Shown one piece after another: positions 1-64,000 of a stretch of 64,000 bases of DNA (within the stretch, counting starts at the first letter, position 1; the number at the start of each line of letters is the position of its first letter). The stretch comes from Hyphomicrobiales bacterium. GTDB lineage: Bacteria; Pseudomonadota; Alphaproteobacteria; Rhizobiales; Rhizobiaceae. The position numbers and the translations under genes are program-made. Below the pieces are notes generated by a model. The model saw nothing but the letters and a program-made list of their open reading frames with translations. It was not told where the DNA came from and ran no database searches. The stretch covers positions 72,190 through 136,189 of the forward strand of contig UCKM01000005.1 of the NCBI GenBank assembly GCA_900473175.1. The letters run 5' to 3'.

Positions 1-17
1 AGCCAGGGAACCTCATC

Positions 18-970
18 ATGCCACACTTCGATCGTTTTGTCGGCGTCGATGTTTCGAAGGATCATCTCGACGCGCACTTTCTGCCTTCCGGACAGCAGCT
101 GCGGCTGGCCAACACGCCGCAGGGCATTGCCCTTCTCTTGCGGCACATCGGTTCCTTCGAAGGGGTGGCTTGCGGCTGCGAAGCCACCGGCGGCTACGAG
201 GAGGCTCTGCTCATCGCCCTTTGCGAGGCGGGCCTGCCGGCCTATTGCCTGCATCCTTCCGACATCCGCACCTTTGCCCGCCTCAAGGGCAAACGCGCCA
301 AGACCGACCGCCTCGACGCCAAGGCCATCGTCGAGGCCCTGGCGGTTGCCGCCGCCCACCGGCAGCCGGTGCTGCGGACAAAACAACAAAGCACAATCAG
401 GGAGTTGATCACTCTGCGGCGGCGGCTCATCGCCATGCTCAATGAATTGAAGAGCCTGAAAGCGCGCATGACGAGCCTGGAAACCCTGATGGCCATCGAC
501 GCGCTCATCACCGTTCATGGTGAGGCCAGAAAACAGGCGGAAGCCGCCATCGCCGCCGCCATCGCCAGGGATGCGCACGCCCGTCAGACCGCCCGGCGCA
601 TCCGCACCGTTCCGGGTGCCGGCCCGGTGCTTGCCGCCGAACTCATCGGCTCCATGCCCGAGCTTGGCCACCTCTCCAGCCGGCAGGCCGCAAGCCTGAC
701 CGGCGTTGCCCCGCACCCGCGACAATCGGGAACACGAACAGGAACGGCAGGTGTCAGGCCGGGCGTTCCCACATCAGGCGGACCCTCTATATGGCGTCCC
801 TCTCCATCATCCGCGGCAAAAGCCAGCCGCTCGCCGCCTTCTATCTAAAACTCAGGGCCAGCGGCAAACCCTTCAAGCTCGCCATCGTCGCCGTCATGCG
901 CAAACTCATCGTCACGATCAACGCCATCATCAAATCCGGCACCGACTGGCGACAACCGGCGCAGCCATAA
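18..970 (+). pseudogene. IS110-family transposase, one-base frameshift
   Basis: The N-terminal half shows the DEDD RuvC-like domain of IS110 transposases: GVDVSKD near residue 9, CEATGGY near residue 55 and KTDRLDAKAI near residue 95. The Transposase_20 region follows (RTVPGAGPVLAAELIG, near residue 195). The reading frame fails at about 741-746, after GTRTG. The expected C-terminus continues in the next frame (HIRRTLYMAS, then AFYLKLRASGKPFKLA, then a MRKL motif) to a stop at 968-970. Joining the frames gives about 317 aa, the normal family length, so a single lost base near 743 explains it. As it stands the product ends at 848 with a garbled tail lacking the catalytic-serine domain, so it is probably inactive. 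A sequencing error or programmed frameshifting cannot be excluded. Confidence 0.8.
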
Positions 971-978
971 ACACAGTT

Positions 979-1073
979 GCTCACCATGAGGGCTATTAGT
1001 GGGCTGCATCACTAGTCTCAAACGGCACCGTCGCTTGCCTGCGTGCAGTCAGCCCACTTCCCTCATAGTGAGC
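979..1073. repeat. Imperfect inverted repeat downstream of IS110 transposase
   Basis: The left arm 979-1006 and the reverse complement of the right arm 1050-1073 share GCTCAC-ATGAGGG and AGTGGGCTG; the left arm carries a few extra bases between the two blocks. The loop is about 43 nt. The arms could be subterminal repeats of an IS1111-like element or the stem of a structured non-coding RNA. They lie in the non-coding end of the element, where IS110-type guide RNAs are found in some subgroups. Confidence 0.55.
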
Positions 1074-1113
1074 CCCGGCGAACCTCGCACGAGGGTAATG
1101 CGACTCCCAATTA

Positions 1114-4100
1114 TCATTGAAACTCGAAGATCGAGCGGAAAATACCAGGTGCGATGACCGAGATCGGATTGACGATGATCTGCGGCTGTTTGAGCGGGCC
1201 CTGCAGCCTGTAGGTAATGCCGATCAAACCGCGATCGCGGCCATTGCCGAGGAAAAGCCCGAGAATCGGCAGTTCGCCGAAGATGCGGTTGATGCCGTAG
1301 GCGGGCATGAAGGTACCGGTGAGGTTCATATTGCCTTGCGGATCGCTGAGCACGCCCTGGAAGGTGGTCCCGATCGTTGAGCCACGGATGACCCCATTGG
1401 CAAGGTTGATGTAGTTGGAGCCTTTTTCGATCTGCGAGAAGCCGCGATCGAACGTAACTTTCGATACATCGATATTTTTCTGCACCGCGTCGTTCAGGCT
1501 GGTCCCGTTGGGCGAGGAAGAAACCAGTTTTGCCAGCCGCGGCTCGTTGACGAGCGTGAAGTTCTGCGCATCGACTTGGCCACGCAGCGGGCCGTCGCCC
1601 TTGGAATCCAACACGACACTGAGACTGCCGCCCGACATCTTGTCGTAGAAGCCAAAGAACCTTAGCACGGCGCCGGCGTCCTTCGACTGGAGATTGATCG
1701 ACCGCGCTCCGCTCTCGGAACTGTCGGTCGCAGCCACCTTCTGACCCGATTTCGTCAAGGCATTGAAGGCCAGGCCCGAGACGTTCGCGCCTATTCCCTC
1801 ATAGGACAGCGAGACGTTGCGGAAGGTTTCGGAATAGAATCCGTCCACCTCGTCTATATCCGCATTAACGAGCACGCGTTGCTTGCTGTTGCTGCCACCG
1901 CTTTTCTTCTTATCGGTGATCTGGTTGAGCAATGGCCGGGCATCAAAGGAATTTCCGTTCACATCGACACGGTAGCCATATTGGGTCCGCGCGACCTTCA
2001 CGGCGATATCGTCGCCGCGATTGAGCTTCACACTGCTGAAATTGGCGGAGGCGAGGTCGCCATTGGCTACTTTCACATCGCCTTGCACCCGGAACGTGTC
2101 GCCCGAGATATCGAGGTCCTTGATGGTTGCGTCGTCGCCATCCTGCTGCAGCGCAAACTTCGCACTCGCCTTGACGCCCGCCCCCTTTGTCCAGCCAAGC
2201 GGCGCCAGCTTGATCTCGGCCTTGGTCAGATCGGCGGTGGCCAATCGCGAGCCATCGGCGGCCTTGTCAACATCGACCGATATCGGACCGGATAGCATCG
2301 GATCGAGGGCAGGAAACAGTGCATTGCGGGTCTTGTCGTCGAGCTGAAGCGTTACGCTCTGTTCGCGCTTTGCCGGGTTGTCGCCGAGCGGCTCAAACAA
2401 TTTGATGTCGGCCGGGATGCCATTAAGCTTCGCTCCAGCGTCGATGCGCGCCCCGTCTTCGTTGACGGACAATGTGCCGTCCGCATCGGATATGGTCTGT
2501 CCATCGATCTTCTTGGCGATCGAAACGTTCGACAGATCCATGTCCGCCGACCACTTCAGACTGTCCTTCGGCGCATGGCGTGTAATGGGAAATGTCACAA
2601 GCACGTGGGCCTTCACATCGCCCTTTATGTCCTCGGGAACGAAGGGAAGATGTTTGAGGCCATTGATCGGTTTGAAGCCGATGATTTCCGCGACAGCCGA
2701 TGCATTGCCTTCCAGATTGAGATCGAGATCGGAGAGAACCGGCCGCTGCGGCCCCCAAGGTATGACGACCGTGCCGTCGATCACATGCGCTTCCCGATTA
2801 TTCGGAGTGACCGACGTTCCCTTTTGCAGGCTGATGACCGTGCGGGCACCGCGCACATTGATCTTGCCTTCCGCCTCGCGCACGGGTGGAAGATCGCCCA
2901 CAATATTGAACTGCGTGCCCTCTACCGCGAAATCGACCTGGACCTCGTCTTCTTTCAGCGGTGGCGGCTTTCCGGGCCCATTAAATCGGCCGGCGGCGAA
3001 ATTCACATCGATCCTGCTTTCGAAAGTCGTCCCGCCAGAGAGATTTTGGAGCACCCAGCGGCGCGCCCCCGTGGCCACCCACACCGGCCACAGCTGCTTG
3101 ACATGCGCAACTGGCATTCTCGGAATTTGCAGCGACAGCATCATCGCAGGCGTCCCGTTGCCAAAGGTTGCGCCGGCCCTCCCGGTCAATTCGCTTTCGC
3201 CCTCGCCGCGCACCGCGATCTCGGAAACATCGAGCTGCTTGTGCACTGGATCGTACCGTCCGGCGACCCGGGCATTGAACGGCAGCGCGGGCTCGGTCGA
3301 GTCCTTCGGCGCGGAGATTGCATGTTGCGTAATCAGTTCGAAGCGATATCCAGGATTCGCCTGGGCGCCCGCATCGCGTGGCTCAGGCCCGACCGCGCCT
3401 TCAACCACGCCGTTGAACGCACCGAAATTAATTGTAGAGGGTTTGACCTCGATCTTTTCCGTACCCGACACATGCTCGAAATTGATCTGCGCCACGACGG
3501 CCATATCATCGACATTGCCGATCGTAACCGGACCATTCCCGACATTGAGTGCGCCCCATATGCGGGCAGGCTCGCTTGCGGTTGCGCCTATGCCGTCAAG
3601 CTTTACCTCTGCCAGATTGTCGTAGGACAAATAGGCCGCGTCCGGCTTTATGCCGTCGGCGTCGGCGACGGGCGCCGTGCCAAATTTTGCGGTAAGGGGA
3701 ATCTTGCTGATGGCAAGCGAAAATGCCTCGATCTTCGCACCAATCGCCGCTCGCTTGGCTTGGGCGGAAACTTCAATTTGCTTGCCCCGCCACTCGACAA
3801 CACCCTTGATCGCTACCGGGCCGCCAGTTTCAGACAAGTCGAGATTGACAATGCGCAGGCTTTCCGGCGCGCCTGCCACTGTAAAATCAAAGGATGTATC
3901 AGCTATTGAAATATCGCGTGTCTCACGCTTGTCGAGCAGCGAAACTGCGCCTTGAAGGCCGGAAAATATTGCGTCCGACGCCTCGTCGAGGTTCGCCAGG
4001 CCACGATCGTCCCAGGGAATCAGCGTGGTGAAATCGAAGGGAAACTGCGACGTCACCTTGATCTGCGCGCCATCGAGTTCAAGCCGCTCGACTTTCACCT

Positions 4101-4530
4101 CACCGTGCAGCAAAGGCACGGTCGCCAGACCGATACGAACGGAACGGACGTTGTTGATCTCGATGCCACGTCTTGCGTCGGCAATGTTGACGTTTCTGGC
4201 CTCGAGCGCAACATGGTGGCGTTGATCAAGCGAGATTTGCGCCGACTTGATCGTCGCATCGACCTGCGGACCAAGGGCACTCTTGAGCGCTAGCTGGGCG
4301 CGTTGCGTCAAAGCCTCGCCCCCGATGCCAACGCGCATGATCACGAAGGCAATTCCCGCAAGCACAGCGAAAAGGATCAGGAAAGAACCGGTAGCGCCTG
4401 CTGCAAAATGCACGCGAGAACGCCTTCTGGGCACCGAAACAGGCGCCTTGCCACGCTTGAACGCAGGGTATTGGTGTAACTTTGTGAAGTCCCGCTTTGT
4501 AAAACGGACTTTTTCCGGTTTCTCTGTCAA
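1114..4530 (-). CDS. YhdP/AsmA-like envelope protein (DUF3971, AsmA-like C-terminus)
   Basis: This is a 1138-residue protein with a basic cytoplasmic N-terminus, one membrane segment at about residues 47-68 (FLILFAVLAGIAFVIM), and then a very long periplasmic region rich in short beta-strand repeats. The C-terminus (GTFMPAYGINRIFGELPILG and QGPLKQPQIIVNPISVIAPG) is the diagnostic end of the YhdP/DUF3971 AsmA-like family. Related proteins bridge inner and outer membranes and are linked to phospholipid transport. The only available start is TTG at 4530, so the exact N-terminus is uncertain. The gene diverges from bcp across about 110 bp. The family assignment is fairly secure; the transport role is inferred from E. 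coli homologues. Confidence 0.8.
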   Translation of the reverse strand: MTEKPEKVRFTKRDFTKLHQYPAFKRGKAPVSVPRRRSRVHFAAGATGSFLILFAVLAGIAFVIMRVGIGGEALTQRAQLALKSALGPQVDATIKSAQISLDQRHHVALEARNVNIADARRGIEINNVRSVRIGLATVPLLHGEVKVERLELDGAQIKVTSQFPFDFTTLIPWDDRGLANLDEASDAIFSGLQGAVSLLDKRETRDISIADTSFDFTVAGAPESLRIVNLDLSETGGPVAIKGVVEWRGKQIEVSAQAKRAAIGAKIEAFSLAISKIPLTAKFGTAPVADADGIKPDAAYLSYDNLAEVKLDGIGATASEPARIWGALNVGNGPVTIGNVDDMAVVAQINFEHVSGTEKIEVKPSTINFGAFNGVVEGAVGPEPRDAGAQANPGYRFELITQHAISAPKDSTEPALPFNARVAGRYDPVHKQLDVSEIAVRGEGESELTGRAGATFGNGTPAMMLSLQIPRMPVAHVKQLWPVWVATGARRWVLQNLSGGTTFESRIDVNFAAGRFNGPGKPPPLKEDEVQVDFAVEGTQFNIVGDLPPVREAEGKINVRGARTVISLQKGTSVTPNNREAHVIDGTVVIPWGPQRPVLSDLDLNLEGNASAVAEIIGFKPINGLKHLPFVPEDIKGDVKAHVLVTFPITRHAPKDSLKWSADMDLSNVSIAKKIDGQTISDADGTLSVNEDGARIDAGAKLNGIPADIKLFEPLGDNPAKREQSVTLQLDDKTRNALFPALDPMLSGPISVDVDKAADGSRLATADLTKAEIKLAPLGWTKGAGVKASAKFALQQDGDDATIKDLDISGDTFRVQGDVKVANGDLASANFSSVKLNRGDDIAVKVARTQYGYRVDVNGNSFDARPLLNQITDKKKSGGSNSKQRVLVNADIDEVDGFYSETFRNVSLSYEGIGANVSGLAFNALTKSGQKVAATDSSESGARSINLQSKDAGAVLRFFGFYDKMSGGSLSVVLDSKGDGPLRGQVDAQNFTLVNEPRLAKLVSSSPNGTSLNDAVQKNIDVSKVTFDRGFSQIEKGSNYINLANGVIRGSTIGTTFQGVLSDPQGNMNLTGTFMPAYGINRIFGELPILGLFLGNGRDRGLIGITYRLQGPLKQPQIIVNPISVIAPGIFRSIFEFQ

Positions 4531-4531
4531 A

Positions 4532-4562
4532 TTCCCAAGCCGATTGAGGAATCAATTGGGAA
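4532..4562. promoter_or_regulatory. Inverted repeat between yhdP-like gene and bcp
   Basis: Perfect 7-bp arms TTCCCAA (4532-4538) and TTGGGAA (4556-4562) flank a 17-nt spacer in the divergent intergenic region. It could be an operator, but no regulator can be named. Confidence 0.3.
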
Positions 4563-4639
4563 ACCGTAGACGATTCCCGTGCCTCTCTATAGTTGCGTAA
4601 TCGAGGCGCGCATTCAATAATCAAAAGAAAGGCATTCCT

Positions 4640-5113
4640 ATGACGGCTTTGGATATCGGCAGCGTTGCACCGGATTTCACCCTGCCCCGCGATGGCGGTG
4701 GCACGATCACCCTGTCGGGCCTGAAGGGAAACCCGGTCGTTCTCTATTTCTACCCGAAGGACGATACCAGCGGTTGCACGCAGGAGGCGATCGACTTCTC
4801 AGCGCTCAAGCCACAGTTCGAAAAGCTTGACACAAAAGTCATTGGCATGTCTCCGGATGCGGTCAAGAAACACGACAAGTTCAAGACCAAGCACGATCTG
4901 AAAGTGGATCTCGTCGCCGATGAGGACAAGTCGATCATCGAGGCCTATGGCCTTTGGGTCGAGAAGAGCCTGTATGGCCGCAAATACATGGGCGTTGAGC
5001 GGACCACTTTCCTCATCGATTCGAATGGCAGGATCGCCAAAATCTGGAACAAGGTCAAAGTTCCCGGTCACGCGGCCGAAGTTCTCGCCGCAACGCAGGC
5101 ACTTGCGGCTTGA
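4640..5113 (+). CDS. bcp: Thiol peroxidase, Bcp/PrxQ-type peroxiredoxin
   Basis: At 157 aa this is the usual Bcp length, with the AhpC/TSA thioredoxin fold. The peroxidatic Cys lies in YPKDDTSGCTQEAIDF (near residue 46), preceded by the active-site Pro-rich segment; a conserved Arg follows in GVERTTFLID. It reduces hydrogen peroxide and organic hydroperoxides with thioredoxin. Many Bcp proteins carry the resolving Cys five residues after the peroxidatic one (CTxEAC); here that position is Ile, and no other Cys is present, so it should work as a 1-Cys enzyme. A purine-rich site (AAAGAAAGG) lies just before the ATG. Confidence 0.9.
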   Translation: MTALDIGSVAPDFTLPRDGGGTITLSGLKGNPVVLYFYPKDDTSGCTQEAIDFSALKPQFEKLDTKVIGMSPDAVKKHDKFKTKHDLKVDLVADEDKSIIEAYGLWVEKSLYGRKYMGVERTTFLIDSNGRIAKIWNKVKVPGHAAEVLAATQALAA

Positions 5114-5165
5114 TCTGCCACAAACTGCGCCCTTCAGTTGAAATTGATTGCATCGCACAGCCTTC

Positions 5166-5190
5166 TGTCAGGGTTTGTTAACCCTAACAG
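5166..5190. repeat. Palindromic hairpin after bcp
   Basis: AGGGTT-TGTT-AACCCT forms a perfect 6-bp hairpin about 55 nt after the bcp stop, with flanking CTGT/ACAG extending it. There is no T-run, so it is at best a weak terminator. Confidence 0.35.
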
Positions 5191-5200
5191 AGTGTAATGA

Positions 5201-6520
5201 TTGCAGACAATTGAAGCTGCAACGACGGACGTAGCCGCAATGAAGAAGGCCAGGAATTCCAGTATCTTCGGCAGTGCGAAAGAGCCTCACACAATCATCA
5301 TCGCGCGCGGCGAAACGATCCGCCATTTCACCGTCAAACCGTGGGCGGCGCTTCTCGGCGGCACCCTCGCCCTGTGCTTCGCCGGTAGCTACATTCTCGC
5401 GACATCATATCTGGTATTCCGCGACGATCTCATCAGCGGCAGCGTCGCCCGCCAGGCGCGCCTCCAACACGCATATGAGGACCGAATTGCCGCCCTGCGC
5501 ACGCAACTCGATCGCGTGACCAGCCGCCAAATGCTCGACCAGAAACTGATGGAGGGCAAAGTTGCCGAACTCATTCAACGGCAAAAGTCGCTGAGCGAAC
5601 GCCACGACAAACTCGCGCCGGTTCTGCAACGCGCCGAGCGCGCCGGAACGCCGTTGCCGAACGGACCGGATACCGACCTCGTCATGGATGAAAACGGTCA
5701 GGACGTCGTCAATTCCGATGACGCGGGTGATTTCTACGGGATCGATCCGATCATTACGGGACCAACCACGACCACGCGCAAACCAGCGCCGCGCGATGAC
5801 AAGGCCAAGGCCAGCATCGACAAGGCCGAACTCCTCGATTCCGTGGACCATTCCCTCGTGGCCATTGAAGCGCGTCAAGCCAAGCAGATACAGGCCTTGT
5901 CAAACAATGCCTATGAAAGCGCTGACAAGATCCTTGACGCTTTGTCCGCAGCCGGCGTCAAGTCCGCGTTGAATGACGAAAAAGGCGGGACTGGCGGCCC
6001 ATTGCTGCTCGCCAGCGCCAATCCGGCATCGGCATTCGACACCAGGCTGGCCGACCTTGACGATGCGCTCGAACGGCTTGAAGGCGCCAAGGCGCTGGCA
6101 AAGGCGATCCCGATCGCCAATCCGGTTCCCGGCATGCCGGTTTCAAGCCCGTTCGGCGTACGCAAGGATCCGCTGCTCGGTCTCATGGCCTTTCATTCAG
6201 GTATGGATTTTCGGGCGACCTCGGGCAGCTCCGTCCTTGCCACAGCCACGGGTATCGTGACCGCCGCCGACTACACCGGCGGCTATGGCAATATGGTCGA
6301 AGTCGACCACGGCAATGGGCTTGTGACGCGCTATGGCCATATGAGCCGCATACTCGTCAGCGCCGGCCAGCACGTCAACGCCGGCGACGTACTCGGCAAG
6401 GTTGGCAGCACCGGCCGTTCAACGGGGCCGCACCTCCATTACGAAGTGCGCAGGAACGGCAATGCCGTCGATCCGGTGAGCTTTCTCACCATCGGCCGCC
6501 GGCTTGCAGCAGAGCTTTAA
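5201..6520 (+). CDS. M23 family metallopeptidase, murein hydrolase (membrane-anchored)
   Basis: The protein has a cytoplasmic N-terminus, one membrane segment (LLGGTLALCFAGSYILATSYLV, about residues 50-71), and a coiled-coil stretch (about 80-150) with an acidic/Thr-rich linker. A C-terminal LytM/M23 domain follows (about 310-430). The zinc ligands are visible: HSGMDF for the first His-x3-Asp and GPHLHYEV for the HxH motif. It should cleave peptidoglycan cross-bridges or activate amidases in the periplasm. The start given is a TTG at 5201; an in-frame ATG at 5240 (MKKARNSS) is equally plausible because neither has a strong ribosome binding site. Confidence 0.88.
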   Translation: MQTIEAATTDVAAMKKARNSSIFGSAKEPHTIIIARGETIRHFTVKPWAALLGGTLALCFAGSYILATSYLVFRDDLISGSVARQARLQHAYEDRIAALRTQLDRVTSRQMLDQKLMEGKVAELIQRQKSLSERHDKLAPVLQRAERAGTPLPNGPDTDLVMDENGQDVVNSDDAGDFYGIDPIITGPTTTTRKPAPRDDKAKASIDKAELLDSVDHSLVAIEARQAKQIQALSNNAYESADKILDALSAAGVKSALNDEKGGTGGPLLLASANPASAFDTRLADLDDALERLEGAKALAKAIPIANPVPGMPVSSPFGVRKDPLLGLMAFHSGMDFRATSGSSVLATATGIVTAADYTGGYGNMVEVDHGNGLVTRYGHMSRILVSAGQHVNAGDVLGKVGSTGRSTGPHLHYEVRRNGNAVDPVSFLTIGRRLAAEL

Positions 6521-6626
6521 AGCTAAGCCGTAAGTACAATAGTCCAAACGACCGTGGCGTGACATGTTGGCATATCGCCAACAATGCGGTCGGCTTGCGT
6601 TATATCCATTTCAGTATATTCTGTTG

Positions 6627-6971
6627 ATGAAAAAATTAATATTCGTTGGAGATTCCCTGAAGCGGCTGCGCGATTTCCCTGCGACGGCCAGACAGGATGC
6701 AGGGTATCAACTGGACAGGGTTCAGCGCGGTGAAAATCCCGATGATTACAAGCCGATGCCATCGATCGGAAAAGGGGTCGAAGAGATCAGGATTTGGGAC
6801 GACAGCGGTACCTACAGGCTCATTTACACCTCCAGAATCTCCGATGCAGTTTACGTTCTAACTGTGTTTCAGAAGAAAACACAGACAACGCGGGCGCAAG
6901 AGATCAGACTAGCAAGGGAACGCTTGAAGAAATTGGGAAGGCATTTGAATGATCGAAACGGAAACCTTTGA
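6627..6971 (+). CDS. RelE/HigB-like toxin (phage Gp49-like family)
   Basis: This 114-residue basic protein has the HigB/Gp49 pattern: SLKRLRDFPATARQDAGYQL at the N-terminus, then EEIRIWDDSGTYRLIY and VYVLTVFQKKTQTT, ending in a basic helix (IRLARERLKKL). Family members are ribosome-dependent mRNA endonucleases. The start was chosen at ATG 6627 because the family begins with this short strand; longer in-frame sequence upstream has no family character. It overlaps the downstream antitoxin gene by 23 bp, the usual toxin-first HigBA order. Confidence 0.8.
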   Translation: MKKLIFVGDSLKRLRDFPATARQDAGYQLDRVQRGENPDDYKPMPSIGKGVEEIRIWDDSGTYRLIYTSRISDAVYVLTVFQKKTQTTRAQEIRLARERLKKLGRHLNDRNGNL

Positions 6972-7230
6972 GAGCGTTTGGGACGCTGTTGCCGACACGC
7001 CGATAGAGGCCGCCAATTTGCGAGTCAGGGCCGAGTTAATGCGGCACATAGCGGAGATCATAAGCCAGAACGGCTGGAGGCAGGCCGAAGCAGCAGTGCA
7101 CTGTGACGTCACCCAACCACGCATCAATGATCTGTTGCGCGGCCGTGTCTCTCGATTTTCGCTCGACGCCTTGGTCAACATCGCTACGGCGCTCGGTCGT
7201 CGCGTCCACATTGAACTGGACGCAGCCTAA
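6949..7230 (+). CDS. HigA-like antitoxin, XRE/HTH_37 family
   Basis: The 93-residue protein has a helix-turn-helix: AELMRHIAEIISQNGWRQAE, then VTQPRINDLLRGRVSRFSLD, then LVNIATALGRRVHIEL. This is the HTH_37 type found in antitoxins paired with Gp49-like toxins. It should neutralise the upstream toxin and repress their shared promoter. The 23-bp overlap with the toxin gene implies translational coupling. Confidence 0.82.
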   Translation: MIETETFESVWDAVADTPIEAANLRVRAELMRHIAEIISQNGWRQAEAAVHCDVTQPRINDLLRGRVSRFSLDALVNIATALGRRVHIELDAA

Positions 7231-7251
7231 AATGTAGCCCGGACTCGCCGT

Positions 7252-8380
7252 TTACGCGATATCTTCCACCGTTACGTCCGACCCATGGACGCGGTGCGCC
7301 AGTGCCGCCTCCATGAAGGTGTCGACGTCGCCGTCCAGCACATCCTGTGGGCTGGTACTTTCAACGCCGGTACGCAGATCCTTCACCAACTGATAAGGCT
7401 GGAGCACGTAGGAACGGATCTGGTGTCCCCAACCAATGTCGGTCTTGGATGCAGAGATTGCATTGGCTGCCTGTTCACGCTTCTCCAGTTCCGCTTCGTA
7501 GAGCCGTGCGCGCAGCATGGACCATGCCGTCGCGCGATTCTTGTGCTGCGAACGTTCGGCCTGACACTGCACCACGATGCCTGTGGCGATATGGGTAATT
7601 CGCACGGCCGAGTCTGTCGTATTGACGTGCTGGCCACCCGCGCCCGAAGCGCGATAGGTGTCGATGCGAACGTCAGATTCGTTGACGTCGATCTCGATAT
7701 TGTCATCGACAACCGGATAGACCCAGATGCTCGAGAATGATGTGTGCCGGCGCGCGTTGGAATCATATGGCGAGATACGCACCAGCCGATGCACGCCGGA
7801 CTCCGTCTTCATGAGACCGTAGGCATTGTGTCCCTTGATGAGGATCGTTGCGGATTTGATCCCCGCTTCTTCCCCGTAGTGGACTTCCAGCAGCTCGACC
7901 TTCATGCCCTTGCGTTCTGCCCAGCGCGTATACATGCGCAGCAGCATGTTGGCCCAATCCTGGCTCTCGGTGCCGCCGGCGCCAGAATGCACTTCCACAT
8001 AGGTATCGTTGGCGTCGGCCTCTCCTGAAAGCAGCGTATCGATCTGACGGCGATCGACTTCCTGCTTGATGGTACGGATGGCCTGTTCTGCCTCGGTCAC
8101 GATGGAAGCGTCGCCTTCCTCCTCGCCCATGGCGATAAGCTCGACATTGTCGTCGAGCGACTGGGTCAGCGTCTTGATGGAATTGATTCCGTCTTCCAGC
8201 TGCTGACGCTCGCGCATCAGCTTCTGCGCTTCCTGGGCGTCGTTCCACAGCGATGGGTCTTCGGCCAGCTGGTTCAGATAGCCGAGGCGTTTGATTGACG
8301 TATCCCAGTCAAAGATGCCTCCTCAGCAGGCTTATGGCCTGCTTGATCTCGTCGACCAGCGTCTCAATTTCGGCGCGCAT
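7252..8380 (-). CDS. prfB: Peptide chain release factor 2, expressed by +1 programmed frameshift
   Basis: RF2 ends translation at UGA and UAA. The main frame contains the peptidyl-tRNA hydrolysis motif [15 protein letters not shown] and the RF-1 signature around it. Translation begins at ATG 8380 ([16 protein letters not shown]) and meets an in-frame TGA as codon 24 (8311-8309). The slip site reads CTT-TGA-C, preceded by a Shine-Dalgarno-like AGGAGG (8323-8318) three bases before CTT, as in the E. coli autoregulatory frameshift. After a +1 shift the frame continues [19 protein letters not shown] to the stop at 7252, giving 375 aa, a normal RF2 length. Low RF2 activity at the UGA would favour the frameshift and restore RF2. 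Confidence 0.95.
8308..8323 (-). promoter_or_regulatory. RF2 programmed +1 frameshift site
   Basis: On the minus strand the elements are AGGAGG, CAT, CTT, TGA and C. The stop sits at codon 24, and the next base starts the RF2 body frame. Arrangement and spacing match the known prfB recoding signal. Confidence 0.93.
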
Positions 8381-8484
8381 TGGCTGTCCGTTCCTTCTCT
8401 ATTCTCAAATTTCGGCGGACCATATTGACTGGTCCGCGCGATGTAAAGTCTTGCAGCTTACATGAAATCGTGAGTGCCACGCGG

Positions 8485-10944
8485 TCAGAAAAGACCGCCG
8501 CCCCCGCCCTGAATGGCCCGGTTGACATTGGGCGATTGGACCTCGACGGGCGCACCTTCGGAGAAGGTATCCATGCCGATGACCGAATAGGTATCAGCGG
8601 GTCCGGTGCCTGGCTTGAATGCTTCCATGATGACATTGGGACCACCAGGCGATGCGCGCATGCCGGTCTTGCGGTCGATTGGAATGACGGTCATTCCTTC
8701 CGGGACGCGGAAATCGACCGAGCGCTGGCCCTGCAGCGCCGCTTCCGCAAACTCCTTGAACACCGGAGCAGCAAGACCGCTGCCCGTAAATCCATGGCCC
8801 ATCGGCGCCGGTGTGTCATAGCCAAGATAAAGACCGAAAACGAGGTCCGGCGTGAACCCGATGAACCATGCGTCCTTCTCGTCATTGGTCGTTCCGGTCT
8901 TGCCGGCGATCGGACGGTCGAGGCTCTTCAGGATTGTCGCTGTGCCGCGCTGTACGACGCCTTCCATCATCGACGTGATCTGGTAGGCCGTCATCGGATC
9001 GAGGACCTGATCGCGATCGTCGATCAATTCGGGCTCGGGCTGGTCTTTCCACTCGTCGGCCGAGCAATTGTCGCACTTGCGCTCGTCATGCTTGAAGATC
9101 GTCTTGCCGTAACGATCCTGGATGCGGTCGATCATCGACGGGGTAATCTTGCGCCCGCCATTAGCGATGATCGAGTAGCCCGTCACCATGCGCAGCACCG
9201 TCGTTTCGCCCGATCCGAGCGCCATGGCGAGCACCGGCAGCATCTTGTCGTAGATGCCGAAGCGCTCGGCATATTCCGCTACCAGCTTCATGCCCATGTC
9301 CTGGGCAAGACGAACCGTCATCAGGTTGCGTGACTGCTCGATGCCGTAGCGAAGCGTCGATGGACCGGCAAACTTTCCGCCATAGTTCTTCGGCGCCCAA
9401 ATACCGAGGCTGCCGCCCTGGTCGATGGAGATCGGGCCGTCGAGCACGACCGATGCGGGCGTGTAGCCATTGTCGAGCGCGGCGGAATAGACGAACGGCT
9501 TGAAGGACGAACCTGGTTGGCGCATCGCCTGCGTGGCGCGATTGAACTCGGATTCGGCGAACGAGAATCCACCCACCATGGCGAGCACGCGTCCTGTATG
9601 CGGGTCCATCGCCACTGCGCCGCCGGCAATCTTCGGCACCTGATGCAGATCGTAAGCCGTCTCGCTGCCCTCGCGCTTCTGGACAAAGACGACGTCGCCG
9701 ACCTTGAAAACGCCTTCAAACGATTTGGCCGAACTACGCTTGTCACCGCTGATCACGCGCAATGCCCACTTATTGTCCGCCAGGTCGATCGTGCCTTGCT
9801 TGCGCTCGGCAACAAGCTTTCCTGACGTCTCGCGATCCGGTTGCAGGCCGATGACCGCCTGATCGGGCGTCACTTCGAGCACAACGGCGAGTTGCCATTC
9901 CGGAACGTCGGCAAAAGCCTTGATCTCGGCGAGCGGAATACCCCAGTCGCCATTGGTCGAAATCGTCTTGTAGGCCCCGCGATAGCCGCGTGCCTGGTCA
10001 TATTTGAACAGGCCGTGCTGCAGCGCCGTACGCGCCATGACCTGCAATTTCGGATCGAGCGTTGTGCGAACCGACAGTCCGCCTTCGTAAAGCGCGTTCT
10101 CGCCGTAGCGGGCGATGATCTGGCGGCGCACTTCCTCGGCGAAATATTCCGACGCAAAGAGATAGTTGCCCGTATGCCGCGGCGTGACGCCCAAGGGCTC
10201 GGCCTTTGCCGCTTTCGCTTCGTCCATCGTCACATAGCCGTTCTCGGCCATGCGATCGATCACCCAATTGCGCCGCTCCACGGCACGCTCCGGCTGGCGG
10301 AATGGATGATAGTTGGACGGCCCCTTGGGAAGCGCGGCAAGATAGGCGGCTTCAGCAACCGTCAGTTCATTGACGGACTTGTTGTAATAAGTAAGCGCCG
10401 CGCCGGCGATACCATACGAATTCAGGCCGAAGAAAATCTCGTTGAGGTAAAGTTCAAGGATGCGGTCCTTGGAATAGGCCTGCTCGATGCGGAACGAAAG
10501 GATCGCTTCCTTGACCTTGCGCCCGATGGTCTGGTCGTTGCTGAGCAGGAAGTTTTTTGCAACCTGCTGGGTGATCGTCGATGCACCAACCGGGCGGCGT
10601 GAGCCCCAATTCTGGATATTGGTGATGACGGCGCGGGTCAGGCCGCCGATGTCAACGCCGGGATGCTGGTAGAAATTCTTGTCTTCCGCCGAGATGAATG
10701 CTGCCTTGACCCGGTCCGGCACCGCTTGAATCGGCAGATACAGCCGTCGTTCGCGCGCAAACTCCGCCATCAGCTGGCCATCCGACGAATGAACGCGGGT
10801 CATCACCGGCGGTTCGTACTTTGCCAGAACTTCGTAGTCAGGCAGATCCTTGGAAATGCTAACGACGTAAAGCGCGGCAGCGCCCGCTGCCAGCAGTGCC
10901 ATCACAGTGCCGATTCCGAAAAAATATCCGATCAAGCGTATCAT
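8485..10944 (-). CDS. mrcA: Penicillin-binding protein 1A, bifunctional
   Basis: This is an 819-residue class A PBP. It has an N-terminal membrane anchor (residues 5-30) and a GT51 glycosyltransferase domain with EDKNFYQHPGVD, GASTITQQVAKNF and RKVKEAILS. The transpeptidase domain has the three active-site motifs SSFK (QPGSSFKPF), SRN (EQSRNLM) and KTG (AGKTGTTNDEKDAW). It polymerises glycan strands and cross-links stem peptides at the cytoplasmic membrane. The amidase gene amiC lies directly upstream on the same strand, so two peptidoglycan enzymes are neighbours, with 282 bp between them. Confidence 0.95.
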   Translation of the reverse strand: MIRLIGYFFGIGTVMALLAAGAAALYVVSISKDLPDYEVLAKYEPPVMTRVHSSDGQLMAEFARERRLYLPIQAVPDRVKAAFISAEDKNFYQHPGVDIGGLTRAVITNIQNWGSRRPVGASTITQQVAKNFLLSNDQTIGRKVKEAILSFRIEQAYSKDRILELYLNEIFFGLNSYGIAGAALTYYNKSVNELTVAEAAYLAALPKGPSNYHPFRQPERAVERRNWVIDRMAENGYVTMDEAKAAKAEPLGVTPRHTGNYLFASEYFAEEVRRQIIARYGENALYEGGLSVRTTLDPKLQVMARTALQHGLFKYDQARGYRGAYKTISTNGDWGIPLAEIKAFADVPEWQLAVVLEVTPDQAVIGLQPDRETSGKLVAERKQGTIDLADNKWALRVISGDKRSSAKSFEGVFKVGDVVFVQKREGSETAYDLHQVPKIAGGAVAMDPHTGRVLAMVGGFSFAESEFNRATQAMRQPGSSFKPFVYSAALDNGYTPASVVLDGPISIDQGGSLGIWAPKNYGGKFAGPSTLRYGIEQSRNLMTVRLAQDMGMKLVAEYAERFGIYDKMLPVLAMALGSGETTVLRMVTGYSIIANGGRKITPSMIDRIQDRYGKTIFKHDERKCDNCSADEWKDQPEPELIDDRDQVLDPMTAYQITSMMEGVVQRGTATILKSLDRPIAGKTGTTNDEKDAWFIGFTPDLVFGLYLGYDTPAPMGHGFTGSGLAAPVFKEFAEAALQGQRSVDFRVPEGMTVIPIDRKTGMRASPGGPNVIMEAFKPGTGPADTYSVIGMDTFSEGAPVEVQSPNVNRAIQGGGGGLF

Positions 10945-11226
10945 GTGTATCCGGAACCCGTTTCACCTGTTGGCACGTATGAAATCGATGCACGCTTTCG
11001 ATTCATGCAGATTGCTATGCGGGAAGGACCAAGCTGTGGAATATTCCCGGTTGGGCGCCGCCTCGTGCAACGCCGCAAGATCGCGGATGCAATTGAGCGA
11101 CAAATGTGACAAAGGCAAGGAAAACCCGTTTCCCTTCACAATTTAAATACCAAATGTGGAGTTTCGGCAACGCACGGGCGTGTGATTCTTTCACACAACC
11201 TTGACATGCATCAATTTTGGGTACGG

Positions 11227-12447
11227 TCAGTTCAGCGCGCCAGCCGTCTTCATTCCGGCATATTCGCCAACGGCAGTGGCCAGCCGTTCGGCCACATGGC
11301 TTCTCCATGCCGGATCCAGCATGAGTTTCTCGTCTTCCTGGTTGGAAAGGTATCCGATTTCGACGAGCACTGATGGCACGTCCGGTGCCCGCAACACTTG
11401 AAAGCCCGCGAAGCGGTGCGGGTTGTTGATCATGTTGACATCCTTCTTGAGCGATTTGACCACTGTCTTGGCGAAGCTCAAGGAGAATGTGTGCGTTTCC
11501 CGGCGCGTCAAATCCATCAGGATGTCGGCGATCTCCGGCGTTTCATTGTCAAAGGCAATACCGGCGACGGCGTCCGCACGATTTTCCCGGTCGGCCATCG
11601 CCCGCGAATCCGCGTCGGAAGCCTTGTCGGAAACCGTATAGACTGTCGCCCCGCGGATACTGCCGCGATTGATCGTGTCCGCGTGAATGGAGATGAACAG
11701 ATCTGCCTCGTACTGACGGGCAATGCGCACCCGCTCCGAAAGTCGCAGGAACGTGTCGTCATTGCGCGTCATCTCAACGCGAATGCCGGGCAATTTTCCA
11801 AGTTCGTCGCGCAGCTGTTGCGCGAACAACAGCGTGACATTCTTTTCAAGACTGCCGCCCGCGCTTTCCGCGCCGCTGTCGATCCCGCCGTGCCCCGCGT
11901 CGACGACGACCGTGAACGGTTTCGGTCCTGTGCTCACCTCATTCGGCGCCGCACTGGCGATCCGGTCGCCTTTCGGCGCCACTACTGTCGAGGCCGTTGT
12001 TTGGTTCTGCGTCTTCATGGCCTCAGCAAAGGCTCGGTCGGAGGATGCGACCAGATCCGCCACGAGGCGGTATCCAGGGCTGGTGTCATTCTTGATGACG
12101 TCGAGCCGTTCAACCGCAAATGGCCCCTTGAGCGTGAAGATCAGCCGCGAGCGCGTGCTGTCGATCATTCCATAACGTACGTCAGTGATCAGGCCACGCG
12201 GCTCCACCGACTTTTTGTCGAACCCGAAGACTGTTTTAGGCAGGTCGATCGCCAAGCGATGCGGATCGCCGAGCAGCATTGTCGATACATCGGGTTCGTG
12301 ATCGAAATTGATGACAATGCGGGTGCGCAATTCGTCACCTGCCGCCTGATAGGTCAGCGCCGCCAGGTCTTCCGCATGTGCGGCATTGCCCGCCTGCAAA
12401 CAGACAAGCAGGCCAAGATATGCAGCCATGACAATTCGACGGATCAC
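11227..12447 (-). CDS. amiC: N-acetylmuramoyl-L-alanine amidase with AMIN domain
   Basis: The 406-residue protein has a signal peptide (MIRRIVMAAYLGLLVCLQAG, cut after AHA), an AMIN domain (about residues 30-150) and a C-terminal Amidase_3 domain. The zinc-site motifs are TVVVDAGHGGIDSGAES (His), the Glu in LEKNVTLLFA, and LFISIHADT (His). It cleaves the bond between MurNAc and the stem peptide, probably at the septum. A GTG start at 12447 was chosen because it has GAGG six bases upstream and opens directly on the signal peptide. Confidence 0.9.
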   Translation of the reverse strand: MIRRIVMAAYLGLLVCLQAGNAAHAEDLAALTYQAAGDELRTRIVINFDHEPDVSTMLLGDPHRLAIDLPKTVFGFDKKSVEPRGLITDVRYGMIDSTRSRLIFTLKGPFAVERLDVIKNDTSPGYRLVADLVASSDRAFAEAMKTQNQTTASTVVAPKGDRIASAAPNEVSTGPKPFTVVVDAGHGGIDSGAESAGGSLEKNVTLLFAQQLRDELGKLPGIRVEMTRNDDTFLRLSERVRIARQYEADLFISIHADTINRGSIRGATVYTVSDKASDADSRAMADRENRADAVAGIAFDNETPEIADILMDLTRRETHTFSLSFAKTVVKSLKKDVNMINNPHRFAGFQVLRAPDVPSVLVEIGYLSNQEDEKLMLDPAWRSHVAERLATAVGEYAGMKTAGALN

Positions 12448-13134
12448 GTTCACCTCTTTGAGACTATCCGGGCAGGCAATTCCCGCAAGCACTTTGTGTC
12501 AGGGCCGGGTCGATATGGCACTACGGCCCACGAATTACTATCTATGACTATTAGGTAAGGAACCATGGTTAATAATGTCTTATCCAGACTTATCTGGCGG
12601 ACATGTTGATGACACGATTATGAAGAAGGCCTTGTCATTACGCCACACACCTCCTAAAAGCAAAGGTGGGTTACTTTCCGCCCTCCGGAATCAGACTCCT
12701 GAATGTCACGGTGAACGACCGGTGCACATAAAGGACAGCGACATGGGGCGGCGATGGCGAGGCTTCGCTGTAGGTGACCGATAAAGAATTTGGCGCCAGG
12801 CAGACAGGGATTGTCGGCAGCGCTTTTTGAACGGCAGATCGCGCAGAAAAGGCGCATCAAGCCAGCCCCTTCGGGGGTGTTAACAGTGTCGGCACCGCCT
12901 TAGCGCGTGCCATTCGTGAGGTCGTTTCGTCAGGAACAGCGATGTTTAGTACAGACTTGACTATAACCGGCTTGCAAGCCGCGGCTGCCCGAGGGCAGCT
13001 CCGCGCGATGCCGCGTCTGTCTGTTTCTGCGAACTTTAATAAATCCGGCAAATGTGACGACGCGGCTCCAGGGACCTTAAGGGTGTCCTGGCTATCCCGC
13101 GTTGACAGCGTTTCGGCCGGGGAGAAGAATTATA
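12448..13134. other. 687-bp intergenic region between amiC and rne, probable rne leader
   Basis: No coding sequence is convincing on either strand; one 69-codon plus-strand frame at 12575-12784 has no ribosome site or family features. The part closest to rne is rich in small hairpins. The length fits a promoter plus long untranslated leader for RNase E, whose mRNA is autoregulated through its leader in enterobacteria. Confidence 0.45.
12969..12999 (+). promoter_or_regulatory. Tandem hairpins upstream of rne
   Basis: Two palindromes lie in series: GGCTTGCAAGCC (12969-12980) and GCTGCC-CGAG-GGCAGC (12984-12999, 6-bp stem, tetraloop). They are about 140 nt before the rne start. They could be RNase E recognition elements, but this is inference. 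Confidence 0.4.
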
Positions 13135-16065
13135 ATGTCGGACAAGATGCTTATCGACGCCTCCCACCAGGAGGAAACACGGGTTGTCGTGGTTCGCGGC
13201 AACCGGATTGAAGAATTTGACTTTGAGTCGGAACACAAGAAACAAATCAAAGGCAATATCTATCTGGCGCGTGTGACGCGCGTAGAACCATCCCTTCAGG
13301 CTGCATTCGTCGAATATGGCGGTAACCGCCATGGGTTCCTCGCATTCAGCGAAATTCATCCGGACTACTATCAGATCCCAGTTGCCGATCGTCAGGCGCT
13401 TATCGAGGCCGAGGCCGAGGCCGCCAGCCAGGACGAGGACCACGAGGAGCATGCGAGCGAACAGCGCAGCCGCGATCGCAACGATCGTAGCCAGCGCAAC
13501 CGCCGCCGCAGTCGCCGTGGCACCCGTCAGAGCGACGATGCCACCAAGTCCGATGCTTCCGGCGAAGAGCATGCCGATGCCGGCGACGCTGCGGATGAAC
13601 AGCCATCGGTAATAGAGGCTGCGGCAGACGAGGCGACGGATGAAGCGGAGGAGAGCAACGGTCAGACTCGTGCCGCTTCGATCGATGCGGACGTGATCTC
13701 TGAAGCCATTACCGTCGACGCTGAAGAGACGTCGGGTTCCGACTCTGAAGAGCGCCCGGTTGGCGAAGGCGAGGAAGCCCGCTCGAGCAAGGGCCGCCAC
13801 CGCTCGCAAGAAGACAAGGAAGAGGTGCATGACGAGCTCGACGAAGTTGAGTCCGTGGGCGCCGAGGATGCCATGGAAGAAGTTCCAACGCATCAGCGCT
13901 TCCAGCGTCGCCAGTACAATATTCAGGACGTCATCAAGCGCCGGCAGATTCTGCTGGTCCAGGTGGTCAAGGAAGAACGTGGCAACAAGGGTGCGGCTCT
14001 CACGACCTACCTGTCCCTGGCAGGCCGCTATTCAGTCCTGATGCCAAATACGGCGCGCGGCGGCGGCATTTCGCGCAAGATCACCAGCATTCAGGATCGC
14101 AAGCGCCTGAAGGATATCGTCAAGGACCTCGAAGTGCCAAAAGGCATGGGCGTAATCCTGCGCACCGCAGGCGCCAACCGCACCAAGCCGGAAGTCAAGC
14201 GCGACTACGAATATCTGATGCGCCTGTGGGAGAACGTCCGCAGCCTCACCCTCGCCTCTTCAGCACCGACGCTCGTCTACGAAGAAGGCAGCCTGATCAA
14301 GCGATCGATCCGCGATCTTTACAACAAGGACATAACCGAAATCCTCGTTGCCGGCGAGAATGGCTATCGCGAGGCCAAGGACTTCATGCGCATGCTCATG
14401 CCGAGCCATGCGAAGGTGGTCCAGCCCTACCGTGAACTGACCCCGATCTTTGCCCGCAATGGCATTGAAGCGCAGCTCGATCGCATGCTCCAGCCGCAGG
14501 TGACGTTGAAGTCGGGCGGCTATATCATCATCAACCAGACGGAAGCGCTGGTCGCCATTGATGTGAACTCCGGGCGCTCCACACGCGAGCATTCCATCGA
14601 AGACACGGCGTTGCAGACGAATCTTGAAGCGGCGGATGAGGTTGCGCGCCAGTTGCGCCTGCGCGACCTTGCCGGTCTCATCGTCATCGATTTTATCGAC
14701 ATGGAAGAAAACCGCAACAACCGGGCGGTCGAAAAGCGGCTGAAGGATTGTCTGAAGGATGATCGGGCCCGCATCCAGGTTGGCCGCATCTCGCATTTCG
14801 GTCTTCTCGAAATGTCACGCCAGCGCATTCGTGCCAGCGTTCTGGAAAGCACCACGCAGGTCTGCGCCATGTGCGGCGGCACGGGGCATGTACGCTCCGC
14901 ATCCTCCATAGCGCTCCATGTCATGCGTTCGATCGAAGAATATCTGCTGCGCCATTCGCAGAACAATATCATTGTTCGCACGACGGTTGCCACCGCGCTT
15001 TATGTCCTCAATCACAAGCGCCAGAACCTCGCCGATCTCGAAACGCGGTTTGGTCTGACGATCAGCATCGAAGCCGATGACAGTGTCGGTGCCCAGCATT
15101 TCGCCATCGACAAGGGTTCAATCGCGCTTGGCCCCATCGTCCCGCTGTCGGAGACACCCACGCTTGGTATCGCCGATGATTTTGACGAGACCGACCCGGC
15201 GATCGAGGATGTCGAGGAAGAAGTTGCGGAAAGCCAGAACGGCGATGCTGCAAGAACCGCCGATAATGACGACGTGTCGCGCAAGCGGCGCCGCAAGCGC
15301 CGGCGGCGCGGCGGTCGCGATCGTCAGGATGCGCCGGGTGGCGATCATGGCCAGTCTGCACGCGGCAATGACGATGCGGATGAGGGCGACCTGCAGCCTG
15401 TCGAAGGCGAGGATGCCGCCGCAACCAAGGCTCGCGAAGACGAGAACGAACGGCGCAAGAAGCGTCGCCGGGGCCGTCGCGGGGGTCGCAAGAACAAGCG
15501 TGACGGCGAGGAAAGTGATTCTCGTGTAGCCGCACGTATCGTTCCGGATGCCGAACCAGTATTCGTGTCAATCCCCTTGCCGGACTTCACCAAGGCGAAA
15601 ACCATCGAAACAGTCGCAGATGAAGCTGAGACTGCATCGACGACGGTTACATTCGAGTCGATTGCAGAACTGGCGGCCATCGAGGAAACACCGGCCAAGA
15701 AGCCGGCAAAGCGCAAGTCTCGTGCCAAGGCCGTAGCGGAGAACGTTGAGGTCGCGCAGGGCGAGGCACTTGCTCCTGTTGAAGCCGAAGCGCCAGCCAA
15801 GCCGAAGCGCGCTCCGCGCAAGACGGCCAAGAAGGCTGAGGCTCCGAAGACGGAGGTCGAAGAGAGCGCTGCTGCAGCCGAACCGGCTCCCGTTGCTGCT
15901 GCGGAAACGCCGGTTGAGCCAACTCCGGAACCCGCTCCAGCACCCGAACCCAAAAAGGCCGTCGAGAGCGAGCCCGTCGTTACCTCGTCGGTCTCCAAGG
16001 ATAAGAAAACCGAAGGCGAACCCGCGCCCAAGCGGGGCTGGTGGCAGAAGAAGGGCTTCTTTTAA
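13135..16065 (+). CDS. rne: Ribonuclease E (RNase E/G family), degradosome scaffold
   Basis: This 976-residue endonuclease starts MSDKMLIDASHQEETRVVVV, the usual alphaproteobacterial N-terminus, with a GGGGAGAAG ribosome site. The S1 RNA-binding region is split by a charged insertion (about residues 88-258, Glu/Asp and then Arg rich). The DNase I-like core carries the two magnesium-binding Asp residues in AIDVNSGRSTREHS and IVIDFIDMEENRNN. The Zn-link reads CAMCGGTG. The C-terminal third is low-complexity, with Arg-rich RNA-binding blocks (RRKRRRRGGRDR; RRKKRRRGRRGGRKNKR) and a Lys/Ala/Pro/Glu tail where partner proteins would dock. It starts mRNA decay and rRNA processing. A strong terminator follows. 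Confidence 0.96.
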   Translation: MSDKMLIDASHQEETRVVVVRGNRIEEFDFESEHKKQIKGNIYLARVTRVEPSLQAAFVEYGGNRHGFLAFSEIHPDYYQIPVADRQALIEAEAEAASQDEDHEEHASEQRSRDRNDRSQRNRRRSRRGTRQSDDATKSDASGEEHADAGDAADEQPSVIEAAADEATDEAEESNGQTRAASIDADVISEAITVDAEETSGSDSEERPVGEGEEARSSKGRHRSQEDKEEVHDELDEVESVGAEDAMEEVPTHQRFQRRQYNIQDVIKRRQILLVQVVKEERGNKGAALTTYLSLAGRYSVLMPNTARGGGISRKITSIQDRKRLKDIVKDLEVPKGMGVILRTAGANRTKPEVKRDYEYLMRLWENVRSLTLASSAPTLVYEEGSLIKRSIRDLYNKDITEILVAGENGYREAKDFMRMLMPSHAKVVQPYRELTPIFARNGIEAQLDRMLQPQVTLKSGGYIIINQTEALVAIDVNSGRSTREHSIEDTALQTNLEAADEVARQLRLRDLAGLIVIDFIDMEENRNNRAVEKRLKDCLKDDRARIQVGRISHFGLLEMSRQRIRASVLESTTQVCAMCGGTGHVRSASSIALHVMRSIEEYLLRHSQNNIIVRTTVATALYVLNHKRQNLADLETRFGLTISIEADDSVGAQHFAIDKGSIALGPIVPLSETPTLGIADDFDETDPAIEDVEEEVAESQNGDAARTADNDDVSRKRRRKRRRRGGRDRQDAPGGDHGQSARGNDDADEGDLQPVEGEDAAATKAREDENERRKKRRRGRRGGRKNKRDGEESDSRVAARIVPDAEPVFVSIPLPDFTKAKTIETVADEAETASTTVTFESIAELAAIEETPAKKPAKRKSRAKAVAENVEVAQGEALAPVEAEAPAKPKRAPRKTAKKAEAPKTEVEESAAAAEPAPVAAAETPVEPTPEPAPAPEPKKAVESEPVVTSSVSKDKKTEGEPAPKRGWWQKKGFF

Positions 16066-16091
16066 GCCTGAAACGCCAAATTGAACTCTGC

Positions 16092-16124
16092 GAAGAACCG
16101 GCGACCTCGCCGGTTCTTCTTTAT
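16092..16124 (+). terminator. Rho-independent terminator of rne
   Basis: Perfect 13-bp arms GAAGAACCGGCGA and TCGCCGGTTCTTC with a CC loop, followed by TTT, lie 27 bp after the rne stop. Confidence 0.85.
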
Positions 16125-16244
16125 GGTCGCGTCATTTCTGCTTCGGATGCCGCAGATTTGCCCGAAAAGAACCGGATGGCTTAATGGATGGGAGCGTATG
16201 GTGGCTCCTTTCTTTCGAAGATCGATTTCGATACCAATGGGACC

Positions 16245-17645
16245 ATGATGACAGTTCGACCGATCCGCCTACGTCCATCGATCGCTTCTTTCGCGCGCAA
16301 TACGCTTCTCGCTCTGACCGCAGCCGCGCTTGGCATGGTGCAGACCTCGATTGCTCATGCGCAATCATCATCGTTGCCGATCGTGCGCGACGCCGAGATC
16401 GAGGCCTTGGTCACCGACTACGCCACCCCGATCCTCAATGCGGCGGGCCTTGGCAACCATGCGATCAAGATCGTCTTGGTCAACAACAGCAGCTTCAATG
16501 CATTCGTCGACGGCCGCCGCATCTTCATAAATACCGGTGCCCTGCTGCAGGCGGAGACGCCCAACGAGATCATCGGCGTTCTCGCCCATGAGACAGGGCA
16601 TCTTGCCGGAGGCCATCAGTTTCAGTTGCGCGAACAGCTCGCCAACGCCAAGACCATGGCGGTTGTCGCTGGCCTGCTCGGCGCGGGCGCGATTGTTGCG
16701 GGTGCCGCTGCCGGTGCAGGGGGGCTGTCCAAGGCCGGTGCAGGCATTGCCATGGGTGCGCCGGAAGTCGCCATGCGCGGCCTGCTCAATTACCAGCGCA
16801 CCGAAGAAATGGCCGCCGACCGCTCCGCCATCACCTATCTTGCCAAGACCGGCCAGTCGGCCAAAGGCATGCTGACGACGTTTGAGCGTTTTTCCAACGC
16901 GCTGGCGCTTACGGGTACCCGAATGGACCCCTACCGGATCAGCCACCCGCTGCCGCGCGAGCGTATCGCCAATCTTGAGACGCTGGCCCGCGCCAGCCCC
17001 TATTTCGACAAGCTCGACAGCCCAGCCCTCCAGCAGCGTCACGATCTGATGCGCGGCAAGATCGCGGCCTATACCGGAGGTGGCGCAAGCGTCCTGCAGA
17101 CATTCCGAAAGGATCCGCAGAATATCGGGGCGCGCTATGGCGATGCCATTGCCACCTATCTCAATGGTTCGGTGCAGGCGGCGTTACCGAAGATCGACGC
17201 GCTGATCAAGGAACAACCAAAGAACCCCTATTTCGTAGAAATACGGGGCGAAATGCTTTTGAAGCAGAACAAGGTACAAGACGCAGCCGCAGCGTTTCAG
17301 AAGGCGAGTTCCCTTGATCCACGCAGGTCGAGCCTCATTCGCATGAGCTATGGACGAGCGTTGATGCTGACGGGAACGCCGGCGAATCTCAAGACATCCA
17401 TAGACGAGCTCAAGGCAAGTATCGGCCGCGATCGTGAATCACCGGCTGGCTACGCCTATCTCGCGCAGGCATACGGCCAGATGGGCGATATGGCCCGTTC
17501 AGACCTCGCCAGCGCCGAGGAGAAATATTACTCAGGCAAGACCCAGGACGCTCAAATCTTCGCGACCCGTGCACAACGTGGCTTGAAAAGCGGCTCGCCC
17601 GAGTGGATACAAGCGCAGGACATCATCAGCGCCAAGCGCAAGTGA
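16245..17645 (+). CDS. M48 family metalloprotease with TPR domain (BepA/YfgC-like)
   Basis: This exported protein of about 466 aa has a signal peptide (ending TSIAHAQ) and an M48 zinc protease domain with the HExxH motif in GVLAHETGHLAGGHQ. The third ligand Glu lies in EEMAADRSAI. C-terminal TPR repeats start at about residue 290 (NPYFVEIRGEMLLKQNKVQD; DPRRSSLIRMSYGRALM). E. coli BepA degrades misassembled outer-membrane proteins, and a similar periplasmic quality-control role is inferred. ATG 16245 was chosen because the signal peptide follows directly; an upstream ATG at 16188 would add 19 residues. Confidence 0.88.
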   Translation: MMTVRPIRLRPSIASFARNTLLALTAAALGMVQTSIAHAQSSSLPIVRDAEIEALVTDYATPILNAAGLGNHAIKIVLVNNSSFNAFVDGRRIFINTGALLQAETPNEIIGVLAHETGHLAGGHQFQLREQLANAKTMAVVAGLLGAGAIVAGAAAGAGGLSKAGAGIAMGAPEVAMRGLLNYQRTEEMAADRSAITYLAKTGQSAKGMLTTFERFSNALALTGTRMDPYRISHPLPRERIANLETLARASPYFDKLDSPALQQRHDLMRGKIAAYTGGGASVLQTFRKDPQNIGARYGDAIATYLNGSVQAALPKIDALIKEQPKNPYFVEIRGEMLLKQNKVQDAAAAFQKASSLDPRRSSLIRMSYGRALMLTGTPANLKTSIDELKASIGRDRESPAGYAYLAQAYGQMGDMARSDLASAEEKYYSGKTQDAQIFATRAQRGLKSGSPEWIQAQDIISAKRK

Positions 17646-17699
17646 GATGCGGCAATCCAAATCCCTCGCGGGACACAATTTGAAAAAGGACATTTGATT

Positions 17700-18491
17700 A
17701 TGGCAAAAGTCGCTCTGGTTGGCATAGCCGCCGGTCTCGTAAGCCTGGCGGCGCTCGCAACGGGCTATCAGGCGGGCCGGACCAACGTGGTTGCCAGCGC
17801 GCCCGATACATCTGCGATCACGGCTTCGACCACGGACCGGGCCGAAATCGAGGGCATTGTGCGCAATTACCTCATCAACAATCCCGAAGTCATGATCGAG
17901 GTCCAGACGGCGCTCAACGCCAAGCAGGAAGCCGCACAGAAGGAAGCCTCCGTCCAGGTGATCAGCGAAAACCAGGATAAGATCTTCAACGCATCCGGCG
18001 ACGCTGTTTTCGGCAACCCGAAAGGCGACGTGACGATCGTCGAGTTCTTCGATTACAATTGCGGCTATTGCAGAAAGGCGTTGCCCGACATGGACGCGCT
18101 CTTGAAGAGCGATCCGAACCTGCGCTTCGTCATGAAGGAGTTTCCGATCCTCGGGGCCGATTCAACCCGCGCGCACATCGTGGCCAATGCGTTCAGGGCG
18201 CTGATGCCGGACAAGTATCTCGAGTTCCATCGCGACCTGCTCGGTGGCGAAGGACGCGCGACCGAAGCCTCTGCCATGGCGATTGCCGTCAAGCTCGGCG
18301 CAAGCGAGGCCCAGGTTCGCGAAAAAATGAAAGCCCCCGAAATCACCCAGGCCTTCCATGATACCTATGAGCTCGCAAATAGCCTGAGCATCACCGGCAC
18401 GCCGTCCTATGTCGTAGGCAACGAAGTGGTTCCCGGCGCGCTCGGTGCAGATGCACTGGCCGAGAGGATCAGCCATATTCGCAACAAATAG
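17700..18491 (+). CDS. DsbA-family (Com1-like) thiol:disulfide oxidoreductase
   Basis: The 263-residue exported protein has an N-terminal membrane/signal segment (VALVGIAAGLVSLAALATGY) and a short helical dimerisation-type region (about 45-100). The thioredoxin-fold DsbA domain has the CxxC active site in YNCGYCRKA and the cis-Pro loop in ITGTPSYVVG. It should form or isomerise disulfides in the periplasm. ATG 17700 was chosen over TTG 17694 on spacing from AAAAAGGA. It follows the M48 protease gene by about 50 bp, so the two may share a transcript. Confidence 0.88.
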   Translation: MAKVALVGIAAGLVSLAALATGYQAGRTNVVASAPDTSAITASTTDRAEIEGIVRNYLINNPEVMIEVQTALNAKQEAAQKEASVQVISENQDKIFNASGDAVFGNPKGDVTIVEFFDYNCGYCRKALPDMDALLKSDPNLRFVMKEFPILGADSTRAHIVANAFRALMPDKYLEFHRDLLGGEGRATEASAMAIAVKLGASEAQVREKMKAPEITQAFHDTYELANSLSITGTPSYVVGNEVVPGALGADALAERISHIRNK

Positions 18492-18614
18492 GTCTGAATA
18501 TTTACTTCTGCCTGCGAAAACCCCTTGTGGACAAGCAATAACGTGACTTTGCGGGCTTTTCGCTTGCCGATAAGCCGTCTATATGGGACCTGCATTTCGA
18601 ACCGTCCGGTAATC

Positions 18615-19058
18615 ATGAAGCAATCGATCTTTATCCTCAATGGCCCGAACCTGAACATGCTTGGAAAGCGTGAACCGGGGATCTATGGCGCAACGACATT
18701 GAGCGACATCGAAGCTTTATGCCGCGCGGAGGCCGACGCACTCGGCTGCGAGATCGTATTTCGCCAGTCCAATCATGAGGGTGATCTGGTCAGCTGGATT
18801 CAGGAGGCAGGCGAGCAGAAGGCATTGGTACTGATCAATCCCGCCGCCTATACGCATACGTCCATTGCATTGCATGACGCCATCCGCGCGGCCTCCGTCA
18901 CGCTGGTGGAAGTTCATCTCTCAAACATTCACGCGCGCGAGCCATTCCGCCATCACTCCTACATTTCCTCTTTGGCCAAAGGGGTGATATGTGGCTTCGG
19001 GGTCGATGGCTACGTGATGGGCTTGCGCGCCCTCATCAAGCTGGCAGCGTCGAAATAG
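18615..19058 (+). CDS. aroQ: 3-dehydroquinate dehydratase, type II
   Basis: At 147 aa this is the standard length. Motifs are [19 protein letters not shown] (with the catalytic Tyr), [30 protein letters not shown], and [20 protein letters not shown] (with the catalytic His). It converts 3-dehydroquinate to 3-dehydroshikimate in the shikimate pathway. ATG 18615 was chosen because the family begins at this strand. It is followed by accB and accC, a gene order common in alphaproteobacteria. Confidence 0.95.
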
Positions 19059-19096
19059 CAGACACTGCCCATCAGAAATAAGGGGCTTGAAAAAGC

Positions 19097-19567
19097 ATGG
19101 CTAGCAGAAACACCGGGATCGACAAGGTCATGATCCGCGATCTCGCGGAAATCCTGAACGAGACTGACCTCACCGATATCGAGATCGAACAGGGCGACCT
19201 TCGCATTCGCGTTTCGCGTCAGGTTACGGTCCAGGCTGCGCCTCAGACGGTTTATGCACAGGCCCCTTCCGCGGCGCCGGCACCCGCCGCGACAGCAGCA
19301 GCTCCCGCCCCTGCAACAGCGAGCGATCCATCGAAGAATGCCATTCCCTCACCGATGGTCGGTACAGTCTACCTCGCCCCTGCGCCGGGCGCCCGCGATT
19401 TCATTCAGGTCGGATCGCAGGTCAAGGAAGGCCAGACGCTCCTGATTATCGAAGCGATGAAGACCATGAACCAGATCCCCTCGCCGCGTGCGGGCACGGT
19501 CACCGCGATTCTCGTATCCGACAGCCAGCCCGTCGAATATGGCGAGCTGCTGGTTGTGATCGAATAA
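19097..19567 (+). CDS. accB: Biotin carboxyl carrier protein of acetyl-CoA carboxylase
   Basis: This 156-residue protein has an N-terminal helical region, a flexible Ala/Pro linker (about residues 55-80) and a C-terminal biotinyl domain. The biotinylation site is Lys in EAMKTMNQI. It carries carboxybiotin between AccC and the carboxyltransferase for malonyl-CoA synthesis. It is co-directional with accC, 31 bp away, and these are very likely one operon. Confidence 0.95.
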
Positions 19568-19595
19568 GACCGGAACCCGTGAGCAGATCGAGAGC

Positions 19596-20957
19596 GTGAT
19601 GTTTCAGAAAATTCTCATAGCCAACCGCGGCGAAATCGCCCTGCGCGTTCTGCGCGCCTGCAAGGAGCTCGGCATCCAGACGGTAGCCGTCCATTCGACC
19701 GCTGACGCTGATGCCATGCATGTTCGCCTCGCCGATGAAAGCGTCTGCATCGGGCCACCCCCCTCGCGCGAAAGCTATCTGAACATTCACCAGATTGTTG
19801 CTGCCTGCGAGATTACCGGCGCCGACGCCATTCATCCGGGTTATGGCTTCCTTTCCGAGAACGCCAAGTTCGCCGAAATCCTTGAAGCGCACAACATCAC
19901 CTTCATCGGCCCCACCGCCGCGCATATCCGCGTCATGGGTGACAAGATCGAAGCCAAGCGCACCGCCAAGCGGCTCGGCATTCCCGTCGTTCCGGGTTCC
20001 GATGGCGGCGTCACCGACGACCGCGAAGCCGCCCGCATTTGCGCCGAGATCGGCTATCCCGTGATCGTCAAGGCCTCGGCCGGCGGCGGCGGCCGCGGCA
20101 TGAAAGTAGCGATGAACGAAGACGAGCTCTCCGTGGCGCTGTCGACGGCCCGTACCGAAGCTGGCGCGGCATTCGGCGACGATGCCGTCTATATTGAGAA
20201 ATACCTGCAGAAGCCCCGTCATATCGAAGTTCAGGTCATGGGCGACGGCAACGGCAAGGCGGTCCACCTTGGTGAACGCGATTGCTCCTTGCAGCGCCGT
20301 CACCAGAAGGTTTGGGAAGAGGCCAACTCGCCTGCCCTCAATTCGGACGAGCGCGAACGGATCGGCATGATCTGCGCCAATGCCATGGCTGACATGGGCT
20401 ATCGCGGCGCCGGCACCATCGAGTTTCTCTACGAGAATGGCGAATTCTATTTCATTGAAATGAACACCCGCCTTCAGGTGGAGCATCCGGTGACTGAAGC
20501 CATCACTGGCATCGACCTCGTGCATGAGCAGATCCGGGTTGCCTCGGGCGGCGGCTTGTCGGTCACCCAGCAAGACATCCGCTTCTCGGGCCATGCCATA
20601 GAATGCCGCATCAACGCAGAAGACCCGCGCACGTTCACGCCCTCGCCCGGCAAGATCACCCACTATCACACACCGGGCGGCCTTGGCATTCGCGTCGATT
20701 CCGGCGTCTATACCGGCTACAAGATCCCGCCCTATTATGACAGCCTGATCGGCAAACTGATCGTTCATGGCCGTAACCGCGTCGAATGCATGATGCGTCT
20801 TCGCCGGGCGCTCGATGAATTTGTCGTCGACGGCATCAAGACCACATTGCCGCTCTTCCAGGATTTGATTAACAATCCTGATATCGCCAATGGCGACTAT
20901 GATATTCATTGGCTTGAGAAGTATCTGGCCGGCGACACTGTAGAAGAAGAGGCATGA
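19596..20957 (+). CDS. accC: Biotin carboxylase subunit of acetyl-CoA carboxylase
   Basis: The 453-residue ATP-grasp enzyme starts [20 protein letters not shown]. It has the glycine-rich ATP loop [14 protein letters not shown], the [15 protein letters not shown] motif and [16 protein letters not shown] with the catalytic Glu and Arg. It carboxylates the biotin on AccB using bicarbonate and ATP. GTG 19596 and ATG 19599 are adjacent possible starts. Its stop overlaps the aat start by 4 bp (ATGA), implying coupling. Confidence 0.97.
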
Positions 20958-21568
20958 CGGGCAAGGACCCGGCAAAAGCATTCAAAATAGACCCCGAGTT
21001 GTTGTTGCGCGCCTACGCAACCGGGGTTTTTCCCATGGCCGAAGAGGCCAACAATCCGGAAATCTTCTGGGTTCGTCCGGAAAAGCGCGGCATCATCCCG
21101 TTCGAGAATTTCCACGTGTCGCGCAGCCTGCGCAAGACAGTCCGTCATCGCCATTTCGCAATTCGCTATGATACGGATTTTACCGGCGTCATCGACGGCT
21201 GCGCCAGCGGCACCGGCGAGCGTTCTCGCACGTGGATCAATGCCCCTATTCGCGAGGCCTATGGCAAGCTGTTTGACCTGGGATACTGCCACACCGTCGA
21301 GGCATGGCGCGAAGGGCGTCTCGTCGGCGGCCTATACGGCATCGCGCTTGGCTCCGCCTTCTTCGGCGAAAGCATGTTCTCGAGGGAAAGGGACGCATCG
21401 AAAGTATGCCTCGTGCACCTCGTCGGCCATCTGATCGAAAAGGGATTTACCCTGCTCGATACGCAATTCACGACCAATCACCTGGAATCATTCGGTGCCG
21501 TTGAGGTCCCGCGCCGGCAATACCAGAAGATGCTGGAAAACGCCCTCGTTCAGCCGGCCGAGTTCTAG
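20954..21568 (+). CDS. aat: Leucyl/phenylalanyl-tRNA--protein transferase
   Basis: The 204-residue Aat has the family core [16 protein letters not shown], the [14 protein letters not shown] segment, and [20 protein letters not shown]. It adds Leu or Phe to proteins with N-terminal Lys or Arg, marking them for ClpAP through the N-end rule. Translation is probably coupled to accC through the 4-bp overlap. Confidence 0.95.
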
Positions 21569-21714
21569 CGACATCACACCTCCACACAGATGTTCTATCG
21601 TGGTCCAAGTGGCGGCGGCCGCTGCATCATTTGAAAAAATTTAGCAGCAATGTCGTATGTGCTCAGGCTCATTCGTCATTGAAGTGGGAACAAACCGAGA
21701 CAAGGAGAATTGTT

Positions 21715-22128
21715 GTGAAGATCAATGCCTATCTGAACTTTGACGGAACATGCGAACAAGCTTTCAATTTCTACGCGGGCGTGCTTGGCGGCAAGATCGA
21801 AGCCATGATCCGTTACGACGAGATGCCCGAAGGTGGTGACTGGCCGAAGGAATCGGCCAAGAATATCATGCACACGATGATGCGGATCGGCGATAATGTG
21901 CTGATGGGATCGGATGCGCCCCAACCCTATTTCAAGAAGGCACAGGGCATGACGGTGGCGATCAACGTTGACACGCCCGAGGAAGCAGAACGCATTTTTG
22001 CGGCGCTGTCGAACGACGCAGAAAGCGTGATGATGCCGCTTGGCGAAACGTCCTGGGCCCAGCGGTTTTCGATGTTTACCGACAAGTACGGTACGCCCTG
22101 GATCGTCAACTGCCCGAAGCCAATGTAG
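21715..22128 (+). CDS. VOC-superfamily (PhnB-like) glyoxalase-fold protein
   Basis: This 137-residue protein has the PhnB/3-demethylubiquinone methyltransferase-like VOC pattern: INAYLNFDGTCEQAFNFYAG, LMGSDAPQ, and FSMFTDKYGTPWIVNC. Substrate and enzyme activity cannot be told from sequence. The GTG start at 21715 was preferred because AAGGAG lies about eight bases upstream and family similarity begins there; the preceding in-frame codons look non-coding. Confidence 0.8.
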   Translation: MKINAYLNFDGTCEQAFNFYAGVLGGKIEAMIRYDEMPEGGDWPKESAKNIMHTMMRIGDNVLMGSDAPQPYFKKAQGMTVAINVDTPEEAERIFAALSNDAESVMMPLGETSWAQRFSMFTDKYGTPWIVNCPKPM

Positions 22129-22177
22129 CTAACGTAGGAGACCGGCTGACACACCGCCCGGCGTCGTGTCGGCCGGT

Positions 22178-22627
22178 TTAGCCCTTGTCGGGTGCCGGAA
22201 CATCCGATTTCTGCTTGCAGCTCTTCAACCAGACGTCATAGACCGGATGCTCGACAGCATTGAGGCCCGGACTATCGGCAAACATCCAGCCGGCAAAGAT
22301 GCGGCGGATTTTGCGGTCGAGCGTGATCTCATCGACTTCGACAAAAGTATCGGTCTTTGGTGCTTCAGTATCCGGACGTGTGTAGCAGACACGCGGCGTC
22401 AACTGCAGAGCGCCAAATTGCACGGTCTCGCCAATATAAACATCGAAGGTGGTGATCCGGCCGGTGATCTTGTCGAGGCCGGAGAAGACGGCAATCGGAT
22501 TGGTAATCTTCTCGTCGGCATGTGCTGGCGCTGCCGCAATAGCCGAAACTGCATTTGCGGCGATCAACGCAGCAACGACACCGCGATATCTGGTACGAAA
22601 GAGAAAAGACAGGGTCGAACGGATCAT
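22178..22627 (-). CDS. DUF2155 domain-containing exported protein
   Basis: The 149-residue protein has a signal peptide (ending APAHA) and the DUF2155 core: NPIAVFSGLDKITGRITTFD, LQLTPRVCYTRPDTEAP, RIFAGWMFADSPGLNAVEHP and YDVWLKSC. Two conserved Cys may form a disulfide. The function is unknown; the family is conserved in alphaproteobacteria, usually near NDUFA12-like and acc genes as here. Confidence 0.88.
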   Translation of the reverse strand: MIRSTLSFLFRTRYRGVVAALIAANAVSAIAAAPAHADEKITNPIAVFSGLDKITGRITTFDVYIGETVQFGALQLTPRVCYTRPDTEAPKTDTFVEVDEITLDRKIRRIFAGWMFADSPGLNAVEHPVYDVWLKSCKQKSDVPAPDKG

Positions 22628-22709
22628 TTCACTTCCGGGTTCAGCGGGTGTCGGGAGACTTTGATTCCAGCCAGTCGATAATGATCAATTGTGGCAGAAG
22701 AAGATCCGA

Positions 22710-23108
22710 TCAGGAGCCGGGTGTCCAGGCATCGTAATCGCCCGTCACCGTGGGGCGATTGTCGCCATGGGCGATGGAGCCTTGCGGGCGATAGGCGGCA
22801 GGTGAGCCGGTCAGATTTGGCTGGTGATTCTTTTCCCAGGGATGCGGCTTGTAATCTTCCTTGGAAGGAGGCGTCTCGACGCGGTGGTGCATCCAGCCGT
22901 GCCAGCCAGCAGGAATGGCCGATGCTTCCGCATAGCCATTGTAGATCACCCAGCGACGCTTGCGGCCTTCGGAATCAAACGTGCCTTCGTAATAAACATT
23001 GCCGAACTGATCTTCACCGACCTTCGTACCCTTGCGCCAGGTAAAGAAGCGGGTTCCGAGCGTCTGTCCGTTCCACCAGGTGAAAAACTGAGTAATGAAA
23101 GTCTTCAT
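22710..23108 (-). CDS. NADH:ubiquinone oxidoreductase subunit NDUFA12 family
   Basis: The 132-residue protein carries the NDUFA12/B17.2 signature: GTKVGEDQFGNVYYEG, RRWVIYNGYAEASAIPAGWHGWMHH and PHPWEKNHQPNLTG. It is an accessory subunit of alphaproteobacterial complex I, at the cytoplasmic side of the inner membrane. It is separated from the DUF2155 gene by 82 bp and transcribed in the same direction. Confidence 0.93.
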   Translation of the reverse strand: MKTFITQFFTWWNGQTLGTRFFTWRKGTKVGEDQFGNVYYEGTFDSEGRKRRWVIYNGYAEASAIPAGWHGWMHHRVETPPSKEDYKPHPWEKNHQPNLTGSPAAYRPQGSIAHGDNRPTVTGDYDAWTPGS

Positions 23109-23192
23109 TGCAATCCTCGAACGATGTCGTTCCGCCCATAGCGCTATGGCAACTCAACGGTTTATGGCCGTATCACTACGCGATAGCAAGGG

Positions 23193-23681
23193 TCAAGTTG
23201 ACGCGTGAGCAGGTTCCAATCGCATTTTGAAACCGGCATGAGACTTCTCAAAACCGAGCCGCTCGTAAAAGCGGTGCGCATCGGGGCGCTTGGCATTGGA
23301 CGTTAATTGGACAAGCGCAATGTTCCGCTCGCGGGCAATATCAAGACAATGATTGATCAATCGCGCGCCAATCCCTTTGCTTCGCATATCCGCCCGGGTC
23401 TGCACCGCCTCGATTGCCATCCGCCGCGTGCCGCGTCCGGTCAGCGAGGTGATAAAGGTCACCTGCGCCGTTGCAACGACGTCTCCGCCGAGAACCCCGA
23501 CGAAGAGCAGGTCGTTTGGGCTTGCTTCAATAGCCGCAAAAGCGCGCTGGTAGTCAGGCAATGCCACGGGATCAGTCGTATCACCATGGCCGCCAATGGC
23601 ATCGTCGGCGAAAAGACCAATCAATGCCGGCAGGTCGCCGATGGTGGCTTGCCGAAACGACAATTCACTCTCATTGCTCAC
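23193..23681 (-). CDS. GNAT family N-acetyltransferase
   Basis: The 162-residue GNAT domain has the acetyl-CoA pyrophosphate loop TRADMRSKGIGARLINHCLD (Q/RxxGxG/A type) and the C-terminal motif RFYERLGFEKSHAGFKM. The substrate is unknown. It begins with GTG overlapping the stop of the upstream GNAT gene by 4 bp, so the two are translationally coupled. Confidence 0.88.
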   Translation of the reverse strand: MSNESELSFRQATIGDLPALIGLFADDAIGGHGDTTDPVALPDYQRAFAAIEASPNDLLFVGVLGGDVVATAQVTFITSLTGRGTRRMAIEAVQTRADMRSKGIGARLINHCLDIARERNIALVQLTSNAKRPDAHRFYERLGFEKSHAGFKMRLEPAHAST

Positions 23682-24187
23682 GGCGCAAGCTCATACCCTG
23701 TCAGTGATTTCTCCAGCACCAGAACCGAGATGCCCGAATTTGGCTCGCCCCAATTGTCGATACGGCCATTGGTCCGTTCAAAACCCCTGCTTTCATAAAA
23801 CCGGATAGCTTTTTGATTCGCCTCAATAACTTCAAGTTGCAAGGCAAAGACGCCGGGGAAGGCACTTTCGACCTCCGCCAGTAAGAGCGATCCGATGCCC
23901 TGCTTCTGACGTTCTGGGTGGACGTAAAGCTGGTTGAGGATCGACAACTTGTGATCCTTCTGGGACGCATAGGCCATGCCGAGAATATCAGCGCCATCAT
24001 CGGCGATGATGAATTCGGAATATGGCTTGGCCAACTGCTTCTTCAATGCGTCAAGCGAGTGATAGCGATCCGTGATCGCATTGACCTTTTCGACACCATA
24101 AACGTCATCATAAGTGGCGTGCCAGGTTTCGATGAGTATGTCGCGCACAGCGTCGAGATCGTCTTTCGTTGCGCTACGGACCCACAT
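23678..24187 (-). CDS. GNAT family N-acetyltransferase
   Basis: The 169-residue GNAT protein has the acetyl-CoA loop HPERQKQGIGSLLLAEVE and the motif NQKAIRFYESRGFERTNGR. It is a different protein from its downstream neighbour rather than a recent tandem copy. Its ATG shares a base with the gatB stop (TAATG on the minus strand), so gatB and the two acetyltransferase genes form one apparent operon. The substrate is unknown. Confidence 0.88.
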   Translation of the reverse strand: MWVRSATKDDLDAVRDILIETWHATYDDVYGVEKVNAITDRYHSLDALKKQLAKPYSEFIIADDGADILGMAYASQKDHKLSILNQLYVHPERQKQGIGSLLLAEVESAFPGVFALQLEVIEANQKAIRFYESRGFERTNGRIDNWGEPNSGISVLVLEKSLTGYELAP

Positions 24188-25689
24188 TATTCGACAATCC
24201 CGAGTTTCGCCTTGACGAGATCGCTCACGGCCTGGGGATTGGCCTTGCCGCCCGTCGACTTCATCACCTGACCGACGAACCAGCCGGCAAGGCTCGGCTT
24301 TGCCTTGGCTTGCTCGACCTTGTCCGGATTGGCCGCGATTACCTCATCGACGGCCTTTTCGATGGCGCCGGTATCGGTCACCTGTTTCATGCCACGGCTT
24401 TCCACCAGTTCGCGCGGGTCACCGCCCTCGTTCCAGACGATTTCAAAGAGGTCCTTGGCAATCTTGCCGGAGATCGTGCCTTCCTTGATCAGATCGATCA
24501 CAGCGCCGAGCTGCTCCGGCGAGACTGGGGAATCCTCGATGCCTTTGCCAGCCTTGTTCAAGGCACCGAGCAGGTCATTGATCACCCAATTGGCCGAAAG
24601 CTTGCCATCGCGCCCCTTGGCGACAGCCTCGTAATAATCGGCGATGGCTTTTTCGGTGACGAGGATCGATGCATCGTAGACTGAAAGGCCCTGCTGCGTA
24701 ACAAGACGCAGTTTCTTGTCATCCGGAAGTTCTGGCAGATCGGCCTTCAACTCATCGACATAGGTCTGCTCGAATTCGAGCGGGAGAAGGTCGGGATCGG
24801 GGAAATAGCGATAGTCATGCGCCTCTTCCTTGGAGCGCATGGAACGGGTCTCACCCTTTACCGGATCGAACAGCCGTGTCTCCTGGTCGATCGAACCGCC
24901 ATCCTCGAGGATGGCAATCTGGCGGCGCGCCTCATATTCGATGGCCTGCCCGACGAAGCGGATCGAGTTCACATTCTTGATTTCGCAGCGCGTGCCGAAT
25001 TCGCCGCCCGGCTTGCGCACCGAGACATTGACGTCGGCGCGCATGGAGCCTTCGTCCATATTGCCATCGCAGGTGCCGAGGTAACGCACGATCGTCCGGA
25101 GCTTCGTGAGATAGGCTTTCGCCTCGTCGGACGAGCGCAGGTCCGGCTTGGAAACAATCTCCATCAGCGCCACGCCGGAACGGTTGAGATCGACATAGGA
25201 CATCGTCGGATTCTGGTCGTGCAGTGATTTGCCGGCGTCCTGCTCGAGATGCAGCCGCTCGATGCCGATCTCGATATCCTCGAACTCGCCCTTCTTGTCA
25301 GGCCCGACCGAGATGATCATCTTGCCTTCGCCAACGATCGGCTGCTTGAACTGGGAAATCTGATAGCCCTGCGGCAGGTCCGGATAGAAATAGTTCTTGC
25401 GATCAAAGACGGACTTCAGGTTGATCTGCGCCTTGAGGCCGAGACCCGTGCGGATCGCCTGACGCACGCACCATTCATTGATAACCGGCAGCATGCCTGG
25501 CATGGCCGCATCGACCAGCGATACGTTTTCATTCGGCTCGGCGCCAAATTGCGTCGATGCGCCGGAGAACAGTTTGGAATTCGACGTCACCTGCGCATGG
25601 ACTTCCATGCCGACGACGATTTCCCAATCGCCTGTGGCACCGGAGATGAAACGCTTGGGTTCGGGCGTGCGGGTATCAACGAGAGTCAT
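24187..25689 (-). CDS. gatB: Asp-tRNA(Asn)/Glu-tRNA(Gln) amidotransferase subunit B
   Basis: The 500-residue GatB has the N-terminal catalytic kinase-like domain ([55 protein letters not shown]) and a C-terminal YqeY-like tRNA-binding tail (residues about 350-500). With GatA and GatC it turns mischarged Glu-tRNA(Gln) and Asp-tRNA(Asn) into the correct amide forms. gatA and gatC are not in this window. Confidence 0.97.
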
Positions 25690-25909
25690 GCTGGCCTGTC
25701 ATTCCTGGCTTGTTCGATCGTTCTATTGGCTAGTGCAATCCGTCCGGTCAGGCAAGTCTTTCTCAATCGGGGAACGGCCGAAAAAGCTGGCAACGGGCCC
25801 GGATGACACATGCATCATCCGATTGACTTGGCGCATTAGCCGCTTCGTGGCAATTTATGCGCTACCGCTTGGGGTGATCGGCGAAAAGATCGGTGAGATC
25901 GGCATCCGC

Positions 25910-27661
25910 ATGACAGACGAACATGTGAAACGGCGTCTTGCTGCAATCCTGGTGGCGGATGTCGTCGGCTATACAATGTTGATGGAACATGACGAGGCCG
26001 GCACGCTGTCGCGCCTGAAGGTCCGAAGGCGCGACGTTCTGGAGCCGCTCCTGCAGAAATATGACGGCCGGCTCGTCAAGATTCTGGGCGACGGCATCAT
26101 GGCGGAGTTTGCAAGCGCCGCCGCCGCCGTTCGCTGCGCCATCGACCTGCAGCGCGACATGGCTACCGCCAATGAGGGACTGCCCGAGATGCGGCAATAT
26201 GTGCTGCGCATCGGCATCAGCCTCGGCGACGTCATCGTTGAGGGCAAGGATCTCTATGGTCACGGAGTCAATCTCGCGGCCCGGCTCGAGAGCCACGGCA
26301 AGGCAGGCGATATCACGATCTCCTCCAATGTCTATGACCAGGTCACCCGTGAGATAGACGCCGAGTTCGACGATCTGGGACCGGTGGCGATGAAAAACAT
26401 CGCCAAGTCTGTCCATGCCTATCGCGTGCGACCGTTGGGCGCCAAAAACACCGATAGCAATTTGGGCCACCCCGCTCCCGCCCTTTCGCTCCCTGCCCGT
26501 CCTTCAATCGCTGTTTTGCCGTTCAGTAATATCAGCGGCGATGCGGAGAAGGACCTCTTTGCCGATGGCCTCACTGAGGATCTCATTACCGCACTTTCGT
26601 GCAAATCCGGGCTCTTCGTCATCGCCCGGCATTCGACCTTCGCCTACAAGGGAAAGTCCATCGACGTGAACCAGATCGCCAGGGACCTTGGCGTGCGCTA
26701 CCTGCTTGAGGGCAATGCGCGCCGTTCAGCGGAAAGGGTGCGCATCAATGTCCAGCTGATCGATACGCTCGGCGGCGGCTATATCTGGGCCGAACGCTTT
26801 GACCGCAATCTGGAGGATATATTCGCGGTGCAGGACGAAGTCGTCGCCAAGATCGTCGAAGCGCTGGCCGGCCACCTGATCGCGCAGCCGACGCGCAGCC
26901 GCCCGACGAGCATGGAAGCCTACGACCTTTGCGTGCGCGCCAGAACCCTCACATCCCTGTTCGCCGGGTCGCCCGAGGCAGTGCATGAGGCGATCGTCCT
27001 TCTTGAAGAGGCGGTTGCGATTGATCCCGACTATGCCGAAGCCTTCGGATGGTTGGCTTTCAATTTGTGGTCATCCTGGTCGAATGCCATCGACCCGATG
27101 GGCAAGAACCGTCTCCGTTCGCTGGAAGCCGCGCAAACGGCCGTGCGGCTGGACCCCAACGATGCGGCAAACCACTGGATACTGGGTTATGTCCTTGCCT
27201 ATGAGCACGCATGGCCGCAGTCCGACGCTGAATTCAGCGCCGCGTTCAAGCTCGATCCGAATATGGCCGATGCCATGGTGCTTTTCGCGGAACTGACAGC
27301 TTTCGCCGGCCGGCCGCATGAATCGCTCGCACTGATCGATAAGGCCTTCCGGCTCAATCCCCATCCCGCCGCATGGTACTATTGGGAGCTGGGGCTCGCG
27401 AACTATGCAGCACAGCAGTATGAGCCGGCCATTGCCGCGCTGCGAACCGAAGCGACGTATCGCACCGGGTCGCGGCGAATTCTGGCGGCAAGCCTCGCGC
27501 AGATCGGACGCCTCGACGAAGCCCGTCAGGAAGCCACGCTTTTCATGACAAACAATCCGAACTTTTCCATCAGCGCGTGGGCATCGTTCCAGCCGGCGCG
27601 CGACGCAGCTACCCTGCAGCATTTGGCGGATGGGTACCGCAAGGCCGGTCTGCCGGATTAA
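25910..27661 (+). CDS. Class III adenylate cyclase with TolB-like domain and TPR repeats
   Basis: This 583-residue protein starts MTDEHVKRRLAAILVADVVGYTML, the standard opening of rhizobial class III cyclases. The metal-binding Asp lies in ADVVG and a second in LGDGIMAEF; the RIGISLGDVIVEG segment and HGVNLAARLES follow. Residues about 195-300 are TolB-like (IAVLPFSNISGDAEKDLFAD, YLLEGNARRSAERVRINVQL). The rest is TPR repeats (ALIDKAFRLNPHPAAWYYWE). It should make cAMP in response to an unknown cue. ATG 25910 was preferred over starts further upstream, which would run into the gatB promoter region. Confidence 0.88.
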   Translation: MTDEHVKRRLAAILVADVVGYTMLMEHDEAGTLSRLKVRRRDVLEPLLQKYDGRLVKILGDGIMAEFASAAAAVRCAIDLQRDMATANEGLPEMRQYVLRIGISLGDVIVEGKDLYGHGVNLAARLESHGKAGDITISSNVYDQVTREIDAEFDDLGPVAMKNIAKSVHAYRVRPLGAKNTDSNLGHPAPALSLPARPSIAVLPFSNISGDAEKDLFADGLTEDLITALSCKSGLFVIARHSTFAYKGKSIDVNQIARDLGVRYLLEGNARRSAERVRINVQLIDTLGGGYIWAERFDRNLEDIFAVQDEVVAKIVEALAGHLIAQPTRSRPTSMEAYDLCVRARTLTSLFAGSPEAVHEAIVLLEEAVAIDPDYAEAFGWLAFNLWSSWSNAIDPMGKNRLRSLEAAQTAVRLDPNDAANHWILGYVLAYEHAWPQSDAEFSAAFKLDPNMADAMVLFAELTAFAGRPHESLALIDKAFRLNPHPAAWYYWELGLANYAAQQYEPAIAALRTEATYRTGSRRILAASLAQIGRLDEARQEATLFMTNNPNFSISAWASFQPARDAATLQHLADGYRKAGLPD

Positions 27662-28095
27662 TCTTGCATGAAGGTCGTATCCTCGCGCTCAAGGTACCCG
27701 TCCGGCACCGGCTGCGCCGCGTAGTCGAGCGTCAGTTCCTCCCCAGCCCCAATGGCACGCACGGCGCGAATCGTGCGGTAGTCCGTCCCGATTTCGAGAT
27801 TGGGATCGGGACTGTGGTTGATGAAACCATAGCTGGTGCGCAAGGGGCGGACCAATAGCATTTTGCCCGGCAGGGCGTTCCATTCCATTTCAGTCAAAAG
27901 CACGGGATAGCGTGTGGCCTCCACCACTTGCCCATCAAGCACGCAAAGCACCTCATCCCCGGCCCACGGCCGCCGCGTATACAGCCCCTGCCCCTGCAAC
28001 TGGCTCGGTGCCAGATATGCATCCGGGATCGTTTCGATCATCCGCTCGCCATTGAGGAAGATTTCGGCGCAGCTATCGATCGTCGCCTTGGTCAT
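27658..28095 (-). CDS. SET domain-containing protein, putative lysine methyltransferase
   Basis: The 145-residue single-domain protein has the SET fold signature: LQGQGLYTRRPWAGDEVL for the first strand pair, YGFINHSPDPNLEIG for the cofactor-binding NHS motif, and IGAGEELTLDYAAQ for the GEELxxDY motif with the catalytic Tyr. SET enzymes transfer methyl from SAM to lysine; the bacterial target here is unknown. Its start overlaps the TetR stop by 4 bp, so both are made from one mRNA. Confidence 0.85.
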   Translation of the reverse strand: MTKATIDSCAEIFLNGERMIETIPDAYLAPSQLQGQGLYTRRPWAGDEVLCVLDGQVVEATRYPVLLTEMEWNALPGKMLLVRPLRTSYGFINHSPDPNLEIGTDYRTIRAVRAIGAGEELTLDYAAQPVPDGYLEREDTTFMQD

Positions 28096-28730
28096 GTCTG
28101 ATCCTCCACCATTTCACGCAGCACCAGATGCTTGAAATGTTCGACCAGCGCGTCACCTTCGCTGCGCTCCACCGATATGGCAAGGCGCATTGTCGCTTCG
28201 CCGAGCTGCATGATCAGGAAGCTCGACAGTTCGAGCTTTGCCCTGTCCGCGCCAGGATCGACGCGCGCCCGCGCCTGCGCCAGCACAGCCCCATTGATGC
28301 GGCTATCGGCGAGACTGATGTCGCGCAGCGCCGTGTCGGCCTGCGTGCCTGACCAGATGTCGCGCATCACCGGCTCGGCCAGGAACATCGCATAATACGT
28401 ATCGATCAATTCGCCGAATGCGCGGCGCAGGCCCGGCCTGTCGCGCACCCCCTCCAACCCTTCGGCAATGCACACCTGCCCGGCCATATTGTATCTTTCG
28501 GCAAGCGTACGGATGATCGCGCCCTTGTCGGGAAAATATTGATAGAGCGAACCTATCGAAATCCCGGCCAGTTCCGCCACGTCGCTCATGCGCATGGCAT
28601 CGCTGCCGCTCTTCTCGATCAACGTCGCGGCGCAGCCAAGAATACGCTCGACCCGCTCACGGCTGCGCTTCTGCGTCGGCTCACGCCGTACCGCCACCGC
28701 CTCGCTCGCCACTGCCTCAGGCTTATTCAT
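28092..28730 (-). CDS. TetR/AcrR family transcriptional regulator
   Basis: The 212-residue protein has an N-terminal TetR helix-turn-helix (RERVERILGCAATLIEK; SDVAELAGISIGSLYQYFPD KGAI) and a ligand-binding C-terminal domain with no named relative. ATG 28730 has GAGG seven bases upstream; TTG 28736 is the alternative. It is divergent from the NmrA-like gene and probably represses it and itself through the repeats between them. Confidence 0.9.
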   Translation of the reverse strand: MNKPEAVASEAVAVRREPTQKRSRERVERILGCAATLIEKSGSDAMRMSDVAELAGISIGSLYQYFPDKGAIIRTLAERYNMAGQVCIAEGLEGVRDRPGLRRAFGELIDTYYAMFLAEPVMRDIWSGTQADTALRDISLADSRINGAVLAQARARVDPGADRAKLELSSFLIMQLGEATMRLAISVERSEGDALVEHFKHLVLREMVEDQT

Positions 28731-28734
28731 GAGC

Positions 28735-28804
28735 AATCCTCACATTTTTCTTGACTCCTATAATATGAGGATTTATCACATTTGCAAATACGAGACTTCC
28801 TCAT
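28735..28804. promoter_or_regulatory. Divergent promoter/operator region with three TGAGGA repeats
   Basis: AATCCTCA (28735-28742) and TGAGGATT (28766-28773) form a perfect inverted repeat; TCCTCAT at 28798-28804 is a third copy, also inverted relative to the middle one. A plus-strand promoter TTGACT (28751-28756), 17-bp gap, TATCAC (28774-28779) overlaps the middle copy, so a bound repressor would block transcription of the NmrA-like gene. Confidence 0.5.
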
Positions 28805-28822
28805 GTTTAACAGGAGCTGAAA

Positions 28823-29668
28823 ATGACCACGTTCCATGCTTCAATTTTGCCGGTGCTGATCATCGGCGGCACAGGCAAGACCGGTCGGCGCCTCGCCGAA
28901 CGACTGACCGCAACGGGCATTCCTGTCCGCATCGGCTCGCGCAATGCGGCGCCAGCCTTCGATTGGGAAAATCCTCAGAGCTGGGCCATCGCACTCGAAG
29001 GCGTTTCTGCCGCCTATATCACCTATTACCCTGATCTTGCTGTTCCGGGTGCCGCCGAAGCAGTGGGCGCCCTTGCCCGCCTTGCAGTGCGCAAGGGCGT
29101 CAAGCGGCTCGTCCTTCTTTCAGGCCGCGGCGAACCAGAAGCACAGCGCGCCGAAGAGGCGCTGCAGGCTTCCGGCGCCGACTGGACCATTATCCGTGCC
29201 AGCTGGTTCGCGCAGAATTTCAGCGAGAGCTTCTTCCTCGCGCCGATCCTTGCCGGTGAACTGGCGCTGCCGGTCGATGGCGTGCGCGAGCCCTTCATTC
29301 ATGCCGACGACATTGCCGATGTCGCCGCCGCCGCGCTGACAGACAACCGCCATGTCGGTCAGCTTTATGAGGTGACGGGCCCGCGCCTCCTCACCTTCGC
29401 CGAGGCAACAAGCGAGATTGCAAAAGCCACTGGCCGCGACATCCGCTTCCAGACAATCCCGCACGAGGCCTTCATGCAGGGCCTTGTGGCGGATGGCGTT
29501 CCCGCTGACATTGCCGGCCTCATCGACGAACTGTTCACGCAGGTCCTTGACGGGCGCAACGAATACCTCTCGGACGGCGTCCAACGGGCGCTTGGCCGCG
29601 CACCGCGTGATTTTGCCGACTTCGTCGGTGAAACGGCCGCGACAGGCGTATGGGAGCCAGTACGATGA
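28823..29668 (+). CDS. NmrA-like NAD(P)H-binding protein
   Basis: The 281-residue Rossmann-fold protein has the atypical SDR nucleotide loop VLIIGGTGKTGRRLAERL, LVLLSGRGEPEAQRAEEAL, and the TIIRASWFAQNFSESFFLAP and PFIHADDIADVAAAAL segments typical of NmrA/NAD(P)-binding domains. The active-site YxxxK is absent, as in regulatory or quinone-reductase-like members. The stop overlaps the DUF1772 gene start by 4 bp. Control by the divergent TetR is likely. Confidence 0.85.
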   Translation: MTTFHASILPVLIIGGTGKTGRRLAERLTATGIPVRIGSRNAAPAFDWENPQSWAIALEGVSAAYITYYPDLAVPGAAEAVGALARLAVRKGVKRLVLLSGRGEPEAQRAEEALQASGADWTIIRASWFAQNFSESFFLAPILAGELALPVDGVREPFIHADDIADVAAAALTDNRHVGQLYEVTGPRLLTFAEATSEIAKATGRDIRFQTIPHEAFMQGLVADGVPADIAGLIDELFTQVLDGRNEYLSDGVQRALGRAPRDFADFVGETAATGVWEPVR

Positions 29669-30153
29669 TCGCGCTCATACCGCTCTTCACCCTCCTTGCC
29701 GCGCTCGGCAGCGGCCTGATGGCGGGCCTCTTCTTTACTTTCTCGAGCTTCGTCATGAATGCGCTTGCCCGCCTGCCTGCCGAACAAGGCATCGCCGCCA
29801 TGAATTCGATCAATGTGACGATCCTCAATGCCAGCTTCGGCCTTGCCTTCTTCGGCACCGCCTTGCTCTCCCTTGGCCTTGGCATTGCCGGCTTCATGCA
29901 ATGGGACGAGCCAGGTTCGCTATGGCTCGTCACCGGCAGCCTGCTCTTTCTTGTCGGCACGATCGCGGTCACCATGGTTTTTAACGTCCCGCTCAACGAT
30001 GCGCTCGCAGCCGCAAGCCCCGCGAGCCCTGAAGGTGCCGGTGTCTGGACCCGCTATTTGGCCGAATGGGTGCCGTGGAACCATGTCCGCACGCTGACGA
30101 GCATCGGTGCGCTCGTCGCTTTCATTCTCGCCTATGCGCGGGAAATGGCTTGA
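29665..30153 (+). CDS. DUF1772 (anthrone oxygenase-like) membrane protein
   Basis: The protein is about 162 aa with four hydrophobic segments (ALIPLFTLLAALGSGLMAGL; LNASFGLAFFGTALLSLGLG; LWLVTGSLLFLVGTIAVTMV; TLTSIGALVAFILAYAREM) and the family motif NVPLNDALA. DUF1772 contains fungal anthrone oxygenases, but most bacterial members have no known substrate. The start at 29665 gives the ATGA overlap with the NmrA-like gene; together they may modify or detoxify an aromatic or quinone compound (inference). Confidence 0.82.
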   Translation: MIALIPLFTLLAALGSGLMAGLFFTFSSFVMNALARLPAEQGIAAMNSINVTILNASFGLAFFGTALLSLGLGIAGFMQWDEPGSLWLVTGSLLFLVGTIAVTMVFNVPLNDALAAASPASPEGAGVWTRYLAEWVPWNHVRTLTSIGALVAFILAYAREMA

Positions 30154-30374
30154 GCACTGCGCCTTCGACCCCAAGAGGCGCGGCATGACCGCTTCGCCCC
30201 TTGGCGATCGCGCTACACACTCCCTTCGCTCAGAAGCACCAATCCCCGGTGGCCTTTTCGCCGAAAGAAAGTAGATTGAATCAAAGCAACCATCGTTGTG
30301 CGGATATTGCTTCCTATGCCGGGTGAGAGACGTCAGCCGGCGCATCGCGCATATACCACCCGCCGAAGATACGG

Positions 30375-31154
30375 ATGCTATTCGAGCTTTTCGTCGCTGC
30401 AATCTTCGTGGGCGGAACGATTGCCCTGACGCTCCTGGCGTATTTCCTGATGCGGCTCATTACCGGGGGTGATCCGGAAGGCCACGAAAGGGACCTGGCG
30501 AGTTCCGTGATCTTCCGCGTCTCGGCCCTGCATGGGCTGATCCTGGCACTGATCTTCGCGCAGGAAATGATCGATTACTAGCAGCTTAGGTACGAAACTG
30601 CCACCGAGGCCAATGCCATCGCCGATATCTATTTCGATGCTGGCCGGTACGGCGACGGCCATGAAGTGCCGATTCAAAAGGCCTTGAACAGCTATATTGG
30701 CGTCGTCATCGACAAGGAGTGGCAGACGCTCGGTGTGACCAACCGGCTGTCGGCCGAGGCCTGGGCGCAATGGGACGCCGCCTATCGTGCGATCCTCGAT
30801 CTCGTCCCCACCAACTAGCGTCAGGAAAGCCTGCGCAGCCACATGCTCGACCGGATCTACGCGATCTCCGACAGCCACACCAAGCGCAAGAGCAATGTTG
30901 CCGATTCCATGAGCAGCATCTTCTCGTTCGCCGCATTGTCCGGTGTGATCTTCATTGCGCTCGCTTATTATTCCTATCCTCCACAGAAGCGGAACATCGT
31001 CCTGATTTCGATGTTCGGCGCCTATACCGGCATTATCCTGTTCCTGATCTACTCGTTCTCCAACCCCTACGCTCCGCCGGCGGCGCTCAGCCCCGGGCCG
31101 CTCCTGCGCCTGCAGGAGCAGATCAGGGATTCGGCGCCGCCCACGCCGGCTTGA
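30375..31154 (+). pseudogene. DUF4239-like membrane protein gene with two in-frame TAG codons
   Basis: One frame codes for a DUF4239-type protein: N-terminal membrane segment (FVAAIFVGGTIALTLLAYFL), a central soluble region (YETATEANAIADIYFDAGRY), and two C-terminal membrane segments (SIFSFAALSGVIFIALAYYS; VLISMFGAYTGIILFLIYSF), ending in TGA at 31152-31154. The frame is interrupted by TAG at 30579-30581 and again by TAG at 30816-30818, with no frameshift. The first sits where relatives usually have Gln (DY-stop-QLR), consistent with a CAG to TAG change. It is most simply a recent pseudogene; amber readthrough is a remote alternative. Confidence 0.75.
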
Positions 31155-31193
31155 GCCGTGGGCAAACTTCCCTCGTGGAGAGGCAAACCCTTC

Positions 31194-32438
31194 TCAAAAA
31201 TCCTCCGGCGAGGGAATACGACCAAAGGCAATCTTGGAACCGATATAATTGCCGGGGCCATTGGCGGGACCGAGATTGAGCGCTTTCGAGCCGTGGCGGC
31301 CGCGTATCTTGTCGAGGACATCCGACACACGTTCCCATTGGCCGCGCTGCTTCAGGTTTTCCCTCGTATCGAACAGATCGCGACTTGCCTCCACTTCGCT
31401 GGAAAGCTCGTGCAACGCCACCGTCACCGTAGTGACGTTCCGCATCTCACCTGTATTGATAAATTTCTCGTGCAACCCATTGAGACAATTCAAAAACGTA
31501 TGATCGTCGCGCGCGGCACGAAAACGCCCTTCCAGCGTCACGCGGCTTTCGCGCCGAGTTCCCACGGTATAGCTCAGCGCGCCGGCCCGATAATGCGATC
31601 GGCGCAGGCGGCGGGCCGCGCTCAACGTCAACAGCCTTGCGCATTGCAGCACTTTTTCCGGCGCGCGCCAGTCGGGCCGCAGATTTCGGCCATGACCGAA
31701 CATGCGCTTGACAGTCTCGGGCTTTTCCACCGCGTGGCCATGCAGCGCCGAGACAAAACGCTCGCCCTCGACGCTGTTCCAGATGGCGCGCGCATGTTTC
31801 GGTGCAAGCGCCCACAGCCCGGCTATGTCCGTAACGCCCGCTTCGCTGAGGCGCGCCGCCATGCCCTTCGAAATGCCCGGCAGATCGCGCAACTCAAGAC
31901 CAAGCAGCCTTCCCGGCAGATCGGCATGGTCCAGCAGCACGAAACCGTCGGGCTTGTCCATTTCCGCCGCGATCTTGGCCAAAAGCTCGTTGAGCGAAAT
32001 GCCAATCGAGCAGGTGAGCACCGGGCCGATGTCATCGCGCAGGGACCGCTTGATCCGCATCGCGAGGTCCGATGCCTGACGGGCTTCCGATTCAAGCAGG
32101 GTACAGGCCACCTCGTCGATCGAGCGGACCGCGGTGATGGGCACGCAGCGTTCGATCGTCTCAAGAATGCGCTTATGCAACTTTACGTAGACGTCAGGTC
32201 GTGCCTCGATGAAGACGATCTCCGGGCATTTTTCCTTCGCCTCACGCACCGACGTGCCGGTCTTGATGCCGAGCGGTTTGGCCTCCCGGCTCGCGGCAAT
32301 GACACTCGTATGGGGTGAGTCGAGCGGCACCACCGCAACCGGGCGTCCTTGCAGCGACGGATTGAGCTGCTGCTCCGCGCTCGCAAAGAAGCTGTCGAAA
32401 TCGAGATAGAGCTTCTCGGGATGGGTGGGTTTACGCAT
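31194..32438 (-). CDS. Y-family DNA polymerase (DinB/Pol IV-like), SOS-regulated
   Basis: This 414-residue translesion polymerase has the first catalytic Asp in YLDFDSFFASAEQQ, the second pair in AVRSIDEVACTL (SIDE-type motif), and the thumb helix-hairpin-helix region (LRDLPGISKGMAARLSEAGV). The little-finger domain follows at about 250-360. It copies past damaged bases at the cost of mutations. The C-terminus is not the standard beta-clamp pentapeptide, so clamp binding is unclear. A perfect alphaproteobacterial LexA box sits 21 bp upstream of the ATG. Confidence 0.88.
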   Translation of the reverse strand: MRKPTHPEKLYLDFDSFFASAEQQLNPSLQGRPVAVVPLDSPHTSVIAASREAKPLGIKTGTSVREAKEKCPEIVFIEARPDVYVKLHKRILETIERCVPITAVRSIDEVACTLLESEARQASDLAMRIKRSLRDDIGPVLTCSIGISLNELLAKIAAEMDKPDGFVLLDHADLPGRLLGLELRDLPGISKGMAARLSEAGVTDIAGLWALAPKHARAIWNSVEGERFVSALHGHAVEKPETVKRMFGHGRNLRPDWRAPEKVLQCARLLTLSAARRLRRSHYRAGALSYTVGTRRESRVTLEGRFRAARDDHTFLNCLNGLHEKFINTGEMRNVTTVTVALHELSSEVEASRDLFDTRENLKQRGQWERVSDVLDKIRGRHGSKALNLGPANGPGNYIGSKIAFGRIPSPEDF

Positions 32439-32458
32439 GATCCATTTGTCTCACATGA

Positions 32459-32473
32459 GAACAAAACTAGAAC
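32459..32473. promoter_or_regulatory. LexA (SOS) box GAAC-N7-GAAC
   Basis: GAAC (32459-32462) and GAAC (32470-32473) are separated by exactly seven bases; on the gene strand this is GTTC-N7-GTTC, the established alphaproteobacterial LexA operator. It lies 21 bp upstream of the Y-family polymerase start. Confidence 0.85.
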
Positions 32474-32552
32474 ATAAACACCGCCAAAATGGAACAGAAA
32501 ACTGCTGGAGTTGCGCAAAAATTGTCGGAATCTCAGCAAAAACCGAGCGGTT

Positions 32553-34343
32553 TCAGAGGGCTTTGGCAGCATCCAGAATGCGAAATTGCGCGGAGGTCGA
32601 GCCATTCCAGTGGTTGAGCGAAAGGTTTCCGGCAACGTGAATGGTCTGGCCCAGATGCTTGAACAGGAAATCACCGAGCGGGCTTGCGGTCGCCCGGAAC
32701 GCCATGGCGCTGATGCGGGTGCCGTCTGCCGCCGCAAGGGTCGCGCGGATATGACTGCTGCCGACCTCCCGCGCGTCGACCAGCCGGTGGTGGGGCAGGA
32801 CCAGCACCGGTTGCGGGTGGCCCGAACCGTAGGGCCCTGCCCGCTCCATCAATTCAAACAGCGCCACGGTCGCGCCCGCAGCACTCAAGGCGCCGTCGAC
32901 GGCAAGGGATTCGTTGCCGCGCAGTTCGCCCACCATCTCACCGGCGTTCGCCTCGAAAAACGCCCGCAATGCGCCGAGTTTCGCCCGTTCAACGGTGATT
33001 CCAGCGGCCATCGCGTGGCCGCCACCCTTGACGAGCAGCCCCTGTTCGACGGCATTGCGGACAAGTTTGCCAAGGTCGAAGCCATTGATGGAGCGGCCGG
33101 AACCGCTGCCCGTGCCGTTGGCATTGAAGGCAATGGCGAAGGCCGGCCGGCGTGACTTCTCCTTCAGCCGCGCCGCGATCAGCCCGACAATCCCGGGATG
33201 CCAGTCGTCGCTGGCGGTCACGACAAAGGCTGGTCCGGACGCCGCCGAAAGTTCGACCATGGCTTCGGCTTCCGCCTGTTCGAGCATGACCGTTTCCATC
33301 GCCTGACGCTCCTGGTTCAGGCGGTCGAGTTCCGCGGCAATGCGCGCGGCTTCATTCGGATCATCCAGCGTCAGGAGTCGCGCACCAAGTCCGGCATCGC
33401 CGATCCGCCCGCCGGCATTGATCCGCGGACCTATCAGATAGGCGAAATGAAAGGCGTTGAGCGGTTCGCCGATACGTGCAACCCGCGCCAGGGCGGCGAG
33501 CCCGACATTTTGCTGGGCGCGGGCAACAAGCGTACCCTTGACCACGAAAGCGCGGTTGAGCCCTTTGAGCGGAACCACATCGCACACGGTCGCCAGCGCC
33601 ACGAGGTCGAGCAATGACAAAAGATCAGGCGCCAACGCCGCAGTCGCCATGCGTTGGTCGCGCAATGTGCGCAGCGTTTGCACCAGCGTCAGAAACACCA
33701 CACCAGCGGCGCAAAGGTGCCCCTGCCCCGACAGATCGTCCTCGCGGTTCGGATTGACCACCGCATGCGCCGCGGAAGGCAGTTCGCCGCCGACCTGATG
33801 GTGGTCGAGTACGACGACATCGGCGCTGGCAGCTTTTGCCGCGTCGATGGCGGCTGTACTGTTGGTGCCGCAATCGACAGTGACGATCAGCGATGCCTGT
33901 TGCGCCAATTCCTGCATCGCGGCTGGATTTGGCCCATAACCTTCGAAAATCCGGTCGGGAATGTAGATACGGTTGGCGATGCCGTAATGGCTGAGGAATC
34001 GTGAGAGGATTGCCGAAGAACAGGCGCCATCAACGTCGTAATCGCCGAAAATAGCCACTCTCTCGCGCTTCGCAACCGCCCTGGCGATGCGTTCGGCCGC
34101 CTTTTCCATGTCGGTGAGCGACGCCGGATCCGGCATCAGGCTCTTGATTGTTGGCTCCATGAAAGCGGCCGCATCGTCGAGGCCAACGCCCCTGCCAGCG
34201 AGAACCCGCGTCACCAGATCCGGAATGCCGTGATTCTGCGCTATGGCGAGTGCGACATTGGTCTCACGCGGTCCAAGCCGGTCGATCCATTTGAGACCGG
34301 TCGCCGATTGTTCTACGCCGAGGAAGAGCCTTGTCGATGCCAT
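32553..34343 (-). CDS. recJ: Single-stranded-DNA-specific 5'-3' exonuclease RecJ
   Basis: The 596-residue DHH-family nuclease has motif I IFGDYDVDGACSSAIL, the LIVTVDCGTNS motif, the DHH motif VVVLDHHQVGGELPS, and the DHHA1 region with GGGHAMAAGITVE. It degrades ssDNA from 5' ends in recombination and mismatch repair, using Mn or Mg. ATG 34343 is preferred; a TTG at 34355 would add four residues. Confidence 0.95.
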   Translation of the reverse strand: MASTRLFLGVEQSATGLKWIDRLGPRETNVALAIAQNHGIPDLVTRVLAGRGVGLDDAAAFMEPTIKSLMPDPASLTDMEKAAERIARAVAKRERVAIFGDYDVDGACSSAILSRFLSHYGIANRIYIPDRIFEGYGPNPAAMQELAQQASLIVTVDCGTNSTAAIDAAKAASADVVVLDHHQVGGELPSAAHAVVNPNREDDLSGQGHLCAAGVVFLTLVQTLRTLRDQRMATAALAPDLLSLLDLVALATVCDVVPLKGLNRAFVVKGTLVARAQQNVGLAALARVARIGEPLNAFHFAYLIGPRINAGGRIGDAGLGARLLTLDDPNEAARIAAELDRLNQERQAMETVMLEQAEAEAMVELSAASGPAFVVTASDDWHPGIVGLIAARLKEKSRRPAFAIAFNANGTGSGSGRSINGFDLGKLVRNAVEQGLLVKGGGHAMAAGITVERAKLGALRAFFEANAGEMVGELRGNESLAVDGALSAAGATVALFELMERAGPYGSGHPQPVLVLPHHRLVDAREVGSSHIRATLAAADGTRISAMAFRATASPLGDFLFKHLGQTIHVAGNLSLNHWNGSTSAQFRILDAAKAL

Positions 34344-34421
34344 TGCATCGTTCAATCATCCGGCACCAATGAATGCAATGCTTCGAAAGTTCTATCCAAC
34401 GGCAATCGCTGCAGATCGGGT

Positions 34422-35033
34422 TCAGTTGCTGGGTGCAAGCGCCAGCGCACTCACCGCCGACGCCATCGACGAGGCGAAATCGGCAAGGTCCCGGTCCACC
34501 ACTTCCTTGGAGCTAAGCCTGTAGTTCATGACTGGCTGGATCAACATGTAGCGACCAAGCACGCCAGTGGCGCAGACGAGAAAATCGTCCTTCTTCTGGG
34601 GGTCATTGGAACTGACGCAGGCCATGGCTCGGTTGCCGTAGCTGACATTGGTACGAACCGCTATCTGGTTGGGTTGGGTGCTGTGGTATTGGAAGGCCTG
34701 GTCAAGAAGGCTGCGCACCACGGGATCATCGGGGCCGTCCCGTACCGGGTACATGCCCGCAACATTGCTTGCCCGAACGCCGTTGATCGACACGATAGCC
34801 CGCGCATCGACCCCGCTGTATTCCACCGTCGCGCTGAAATTCTGCGGGTCGCTGTTACGGCTGATTACGGTGAATGGTCCGGAGGTCTCAGGCAATGCGA
34901 TCAGAATGTCACTGGAGCGATAACCCTGGATGAGATCGAGGTCGGTCGCCTCCTGCGCCCGAAGCGGTGACAATGGGATCAGTACCAGGACTAATGACAC
35001 TATACTACATACTATTCCGTACCCGTTATTCAT
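34422..35033 (-). CDS. Exported protein of unknown function
   Basis: The 203-residue protein has a clear signal peptide (IVCSIVSLVLVLIPLSPLRA, cut before QEA) and a mature region with no motif I recognise. Features are a beta-rich N-terminal half (ISRNSDPQNFSATVEYSG) and two Cys (MACVSSND, FLVCATG) that could pair in the periplasm. It lies between glpX and recJ on the same strand and is probably its own unit. Confidence 0.65.
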   Translation of the reverse strand: MNNGYGIVCSIVSLVLVLIPLSPLRAQEATDLDLIQGYRSSDILIALPETSGPFTVISRNSDPQNFSATVEYSGVDARAIVSINGVRASNVAGMYPVRDGPDDPVVRSLLDQAFQYHSTQPNQIAVRTNVSYGNRAMACVSSNDPQKKDDFLVCATGVLGRYMLIQPVMNYRLSSKEVVDRDLADFASSMASAVSALALAPSN

Positions 35034-35139
35034 GGCGGTCCCATCGGAATGAATTACTCAAAAATAAAATAACAAAAATCACGTGATCCCAACAGGGTTT
35101 AGACTAGAATTATCAAAACGGGCTTAAAAACAACGAGCT

Positions 35140-35175
35140 CAAAACAAAGCCGCCGGCTCCGTGGGGAACCGGCGG
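35140..35175 (-). terminator. Rho-independent terminator of glpX
   Basis: Read on the minus strand, arms CCGCCGG (35175-35169) and CCGGCGG (35156-35150) close a short loop, followed by CTTTGTTTT. It lies just downstream of the glpX stop. Confidence 0.7.
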
Positions 35176-35197
35176 ATGAACGTGACGTCTGCGTTCC

Positions 35198-36187
35198 TTA
35201 CTGGAACTTTGTCATATCCTGGTGCTTTGCCTTGATCTCGCGCACCGTCTGCGAGTGCGAACGCATGACGACCGTGTGAGTCTGGATATAGTCACGGGCG
35301 AACTTGACGCCGGAAAGCAAATTGCCATCCGTAACGCCCGTCGCGGCAAAGAGCACATCGCCCTTGGCCATCTCCTCCATCGTATAGACCTTCTTCGGAT
35401 CGGTGATGCCCATCTTTGCAGCGCGGGCGATCTTGTCGTCGCTATTGAGCTGCAGACGGCCCTGCATTTGCCCGCCGATGCAACGCAGGGCAGCGGCAGC
35501 CAGCACACCCTCGGGTGCGCCACCAATGCCGAGATAAATGTCGATGCCGGTTTCGTCCGGGTCGGTCGTGTGGATGACACCCGCCACATCGCCGTCGCCG
35601 ATCAGGCGGATGGCAGCCCCTGTGGCCCGCACTTCTTCGATGAGCCGGGCATGGCGCGGCCGATCCATGATGCAAGCGGTAATTTCATTGATCGGTACGC
35701 CCTTGGCCTTTGCCACCGCCATTATGTTCTCGATGGCAGGCGCATCAAGGTTGATGATACCAGCCGGATAGCCAGGTCCAACGGCAATCTTTTCCATGTA
35801 GACGTCAGGCGCGTAGAGAAGATTGCCCTTTTCGGCGATTGCAATCACGGCAAGCGAATTGGGCAGGTTCTTGGCGCAGATCGTCGTTCCTTCCAACGGG
35901 TCAAGCGCAATGTCGACGGCCGGACCGTTGCGCGTCCCAACCTCCTCGCCGATATAGAGCATCGGCGCTTCATCGCGCTCGCCCTCGCCGATGACAACGG
36001 TTCCGGCGATCGGCAGGCGGTTGAGCTCCTGGCGCATCGCATCGACAGCAGCCTGATCGGCGGCCATCTCGTCGCCGCGTCCGCGCAGGCGCGCAGCAGC
36101 AACAGCGGCGCGCTCGGTTACGCGCACGAGCTCGAGGGTCAGAATACGATCCAGACCTGCTTCAGTTTGTTCGGACGTTTTCGGCAT
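35198..36187 (-). CDS. glpX: Class II fructose-1,6-bisphosphatase
   Basis: The 329-residue GlpX has GRGDEMAADQAAVDAMR, IGEGERDEAPMLYIGE and DIALDPLEGTTICA (metal and phosphate site), plus GIGGAPEGVLAAAAL. It hydrolyses fructose-1,6-bisphosphate to fructose-6-phosphate in gluconeogenesis. In many rhizobia it lies next to hom, as here. Confidence 0.96.
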   Translation of the reverse strand: MPKTSEQTEAGLDRILTLELVRVTERAAVAAARLRGRGDEMAADQAAVDAMRQELNRLPIAGTVVIGEGERDEAPMLYIGEEVGTRNGPAVDIALDPLEGTTICAKNLPNSLAVIAIAEKGNLLYAPDVYMEKIAVGPGYPAGIINLDAPAIENIMAVAKAKGVPINEITACIMDRPRHARLIEEVRATGAAIRLIGDGDVAGVIHTTDPDETGIDIYLGIGGAPEGVLAAAALRCIGGQMQGRLQLNSDDKIARAAKMGITDPKKVYTMEEMAKGDVLFAATGVTDGNLLSGVKFARDYIQTHTVVMRSHSQTVREIKAKHQDMTKFQ

Positions 36188-36365
36188 AATGTTTCCTGCG
36201 TTGGTGAGGCGATGCCGTGGGTTGGATCGCTACAGCGCTCCTTAGCATCGGTATGCAAACCTTTTGTCAAAGTCGCACCCATGCGGCAAGAGCCCGCAAA
36301 AAAGCTAATCGATTAAACGGCGTAGCTGGAGTTTTGCACGAGAAAAATCGCAGAAACTGCGTCGA

Positions 36366-37682
36366 TCAGCCGGCCCGTTCGATGCGGATCATTTGTGGTT
36401 TGTCGGTCGCATGACCGTCCTTGACGATGCCGTCGAGCGCCTTCTTCACCGCCGCTTCTGTCGTCTCATGGGTGACCAGAATGACCGTCTTCGTCGATTG
36501 CGGCTGATTATCGGCAGTTTGCCGCTGCACGATCGATTCCAGCGAAATATCGTTGTCTGCCATGCGCTTGGCGATAGCCGCGAACACGCCGGCGCGGTCA
36601 TGCACGGTGAGGCGGATGAAGTAGCCGCCTTCATGGGAGCGCATCCTGGCCCGTTTGTAGGGCGCCAGCGCCTTGGCCGGCGTGCCGAAAACCGGGCCAT
36701 GCTGGAAACCCGGGCGGCTCTTGGCGATGTCGGCGAGGTCGCCGATAACAGCCGAAGCCGTGGCCGCACCGCCGGCACCGGGACCGGACAAAAGCAGTTC
36801 GCCGAGAAGATCGGTTTCGATCGCCACGGCGTTGGTGACGCCATGCACCTGGGCAATAACCGATTCCACCGGCACCATCGTTGGATGCACGCGCTGTTCG
36901 ATGCCGCTGTCGGTCTTCAGCGCGACGCCAAGCAGCTTGATGCGATAGCCAAGTTCGTCAGCGGCCTTAATATCAGCCAGCGAAATATTGCTGATGCCTT
37001 CCAGGTAGATATCGTCAGCCGATATCTGCGTACCGAAGGCAAGACTGGTCAGAATCGCCAGCTTGTGGGCCGTGTCATTGCCTTCAATGTCGAAGGTCGG
37101 ATCAGCCTCGGCATAGCCAAGACGCTGGGCGTCGGCGAGGCAATCCTCAAAGGAGATGCCCTCATCCCACATCCGTGTCAGGATATAATTGCAGGTACCA
37201 TTCATGATCCCGTAGACGCGCGAGACCGTGTTGCCGGTCAACGATTCGCGCAAGGCCTTGATCACCGGGATGCCGCCGGCAACTGCCGCTTCGAAGTTCA
37301 AAAGTACGCCCTTGTCTTCGGCGATTTTGGCAAGCGAAACGCCGTGCTTGGCGAGGAGCGCCTTGTTGGCGGTGATGACGTGCCTGCCTGATCTGAGCGC
37401 AGCTTCGACGGCAGCCCGCGCCGGACCCTCGTCGCCGCCGATCAATTCGATAAAAACGTCGATGTTGTTGGATTTGGCCAGTTCGACCGGATCATCAAAC
37501 CAGGCAGCCGACGAGAAATCGACGCCGCGGTCACGCTTGCGATGACGCGCCGAAACGGCGGTCACGATGATTTCCTTGCCGCATTGGCGGGTGAGCATTT
37601 CGCCCCTGTCACGCAATATTTTCAGAACCGAGGCACCAACAGTGCCCAGTCCGGCGATTCCCACGCGCAGCGCTTCACTCAT
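36366..37682 (-). CDS. hom: Homoserine dehydrogenase with ACT domain
   Basis: The 438-residue enzyme starts MSEALRVGIAGLGTVGASVL with the NAD(P)-binding GxGxxG loop. The catalytic region includes the NGTCNYIL and GYAEADPTFDIEGNDTAHKL motifs, and a C-terminal ACT domain (about 355-430; RLTVHDRAGVFAAIAKRMAD) suggests feedback by threonine. It makes homoserine for threonine and methionine. ATG 37682 was chosen over a longer frame because GGGAA lies upstream and the family begins here. Confidence 0.95.
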   Translation of the reverse strand: MSEALRVGIAGLGTVGASVLKILRDRGEMLTRQCGKEIIVTAVSARHRKRDRGVDFSSAAWFDDPVELAKSNNIDVFIELIGGDEGPARAAVEAALRSGRHVITANKALLAKHGVSLAKIAEDKGVLLNFEAAVAGGIPVIKALRESLTGNTVSRVYGIMNGTCNYILTRMWDEGISFEDCLADAQRLGYAEADPTFDIEGNDTAHKLAILTSLAFGTQISADDIYLEGISNISLADIKAADELGYRIKLLGVALKTDSGIEQRVHPTMVPVESVIAQVHGVTNAVAIETDLLGELLLSGPGAGGAATASAVIGDLADIAKSRPGFQHGPVFGTPAKALAPYKRARMRSHEGGYFIRLTVHDRAGVFAAIAKRMADNDISLESIVQRQTADNQPQSTKTVILVTHETTEAAVKKALDGIVKDGHATDKPQMIRIERAG

Positions 37683-37754
37683 CGATAAATTCCCTGAAAT
37701 TTGACTGGAGCGGCGCCGGGCGGCGCCGCACATTCTGCCTGAGTCCGCGTCAGA

Positions 37755-38972
37755 TTAACGGCGTAGGTTCAACGGAATGACGTTGTGCAGTTTTTCATCC
37801 GCGGTTGCAAGGAACCGCTTCAGACTGCGAGCCGCCTGGCGAATCCGGTGCTCATTCTCGACCAGCGCCACGCGGATATAATCGTCGCCATGTTCGCCGA
37901 AACCGATGCCGGGTGCGACCGCAACGTCAGCATGTTCAATCAGGAGCTTTGAGAACTCCAGCGAGCCGAGGCTGCGGAATTTCTCGGGGATCGGCGCCCA
38001 GGCAAACATGGTGGCGGCGGGCGGGGGAATGTCCCAGCCGGCACGGCCGAAACTGTCGACCAGCACATCGCGGCGACGCTTGTAGATGTTGCGCACCTCC
38101 GCAATGTCGGAGCCATCGCCGTTCAGCGCCGCGGCGGCCGCGACCTGGATCGGCGTGAACGCGCCATAGTCCAGGTAGGATTTCACCCGCGTCAGCGCCG
38201 AGATCAACCGTTCATTGCCAACGGCAAAGCCCATGCGCCATCCCGGCATGGAGAATGTCTTCGACATCGAGGTGAATTCGACGGCAACATCGATCGCGCC
38301 CGGTACCTGGAGCACCGAGGGCGGCGGCGCATCATCGAAATAAATCTCGGAATAAGCGAGATCCGACAGAATGATGATCTCGTTCTTGCGTGCGAACGCG
38401 ACGACATCCTTGTAGAAATCCCAAGACGCCACATGCGCGGTCGGGTTGGACGGGTAATTGAGGATCAGTGCCAGAGGCTTCGGAATCGAGTGGCGGACGC
38501 CGCGTTCCAAAGCCGGGATGAACTGGTCGTCGGGCTTGGCCGGTATGGAACGAATGACGCCGCCCGACATGATGAAGCCGAAGGCGTGGATCGGATAGGT
38601 CGGATCCGGGCAAAGCACGACATCGCCGGGCGCCGTGATGGCCTGCGCCATATTGGCGAAGCCTTCCTTGGAGCCCAGTGTGGCCACGACCTGCGTGTCC
38701 GGATTGAGTTTGACGCCAAAACGGCGCTCGTAATAAGCCGCCTGCGCCCGGCGAAGCCCCGGAATACCTTTTGACGAGGAATAGCGGTGGGTGCGCGGGT
38801 CCTGTACGGCCTCGCACAGCTTGTCGACTATGCCCTGAGGCGTGGGAAGATCGGGATTGCCCATTCCAAGGTCGATAATGTCCGCACCCGCCGCTCGCGC
38901 GCTCGCCTTGAGGCGATTCACCTGTTCGAAAACGTAAGGTGGGAGGCGGCGAACTTTATGAAATTCTTCCAT
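37755..38972 (-). CDS. Class I/II PLP aminotransferase (AlaC-like)
   Basis: The 405-residue fold-type I aminotransferase has the PLP Lys in SMSKTFSMPGWRMGFAVG, an N-terminal INLKxxDxG-like segment (IDLGMGNPDLPTPQGIVDKL), the NYPSNPTAHVA segment, and the substrate-carboxylate Arg in DDYIRVALVENEHRIRQA. Its closest named groups are glutamate-pyruvate (AlaC) and LL-DAP aminotransferases. The position directly upstream of hom, 22 bp apart once the longer hom frame is discounted, suggests a link to aspartate-family amino acids. Confidence 0.88.
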   Translation of the reverse strand: MEEFHKVRRLPPYVFEQVNRLKASARAAGADIIDLGMGNPDLPTPQGIVDKLCEAVQDPRTHRYSSSKGIPGLRRAQAAYYERRFGVKLNPDTQVVATLGSKEGFANMAQAITAPGDVVLCPDPTYPIHAFGFIMSGGVIRSIPAKPDDQFIPALERGVRHSIPKPLALILNYPSNPTAHVASWDFYKDVVAFARKNEIIILSDLAYSEIYFDDAPPPSVLQVPGAIDVAVEFTSMSKTFSMPGWRMGFAVGNERLISALTRVKSYLDYGAFTPIQVAAAAALNGDGSDIAEVRNIYKRRRDVLVDSFGRAGWDIPPPAATMFAWAPIPEKFRSLGSLEFSKLLIEHADVAVAPGIGFGEHGDDYIRVALVENEHRIRQAARSLKRFLATADEKLHNVIPLNLRR

Positions 38973-39140
38973 AGGGTTGGGTCCGGTAAAAATGGGTTGG
39001 ATGTGCGCGTGCGCTATACACCGAAACGCTGCGAGGGTCGAGCAATCATTGCTTGTATTCCATTACAGGAGCGAAGGCTGTTGCAATGCGGCCGCCATCG
39101 ATCGATCGCGGTTTGATTCCGAAGATAACAGCCCCAGAGG

Positions 39141-39485
39141 CTACTTCTTGCCCTCGATCGTCTTCAGATCGTCTTCCTGTTGCTTGATGAGCAGCTGCAT
39201 TTCGGCCTGCTTCTTGGCGGCCGCGGCCGGATCAGCCGAGGGACCGGCCTGAACCTTCTTTGCGGTATTCGTGCGGTCGATCAACGCCTGCTTTTCTTCC
39301 GGTGTGAACTGTGTGGTCTCGCCCTTGGGATCGGGAGTAAAATGCGGGTAGGTTCCGGTATTGACCGGACCGGTCAGCGGCGAATTCGCCATCACCGGCG
39401 GCGGCGCATCCGCGCAGGCGCCCAAGCCAGCAATCAGAGCGGCGCCAACGGACAAGCGGGCGATGGTTTTGACCGGAAAGTTCAT
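39141..39485 (-). CDS. Small lipoprotein of unknown function
   Basis: The 114-residue protein has a lipoprotein signal (ARLSVGAALIAGLGAC, lipobox LGAC) followed by a Pro-rich stretch and a charged C-terminal helix with many Gln/Glu/Lys (KKQAEMQLLIKQQEDDLKT). It is probably anchored in a membrane on the periplasmic side. Start ATG 39485 opens directly on the signal. It diverges from phaC; no function is known. Confidence 0.7.
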   Translation of the reverse strand: MNFPVKTIARLSVGAALIAGLGACADAPPPVMANSPLTGPVNTGTYPHFTPDPKGETTQFTPEEKQALIDRTNTAKKVQAGPSADPAAAAKKQAEMQLLIKQQEDDLKTIEGKK

Positions 39486-39601
39486 TGTGTGTCCTGACTG
39501 CGAAAACGAATTCATAATTGCGATAACAATTGCACGTTAGAGGGATAGCACCAAATTATGATATGATGTCAATATTGCGCGTTACCGGAGGAAGCGACTG
39601 C

Positions 39602-41422
39602 ATGGATATTCACGGCGACAAGACCGGCAAAAACCCGCTCATTGACAATTACATCGTCAAGGATCCGGAAGCGTTCGCGCGCAACGTCGCCCACATGATC
39701 GAGCAAGCGGGCAAGGCTGCGTCGGCCTGGGTAGAGCCGCGCGAAAAAGGTATGAAACGCGACACGCTCGCCGATCCTATTACCGATGTGGTGAAAACGC
39801 TTACCAAGGTGTCGGAATATTGGCTCTCCGAACCAGGGCGTGCGCTCGAGGCCCAGACGAAGCTATTCGCCAGCTATATCGCCATATGGACAAATTCCAT
39901 TCGCCGCATGAGCGGGGAAGAGGTCGAGGATGTCGCAACGCCGGAAAAAGGCGACAAACGCTTTACGGATGAGGACTGGGGCAAGAACGCTTTCTTCGAC
40001 TTTCTCAAGCAGGCTTATCTCGTCACCGCACGATGGGCCGGCGAACTCGTCGAGAACACCGAAGGACTGGACGAACACACCCGGCACAAGGCGTCGTTCT
40101 ACGTCAGGCAGATCACGACGGCGGCATCCCCCAGCAATTTCCTCCTGACCAATCCGGAACTCTACAAGGAGACCATTGCCAGCAATGCGGAAAATCTGGT
40201 CAGGGGCATGAAGATGCTGGCCGAGGACATTGCCGCTGGCGGTGGCGATCTGCGGCTGCGCCAGTCCGACACGACAAAATTCACGCTTGGCGAAAATGTG
40301 GCAACGACGCCGGGCAAGGTGATCGCGCGCAGCGAGGTTGCTGAAATCATCCAGTATGAGCCGACAACGAAGGAGGTGCTGAAGCGCCCTCTCCTGATCT
40401 GCCCACCCTGGATCAACAAATTCTACATTCTCGATCTCAACCCGGAAAAATCCTTCATCAAATGGGCGGTGGATCACGGCCATACGGTCTTCGTCATCTC
40501 ATGGGTCAATCCGGACGAGCGCCACGCGCGCAAGGACTGGACGGCTTACGTCAACGAGGGGCTGCGATTCGGTCTGGATGCGATCGAAAAGGCAACCGGC
40601 GAAAAAGCGGTCAATGCCATCGGCTACTGCGTCGGCGGCACATTGCTGAGTGCGGCGCTGGCGCTGTTTGCCAAGGAGGGCGAAGACCGGATCAAGAGCG
40701 CCACGCTGTTCACCACGCAGGTTGACTTTACCCATGCCGGCGACCTCAAGGTCTTTGTCGATGAAGACCAGATCCGCGCGCTTGAAAGAGCAATGTCGGC
40801 CGAGGGCTATCTTGAAGGGACACGCATGGCGACCGCCTTCAACATGCTGCGCTCCGGCGACCTCATCTGGCCCTACGTCATCAACAACTACATGCGCGGC
40901 CGCGAACCCGTGCCGTTCGACCTGCTCTACTGGAACGCCGACGCCACGCGGATGAGTGCCGCCAATCACTCCTACTACCTGCGCAACTGCTATCTCGACA
41001 ACAATCTGGTGCGGGGCGCAATGCAACTTGCGGGAGAGAGCCTGGCTCTGAGCGACATCAAGATACCGATCTACAACCTGGCTGCGAAAGAAGATCACAT
41101 AGCGCCGGCGCTGTCGGTCTTTACCGGCTGCCGGTATTTCGGTGGCGATGTCACCTACGTCCTTGCCGGGTCGGGCCACATTGCCGGCGTCGTCAACCCT
41201 CCTTCCAAGAACAAGTATCAGTATTGGACAGGGGGCGCTCCGAAAGGCGCCTTCGACGAATGGCTGAAACAGACCACCGAGCACTCCGGATCATGGTGGA
41301 ACCACTGGGAAAAATGGATCGAAGCCCAGGACGGCGAGCGGGTTCCGGCGCGCCGGCCCGGTGAAAGCGATGTCGAGATATTGGCCGAAGCCCCGGGCAC
41401 TTATGTGCGTGTTCGCGTGTGA
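39602..41422 (+). CDS. phaC: Class I poly(3-hydroxyalkanoate) synthase
   Basis: The 606-residue synthase has the PhaC N-terminal domain (about 90-260) and an alpha/beta-hydrolase core with the lipase-like box GYCVGG carrying the catalytic Cys. The Asp lies in PIYNLAAKEDHIAP and the His in AGSGHIAGVVNPPS. The PPWINKFYILDLNPE segment is a family hallmark. It polymerises hydroxyacyl-CoA into storage granules. ATG 39602 has GGAGG about 12 bases upstream; other phasin or PHB genes are not next to it here. Confidence 0.95.
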   Translation: MDIHGDKTGKNPLIDNYIVKDPEAFARNVAHMIEQAGKAASAWVEPREKGMKRDTLADPITDVVKTLTKVSEYWLSEPGRALEAQTKLFASYIAIWTNSIRRMSGEEVEDVATPEKGDKRFTDEDWGKNAFFDFLKQAYLVTARWAGELVENTEGLDEHTRHKASFYVRQITTAASPSNFLLTNPELYKETIASNAENLVRGMKMLAEDIAAGGGDLRLRQSDTTKFTLGENVATTPGKVIARSEVAEIIQYEPTTKEVLKRPLLICPPWINKFYILDLNPEKSFIKWAVDHGHTVFVISWVNPDERHARKDWTAYVNEGLRFGLDAIEKATGEKAVNAIGYCVGGTLLSAALALFAKEGEDRIKSATLFTTQVDFTHAGDLKVFVDEDQIRALERAMSAEGYLEGTRMATAFNMLRSGDLIWPYVINNYMRGREPVPFDLLYWNADATRMSAANHSYYLRNCYLDNNLVRGAMQLAGESLALSDIKIPIYNLAAKEDHIAPALSVFTGCRYFGGDVTYVLAGSGHIAGVVNPPSKNKYQYWTGGAPKGAFDEWLKQTTEHSGSWWNHWEKWIEAQDGERVPARRPGESDVEILAEAPGTYVRVRV

Positions 41423-41641
41423 AAACAAATAGTTGGCTTTCGTGACGCATCGTTGGCAAGCCTTAACGACCATGGCAAAAAAACGGCCAATCACGTTTTC
41501 GCCTTATTCTCTCTATAGTTGACGTCTTGTGCAGATACCCGAAAGTCATTAACTCTGGCGAATCTCTGCAGGTGTTGTTTGCACTTCAATAGAACTTCGC
41601 GAGCTTTCTGCTCTTCTAAAAGCGGACCGGACTGAATCTCC

Positions 41642-43000
41642 ATGGGGGCCGGAAAAGACGAGACGGGGGAATCGTTGAATATACTGCCAGCTTCAGTTTC
41701 GGCCCTGCGGGCGAGCACCGTTGCATGTGTCATCGTGCTCTCGGCCATTGCTGCGACCTCCTGCACGACTGGATCGAGTCCGAGCGTTACGGCCGCTCTC
41801 TCCAGCGCCGCGGAGACGGCACAGACGGGCGAAGTGAAGAGCACCACCGAGACCTCTCTTCCCTCCGGCGGTTCCGCCAAGGTTGCCCCCGAAGCGCTCG
41901 CCTTGGCAGGCAGCACCGAAACCAATGCACTGCTCGCCGTCAAAGAGGCTGGCAAGCCTACCGACAGCACGCCTGCGCAAGCCGCTACCGCCGCACAAGC
42001 GTCCCAGGCCGCGGCGACGACCGCCGAGCCGCAGCCTCCTGCAAGGACATCTTTGTTCGGTTCGAGCGCCGCAGCCAACACGGACGAAACCCAGCAGGTC
42101 GCAAGCGCGGCGACTGGAGCGGCTCCTAGAACCTCACTGTTCGGAAATTCGATGCGCGGCGAAGGCGCCGCCGCGACTCCGAAGGCAAATGCGGCGCCGA
42201 AGCCTGAGGCCCCCACGGAGGCCGCAAGCGAAGACAAGACGCCTGCTGCCAAGACTGATGAGGCCACAGCGGCTGCAGCTACCGAAACGCCAGAGACCAA
42301 ACAGGTGTCCCAGCCAGCGACGCCCGCGCGCAAGGATAGCGGACTTCTCATGCGGCTCTTTGCCAGCAACCAGACCAGGCCTTCGGCCAACCGCCAGGTC
42401 GCGATCATCCAGCCGAAGTCGCAGCCCCAGCTTCGCGCGGTCGAAACTCCGGTTCAGACTGCATCGGCACTACCCTCCGCGGAATCGTTTGCTGGCAAGA
42501 CAGAACATCTGTCGTCGCTGCCTGGCGTCAGGCCCAATGCCGGCATCCAGATCATGCAGCGTGACAGTCTCTACGAAGATGACGACGTCGAGGCAGCTCC
42601 AGCTCAAGTCATTTTGGCCTCGGCAGCCGGCCTCGCGCGCCTTGCTCCTAACGGCCTCAAAGTCCAACGCGAGAGCGTTCAGGTTGCGTGCCTGAAGCCG
42701 CAGCTCGTCGGCATTCTCAAGTCCATCGAACGGCGCTTCGGAAAATCCGTCATCGTGACCTCGGGCTATCGCAGCCCACCCTACAACCGGCTCGTCAACG
42801 GCGCCAAGGCTTCGCTGCACATGTCCTGTGCTGCTGCGGATATCCAGGTTCCGGGCATCACCAAATGGGAACTGGCCAATTTTGCCCGTTCGATGCCGGG
42901 ACGTGGCGGCGTCGGCACCTATTGTCACACCGAATCAGTGCATGTGGACATCGGGCCGACACGCGACTGGAACTGGCGCTGTTCGCGCGGACGCGCTTGA
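41642..43000 (+). CDS. Peptidase M15A-like (YcbK-type) domain lipoprotein with long Ala/Thr/Pro linker
   Basis: In this 452-residue protein a lipoprotein-like signal (VIVLSAIAATSC, near residue 41) is followed by about 280 residues of Ala/Thr/Glu/Pro-rich low complexity. A compact C-terminal Peptidase_M15_3 domain follows (about 345-452). Its metal motifs are visible: SLHMSCAAADIQVP (His-x6-Asp) and ESVHVDIG (HxD). Relatives act on the D-Ala peptides of peptidoglycan or only bind it. The linker could let a membrane-anchored domain reach the wall. An internal TTG just downstream of the ATG is an alternative start. Confidence 0.75.
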   Translation: MGAGKDETGESLNILPASVSALRASTVACVIVLSAIAATSCTTGSSPSVTAALSSAAETAQTGEVKSTTETSLPSGGSAKVAPEALALAGSTETNALLAVKEAGKPTDSTPAQAATAAQASQAAATTAEPQPPARTSLFGSSAAANTDETQQVASAATGAAPRTSLFGNSMRGEGAAATPKANAAPKPEAPTEAASEDKTPAAKTDEATAAAATETPETKQVSQPATPARKDSGLLMRLFASNQTRPSANRQVAIIQPKSQPQLRAVETPVQTASALPSAESFAGKTEHLSSLPGVRPNAGIQIMQRDSLYEDDDVEAAPAQVILASAAGLARLAPNGLKVQRESVQVACLKPQLVGILKSIERRFGKSVIVTSGYRSPPYNRLVNGAKASLHMSCAAADIQVPGITKWELANFARSMPGRGGVGTYCHTESVHVDIGPTRDWNWRCSRGRA

Positions 43001-43144
43001 TCTGATTTGAGAGCGATGGAAGTGATGGCTTCCAGGCGGCAGTTTCCAATCCCCCAAGTTGAACAATTTGCATTTTTTTGTAAAAAGAATGCGCTATGGG
43101 GTTGCAGCGGAAAAACTGTTTCACTATAAGCCCGTTACCTGCGG

Positions 43145-43219
43145 GCGCCCATCGTCTAGCGGTTAGGACGGCGCCCTTTCACGGCGCAAACAGGGGTTCG
43201 ATTCCCCTTGGGCGTACCA
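43145..43219 (+). tRNA. tRNA-Glu (anticodon UUC)
   Basis: The cloverleaf is complete: acceptor GCGCCCA pairs with TGGGCGT (one G-U), D-arm TCTAGCGGTTAGGA, anticodon stem GCGCC-CTTTCAC-GGCGC with anticodon TTC, T-arm CAGGGGTTCGATTCCCCTT, and an encoded CCA. Confidence 0.95.
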
Positions 43220-43335
43220 GGTTTCTTCTTGGAAAATCAAAAGTTTATTTGTGTCAGACGCGTGCGTTTGGCGCGCGTATCGCAATGAAACGGCCAGCTC
43301 TACGCGAGCCGGCCGCGATGTAAACTCGTAATCGC

Positions 43336-43515
43336 CTAGTTGGCCGGTGCCGGCTTTGCAGGCTCGGGAGCTGGCGTCGCCGGTGCGGGCGCCGGTGTTT
43401 TGGGCTCGGCAGTGGTTGCCGGCGCGCTGGTCGATCCCTCTTGGGGCTTGTTGTCACAAGCGGCCAGTGTGAACGCTGCAATTGCCAGTAACGGTAGGAA
43501 AAACTTGAGTTTCAT
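43336..43515 (-). CDS. Small Pro/Ala-rich lipoprotein (59 aa)
   Basis: The start is ATG 43515, preceded by AGGAGGAG. The product has a lipoprotein signal (KFFLPLLAIAAFTLAAC, lipobox LAAC) followed by DNKPQEGSTS and then repeated Pro-Ala units to the stop. It is a short outer-envelope lipoprotein of unknown role. The excellent ribosome site and intact lipobox argue that it is real despite its size. Confidence 0.7.
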   Translation of the reverse strand: MKLKFFLPLLAIAAFTLAACDNKPQEGSTSAPATTAEPKTPAPAPATPAPEPAKPAPAN

Positions 43516-43606
43516 CTCGTCTCCTCCTGTTGAGTTTCGTCCCTTCCCATAGAATGGTCCAGGCTCGCCAATTAGAACAGGGCGCTCTTTTCAAGCTTTG
43601 TCACCA

Positions 43607-43635
43607 CTTGTTAGACAAAGTTATGCGACCGATAT
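43607..43635 (+). promoter_or_regulatory. Promoter-like pair ahead of candidate small RNA
   Basis: CTTGTT (43607-43612) and CGATAT (43630-43635) have a 17-bp gap, close to the rhizobial consensus CTTGAC-N17-CTATAT. Confidence 0.45.
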
Positions 43636-43641
43636 CCTGAG

Positions 43642-43765
43642 CTGACCTATCGTGAATCACTGCCGCGACTCAGGTCTGCGGTAGCAGGGTTCGATCAGAC
43701 CTCCACTCGGACCCGATTCTCCCACCCCAGAGCAAACTACCTGCCTTTCAGAGGCAGGTTTTTTT
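43642..43765 (+). ncRNA. Candidate intergenic trans-acting small RNA
   Basis: This is a gene-free stretch ending in a strong intrinsic terminator that belongs to no protein gene on that strand, with a promoter-like pair just upstream. The predicted transcript is about 124 nt. An internal hairpin pairs AGGTCTG (43672-43678) with CAGACCT (43696-43702). It is followed by unpaired CCTCC and CTCCC stretches, the anti-Shine-Dalgarno type often seen in rhizobial small RNAs. No known family could be assigned by eye. Confidence 0.45.
43739..43765 (+). terminator. Rho-independent terminator with no upstream protein gene
   Basis: ACCTGCCT (43739-43746) and AGGCAGGT (43752-43759) form an 8-bp stem followed by TTTTTTT. 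Confidence 0.85.
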
Positions 43766-43829
43766 ATGTGGGTGGCAAAAACCGGTACTCCAATATTCAG
43801 TTTCGCTCGCAAAGTCGCTAAAAGCACCC

Positions 43830-44531
43830 ATGATCTTCGCGTCCCCTCTCGTCACCGGCAAGCTGGTACGGCGTTACAAGCGCTTTCTCGCTGACATTAT
43901 TCTCGATGATGGCAATGCGATTACGAGTTCTGTTCCCAATACCGGCTCAATGCTGGGGTTGACCGATCCGGGCATCCGGGTGTGGCTTTCGCTCAGCATC
44001 GATATGAAACGCAAATATCCGCACACATTGCAGATGGTCGAGGCCCAGGGGACCATGGTCGGCATCAATACCGGCCTACCCAACCGCATCGCCGAAGAGG
44101 CGATCCTTGCCGGTCTCCTGCCCTCGCTGAGCGGCTATGGCGAACTGAGGCGCGAGCAAAAATATGGCGCCAATTCGCGCATCGATATGCTCTTGAGCGA
44201 TCCGCAGCGCCCCACAGCCTATGTAGAGGTCAAGAACGTTCATTTTTCGCGGCGAACCGGCCTTGCCGAATTTCCAGATTCTCCGACTGCGCGCGGCGCA
44301 AAACATCTGGACGAGCTTGGCAACATGGTTGAGAATGGCCATCGTGGTGTCATGCTTTATGTGATCCAGCGCGGGGATTGCGACGTCTTGAAAATTTGCG
44401 GGGACCTCGATCCGGTCTATGCAGCCGCATTTGAGCGGGCAATGCGGCGCGGGGTTGAAGCTTATGCCGTAAAATGCCACATCACGACGACTGGTATTGC
44501 TGCCATAGGCACGATCCCAATTATCGACTAA
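43830..44531 (+). CDS. sfsA: SfsA family DNA/RNA nuclease-like protein
   Basis: The 233-residue SfsA has an OB-fold N-terminus ([36 protein letters not shown]) and a PD-(D/E)xK-like core ([24 protein letters not shown] with the ExK pair). It was named sugar fermentation stimulation protein; the biochemical role is poorly settled. It is followed by map 18 bp downstream, and these are probably co-transcribed with radC. Confidence 0.92.
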
Positions 44532-44549
44532 TGCCAAGCGGACGCGACA

Positions 44550-45380
44550 ATGGTGACCTATCTCGACGCGCAGAGCGCGCCTCTTAAGAATACCGGGCAA
44601 ATCCGGCTGCATGGCCCGGACGCTTTCGCGGCCATGCGCAAGGCTTGCCAATTGACCGCCCGCTGCCTCGACGAGCTTGCATCGATCGTCGCGCCCGGCG
44701 TAACAACCAATACGATCGACCGCTTCGTGTTCGAGTTCGGGGCCGATCACGGCGCCTTGCCCGCGACGCTCAACTATCGCGGCTATACCAAATCCAGTTG
44801 TACCTCGATCAACCATGTCGTCTGCCATGGCATTCCCGACGACAAACCGCTGCGCGAAGGCGATATCGTCAATGTTGACGTGACATATATCCTCGATGGC
44901 TGGCACGGCGATTCAAGCCGAATGTATCCCGTCGGCGAAATCAAGCGTGCTGCCGAGCGCCTGATGGAGGTGACTCATGAAAGCCTGATGCGCGGGATCG
45001 CTGCAGTGCGCCCTGGTGCCCGCACGGGCGCGATCGGCGCTGCGATACAAAGCTACGCGGAATCAGAGCGGTGCTCCGTGGTGCGCGACTTCTGCGGCCA
45101 CGGCGTTGGCCAGCTCTTTCACGATGCACCCAATATCCTGCATTACGGCACGCCCAACGAAGGCGTCGAGATGCGTGAAGGGATGATCTTCACCATCGAG
45201 CCAATGATCAACCTCGGTCGCCCGCACGTAAAGGTGCTGGCCGATGGCTGGACAGCCGTTACGCGGGATCGCTCGCTGACGGCGCAATATGAGCACACCG
45301 TTGGCGTGACAAGCGACGGTTGTGAAGTGTTCACGCTCTCCCCGGCGGGCTTGTTCGCTCCGGGATTGAAACTCGAATAG
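44550..45380 (+). CDS. map: Methionine aminopeptidase, type I
   Basis: This is a 276-residue pita-bread metalloprotease. The metal ligands lie in [21 protein letters not shown] (two Asp), [11 protein letters not shown] (His), FTIEPMIN (Glu) and [11 protein letters not shown] (Glu). It removes initiator Met from nascent proteins. Confidence 0.95.
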
Positions 45381-46040
45381 GATTGCGTGGCAAATGAGCG
45401 AAGAAAAGCCAGAACAGACTTTCTTCCTCAACGAGCCCTCAGCCAAACTCCCTTCCAAACAACCTGCCGTTGCGCCCGATGCACAGGTGCGCAACGCGGG
45501 GCAGAAGCCGGATCAGGAAGAAGCGCCGCCCCACTACCATGGCCACCGCGAGCGCATGAAGGAGCGGTTCCAGAATGTCGGGCACCAGGGTTTTGCAGAT
45601 TACGAGATGCTCGAGATGCTCCTCTACCGCTCGATCCGGCAGGGGGATACCAAGCCACTGGCCAAAGCCTTGCTCAGCCGCTTTGGTTCGTTGGCGGAGG
45701 TACTGGGTGCACCTGAACACCTGTTGCGCGAGGTAAAGGGCTGCGGCCCCGTGGTCGCTTTCGACCTTAAGCTCATCTCCGCCCTTACCCACCGGATCAT
45801 CCGCAGTGATATCCGCGAGCGCACGCTGCTGAGTTCATGGGACAAGGTCATAGACTACTGCATTGCCGCGATGGCTTACGAACCGCGCGAACAGTTCCGT
45901 ATTCTGTTCCTCGACAAGAAAAACGCATTGATCGCCGACGAAGTACAGCAGGTCGGCACGGTCGATCATACGCCGGTCTATCCGCGCGAGGTCATATCCC
46001 GTGCACTCCAGCTTTCGGCCAGCGCCATCATTCTCGTCCA

Positions 46041-46056
46041 CAACCATCCCACTTGT
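46041..46056. other. Probable attL: element insertion point in the radC JAMM motif
   Basis: The radC-like reading ends within CAACCATCCCA, immediately after the HNHP codons. An integrase gene begins less than 200 bp further on. The attR copy lies outside the window. Confidence 0.6.
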
Positions 46057-46061
46057 CCTTT

Positions 46062-46089
46062 TCAATCACGCTCAATCACGTCATATCAC
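46062..46089 (+). repeat. Tandem 10-bp-spaced repeats at the element left end
   Basis: TCAATCACG occurs at 46062-46070 and 46072-46080, followed by the related TCATATCAC at 46081-46089. A period near one helical turn suggests protein-binding sites. Confidence 0.5.
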
Positions 46090-46142
46090 CTTGAAACACA
46101 AAGTCTTTTAGGCTTGTCGTAGAGTCGGTCATTGTGGCATAT

Positions 46143-46242
46143 TGGGGTCGGTTTTAAGGGGATCGAAGCCCTTTTTGACCCCAGTCGCCGACCCCACGAA
46201 CCCGTCGAGCGACCCCAGTTGGAAGCCGACGGAGAACCCCAG
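46143..46242. repeat. GACCCCA iterons upstream of integrase
   Basis: Copies are TGGGGTCG (46143-46150, inverted), GACCCCAG (46177-46184), GACCCCA (46190-46196), GACCCCAG (46211-46218) and a variant AACCCCAG (46235-46242). They are likely arm-type sites for the integrase or an excisionase, and may also control the integrase promoter. Confidence 0.6.
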
Positions 46243-47483
46243 TGCCAAGCCTTACAGATGGAGAAATTCGCCGAGCCCTGAAGCAGGTGGAAACGACCGG
46301 CAAGCAGCTCAGCCTTGTCGATGGCGAAGGTCACGGAACGGGCCGACTGGTCCTGGTGATGAAGCCCATGCCTACCCGCGTGACCGCAGACTGGATGGCG
46401 CAGCAATGGCGCGACGAGAAGCGCCTCAAGAAGAAGCTCGGCTCGTATCCCTCGATGCCCCTCAGCAAGGCTCGCGAGATATTCAACCGCGACTTCGCGG
46501 AGCTGATCCAAAAAGGCCGTAGCATCAAGATCGCCGGCGACACCCGGCCGGGAACCGTCGCCGACCTCTTCGAGGCGTATGTCGCCTATCTCAAGGAGGG
46601 TGGGAAACCGTCTTGGAAGGAGGCGGAAAAGGGCCTCAACAAGATCGCCGATACGCTCGGGCGCAACCGTCCGGCCCGCGACGTCGAACCGGATGAGATC
46701 ACAGCGATCATTCGCCCGATCTATGAGCGCGGCAAGCGTTCAATGGCCGATCATGTACGCAGCTACATTCGATCCGCCTTTAGCTGGGGCCTGAAATCCG
46801 AGCACGACTATCGCTCCACCGCCACGCGTCGCTTCCGGCTGACCTACAACCCCGCTGCCGGTATACCGACCGAACCCAAGACCATCGGAACACGCTGGTT
46901 GAGCGAAGAGGAGTTCGTTCGGCTCTATCGCTGGCTGGAATGCCCCGACACCCCGGTTCATCCCTCCTATCCCCGCGCCGTCCAGATCATCATGCTGACC
47001 GGCCAACGGGTTGAGGAAATCGCTCGTCTGCATGTCGATCAATGGGACGCCAGGGAACGGATCATCGACTGGACCAAAACTAAAAACCTCCAGCCGCACG
47101 CTGTTCCGGTGCCCTCGTTGGCTGCCGAACTGATCGAGTCGATTATCCCGAACGAACATGGCTGGTTCTTCCCCTCCGCCAAAGACCCGTCCAAGCCCGT
47201 CAGCCACGGCACGCTCTACAGCTTCGTCTGGCGCCAGCGAGATCGCGGCGTGATCCCCCATGCGACCAACCGTGACCTCCGTCGCACCTTCAAGACCCTG
47301 GCCGGCAAGGCGGGCGTTCCGAAAGAGATCCGCGACCGCCTCCAGAACCACGCCTTGCAGGACGTCAGCTCCAAGCACTACGACCGCTGGAACTACATGG
47401 TGGAAAAGCGCGCAGGCATGGCGAAATGGGACAAGTTCGTCCGCGCCATGCTCGCCAAGAAGCGCCTGAAAGCGGCGGCATGA
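46242..47483 (+). CDS. Tyrosine recombinase/integrase of the element
   Basis: The 413-residue P4-type integrase has an N-terminal arm-binding DUF4102-like region (residues 1-100), a core-binding SAM-like domain (about 105-200) and a catalytic domain (about 220-390). Visible catalytic residues are Arg in MLTGQRVEEIARLH, Lys in TKTKNLQPHAVPV, the Arg of DLRRTFKT, His in LQNHALQDVSSKH, and Tyr in SKHYDRWNY. The usual His of HxLRR is Asn (ATNRDLRRT). A GTG start at 46242 was used as no ATG precedes the conserved region. It should integrate and excise the element at radC. Confidence 0.92.
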   Translation: MPSLTDGEIRRALKQVETTGKQLSLVDGEGHGTGRLVLVMKPMPTRVTADWMAQQWRDEKRLKKKLGSYPSMPLSKAREIFNRDFAELIQKGRSIKIAGDTRPGTVADLFEAYVAYLKEGGKPSWKEAEKGLNKIADTLGRNRPARDVEPDEITAIIRPIYERGKRSMADHVRSYIRSAFSWGLKSEHDYRSTATRRFRLTYNPAAGIPTEPKTIGTRWLSEEEFVRLYRWLECPDTPVHPSYPRAVQIIMLTGQRVEEIARLHVDQWDARERIIDWTKTKNLQPHAVPVPSLAAELIESIIPNEHGWFFPSAKDPSKPVSHGTLYSFVWRQRDRGVIPHATNRDLRRTFKTLAGKAGVPKEIRDRLQNHALQDVSSKHYDRWNYMVEKRAGMAKWDKFVRAMLAKKRLKAAA

Positions 47484-47520
47484 GCCTCCGGCGCACCATA
47501 AGGCGGAGGTGAGAACGATT

Positions 47521-47958
47521 ATGCGCATTGTATACGGGCTAGCGGTGCTGGCGGCGCTGACCACGGCGACAGCGGCCAAGGCCGATCCCTGCAAAGCCAT
47601 TCCCGACCACGGCCCGATGCCGTCCTATCTCCACCGCGGCGCGCACTTCTCCGGTCCTGTGATCTATGTCGGTGACGGCGACTCCTTGTGCGTGGCCGTG
47701 GGTCAAGGGCCAGCCAACTGGGTAGAGATCCGACTGGAGAATTTCTACGCGCCCGAACTCCACTCACCCACCGGCCCTGCCGCCAAGGCCGCGCTGGAAA
47801 GACTTGCCATGGGCCGGAACACGGAGTGCATCGCCAACCATAGGTCCTACGACCGTGTGGTGGCCACCTGCCGGATCGGCAGACGCTCCATCGGGGATTT
47901 ATTGAAGGCGGCCGGAAACACCGAGGGCGGCAACGGATACGATCAAAGCAAGCGTTAG
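47521..47958 (+). CDS. Exported thermonuclease-like (SNase fold) protein
   Basis: The 145-residue protein has a signal peptide (ending ATAAKA) and an SNase-like OB fold: GPVIYVGDGDSLCVAVG, VEIRLENFYAPELHSP, and SYDRVVATCRIGRRSIGDLL. The Arg of IRLENFYAPE and the DR pair match thermonuclease positions, though the fold is short. Four Cys may form disulfides. ATG 47521 has GGAGG 11 bases upstream. It lies right after the integrase. Confidence 0.72.
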   Translation: MRIVYGLAVLAALTTATAAKADPCKAIPDHGPMPSYLHRGAHFSGPVIYVGDGDSLCVAVGQGPANWVEIRLENFYAPELHSPTGPAAKAALERLAMGRNTECIANHRSYDRVVATCRIGRRSIGDLLKAAGNTEGGNGYDQSKR

Positions 47959-47976
47959 CCCGCCTTTTGGCAGCGC

Positions 47977-48867
47977 TTAAATGCGATCTGAAAACCGATC
48001 ATAGGCATCGATCCGCCGGATCGGTGGATCTGCCTCATACCGATAGATCTCCGTTCTCAAGAACCGCAGCTCGGCCTCGCGTTGAGCTTCGGGAACGTCG
48101 ATATACCAAGCGCGCGGCTCCGGGCCGGGATCGCCGTTCCAGCGGTATCCCCGCGCCTTGAGAACATCCTTGAGGTCGAAGGGCGAGTTCTCCGCCCAGA
48201 TTCGCCAGGCGACAGTACGAGCGCCATCCAGAAGGCGACTAAGGCCCGTAACGCCAGATCGGGGCAGCCGCATCGCCAACAGCTCGATCGTTGCAAGACA
48301 GTCGTGCGTCGCGCGGTGGCGATCATAGAAGAAGCCGGCCGCCTGAGCGAGATAGGCGAGCTTCGCCCCCTCGAATCCTTCCGCCGCCCAGTCAACCTGG
48401 CTGAACGAGCAGGCCCAGGGCTTCGTCGAGAACACGTCGCTGAAGCGTTCGAGGAAGCGGCGATCGAACGCCGCGTTGTGTGCGATGATGAGCGAGGCCG
48501 GCGCCGCGAATTTGGCAACCTCGGCAGGATCGATGACCTGGCCGGCCACCATTTCATTCGTGATGCCGGTGATCGCCGTGATTTCCGGCGCGATCGGCTC
48601 GCTCGGCTGACGCAGCCCTTGGAAGCTGTCGCCCACGCTGAAAACGGTGCCATCGAGGCTGTAGTTGAATGGCGTCATGGCGAGTTCGATGATCTCGTCG
48701 CGCTGAGGATCGAGTCCCGTGGTCTCCACATCGACCACCAGGCCAAGGCGCAGCTGCATGCCGGGAGGCGGAATGGTGCGAGGGCGCGGCTTAAGACGCC
48801 GAATGACCCGGTAATCTCCCGTAGCCTCCAGTGTTTGCGCCAGGGTCTCCAGATTGTCAGAAGTCAT
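47977..48867 (-). CDS. DEDDh 3'-5' exonuclease (DnaQ/RNase T-like)
   Basis: The 296-residue protein has the exonuclease motifs: GLVVDVETTGLDPQRDEIIE (ExoI, DxE), LIIAHNAAFDRRFLERF (ExoII) and YDRHRATHDCLATIEL (ExoIII, HxxxxD). The C-terminal 90 residues (NSPFDLKDVLKARGYRWNGD; RAWYIDVPEAQREAELRFLR) look like a separate nucleic-acid or partner-binding module. It is the last gene of the minus-strand defence cluster. Its ATG lies 11 bp inside the herA reading frame, so it is translated with HerA and may be part of the SIR2-HerA system (inference). Confidence 0.85.
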   Translation of the reverse strand: MTSDNLETLAQTLEATGDYRVIRRLKPRPRTIPPPGMQLRLGLVVDVETTGLDPQRDEIIELAMTPFNYSLDGTVFSVGDSFQGLRQPSEPIAPEITAITGITNEMVAGQVIDPAEVAKFAAPASLIIAHNAAFDRRFLERFSDVFSTKPWACSFSQVDWAAEGFEGAKLAYLAQAAGFFYDRHRATHDCLATIELLAMRLPRSGVTGLSRLLDGARTVAWRIWAENSPFDLKDVLKARGYRWNGDPGPEPRAWYIDVPEAQREAELRFLRTEIYRYEADPPIRRIDAYDRFSDRI

Positions 48868-50902
48868 CGTCCGCCGCTTCGTTTACCGCCATCGGCTCCC
48901 CTTCATCCGCCGCAGCAGCGGCCTCGGCCGGGCGGAGCGCGAGGCGAATGTCAGCGGCTCGACCTTCCTCGTGGAACCACAAATCGACCACGGCGGTATC
49001 GTCGCTGCGCGGCCGCGGTGATGCCTCCCGCACTTTGAATGTCGTCGGGAGATTGACCGAGGTTCCGAACACCAGCGCGTGCTGCCGAGGCAATGATGGC
49101 AACCGTTTCAGGACCGATTCTGAAATGAACGGTGTCATCTGACGAATTTGGGAGAGATCGTCGGGATTCTGGATACGGTGAACCAGAAAGTTGGAGCACT
49201 GGCTGAGAACCGTCTTTGACAGCTCGCTCGGGCGCTGGGAGGCCAAGAGCACGAACATGCCGTACTTGCGCCCTTCCTTTGCGATGCGCTCGAATATCTT
49301 TGTGGCGTCGATGGAAAAGCGGGATGGCGTAGAGGCGACATACCTGTGGGCCTCTTCGAGCAGCAGGTGTATCGGGAAGCGGTTTCTTGGTTCCGCATGG
49401 CGAAGGAACCGAAAAAGCATGCGTGCGATGACCGCACTGACCAGTTCAACGATTTCGTCTTCGACAGAATTCAGGTCAATAATAATGACCTGATTGCGTT
49501 TGGTGAACGCTTCACCAGCAGCCCTTTCCAGACCGACAATGTTGGTCATGAACTCCAGATCGCTTACAGCCGCGCCAACGTCGGGGCCTTCGTGACGCAG
49601 AAAGGCATATTCCGTCCGCTCCTGGAGAGATCTGAGCCGAGTGACCATGGACGAGCAGTAGTCTCGGATTTGGCGGTTGCCGTGAGCCTCCTCATAGAGA
49701 ATCGCGAAGTCGAGACACTCGTGCAGCTCATCAAAAGAAAATGGCGTCCGACTGTAGGCTGGTAAGGGTGCATCCTCCCGGAGCTTCTTCCTCACTTCGT
49801 CCAGAAACGCCGATTGGTTGTTCCCCGAAAAATTTCCGTACTGAAAATTCGGATTAAAGCGGTTCAGCAGCGCCATATTCAGATCGTTCGTCGGATATTT
49901 CTGAAGAAGAGAAACGACGCGCTGAAATTTCGACACTGGGGAGTCACCATCTGCACCTCGAAAGCACTCGATGATGCAAGTGGCGACAAAGTGCTCGCGC
50001 AACGCCAGGGCGTCTGGCGTGTTGGCGTGGAGGAGACTTGTCAGACCCAACGCCGTCCGAAGGACAGGCAGTTGCGTTCGCTCGCTGGCCTGCAAAAGCA
50101 GTTCCCATTCTGCCATTTCCAGGAACCAGTGCGGCATCCGAAAGCCGGCTGTCGTCCCATCAAGGATTACGCGATGGACGCCGATGCCGCCGTCTTTTGC
50201 CAAAGGCGCAAGCGCTTCGTGATACTCGCCGTTCACGTCGAAGACGATAAACGTCGCGCCGCGGGCGTGATGTTCGTCCGGCTTGTCGAAAAGAGACTGC
50301 AAGACCGACGCAACCGTGCATGACTTCCCGCTGCCGGTGTTACCCAGGACGGCAACGTGGCCACCGAAGAACTCGTTCAGACGGACTTTGACGTCATAGT
50401 CCTCGAACACCACCGACTTGCCGATGGGCAGAACCCGATAGCGCGTGGCCCCCTCGGGTTGGCAGGCGCCGCCATCCGGGCCGACTGACGGCTCAACGGC
50501 AGCATCTGTCTCGAAGATGCGGTCGAGCTCGCCGTCCAACGCATAGAGGGCGTCCGCATAGAGGGACGGGAAAACGGACACGCCGAAACGGAACGCGCCG
50601 CCACGCATCGGCAGCATGCCGACAGGCACCACATCCAGATATTTGGAAGAACCGGCCCGGTCGAAATCACCCCGCTCGGACGGCGTGCTTGCATCGCGTT
50701 CACGCAGGCCAACAACCTCGACCACGACATATTCCGACTGCGCCGGGATCATCAAAAATGACCCCAGCCGCGCCACATAATGCACGTCATCGAAGCCGAC
50801 GACCGTGAAGTTGTCGGTGCCGGCGTGCATCTCGACGACGAAGCGGTCGGCCGCGACCGAGACCACCTTGCCGATCGCGCGCTTGCGATCGTCGTGGCTC
50901 AT
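48857..50902 (-). CDS. herA: HerA-like hexameric ATPase, defence-associated
   Basis: The 681-residue protein has an N-terminal HAS-barrel (about 1-100), then the HerA/FtsK-type ATPase. Walker A is GNTGSGKSCT and Walker B FPIHLLLEEAHRYV, with the sensor segment LLASQRPSELSKTVLSQCS and an Arg-finger-like region VHRIQNPDDLSQIR. HerA rings translocate DNA and partner with nucleases or SIR2 proteins in anti-phage systems. The 4-bp overlap with the SIR2 gene indicates a fixed protein pair. Confidence 0.9.
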   Translation of the reverse strand: MSHDDRKRAIGKVVSVAADRFVVEMHAGTDNFTVVGFDDVHYVARLGSFLMIPAQSEYVVVEVVGLRERDASTPSERGDFDRAGSSKYLDVVPVGMLPMRGGAFRFGVSVFPSLYADALYALDGELDRIFETDAAVEPSVGPDGGACQPEGATRYRVLPIGKSVVFEDYDVKVRLNEFFGGHVAVLGNTGSGKSCTVASVLQSLFDKPDEHHARGATFIVFDVNGEYHEALAPLAKDGGIGVHRVILDGTTAGFRMPHWFLEMAEWELLLQASERTQLPVLRTALGLTSLLHANTPDALALREHFVATCIIECFRGADGDSPVSKFQRVVSLLQKYPTNDLNMALLNRFNPNFQYGNFSGNNQSAFLDEVRKKLREDAPLPAYSRTPFSFDELHECLDFAILYEEAHGNRQIRDYCSSMVTRLRSLQERTEYAFLRHEGPDVGAAVSDLEFMTNIVGLERAAGEAFTKRNQVIIIDLNSVEDEIVELVSAVIARMLFRFLRHAEPRNRFPIHLLLEEAHRYVASTPSRFSIDATKIFERIAKEGRKYGMFVLLASQRPSELSKTVLSQCSNFLVHRIQNPDDLSQIRQMTPFISESVLKRLPSLPRQHALVFGTSVNLPTTFKVREASPRPRSDDTAVVDLWFHEEGRAADIRLALRPAEAAAAADEGEPMAVNEAADDDF

Positions 50903-52221
50903 GCCCCGTCATCCTTCTTCTCGTCATCCCTGTTCGGGGCCAGATCGGATAACACCTTGCGAACGGCCTCATCGATCCTGTCGCTGGGGCGCTGTGGCAT
51001 GAAGTGCTCGACGATCATGTCGAAGTAGTGCGCCCTGCTTCCCTCAGCAGGGCCGTCACCTCCAATGATCCAAATGCGCGGATCGCGCAGCGCTCGCAGC
51101 TTGGCGATCTCTCCGGCGGTATCCGGCGACGCGAAGACCACCAGACGGAAAGTCGGAATCGTTAGCGCCTGGTAGATGATGTTATTCAGGTGCTCATCGC
51201 CGAATGCGTAGCCGGCTGTGATGAGAACGCTCTGCTCTCGCACGATCCGGGACTGAAATTCCCGGAACAGGTCGGCATAGGGCGAGCCAAGCGAAGAGTT
51301 CTGCTTCGCCGGCGTCGGATAGATCAGCATCTGGTTCGTGGACTCTGGCGGCCAGACTTCCTTGATCGGGAACAGCCCATGATCGTCCTCGGTCCAAGTG
51401 ACCGAACCATGCAATTTGCAGAGATAGACGAAGGCGTCGACAGCGGTCCATTTGCGGCTGGCAACGTCGAGCTGCTCGGCCAGGGCATAGCGGAAGATCG
51501 CCGGGTTGAAGCGGCGTTCAACCACGCCGGAAAAGCCGTTGGCATATGGAATGCCCAAGCGATCCATCGCCAATTCGTTGAAATGATCGTAGTTGGTCGT
51601 GAACACCCACGGCCGGGGCAAGGACCGATCTCTCAGGACTAGCTTCTTGTAAAACCGCTCATAGAGATCGCGCACCGTGGTGTCGCCCTCCGTGGCGAAG
51701 GCCCCTTGGGTGACACGGATCCACAGGAAATCCTGAACCTTCTTGATGATACCATCGAGAATATCGCGGTAGGGGTGAAGATCAGGATTCTTGCTCTGAC
51801 GCAGCACGAACCGCTGCGCAAATAACACCTCCATCAAGCGTTCCAGGTTACGGCTGTAATCCTTCGCTAGGTCGATCCCGAGCGCATCAAGATAGTCGAG
51901 CTCCACCTTGGTCAGCCGCCATGGTGCCGGTGCAGCGCCGGCTACCGGCGGATCAGCGTAGAATCCTGCCGCGCGCGCCTCGAGGGTTTCCCCGCAAAAC
52001 TCCTTGGCCAAGGGCTCCATGGTTGCAATGCCGAGTTCATTTTTGTCCCTCATCAGAGAGGAACATCCGGCGCCGAGCAAAAACGCGATATTCTTGGCGT
52101 TCATGGCCTCGGAAATCGCCTGGCGGGCGCTCTCGATCCCCTTGCTCCAGTCAAGTTCCGATGGATCGGCATCGCCGTTCCGTAGAAACTGGAATTTTCG
52201 CTCCTCTGCGACTTGGCTCAT
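50899..52221 (-). CDS. SIR2-family (SIR2_2) NADase, partner of HerA
   Basis: The 440-residue SIR2-like protein has the NAD-binding loop IAFLLGAGCSSLM, the catalytic-Asn region WVFTTNYDHFNELAMD and the His motif YLCKLHGSVTW. The C-terminal fold ends with LITAGYAFGDEHLNNIIYQA. In SIR2-HerA systems the SIR2 partner depletes NAD when phage infects, killing or stalling the cell. HerA follows by overlap, and AbiEii precedes it by only 22 bp. Confidence 0.9.
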   Translation of the reverse strand: MSQVAEERKFQFLRNGDADPSELDWSKGIESARQAISEAMNAKNIAFLLGAGCSSLMRDKNELGIATMEPLAKEFCGETLEARAAGFYADPPVAGAAPAPWRLTKVELDYLDALGIDLAKDYSRNLERLMEVLFAQRFVLRQSKNPDLHPYRDILDGIIKKVQDFLWIRVTQGAFATEGDTTVRDLYERFYKKLVLRDRSLPRPWVFTTNYDHFNELAMDRLGIPYANGFSGVVERRFNPAIFRYALAEQLDVASRKWTAVDAFVYLCKLHGSVTWTEDDHGLFPIKEVWPPESTNQMLIYPTPAKQNSSLGSPYADLFREFQSRIVREQSVLITAGYAFGDEHLNNIIYQALTIPTFRLVVFASPDTAGEIAKLRALRDPRIWIIGGDGPAEGSRAHYFDMIVEHFMPQRPSDRIDEAVRKVLSDLAPNRDDEKKDDGA

Positions 52222-52243
52222 ATCCCCCCGATCCCCCAGCTTC

Positions 52244-53260
52244 CTATTTGGCTGCGCTGTTCGCGCGCGCGGCTATATCGGCGCATCGCGCCATGAGCGC
52301 CTCGAACGGCTCGGCGTCGTCGAAGAGCAGCCCATCCTCGACCATGCGGGCATAGTCGTCCTTTAGCGCCTTCGTGCCATCGCCGACCGGCACGAGCTGT
52401 AAGCCGCCGCTGACGGCCGCTGCATAGTCGATCGGCGTGCGGTCGGCGGCTTTCTCTGCGAAGAACATCGACTTGTGCCGGGAGACGGCGTTGGCCAGTT
52501 CGCGATCAGCGAAAGCTCCTTCCGCGAAGCCGGCTTCATCCAGCCGGACAACATCGTGCCAGTGGCGCGCAAAGCGGTCGCCGCGCAGCCGCTCCTGGAG
52601 GCAGAAGACATGGATAGCGGTCGCCTTCTCCCAGAAGGTCCGCTCCGCGTGCATGACACGCGGCCGCGCCGTCGGGAGTACCAGTCCGTCGATCAGGCCG
52701 GCGGCGTCACAGGAGACATCGCGCAGGCTCGCCGGTTCGCCCGTCGAGCGGGCGCCGAACTCCAGCATGACGCTGGGCGCGACATAGCCGGACCCGGCTG
52801 CGGTCGCCTCATAGTCGATGAAGAGCTTGTCATCCTCGACGCGGATGGCCGCCGCCAGACCTTCGGCGGCCAGTGAGTTCGCGATCACGGGCCGCACGGT
52901 TTCCGCGACCCATGCCGGCAACCGCCGACGGACCTCGCTCGACCAGCGTTTTTCCTCGCTTCGGGTTTTCGGCAACCCCTCGCCATTGTCCCCGACCAGA
53001 TCGGGCGCAATCGCACGAATGTCATAGGTCAGATCCACGTCCTCCGAAAACCTGCGGATGACGTGATAGGCCTTCGACAGCGACGTGCCGCCCTTGAACA
53101 CCAGGTGCTCGCCGAGCGGCGCGGCGTATAGGGTCGCAAGCGCCCACACTACCCACACATCCTTTTCGAGAAGATGGGTGGGACGGCCCGAGCGGTCGGC
53201 CGCGACACCCAGCGCGTCGCGCCGGTCCTCGGCCGAAAGCTGGAGAAAGACGTCAGCCAT
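52244..53260 (-). CDS. AbiEii-like nucleotidyltransferase toxin
   Basis: The 338-residue protein has the AbiEii/MenT signature FKGGTSLSKAYHVIRRFSEDVDLTYD (nucleotide-binding GG-S plus DxD) within residues 60-90, and the later Lys-containing WEKATAIHVFCLQE. The toxin blocks growth by modifying tRNA or another target with nucleotides. It is the second gene of the AbiE pair, overlapping the antitoxin by 8 bp. Confidence 0.88.
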   Translation of the reverse strand: MADVFLQLSAEDRRDALGVAADRSGRPTHLLEKDVWVVWALATLYAAPLGEHLVFKGGTSLSKAYHVIRRFSEDVDLTYDIRAIAPDLVGDNGEGLPKTRSEEKRWSSEVRRRLPAWVAETVRPVIANSLAAEGLAAAIRVEDDKLFIDYEATAAGSGYVAPSVMLEFGARSTGEPASLRDVSCDAAGLIDGLVLPTARPRVMHAERTFWEKATAIHVFCLQERLRGDRFARHWHDVVRLDEAGFAEGAFADRELANAVSRHKSMFFAEKAADRTPIDYAAAVSGGLQLVPVGDGTKALKDDYARMVEDGLLFDDAEPFEALMARCADIAARANSAAK

Positions 53261-53846
53261 ACGCCGCCTTTCCGACGCTCTGGGCGAGCCATGTCGGAAG
53301 CTGCGGCGCGGCGGCGACCAGTTCGCCGAACACGCCGGGCGGCATCTTGCGCTTCAACGTCTTGAGCGCCGTTTCTGCTTTCTCTGGGCCGAGCCACGCC
53401 AGCGCTCGCACGACCTCCCCTGCCGGCCGGTTAGCCAGCGCCAATTGCCAGCGCGGCGCGTGCCGCAATTCCACGACCTGCTTGCCAAGGTGCATCTTTC
53501 GGCTGCGCCCGGAGGTCAGATAGACCGAACGGACAGGCACCTGCGTCGTCAAGCCAAGGGCGTTCGCTGCGGCGGCGCCGTTCGAGACGATGATCTCTCC
53601 CTTTTGGGTTGCAAGGGCCTCGACGGCCTGCTCGACCGAAGGCGTGCGCGTGCCGAACCGGCTGGCGATGGGGCGCAGATAGACGCCGCGACCGGCGCGG
53701 ATGAGCTGCCCGCGCTCCGTCAGGCGCGACAACGCCTGATCCACCGCAGCTCGATTTCCAAGGTGGAGTAATCCTTTGGCGGACACAGGTGCGCCTTCGG
53801 GCAAGCCCGTCGCATGCGACAGAATCTGTTCGGTCAGCCGTGTCAT
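53253..53846 (-). CDS. AbiEi-like antitoxin (DUF6088, winged-helix)
   Basis: The 197-residue protein has an N-terminal winged helix (SAKGLLHLGNRAAVDQALSR, then LTERGQLIRAGRGVYLRPI) and the AbiEi C-terminal region (RSVYLTSGRSRKMHLGKQVV, VVELRHAPRWQLAL). It should neutralise the AbiEii toxin and repress the operon. It is the first gene of the five-gene minus-strand cluster. Confidence 0.85.
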   Translation of the reverse strand: MTRLTEQILSHATGLPEGAPVSAKGLLHLGNRAAVDQALSRLTERGQLIRAGRGVYLRPIASRFGTRTPSVEQAVEALATQKGEIIVSNGAAAANALGLTTQVPVRSVYLTSGRSRKMHLGKQVVELRHAPRWQLALANRPAGEVVRALAWLGPEKAETALKTLKRKMPPGVFGELVAAAPQLPTWLAQSVGKAAYG

Positions 53847-53862
53847 CGTCTTTCTCCTGTTG

Positions 53863-53893
53863 GAAACATATGCGAGTTTCTGACAGTTTTCAA
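53863..53893 (-). promoter_or_regulatory. Promoter and operator of the AbiE-SIR2-HerA-exonuclease operon
   Basis: On the minus strand TTGAAA (53893-53888), an exact 17-bp gap and TATGTT (53870-53865) form a sigma-70-like promoter 19 bp before the AbiEi ATG. An inverted repeat GAAAC-N8-GTTTC (53863-53880) covers the -10 region, a natural site for AbiEi autorepression. Confidence 0.6.
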
Positions 53894-53969
53894 GGAAACC
53901 CGTGAGAACAGGCCTGATAAGGGGGAAAGCCTTCCCCTGCGGCCGAGCCAGGGTCTCTGCCGACCCCTT

Positions 53970-53989
53970 CTGCGGGGAGATCCCCGCAG
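53970..53989. repeat. Strong hairpin between defence and maintenance modules
   Basis: Perfect 9-bp arms CTGCGGGGA and TCCCCGCAG flank a GA loop. No T-run follows. It lies just before leader RNA copy A and may insulate the two modules. Confidence 0.45.
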
Positions 53990-53996
53990 CGCCCCA

Positions 53997-54079
53997 TTAG
54001 AGTGAGAGTGCGGACGGGTTTCCCGTGACGGGTTGAGGGCTGGAGAAGAGGTTTCCGGCGCCCGTCGCGGAGAACCGCG
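53997..54079 (+). promoter_or_regulatory. Conserved leader RNA, copy A (before ardC-like gene)
   Basis: The consensus start is TTAGAGTGAGAG. Helix 1 is GACGGG (54027-54032) with CCCGTC (54061-54066). The conserved TTGAG bulge is at 54033-54037, and helix 2 is GCTGGA (54039-54044) with TCCGGC (54054-54059). An extra hairpin ACGGG-TTT-CCCGT lies at 54014-54026. The ATG follows helix 1 by 13 nt. Confidence 0.65.
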
Positions 54080-55042
54080 ATGTTCAGGAAAAGTCACAAC
54101 GCACGCGCCGGCTCCTGCCGGGCGAGCATCTACGACGACATCACCGGCAAGATCATCGTCGAGCTGCAAGCTGGCCGTGCGCCCTGGGTCCAGCCATGGG
54201 GTTCGGCCGCAGCCAAGGCGCCGCTCGCTATGCCGCGGAACGCCGCAACCGGACGGCACTATTCAGGCATCAACGTGCTGATCCTGTGGGGCGCCGTGAT
54301 ACAGCACGGTTTTCCCGGCCAGAGCTGGCTCACCTTTCGCCAGGCGCTGTCGCTGGGCGGCAATGTCCGCAAGGGCGAGCATGGCACGACCGTCGTCTAT
54401 GCGGATCGCTTCACGCCGGAAGACGAGAAGCGCCGCGCCCGCGAGACCGGCGAGGACGCCGCCGCGATTCCGTTCCTCAAGCGCTTCACCGTCTTCAATG
54501 CCGCGCAATGCGACGGCCTGCCGGAGGACATCACGGCCGTCGCTCCACCCCCTCCGCCCGGCCTCATCGAGCCGCGCGTCGAGACCCTGATCCAGGCAAC
54601 CGGCATCGACTTCCGCATCGGCGGCGGCCGCGCCTTCTATGTGCCGGCACACGACTATGTGCAGGTGCCGCCGCCGCAGGCCTATTTCGAGCCGATCAAC
54701 TGGCACCGCACGGCCCTGCACGAACTGGGGCACGCCACCGGCCATACCTCCCGGCTCGGCCGTGACCTGACCGGCGGTTTCGGGACCAGGAAATACGCCT
54801 TCGAGGAGCTGGTGGCCGAGATCAACGCGGCCTTCTGCTGCGCATCGCTCGGCATCGCGCCCACCGTTCGTCACGCCGACTATATCGGCTCCTGGCTGGA
54901 GGTGCTGCGCGAAGACAATCGCGCCATCGTTCGCGCCGCCTCCCAGGCGAGCAAGGCGGCCGATTGGCTGCTCGGCTTCCTGCCGGACGCCGATCTCGGC
55001 TCCGACCTCGGTTCGGCCGACGACGAACGGCAGGCGGCATGA
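54080..55042 (+). CDS. ArdC-like antirestriction protein with zincin motif
   Basis: The 320-residue protein has an N-terminal ArdC ssDNA-binding domain (YDDITGKIIVELQAGRAPWV; ATGRHYSGINVLILW; GGNVRKGEHGTTVVYADRF) and a C-terminal zincin-like domain with HExxH (TALHELGHATGH). ArdC proteins protect incoming DNA from restriction during conjugation. It heads the maintenance module behind leader copy A. Confidence 0.9.
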   Translation: MFRKSHNARAGSCRASIYDDITGKIIVELQAGRAPWVQPWGSAAAKAPLAMPRNAATGRHYSGINVLILWGAVIQHGFPGQSWLTFRQALSLGGNVRKGEHGTTVVYADRFTPEDEKRRARETGEDAAAIPFLKRFTVFNAAQCDGLPEDITAVAPPPPPGLIEPRVETLIQATGIDFRIGGGRAFYVPAHDYVQVPPPQAYFEPINWHRTALHELGHATGHTSRLGRDLTGGFGTRKYAFEELVAEINAAFCCASLGIAPTVRHADYIGSWLEVLREDNRAIVRAASQASKAADWLLGFLPDADLGSDLGSADDERQAA

Positions 55043-55117
55043 TCAACCTGAAAACCGGAAAGGCGGGGAAGCGGGTTTCCGGCTTCACGTCTTTCCGCTT
55101 CCGTGGCGCTGCCCTCC

Positions 55118-55199
55118 TTAGTGAGAGGGCGGCGCTTCGCTTCGTGACGGGTTGGAGGTCGAGAGAGAGGCTCTCGGCGCCCGTCGCGGAGTAAAGTCC
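55118..55199 (+). promoter_or_regulatory. Conserved leader RNA, copy B (before parB-like gene)
   Basis: It starts TTAGTGAGAGGG. Helix 1 is GACGGG (55146-55151) with CCCGTC (55180-55185), the bulge is TTGGAG, and helix 2 is GTCGAGAG (55158-55165) with CTCTCGGC (55171-55178). Helix 2 has changed on both strands relative to copy A while staying paired. The start codon follows helix 1 by 14 nt. Confidence 0.65.
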
Positions 55200-57326
55200 A
55201 TGGCAACTGCCGTTCAGAAGATCACCCTGTCGTCGGCGCGCGACATCCCCTTCAACAAGCTGGTGCTGAGCCAGTCCAACGTCCGCCGCGTCAAGGCCGG
55301 CGTCTCGATTGAGCAAATGGCCGAGTCCATCACCCGGCACGGCCTCATCCAGAGCCTGCATGTCCGCCCGGTCCTCGACGGCGATGGCAATGAGACCGGC
55401 ATGTTCGAGGTGCCCGCCGGCGGCCGCCGCTATCGCGCGCTCGAATTGCTGGTGAAGCAGAAGCGCCTGGTCAGGAACGCTCCGGTCCCTTGCGTCATCG
55501 GCGACGCCAACAGCGACATCCTGATCGACGAGGTGTCGCTGGTCGAGAACATGGAACGTGCGCCGCTCCATCCGCTCGACCAGTTCCGCGCCTTCCAGGC
55601 CATGCGTAACAAGGGCATGACCGAGGAGGCCATCGCCGCCGCCTTCTTCGTCAGCGTCACCGTGGTGAAGCAGCGCTTGCGCCTCACCTCCGTCTCACCG
55701 ACCCTGCTCGATATCTATGCCGAAGACGGCATGACGCTCGAACAGCTCATGGCCTTCACCGTCAGCCCCGACCATGCCCGTCAGGAGCAGGTCTGGGACG
55801 CGATCAAGGATAGCTGGCAGAAGGAGCCCTACCAGATCCGGCGGATGCTGACCGAGACTGCGGTTCGCGCCTCGGACAAACGGGCCGTCTTCGTCGGTGT
55901 CGACGCTTACGAGGCCGCGGGCGGCATCATGCTGCGCGATCTGTTCCAGTCCGACGACGGCGGCTGGCTGCAAGACCCGGCCCTGCTCGACCGCATGGTG
56001 GAAGAGAAGCTGAAAACCGCCGCCGATCAGGTGGCCGAGGAAGGATGGAGGTGGATCGAGGTCGCGGTGAGCTTCCCCTATGGCCACGACCATGGTCTGC
56101 GTGAACTCTCCGGCACCACGGTCGATCTGACCGAAGAGGAACGCGCGACCCGCGAGGCGTTGCGCGAGGAATATGACCGGATCGAAGCGGAATATTCCGA
56201 AGCCGACGAACTGCCCGACGAGATCGATCAGCGCCTCGGTGAAATCGAGCAGGCCCTGGAAGCCTTCGAAAACCGCCCGGTCAGCTACGATCCGGCCGAC
56301 ATCGTAATCGCCGGCGCCTTCGTCAGCCTCGACGCCGACGGCTCGCTGTCGATCGACCGCGGCTATGTCCGTGCGGAGGACCAGACCCAGGCCGAGCCCA
56401 ATGGCGAGGAGACCGACGGCGACCAGCCCGATACGCCGGCCATCCAGCGTGCGGTCATCACCATCGGCGGCAAGCCTGCCGAACCCGAGGACGATGAGGA
56501 AGACGGCATCAAACCGTTGCCTGAGCGGCTTGTGATCGAGCTGACGGCCCATCGCACCCTGGCGCTGCGCAACGCGTTGGCGGAAAATCCGCACGTCGCC
56601 ATGACGATGTTGCTGCACAAGCTCGTCAGCGACACCTTCCGCCATACCGCGCCGACCGGCTGCCTCGAGGCCAATGTTCGCCACATCTTCTTCTCGGCCC
56701 AGTCCGAGGAATTGAAGGACAGCCTATCGGCGCAGGCGGTCAACGATCGCCACGAACGCTGGGGGGATCACATCCCCGCTGACGATCAGGCGCTCTGGGA
56801 CTGGCTGACCCATCTCGATGACGGTACGCGCATGGAGCTGCTGGCGCTTTGCGTCAGCTACGGCGTCAACGCGCTGTTCGAGCGTCCAACCCCCTATTCC
56901 GGCTCGGGCGTCAGTCAACACGGTCTCGACGTGCGCCTGGCACAGGCTGATCGGCTCGCGCGGGCGACCGGGATGGACATGGTGGCCGCAGGCTGGAAGC
57001 CCACGGTCGGCAACTATCTCGGCCGCGTGACCAAGCCCCGCATTCTCGAAGCCGTCCGTGAGGGAGCCGGCGACCGAGCCGCGCAACTCATCGACCACAT
57101 GAAGAAAGGCGACATGGCCAAGGAAGCCGAGCGCCTTCTGGCGGAAACCAACTGGCTACCCGAACCGCTGCGCCTGGCGTCCCTCGATGGCGATCAGCCC
57201 GGCGCGGACGATCAGGCCGATGTTGGCGAAGACACCACGTTGCCGGACTTCCTGACCGAGGACGGCGAGGACGAAGACACCGCCGATGACGAGGATGAGC
57301 TCCAGCACGCCGTCGCCGCTGAATAG
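55200..57326 (+). CDS. ParB/RepB/Spo0J-family protein, extended (708 aa)
   Basis: The N-terminal ParB nuclease-like domain (SQSNVRRVKAGVSIEQMAES, VPAGGRRYRALELL, VSLVENMERAPLHPLDQFRA) is followed by a KorB/HTH region (about 130-175; AAFFVSVTVVKQRLRLTSVS). The remaining 500 residues are much longer than chromosomal ParB, including an acidic coiled stretch (about 310-345) and a second helical domain (NALFERPTPYSGSGVSQHGL). Such long ParB-like proteins are common on alphaproteobacterial plasmids and ICEs and may have other roles besides partition; no parA is next to it. The ATG at 55200 follows leader copy B. Confidence 0.85.
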   Translation: MATAVQKITLSSARDIPFNKLVLSQSNVRRVKAGVSIEQMAESITRHGLIQSLHVRPVLDGDGNETGMFEVPAGGRRYRALELLVKQKRLVRNAPVPCVIGDANSDILIDEVSLVENMERAPLHPLDQFRAFQAMRNKGMTEEAIAAAFFVSVTVVKQRLRLTSVSPTLLDIYAEDGMTLEQLMAFTVSPDHARQEQVWDAIKDSWQKEPYQIRRMLTETAVRASDKRAVFVGVDAYEAAGGIMLRDLFQSDDGGWLQDPALLDRMVEEKLKTAADQVAEEGWRWIEVAVSFPYGHDHGLRELSGTTVDLTEEERATREALREEYDRIEAEYSEADELPDEIDQRLGEIEQALEAFENRPVSYDPADIVIAGAFVSLDADGSLSIDRGYVRAEDQTQAEPNGEETDGDQPDTPAIQRAVITIGGKPAEPEDDEEDGIKPLPERLVIELTAHRTLALRNALAENPHVAMTMLLHKLVSDTFRHTAPTGCLEANVRHIFFSAQSEELKDSLSAQAVNDRHERWGDHIPADDQALWDWLTHLDDGTRMELLALCVSYGVNALFERPTPYSGSGVSQHGLDVRLAQADRLARATGMDMVAAGWKPTVGNYLGRVTKPRILEAVREGAGDRAAQLIDHMKKGDMAKEAERLLAETNWLPEPLRLASLDGDQPGADDQADVGEDTTLPDFLTEDGEDEDTADDEDELQHAVAAE

Positions 57327-57334
57327 CGCGGGTC

Positions 57335-57362
57335 GCGCGGGGCGGCTCCGTTCGCCCCGCGC
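57335..57362 (+). terminator. Strong GC hairpin after parB-like gene
   Basis: Perfect 10-bp arms GCGCGGGGCG (57335-57344) and CGCCCCGCGC (57353-57362) start 9 bp after the parB-like stop. There is no T-run, so it may act as a transcript 3' end stabiliser or a factor-dependent terminator. Confidence 0.5.
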
Positions 57363-57384
57363 ATCCCACCCTAATCTTCCATCC

Positions 57385-57434
57385 GCCCGGTCCCGAGGTC
57401 GACAGTCTGCACGGCTGTGCCGTGCGGGCCGGGC
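57385..57434 (+). promoter_or_regulatory. Nested hairpin leader before the small-gene cluster
   Basis: GCCCGG (57385-57390) pairs with CCGGGC (57429-57434), enclosing a second hairpin GCACGG-CTGTG-CCGTGC (57409-57425). It is followed by ATTTTCATTT and the ribosome site of the next gene. It differs in sequence from leader copies A-C. Confidence 0.45.
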
Positions 57435-57456
57435 ATTTTCATTTCAGGAGCCTGTC

Positions 57457-57873
57457 ATGGCCGACTATTTCACCCACTTCTCGTGCCTGCTCGACGTCGG
57501 CACGCCCGGGAACGCCGCCCGCGCGCTCGACCTCTACAACCGCCTGTCCGACGTTGGCGCGTCGGAAGAACCACCCTCCGAGGGTTTCCTCCTCTCGATC
57601 CAGCCCGAACATGGCGGAACCCAGCTCTGGATGCGCGACGACATCACCGGCGATCCCGAGCGTCTGATCCAGTTCGTGAGGCACTGTGCCACGGAATTCG
57701 GTCTGACCGGCCGCTGGGGTTTCCAATATGCCAACACCTGCTCGAAGCCCCGGCTCGATGGCTTCGGCGGCGGCTCGCATGTCCTTGATCTCGCCACCGG
57801 CGAGACCGTGGACTGGATCTACACCGATGGCTGGCTCGCCGAGACCATCGCCGACGCAGGAGACCGGATATGA
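57457..57873 (+). CDS. Hypothetical protein, element small-gene cluster
   Basis: The 138-residue acidic protein starts MADYFTHFSCLLDVGTPGNA with AGGAG nine bases upstream. No family recognised. Visible features are a Trp/Gly-rich middle (GGTQLWMRDDITGDPERLIQ) and DGFGGGSHVLDLATGETVDW near the end. It is the first of three overlapping small genes. Confidence 0.7.
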   Translation: MADYFTHFSCLLDVGTPGNAARALDLYNRLSDVGASEEPPSEGFLLSIQPEHGGTQLWMRDDITGDPERLIQFVRHCATEFGLTGRWGFQYANTCSKPRLDGFGGGSHVLDLATGETVDWIYTDGWLAETIADAGDRI

Positions 57874-58136
57874 GCATCCCCTCCTTCGCCCGAACCAATT
57901 TCCAGACCCTGCTGCGCGCCGCCGGCGACGGCAACCTCGCACTCATGGAATGCCTCGACACCGCGACCGGTGCTCCGCGTTACGTCATCTGCGCGGTGGG
58001 ACGAGACGATGGCGATTTCATCTTCACACCCTTCGGCCATCTCGCCGACGGCAATCCTTATGACGCCTATCTGCCGCCCGATCCCGAAGACCCGAACGGC
58101 TTCGTACATCCCGATGCGCCGGGAGAGACGCCATGA
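57870..58136 (+). CDS. DUF6117-like small protein
   Basis: The 88-residue protein has the pattern FARTNFQTLLRAAGDGNLAL, MECLDTATGAPRYVICAVGR and FGHLADGNPYDAYLPPDPED, which I associate with the DUF6117 family found on alphaproteobacterial mobile elements; the assignment was not checked. The function is unknown. Its start and stop each overlap the neighbouring genes by 4 bp. Confidence 0.72.
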   Translation: MSIPSFARTNFQTLLRAAGDGNLALMECLDTATGAPRYVICAVGRDDGDFIFTPFGHLADGNPYDAYLPPDPEDPNGFVHPDAPGETP

Positions 58137-58429
58137 TGGACATCGACGCCATCTTCGCCGCCGATCACGAGCAGCCGCCCTGCGAACGGTCGCTCCCCTG
58201 GCCAGAGACCAGAGACGGCATCACCGTCATCATCGAGCCCAAACCGCATTGGGCCAGCGACATGCGGGCATTCCGGGCCGAGGTCCGTGAATATTGCGCC
58301 TATGCCGATTGGACCGCGAACGGTGCGCGCGCCAGATTCTTCGGGCACATCGACACGAGCGGCGATGACCTGATCCGCAAAGCGCGCATGCTCGTCAGCA
58401 GCGAGATCGTGGACGGATACTGGACCTGA
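58133..58429 (+). CDS. Hypothetical protein, element small-gene cluster
   Basis: The 98-residue protein starts MMDIDAIFAADHEQPPCERS and ends RKARMLVSSEIVDGYWT. No family recognised. It overlaps the upstream gene by 4 bp and is followed directly by a strong terminator, so these three small genes form one unit. Confidence 0.7.
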   Translation: MMDIDAIFAADHEQPPCERSLPWPETRDGITVIIEPKPHWASDMRAFRAEVREYCAYADWTANGARARFFGHIDTSGDDLIRKARMLVSSEIVDGYWT

Positions 58430-58436
58430 CACCTCA

Positions 58437-58469
58437 AAGCGCCCCGCCGCTCGGCCGGGGCGCTTTTTT
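58437..58469 (+). terminator. Rho-independent terminator of the small-gene cluster
   Basis: Arms AAGCGCCCCG (58437-58446) and CGGGGCGCTT (58456-58465) form a 10-bp stem followed by TTTTTT. Confidence 0.88.
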
Positions 58470-58493
58470 CGTGCCGGCAGCGAAGAGCGTTTC

Positions 58494-58588
58494 GAGAGTG
58501 AGAGGGCTGCCGGAACGGGTTGAGTCCGGGCGACCGAGAGAGAGCGCCGTTCGGACCTCCCGTTCCTGCTCTCCCGAGGTTCCAACCC
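58494..58588 (+). promoter_or_regulatory. Conserved leader RNA, copy C (before helicase gene)
   Basis: It starts GAGAGTGAGAGGG. Helix 1 is GGAACGGG (58512-58519) with CCCGTTCC (58559-58566), the conserved bulge is TTGAG (58520-58524), and helix 2 is TCCG (58525-58528) with CGGA (58552-58555). It is extended by GGCG (58529-58532) with CGCC (58545-58548), with a GAGAGAGAG loop. It lies after a terminator, so a promoter must be close. Confidence 0.65.
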
Positions 58589-61500
58589 ATGAACATCATG
58601 TCACCTGTCGCCGTTCCGGCCGCGCCCTTTGTCCGTGCATCCGCCATCATCATCGCCGCCCATCAGCTCCTCGCCCTGCTGGAACGCGGGCAGCGGATCG
58701 ACAGCGCCGGTCTCCGTGCCGCCATGGAGACCGCGTTCGCGGCTTCCGACGCGACCGGAGTCTGGGACTGGAAGGCGGCCTATGAAGCCTGCGAATGCGC
58801 GACCGTCCTGTTCCTGCGCAAATACGGACGTGCGCTTTTCCGTAAAGCCGGCACCCCGGCTGCACGGCTTTCCGCCTTGTCGAAAATCACCGGCCTCCTG
58901 CCGACGCACACCCGTCGCTCCGAGGAGAGTCAGGCGCTTCAGCAGTTCTCGACCCCGGTCCCGCTCGGTCTCCCAGCCATTACCGCCGCCGCGATCACGC
59001 CGCGCGACATCGTGCTGGAGCCTTCGGCCGGCACGGGCCTGCTCGCAATCCTCGCCGAGATCGGCGGCGGTTCGCTGCTCCTCAACGAGCTGGCGGAAAC
59101 CCGCGCCGATCTGCTCGCCGCGCTCTTTCCGGCCATAACCGTGACGCGCGTCGATGCTGCCCAGATCGACGATCATCTCGCAATGGGCGCTATTCCCTCT
59201 GTCATCCTTATGAATCCGCCATTCTCGGTGATGGCGAACGTCTCCGGCCGCGTGGCCGACGCCGCCTCTCGCCATATCGCCTCGGCGCTGGCGCGGCTCG
59301 CCCAGGGTGGGCGTTTGGTGACGATCACCGGCGCGAACTTCGGTCCCGAGCAGCCCGCATGGCGCGACGCCTTCGTGCGGCTTCAGGAGCGCGGCCGCGT
59401 CGTGTTCACTGCGGCGATCGACGGCTCGGTCTATGCCAGGCACGGCACGACCATCGAGACACGGCTCACCGTCATCGACAAGCTGCCCGCCGAAGATCCG
59501 GCCACGTTCCCGACATCCGCTGGTATCGCGCCCGACGTCGCCACGCTGCTCGGCTGGATCGAGGCCCGGGTCCCTCCGCGCCTGTCGGTTACTCTGCCCG
59601 AATCCGCGCCACCTCTGTTGGGCTCAGCGCCGCGCACCGTGCGCGGCTATCTCGCCCGCGCTACCACCGCACGTCCGGCTGCGCCGCCGTCCATCGACCC
59701 TGAGGGCGTTGAACTCGCCTATGACACCGTGGACTGGACGCCGCCCGAAGGCGCACACCTCACGGACGCGATCTATGAAGAATACGGATTGCAGTCGATC
59801 CGCATTCCCGGCTCTCAGGCGCATCCCACCAAGCTCGTGCAATCGGCGGCCATGGCGAGCATCGCGCCGCCCAAGCCCGCCTATCGGCCGATGCTGCCCG
59901 CGAACATCACCGATCTGCTGTCGGACGCCCAGCTCGAAACCGTCATCTATGCCGGCGAGGCCCACTCGGACTTTCTCGCCGGATCATGGACGGTCGATGC
60001 GACCTTCGATCTCGTCCAGGCCGCGCCGACCGACGCCGAGAATAGCGTGCGTTTCCGGCGTGGCTTCATGCTCGGCGACGGCACAGGAGCGGGCAAAGGC
60101 CGCCAGTCTGCCGGCATCATCCTCGACAACTGGCTGCGCGGTCGCCGTAAGGCTGTCTGGATCTCCAAATCCGACAAGCTGATCGAGGACGCGCAACGCG
60201 ACTGGTCCGCGCTCGGCATGGAGCGCCTGCTGGTCACGCCGCTGTCGCGCTTTGCCCAGGGCAAGCCGATCACGCTGTCGGAAGGCGTCCTATTTGCAAC
60301 CTATGCCACGCTGCGCTCCGACGACCGCGGGCAGAAGGTTTCGCGTGTCCGGCAGATCGTCGAATGGTTAGGCTCCGATTTCGACGGAGTGATCATTTTC
60401 GACGAGAGCCATGCCATGGCCAATGCCGCCGGCGGCAAGGGAGAACGCGGGGACGTTGCCGCTTCGCAGCAGGGACGCGCCGGCCTCCGGCTCCAGCACG
60501 CCCTGCCGAACGCGCGCGTCGTCTATGTCTCCGCCACCGGCGCGACCACCGTTCACAATCTCGCCTATGCCCAGCGGCTCGGCCTGTGGGGCGGCGAGGA
60601 CTTCCCCTTCGCCAACCGCGCCGAATTCGTCGAGGCGATCGAGGACGGCGGCGTTGCCGCCATGGAGGTGCTCGCCCGCGATCTGCGCGCGCTCGGCCTC
60701 TATACCTCCCGTTCGCTCTCCTATGATGGCGTCGAGTATGAGCTGATCGAGCACACTCTGACCGACGAGCAGCGCCGCATCTACGATGCCTATGCCAGCG
60801 CCTTCGCCGTCATCCACAATCATCTCGACGCCGCGATGCAGGCCGCCAACATCACTGGAAGCCCAGATAGCGGGGGAGCCACACTGAACCGGCAGGCAAA
60901 GTCCGCCGCCCGCTCGGCCTTCGAAAGCGCCAAGCAGCGATTCTTCGGCCATCTGCTCACGTCGATGAAGACACCCACTCTGATCCGTTCCATCGAACGT
61001 GACCTGGATGATGGCCACGCCGCCGTCGTGCAGATCGTCTCGACCGGCGAAGCGCTGATGGAACGCCGGCTGGCCGAGATCCCGACCGAGGAATGGAACG
61101 ACGTTCGCGTCGATATCACTCCGCGCGAATATGTTCTGGACTATCTGGCCCACTCCTTTCCGGTCCAGCTCTACGAGCCGTTCACGGATGGCGAAGGCAA
61201 TCTGTCCTCCCGTCCGGTCTATCGCGACGGCCAGCCCGTCGAAAGCCGCGAAGCTGTCGCACGCCGCGACGAACTGATCGAACGGCTCGCCTCCCTGCCA
61301 CCAGTCCCCGGCGCACTCGACCAGCTCGTGCAGCGCTTCGGCACGACACAAGTGGCAGAGGTGACGGGGCGCTCGCGGCGCATCGTCCGCAAGGGTGAAC
61401 GCCTCGCCGTGGAAAACCGGCCGCCATCGGCGAACCTCGCCGAAACCACCGCCTTCATGGACGACCTGAAACGCATCCTCGTGTTCAGTGAAGCGGGCGG

Positions 61501-62908
61501 CACAGGCCGCAGCTATCACGCCGAACTGTCGGCGAAGAACCAGCGTCTGCGGGTGCATTATCTGCTCGAGTCGGGGTGGAAGGCTGACGCCGCCATTCAG
61601 GGCCTCGGTCGCACCAACCGCACCAACCAGGCACAGCCGCCGCTCTTCCGTCCTATCGCCACGAACGTCAAAGCCGAAAAGCGCTTCCTGTCCACGATCG
61701 CACGCCGGCTCGATACATTGGGCGCGATCACACGCGGCCAGCGCCAGACCGGCGGCCAAGGGCTGTTTCGTCCCGAAGACAATCTGGAATCGAGCTACGC
61801 CCGCGCTGCGCTGCGCCAACTCTATCTCCTGATCGTGCGCGGCAAGGTCGATGGCTGCTCGCTGGGGCGTTTCGAGGCCGCGACTGGACTGAAGCTGACG
61901 GACGACAATGGCATCAAGGACGAGTTGCCGCCGATCACCACCTTCCTGAACCGCCTGCTGGCACTGACCATCGAGCTTCAGGGCATCCTCTTCACCGCCT
62001 TCGAGCAACTGCTCGACGCCAAGGTGGCCGGGGCCATCGCCAGCGGCGTCTATGACGTCGGGCTGGAAACGCTGACGGCGGAGAGCTTCGTCGTCAGCGA
62101 GCGCACGACCATCTACACCCATCCGGCAACGGGCGCACAGACGCGGCTGCTCGCCATCACCGAGCGCCGCCGAAACCAGCCAACCACGCTCGATACGGCG
62201 CTCGGCTGTCTCGACGATCCGCATGCCCGGCTGCTCGTCAATGCGCGTTCGGGACGAGCTGCTGTCCAGGTGCCGGCGCCATCCATCATGCTCGACGAGG
62301 GCGAGATCGAACGCCGCGTCCGGCTGATCCGACCGATGGAACAACATCACGCGACCATCGCCATAATGGACGACAGCCATTGGCAGGAGGCGGGTCGGGA
62401 CACGTTCGCGGCCATCTGGCAGCGCGAAGTTGCCGAGGTGCCAGCTTACACCGAGGGCATGATCCACATGGTCAGCGGTTTGCTCCTGCCCGTGTGGAAG
62501 CGTCTGCCGAACGAGTCGACGCGGGTCTATCGGCTCCAGACCGACGATGGCGAACGCATCATCGGGCGGCGGGTCTCTCCCGCCTGGGCCGCGAACGCCG
62601 CCTCTAGCGGCGCGACCAATCTCACCAGCGACGAGGCTTACGCCGCTCTGGTGGATGGCCGCACCATCCTCGACCTGGCCGACGGACTCCAGCTTCGCCG
62701 TGCGCGCATCATGGGCGCGAACCGGGTCGAACTATCCGGCTTCACCGAGGCCATGCGGGATCGCCTGCGCGCCTACGGCCTCTTCAGCGAGATCATCTCA
62801 TGGAAGCTGCGCTTCTTCGTTCCGATCGACACCTCCGGTCCCGCCATCCTCGGCAAGCTGCTCGACACCTATCCGGTCGAGCGGATCAGCGAGCGCGAGG
62901 CAGCGTGA
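58589..62908 (+). CDS. SAM methyltransferase fused to Strawberry-notch-type helicase
   Basis: This is a giant protein of 1439 residues. Residues about 110-270 form an N6-adenine-type methyltransferase: VLEPSAGTGLLAIL (SAM-binding motif) and VILMNPPFSVM (NPPF catalytic motif). Residues about 450-700 are the Strawberry-notch NTPase: FMLGDGTGAGKGRQSAGIIL (Walker A-like), IIFDESHAMANA (DExH box) and VVYVSATGATTVHNL (motif III). A helicase C-terminal half follows with GLGRTNRTNQAQPP (motif VI). ATG 58589 was preferred, since the longer frame runs through leader copy C. Such fusions occur on plasmids and ICEs, where a role in protecting or processing DNA is suspected. Confidence 0.9.
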   Translation: MNIMSPVAVPAAPFVRASAIIIAAHQLLALLERGQRIDSAGLRAAMETAFAASDATGVWDWKAAYEACECATVLFLRKYGRALFRKAGTPAARLSALSKITGLLPTHTRRSEESQALQQFSTPVPLGLPAITAAAITPRDIVLEPSAGTGLLAILAEIGGGSLLLNELAETRADLLAALFPAITVTRVDAAQIDDHLAMGAIPSVILMNPPFSVMANVSGRVADAASRHIASALARLAQGGRLVTITGANFGPEQPAWRDAFVRLQERGRVVFTAAIDGSVYARHGTTIETRLTVIDKLPAEDPATFPTSAGIAPDVATLLGWIEARVPPRLSVTLPESAPPLLGSAPRTVRGYLARATTARPAAPPSIDPEGVELAYDTVDWTPPEGAHLTDAIYEEYGLQSIRIPGSQAHPTKLVQSAAMASIAPPKPAYRPMLPANITDLLSDAQLETVIYAGEAHSDFLAGSWTVDATFDLVQAAPTDAENSVRFRRGFMLGDGTGAGKGRQSAGIILDNWLRGRRKAVWISKSDKLIEDAQRDWSALGMERLLVTPLSRFAQGKPITLSEGVLFATYATLRSDDRGQKVSRVRQIVEWLGSDFDGVIIFDESHAMANAAGGKGERGDVAASQQGRAGLRLQHALPNARVVYVSATGATTVHNLAYAQRLGLWGGEDFPFANRAEFVEAIEDGGVAAMEVLARDLRALGLYTSRSLSYDGVEYELIEHTLTDEQRRIYDAYASAFAVIHNHLDAAMQAANITGSPDSGGATLNRQAKSAARSAFESAKQRFFGHLLTSMKTPTLIRSIERDLDDGHAAVVQIVSTGEALMERRLAEIPTEEWNDVRVDITPREYVLDYLAHSFPVQLYEPFTDGEGNLSSRPVYRDGQPVESREAVARRDELIERLASLPPVPGALDQLVQRFGTTQVAEVTGRSRRIVRKGERLAVENRPPSANLAETTAFMDDLKRILVFSEAGGTGRSYHAELSAKNQRLRVHYLLESGWKADAAIQGLGRTNRTNQAQPPLFRPIATNVKAEKRFLSTIARRLDTLGAITRGQRQTGGQGLFRPEDNLESSYARAALRQLYLLIVRGKVDGCSLGRFEAATGLKLTDDNGIKDELPPITTFLNRLLALTIELQGILFTAFEQLLDAKVAGAIASGVYDVGLETLTAESFVVSERTTIYTHPATGAQTRLLAITERRRNQPTTLDTALGCLDDPHARLLVNARSGRAAVQVPAPSIMLDEGEIERRVRLIRPMEQHHATIAIMDDSHWQEAGRDTFAAIWQREVAEVPAYTEGMIHMVSGLLLPVWKRLPNESTRVYRLQTDDGERIIGRRVSPAWAANAASSGATNLTSDEAYAALVDGRTILDLADGLQLRRARIMGANRVELSGFTEAMRDRLRAYGLFSEIISWKLRFFVPIDTSGPAILGKLLDTYPVERISEREAA

Positions 62909-63942
62909 TGGCACGGCAGCACGTTTCCGATCTGGCTCATCGTCTCGGCCGTCAGGCCGAGGCGGTCTGCCGTTATTATCTCTCCAATGGCCAGCGCCAG
63001 GGCAACTATTGGCAGGTTGGCGACGTCCGCAACACCAAGGGCCGCTCGATGTTCGTGCGGCTCAAGGACAGCCCGAAGGGTCGCGCAGGAAAATGGACGG
63101 ACGCCGCGACCGGGGAACATGGCGACCTTCTCGACGTGATCCGTGAATCGCTCGGCCTCATCGACTTCGCCGACGTAGCCGACGAGGCCCGCACCTTCCT
63201 CAGCCAGCCACATCCCGAGCCGGAGCCAGCACCACGTCGCGGGCTAGCCCCAGCACCATCGGGAACGGCCGAGGCGGCAAGGCGGCTCATCGCCATGACG
63301 CAGCCGATAACGGGCACAATCGTACAAACATATCTGCGCGGACGCGGCATTACGTTTCTGCACGGAACCGGAAACCTGCGTTTCCATCCCCGCTGCTACT
63401 ACAAGCCCGATCATGGCCCGACTGAAGTCTGGCCCGCCATGATCGCGGCCGTCACCGACCTCACCGGCAAGTTCACCGGCGCGCACCGCACCTGGCTCGC
63501 GCCCGACGGCTCGCACAAAGCCCCGATCGACACACCGCGCAAGGCGATGGGTGATCTCCTCGGCAATGCCGTCCGCATCGGTGTGCCCGGCAGCGTGATG
63601 GCAGCAGGCGAAGGTATCGAGACCATGCTGTCGCTCCGGCAAGTCCTGCCCGATATGGCGATGGCGCCAGCGCTGTCGGCGGCACATCTGGCCGCCATCC
63701 TGTTCCCGCCGAATTTGCGGCGGCTCTATATCGTCCGCGATGACGATCCGGCTGGTGACGGCGCGCGGGACATTCTGATCGAACGGGCGAACGCCGAGGG
63801 AATCGAGGCCATTCCATTGTCGCCAGCATTCGGGGACTTCAACGAGGATCTGAGGCAGCTCGGCATCGACGCGCTCCGCGCGAGCGTTCGGGTGCAACTC
63901 GCCCCGGAGGACGCCCTGCGCTTCATGAGCCTGGCAGCCTAG
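62908..63942 (+). CDS. Toprim-domain primase/helicase-like protein
   Basis: The 344-residue protein has an N-terminal DUF7146-like region (HRLGRQAEAVCRYYLSNGQR; GRSMFVRLKDSPKGRAGKWT) and a C-terminal Toprim domain: VMAAGEGIETMLSLRQVLP with the catalytic Glu, and LYIVRDDDPAGDGARDILI with the metal-binding DxD. It resembles the primase part of plasmid replication or mobilisation proteins. Its ATG shares one base with the helicase stop (TGATG), so the two are translationally coupled. Confidence 0.85.
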   Translation: MARQHVSDLAHRLGRQAEAVCRYYLSNGQRQGNYWQVGDVRNTKGRSMFVRLKDSPKGRAGKWTDAATGEHGDLLDVIRESLGLIDFADVADEARTFLSQPHPEPEPAPRRGLAPAPSGTAEAARRLIAMTQPITGTIVQTYLRGRGITFLHGTGNLRFHPRCYYKPDHGPTEVWPAMIAAVTDLTGKFTGAHRTWLAPDGSHKAPIDTPRKAMGDLLGNAVRIGVPGSVMAAGEGIETMLSLRQVLPDMAMAPALSAAHLAAILFPPNLRRLYIVRDDDPAGDGARDILIERANAEGIEAIPLSPAFGDFNEDLRQLGIDALRASVRVQLAPEDALRFMSLAA

Positions 63943-63949
63943 CCGGAAA

Positions 63950-63981
63950 GGGCTGAAGGGCGGCGCGCAGTCGCCGAGCCC
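63950..63981 (+). other. Hairpin after the Toprim gene
   Basis: GGGCT (63950-63954) pairs with AGCCC (63977-63981), and inside it GGCG (63959-63962) pairs with CGCC (63972-63975). It could be a terminator or the leader of the next gene beyond the window. Confidence 0.4.
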
Positions 63982-64000
63982 GCAGGGATGCGTCAGCTAC

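Follow-up and report, generated by a model that had tools for sequence, protein, structure and literature searches.

A short RNA leader of about 80 nt, placed directly before the start codons of otherwise unrelated genes, is best read from its sequence as a new cis-acting element common to a widespread family of alphaproteobacterial mobile elements. It probably acts in the mRNA, in the translational control of genes for anti-defence and maintenance on conjugative elements and plasmids of this class. Three such leaders, A, B and C, lie in the window, the 64,000-nucleotide stretch of a Hyphomicrobiales contig that was analysed (Table 1). Their sequences and coordinates are those of a preliminary description of this DNA, and each ends flush with a start codon. 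The three downstream genes, described there as unrelated, have no Pfam family in common. The leaders had been taken for three copies of one RNA; A and B are indeed one structured RNA (type I), but C is a related, distinct subtype (type II) with a longer inner arm.

Table 1. Leaders and adjoining genes in the window.
Feature	Position	Strand	Details
Leader A, type I	53997..54079	+	Adjoins ArdC-like gene, ATG at 54080; purine box AGAGTGAGAG; outer helix CCGTGACGGG/CCCGTCGCGG; 5-nt bulge TTGAG; inner 8-bp hairpin, AGAGG loop; Shine-Dalgarno GGAG within 3′ strand
ArdC-like protein, 320 aa	54080..55042	+	ArdcN and zincin-like metallopeptidase, Pfam PF08401, PF18818
Leader B, type I	55118..55199	+	Adjoins ParB-like gene, ATG at 55200
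ParB-like protein, 708 aa	55200..57326	+	Pfam PF02195 (ParB_N) above cut-off; PF17762 (HTH_ParB) below
Leader C, type II	58494..58588	+	Adjoins methyltransferase/helicase gene, ATG at 58589; purine box GAGAGTGAGAGG; ACGGGTTGAG; inner arm with CGAGAGAGAG loop; CCCGTTCC; GCTCTC, potential pairing partner of purine box
Methyltransferase/Strawberry-notch-type helicase, 1439 aa	58589..62908	+	Pfam PF13872, PF13871 (AAA_34 and Helicase_C_4)

The methyltransferase domain (PF05175) of the 1439-aa protein fell below the Pfam cut-off, and its relatives are annotated as methyltransferase/helicase. The AlphaFold prediction for the ParB-like protein (mean pLDDT 65, pTM 0.34) was of too low quality to bear on RNA binding. 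Leaders A and B fold better than their dinucleotide shuffles (z −3.1, with 2/200 shuffles equally good, and z −3.4, with 0/200, respectively). Leader C alone folds no better than its shuffles (z −0.6; 50/200 equally good). The inner helix is GCTGGAGA/TTTCCGGC in leader A and GTCGAGAG/CTCTCGGC in leader B, and pairing is kept, which for these two bears out the earlier observation that this helix changes in sequence and stays paired. The three window copies are too few to prove the covariation claimed from them, but it was demonstrated with relatives.

The covariance-model search that had been proposed as a check was carried out with a model based on 42 ParB leaders, all from other organisms and none from the window. 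In the window it recovered leader A (54004–54080, 59.5 bits, E 1.6e-13) and leader B (55123–55199, 97 bits, E 3.1e-24), but not leader C. Across 93 loci, the window among these, 211 type I leaders were assembled, a number that takes in weak matches (ArdC L050:7604 at E 4.2; RadC up to E 1.2). They precede six families: ParB-like, ArdC, DUF932, an uncharacterized 182-aa protein, RadC (weak) and one PAPS-reductase-like gene. Leaders of RadC genes have no GAGAG loop and match the model weakly (E 5e-6 to 1.2); they were excluded from the covariation, bulge, accessibility, upstream-frame, Shine-Dalgarno and wobble counts. Over the 93 sources the start codon lies 0–2 nt downstream of the match, except at L063:12911, for which the script picked a later frame, and at three weak helicase-adjacent matches. 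Minus-strand echoes of true matches, a weak match with no ORF (L047:8511) and the three weak matches near the helicase gene were removed. A 54-member cluster of downstream genes comprised 52 ArdC and 2 ParB, apparently bridged by an L088 ORF matching both. Locus L131, in an ABC-transporter frame of genome G094, was treated as a false positive, and the count is therefore 20/289 rather than 21/289. Loci L126 and L178 are the identical place, and the start codon is absent at L169. In divergent copies the fold is built from different sequences (GGGGAAGA/TTTTCCCC at L126, GGCGAGAG/CTCTCGCC at L134). All 33 matching genomes in a 398-genome sample of the phylum belong to the window's own class.

Both type I helices covary. 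In an alignment of 75 leaders with an inner length of 28 (74 of the 145 distinct leaders, plus leader B), pairing holds in 95.5% of cells, double changes occur at 9 pairs and 109 cells are double-changed, compared with 90.7%, 5.5 and 29.1 in shuffles. None of 500 shuffles reached the observed value, although such counts are not probabilities, since the leader sequences are related. Slid registers gave 41–54% paired and 4–42 double-changed cells. A large part of the outer helix is invariant, and the two pairs at its outer end, which involve the AG of GGAG, are formed in 118/145 and 100/145. G-U pairs in the outer helix greatly outnumber A-C combinations, 286:14 in 145 distinct leaders in the best-pairing register and 272:11 in 137 distinct leaders in a fixed register; this excess indicates that the coding-strand RNA is the conserved form.

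While the helices covary, type I leaders retain the sequence of the AGAG loop and the TT of a one-sided 5-nt bulge. The bulge had been described as a conserved TTGAG/TTGGAG. Its first two bases, TT, are present in at least 90% of the 75 aligned copies, but the full motif is weaker, TTGAG and TTGGA together accounting for 38/74 copies of one length class. The GTGAGAG with which the leaders were said to start forms the 3′ portion of a purine box, approximately AGAG(T/G)(G/A)AGAGG; the GTG is absent there in many relatives. The box lies at a near-constant distance from the hairpin. In ParB leaders conservation begins at this box, some 27 nt before the TGAC of the helix, and extends for about 80 nt in total; 78 ParB leaders have no conserved block further upstream.

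In type I the Shine-Dalgarno sequence lies inside the conserved helix at a fixed distance from the start. GGAG stands at the end of the outer helix in 143/145 distinct leaders, and 7–9 nt separate it from the ATG in 144/145. The median predicted probability that it is unpaired is 0.07, vs. 0.36 after shuffling of the upstream part, and values below 0.2 were obtained for 98/145 leaders compared with 67/435 shuffles. Accessibility of the start codon and the spacer was not below that of shuffles (0.44 vs. 0.42; 0.45 vs. 0.45). The unpaired probability of the Shine-Dalgarno sequence is higher for leader A of the window (0.27) and for the leaders of the 182-aa gene (mean 0.45, n = 16).

Type II leaders precede the helicase gene in 76 cases, the window's and those at the same position in 75 relatives. 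Their Shine-Dalgarno sequence is just beyond the outer arm and is not hidden within it. Compensatory change backs the helices of type I, but only the inner stem of type II. A partner-swap test on 53 leaders gave covariation in this stem and none in the outer arm (2212/5000 permutations equally good), in a first parse with the 3′ arm misplaced in 13/53 leaders and the 5′ arm in two. After a re-parse of 49/53 leaders, the inner stem was again supported (0/5000 permutations equally good) and the outer arm was not (822/5000); the re-parsed inner means are inflated by at least one unscorable pairing, and the difference is still about 2 kcal/mol. RNAalifold found no consensus for type II in a MAFFT alignment of the 53 leaders (−0.08 kcal/mol), probably through misalignment.

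The flush position, the Shine-Dalgarno sequence in the helix, covariation, wobble bias and the further unrelated genes lend strong support, at the level of sequence, to the earlier proposal that unrelated element genes share a cis-regulatory RNA. Because the same folded RNA, enclosing a ribosome-binding site, precedes several unrelated genes, the elements probably co-control their translation, and we infer that the leaders may switch the maintenance genes together, as had been suggested. The hairpin would hide the Shine-Dalgarno sequence and keep initiation low. More speculatively, the bulge, loop and purine box could be where one putative trans-acting factor makes contact. This factor would most likely be an RNA-binding protein, possibly a small RNA, encoded by either element or host, and would set translation of every leader-bearing gene simultaneously. 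With one short RNA before several gene families, the putative regulon can be sought by sequence search, proteins of unknown function included, and the leader offers a handle for isolating the regulator. To our knowledge, it is understood for only a few conjugative systems how genes for antirestriction and establishment are activated once the element has reached a new host. It is conceivable, if on balance doubtful, that the leader serves as an element-wide switch in zygotic induction. A single trans-acting factor would fix the translational state of all leader mRNAs in the donor, and the element newly arrived in a recipient, lacking or gaining that factor, would translate them in a burst. Such a switch would be an RNA-level counterpart of single-stranded DNA promoters. 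The mRNAs covered would be those for antirestriction, ParB-like, RadC and methyltransferase-helicase proteins.

Other functions for the hairpin in RNA appear less probable than translational control by the leader. It could be a processing or stability element at which an RNase cut sets stoichiometry within an operon, as long hairpins between same-strand genes and the lack of a conserved promoter block in ParB leaders might suggest, but this is unlikely, as it leaves unexplained the Shine-Dalgarno sequence in a helix at fixed spacing and the conserved loop. Ribosomes translating a short frame that ends at the TGA of the outer helix might instead open the hairpin. This TGA is in the 5′ strand of 138/145 leaders, preceded by an in-frame ATG or GTG in 76/138 (55%, vs. 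34% in shuffles) and, by eye, in both leaders A and B. Yet 62/138 have no such start, and the spacing between purine box and helix varies in one-base steps (22 nt in 91 leaders, then 23, 21, 20 and 19), which breaks a short upstream frame. The GTG of A and B, judged by eye, has no preceding Shine-Dalgarno sequence. Coupling through a leader peptide is thus quite improbable, and a conserved uORF or short-uORF attenuator was rejected on the same startless leaders and variable linker.

Readings of the hairpin as DNA fare worse still. ParB-type proteins bind inverted-repeat sites, such repeats make up the outer arms, and the leader accompanies a strong ParB match (below 1e-200) in 15 of the 16 sampled genomes that have one, the window's included. 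A double-stranded operator bound by the ParB-like protein or another element regulator would nevertheless not be expected to favor G-U over A-C, to vary the inner arm while keeping it paired, or to be locked to the start codon, and is very improbable. An equally remote prospect is a promoter of the Frpo type, in which RNA polymerase is drawn to a hairpin in the transferred single strand, so that genes are expressed early in the recipient. Genes of the ArdC type are typically early, and Frpo hairpins are described upstream of leading-region genes (PMC11541004). Against this, our hairpin ends 7–9 nt before the start codon, leaving no space for a transcribed Shine-Dalgarno sequence; an upstream block is not conserved in the 78 ParB leaders; and the 272:11 wobble bias points to constraint on the coding strand and disfavors a template-strand hairpin. 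A linear scan of the unfolded strand upstream of A, B and C for −35/−10 elements gave best consensus hexamer pairs of only 8, 7 and 8 of 12.

The leader is an RNA family absent from Rfam 15, which over the whole window matched tRNA only. Between 53900 and 58700 there were three matches with E 0.75–4.8, far under gathering and none on a leader, and the leader loci L111, L010, L012, L014 and L018 had no Rfam match. Literature searches of titles and abstract openings, covering few subscription papers, found no description of the leader. A simple antisense partner was rejected: CTCTCTCT/TCTCTCTC or its complement is absent from the window outside leaders B and C, and neither CTCTCTCT nor GAGAGAGA occurs in the following 19.9 kb.

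A Shine-Dalgarno hairpin with a conserved bulge and loop is a usual form of a translational switch read by a protein, as in phage coat-protein operators and ribosomal-protein leaders. Unlike these, the leader recurs as a single element in front of many unrelated genes, and its binding protein is only putative. Among mobile elements, the establishment-gene regulatory sequences EGeRS1 of the pLS20 plasmid family, for which no constitutive sigma-A promoter is reported (PMC8708921), resemble it in forming a structured block directly before the ribosome-binding site of ardC and other element genes. The EGeRS1 of Bacillus plasmids are described there as 420–750 bp long with several branches, whereas the alphaproteobacterial leader, at about 80 nt and with one hairpin, has no multi-branched region of 400–750 bp. 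Compared by description, EGeRS1 reportedly blocks read-through from upstream promoters, while the leader holds the Shine-Dalgarno sequence in a hairpin (PMC8708921). Frpo/ssi sequences likewise form hairpins in front of anti-defence genes on conjugative elements; they mimic promoters in transferred DNA, in contrast to the leader, which is constrained as coding-strand RNA with the ribosome-binding site in a helix (PMC11541004).

The three leaders lie where the preliminary description placed them, each with the start codon of a gene directly 3′ of it, and the downstream genes are indeed unrelated, with no Pfam family common to the three. Searching plasmids with the region at the nucleotide level returned 665 records, of which 8 cover 80% or more of the query at a single location; leader B by itself (96 nt) returned 128. 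ParB-like relatives were found at 80 loci among species genomes, and the outer helix parses in 79/79 of the listed ParB starts. A covariance model, R1, was trained on 42 ParB leaders, window excluded, and run over 93 sources (1.8 Mb). It matched B with 97 bits and A with 59.5 bits (E 1.6e-13), but gave no match to C. Thus A and B are copies of one RNA (type I), as had been proposed for all three, whereas C belongs to a related type II. In the window's own genome the covariance model matched only A and B. A loose pattern found A, B, C and five other rows there, two of them overlapping; since the reversed pattern also matched six times, the five are read as chance.

Leaders and neighboring features; L-numbers denote loci of relatives or, for L111, of the window's own genome
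Feature	Position	Strand	Gene or content
Leader A	window 53997-54079	+	before gene for ArdC-like antirestriction protein
Leader B	window 55118-55199	+	before gene for ParB-like protein
Leader C	window 58494-58588	+	before gene for methyltransferase/Strawberry-notch helicase
Block adjoining leader A (PADLOC)	window 48857-53846	-	SIR2-HerA defence pair, AbiEi/AbiEii genes
182-aa protein gene	L010:12905-13453		between ParB and helicase genes; own type-I leader
Long ORF	L088 from 8816		969 aa, after ArdC leader
CGCCATSRAGGCCGCRAYGGTCGCGG leader	L111:240-345		window's own genome, immediately past the window
CGCCATSRAGGCCGCRAYGGTCGCGG leader	L111:3480-3627		window's own genome, immediately past the window

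The ORFs directly 3′ of R1 matches encode ArdC, DUF932, a 182-aa unknown protein, RadC/JAB and, once, a PAPS-reductase-like protein, so named here, as Pfam gave no name for that gene. With A and B counted in, the type-I set has 211 leaders: 92 of ParB, 52 of ArdC, 30 of DUF932, 24 of the 182-aa protein, 12 of RadC and 1 PAPS-like. The RadC leaders are only probable members because of their weak R1 scores (E 5e-6 to 1.2) and the missing GAGAG loop. Further genomes added an AlpA-type regulator (once), a 150-aa unknown (once) and, weakly, a 120-128-aa unknown (twice, E 4e-4 and 0.008). The genes keep a steady order, with ArdC or DUF932 at the front, followed by ParB, in some loci the 182-aa gene, and the helicase; plain ArdC-ParB-helicase order occurs in 24/93 loci and DUF932-ParB-helicase in 23/93. 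The 182-aa gene has 22 relatives besides the L010 copy, which has no Pfam or NCBIfam match. The 969-aa ORF of L088 matches ArdC and ParB relatives alike, as if the two genes had fused. A block similar to that adjoining leader A is also present next to the leader of L010, a Haematobacter plasmid.

Leaders A and B give better folds than their shuffled versions (z -3.1 and -3.4). Leaving RadC out, the 12-pair outer helix parses with 10-12 pairs in 193 of 199 type-I leaders (145 distinct cores), taking for each the register with best pairing. Among 75 aligned cores 95.5% of cells are paired, falling to 41-54% in slid registers; both sides change at 9 pairs, and double-changed cells number 109 vs a shuffle mean of 29 (0/500 shuffles as high). 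The covarying, still-paired inner helix of the preliminary description is borne out: in it four adjacent pairs alternate between G-C and A-U. So is its GAGAG-type loop, with AGAG at the loop start in 67/74; the conserved TTGAG/TTGGAG bulge holds in part, as the bulge starts with TTGAG or TTGGA in only 38/74. When 17 distinct divergent copies were folded singly, 10, several of quite different sequence, gave a 5-nt bulge and an unbroken 8-9-bp inner stem; the others showed mismatches, a bulge of 4 nt or, in the two copies L175 and L167, another fold.

In the outer helix, G-U far exceeds A-C, 286 to 14 in the best-pairing register and 272 to 11 in a fixed register over 137 distinct leaders, which argues for constraint on a coding-strand RNA and against both a hairpin of the template strand and a palindrome in DNA. 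A conserved upstream reading frame was rejected, since a short frame stopping at the helix TGA is present in only 76/138 leaders. In 78 ParB leaders conservation starts about 27 nt upstream of the helix TGAC; beyond that point the most frequent base reaches 0.27-0.65.

The Shine-Dalgarno sequence GGAG ends the outer helix in 143/145 distinct type-I leaders and stands 7-9 nt from the ATG in 144/145. The predicted unpaired probability of the Shine-Dalgarno has a median of 0.07 vs 0.36 with the upstream part shuffled; it is more open in A (0.27) and where the 182-aa gene follows (0.45). Predicted accessibility of the start codon and spacer showed no difference from shuffles.

Read by eye, a C-type leader precedes 76 helicase genes, the window's included. 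It comprises the purine box, a GGGACGGG-like arm, TTGAG-like bases, a GAGAGAG loop, a longer inner arm and GCTCTC, which could pair with the purine box. Folded alone, C is no better than shuffles (z -0.6). For the inner stem, pairing is better between native partners than after swapping (0/5000 permutations as good), but the outer arm shows no such advantage (2212/5000, and 822/5000 in a repeat test), and C is therefore a cousin of type I whose fold is less certain. Another recurrent leader, of a different type with core CGCCATSRAGGCCGCRAYGGTCGCGG, gave 55 pattern matches, some by chance, in 49 loci. It lies about 26-33 nt upstream of DUF2493 gene starts in many loci, and in six it precedes genes that begin with MATIGT, the DUF736 start; five sources including L111 gave no Rfam match for it.

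Among 289 class-level genomes, type I matched in 21 (one taken as false) and a ParB-like relative was present at E 1e-30 in 28; 16 of these had a ParB match <1e-200, with the leader present as well in 15 of the 16. In a phylum draw of 398 genomes, whose share outside the window's own class is unlisted, all 33 matches fall within that class, which the named relatives mark as Alphaproteobacteria. One contig of a viral collection carries the leader, before a DUF932-type gene. Records named Enemella and Bacillus (L069, L085) hold copies close to alphaproteobacterial ones, and these assemblies are likely contaminated.

Comparison of the leaders establishes a predicted structure with the Shine-Dalgarno in a helix, a fixed position and use common to unrelated genes. 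Basal translation of these genes would be held low, and a common trans-acting factor may recognize the bulge, loop and purine box. The combination of ArdC, RadC, methyltransferase-helicase and ParB is in keeping with early establishment in a newly entered host, and the EGeRS1 sequences of pLS20 offer an earlier example of a single conserved leader shared by such genes (PMC8708921). Rfam gave no match to the leaders, and a literature search of titles and abstract openings found no paper on such a leader. We regard the leader as a new RNA family within a general kind already known, cis-acting translational leaders; its unusual trait is that it serves an element-wide set of unrelated genes.
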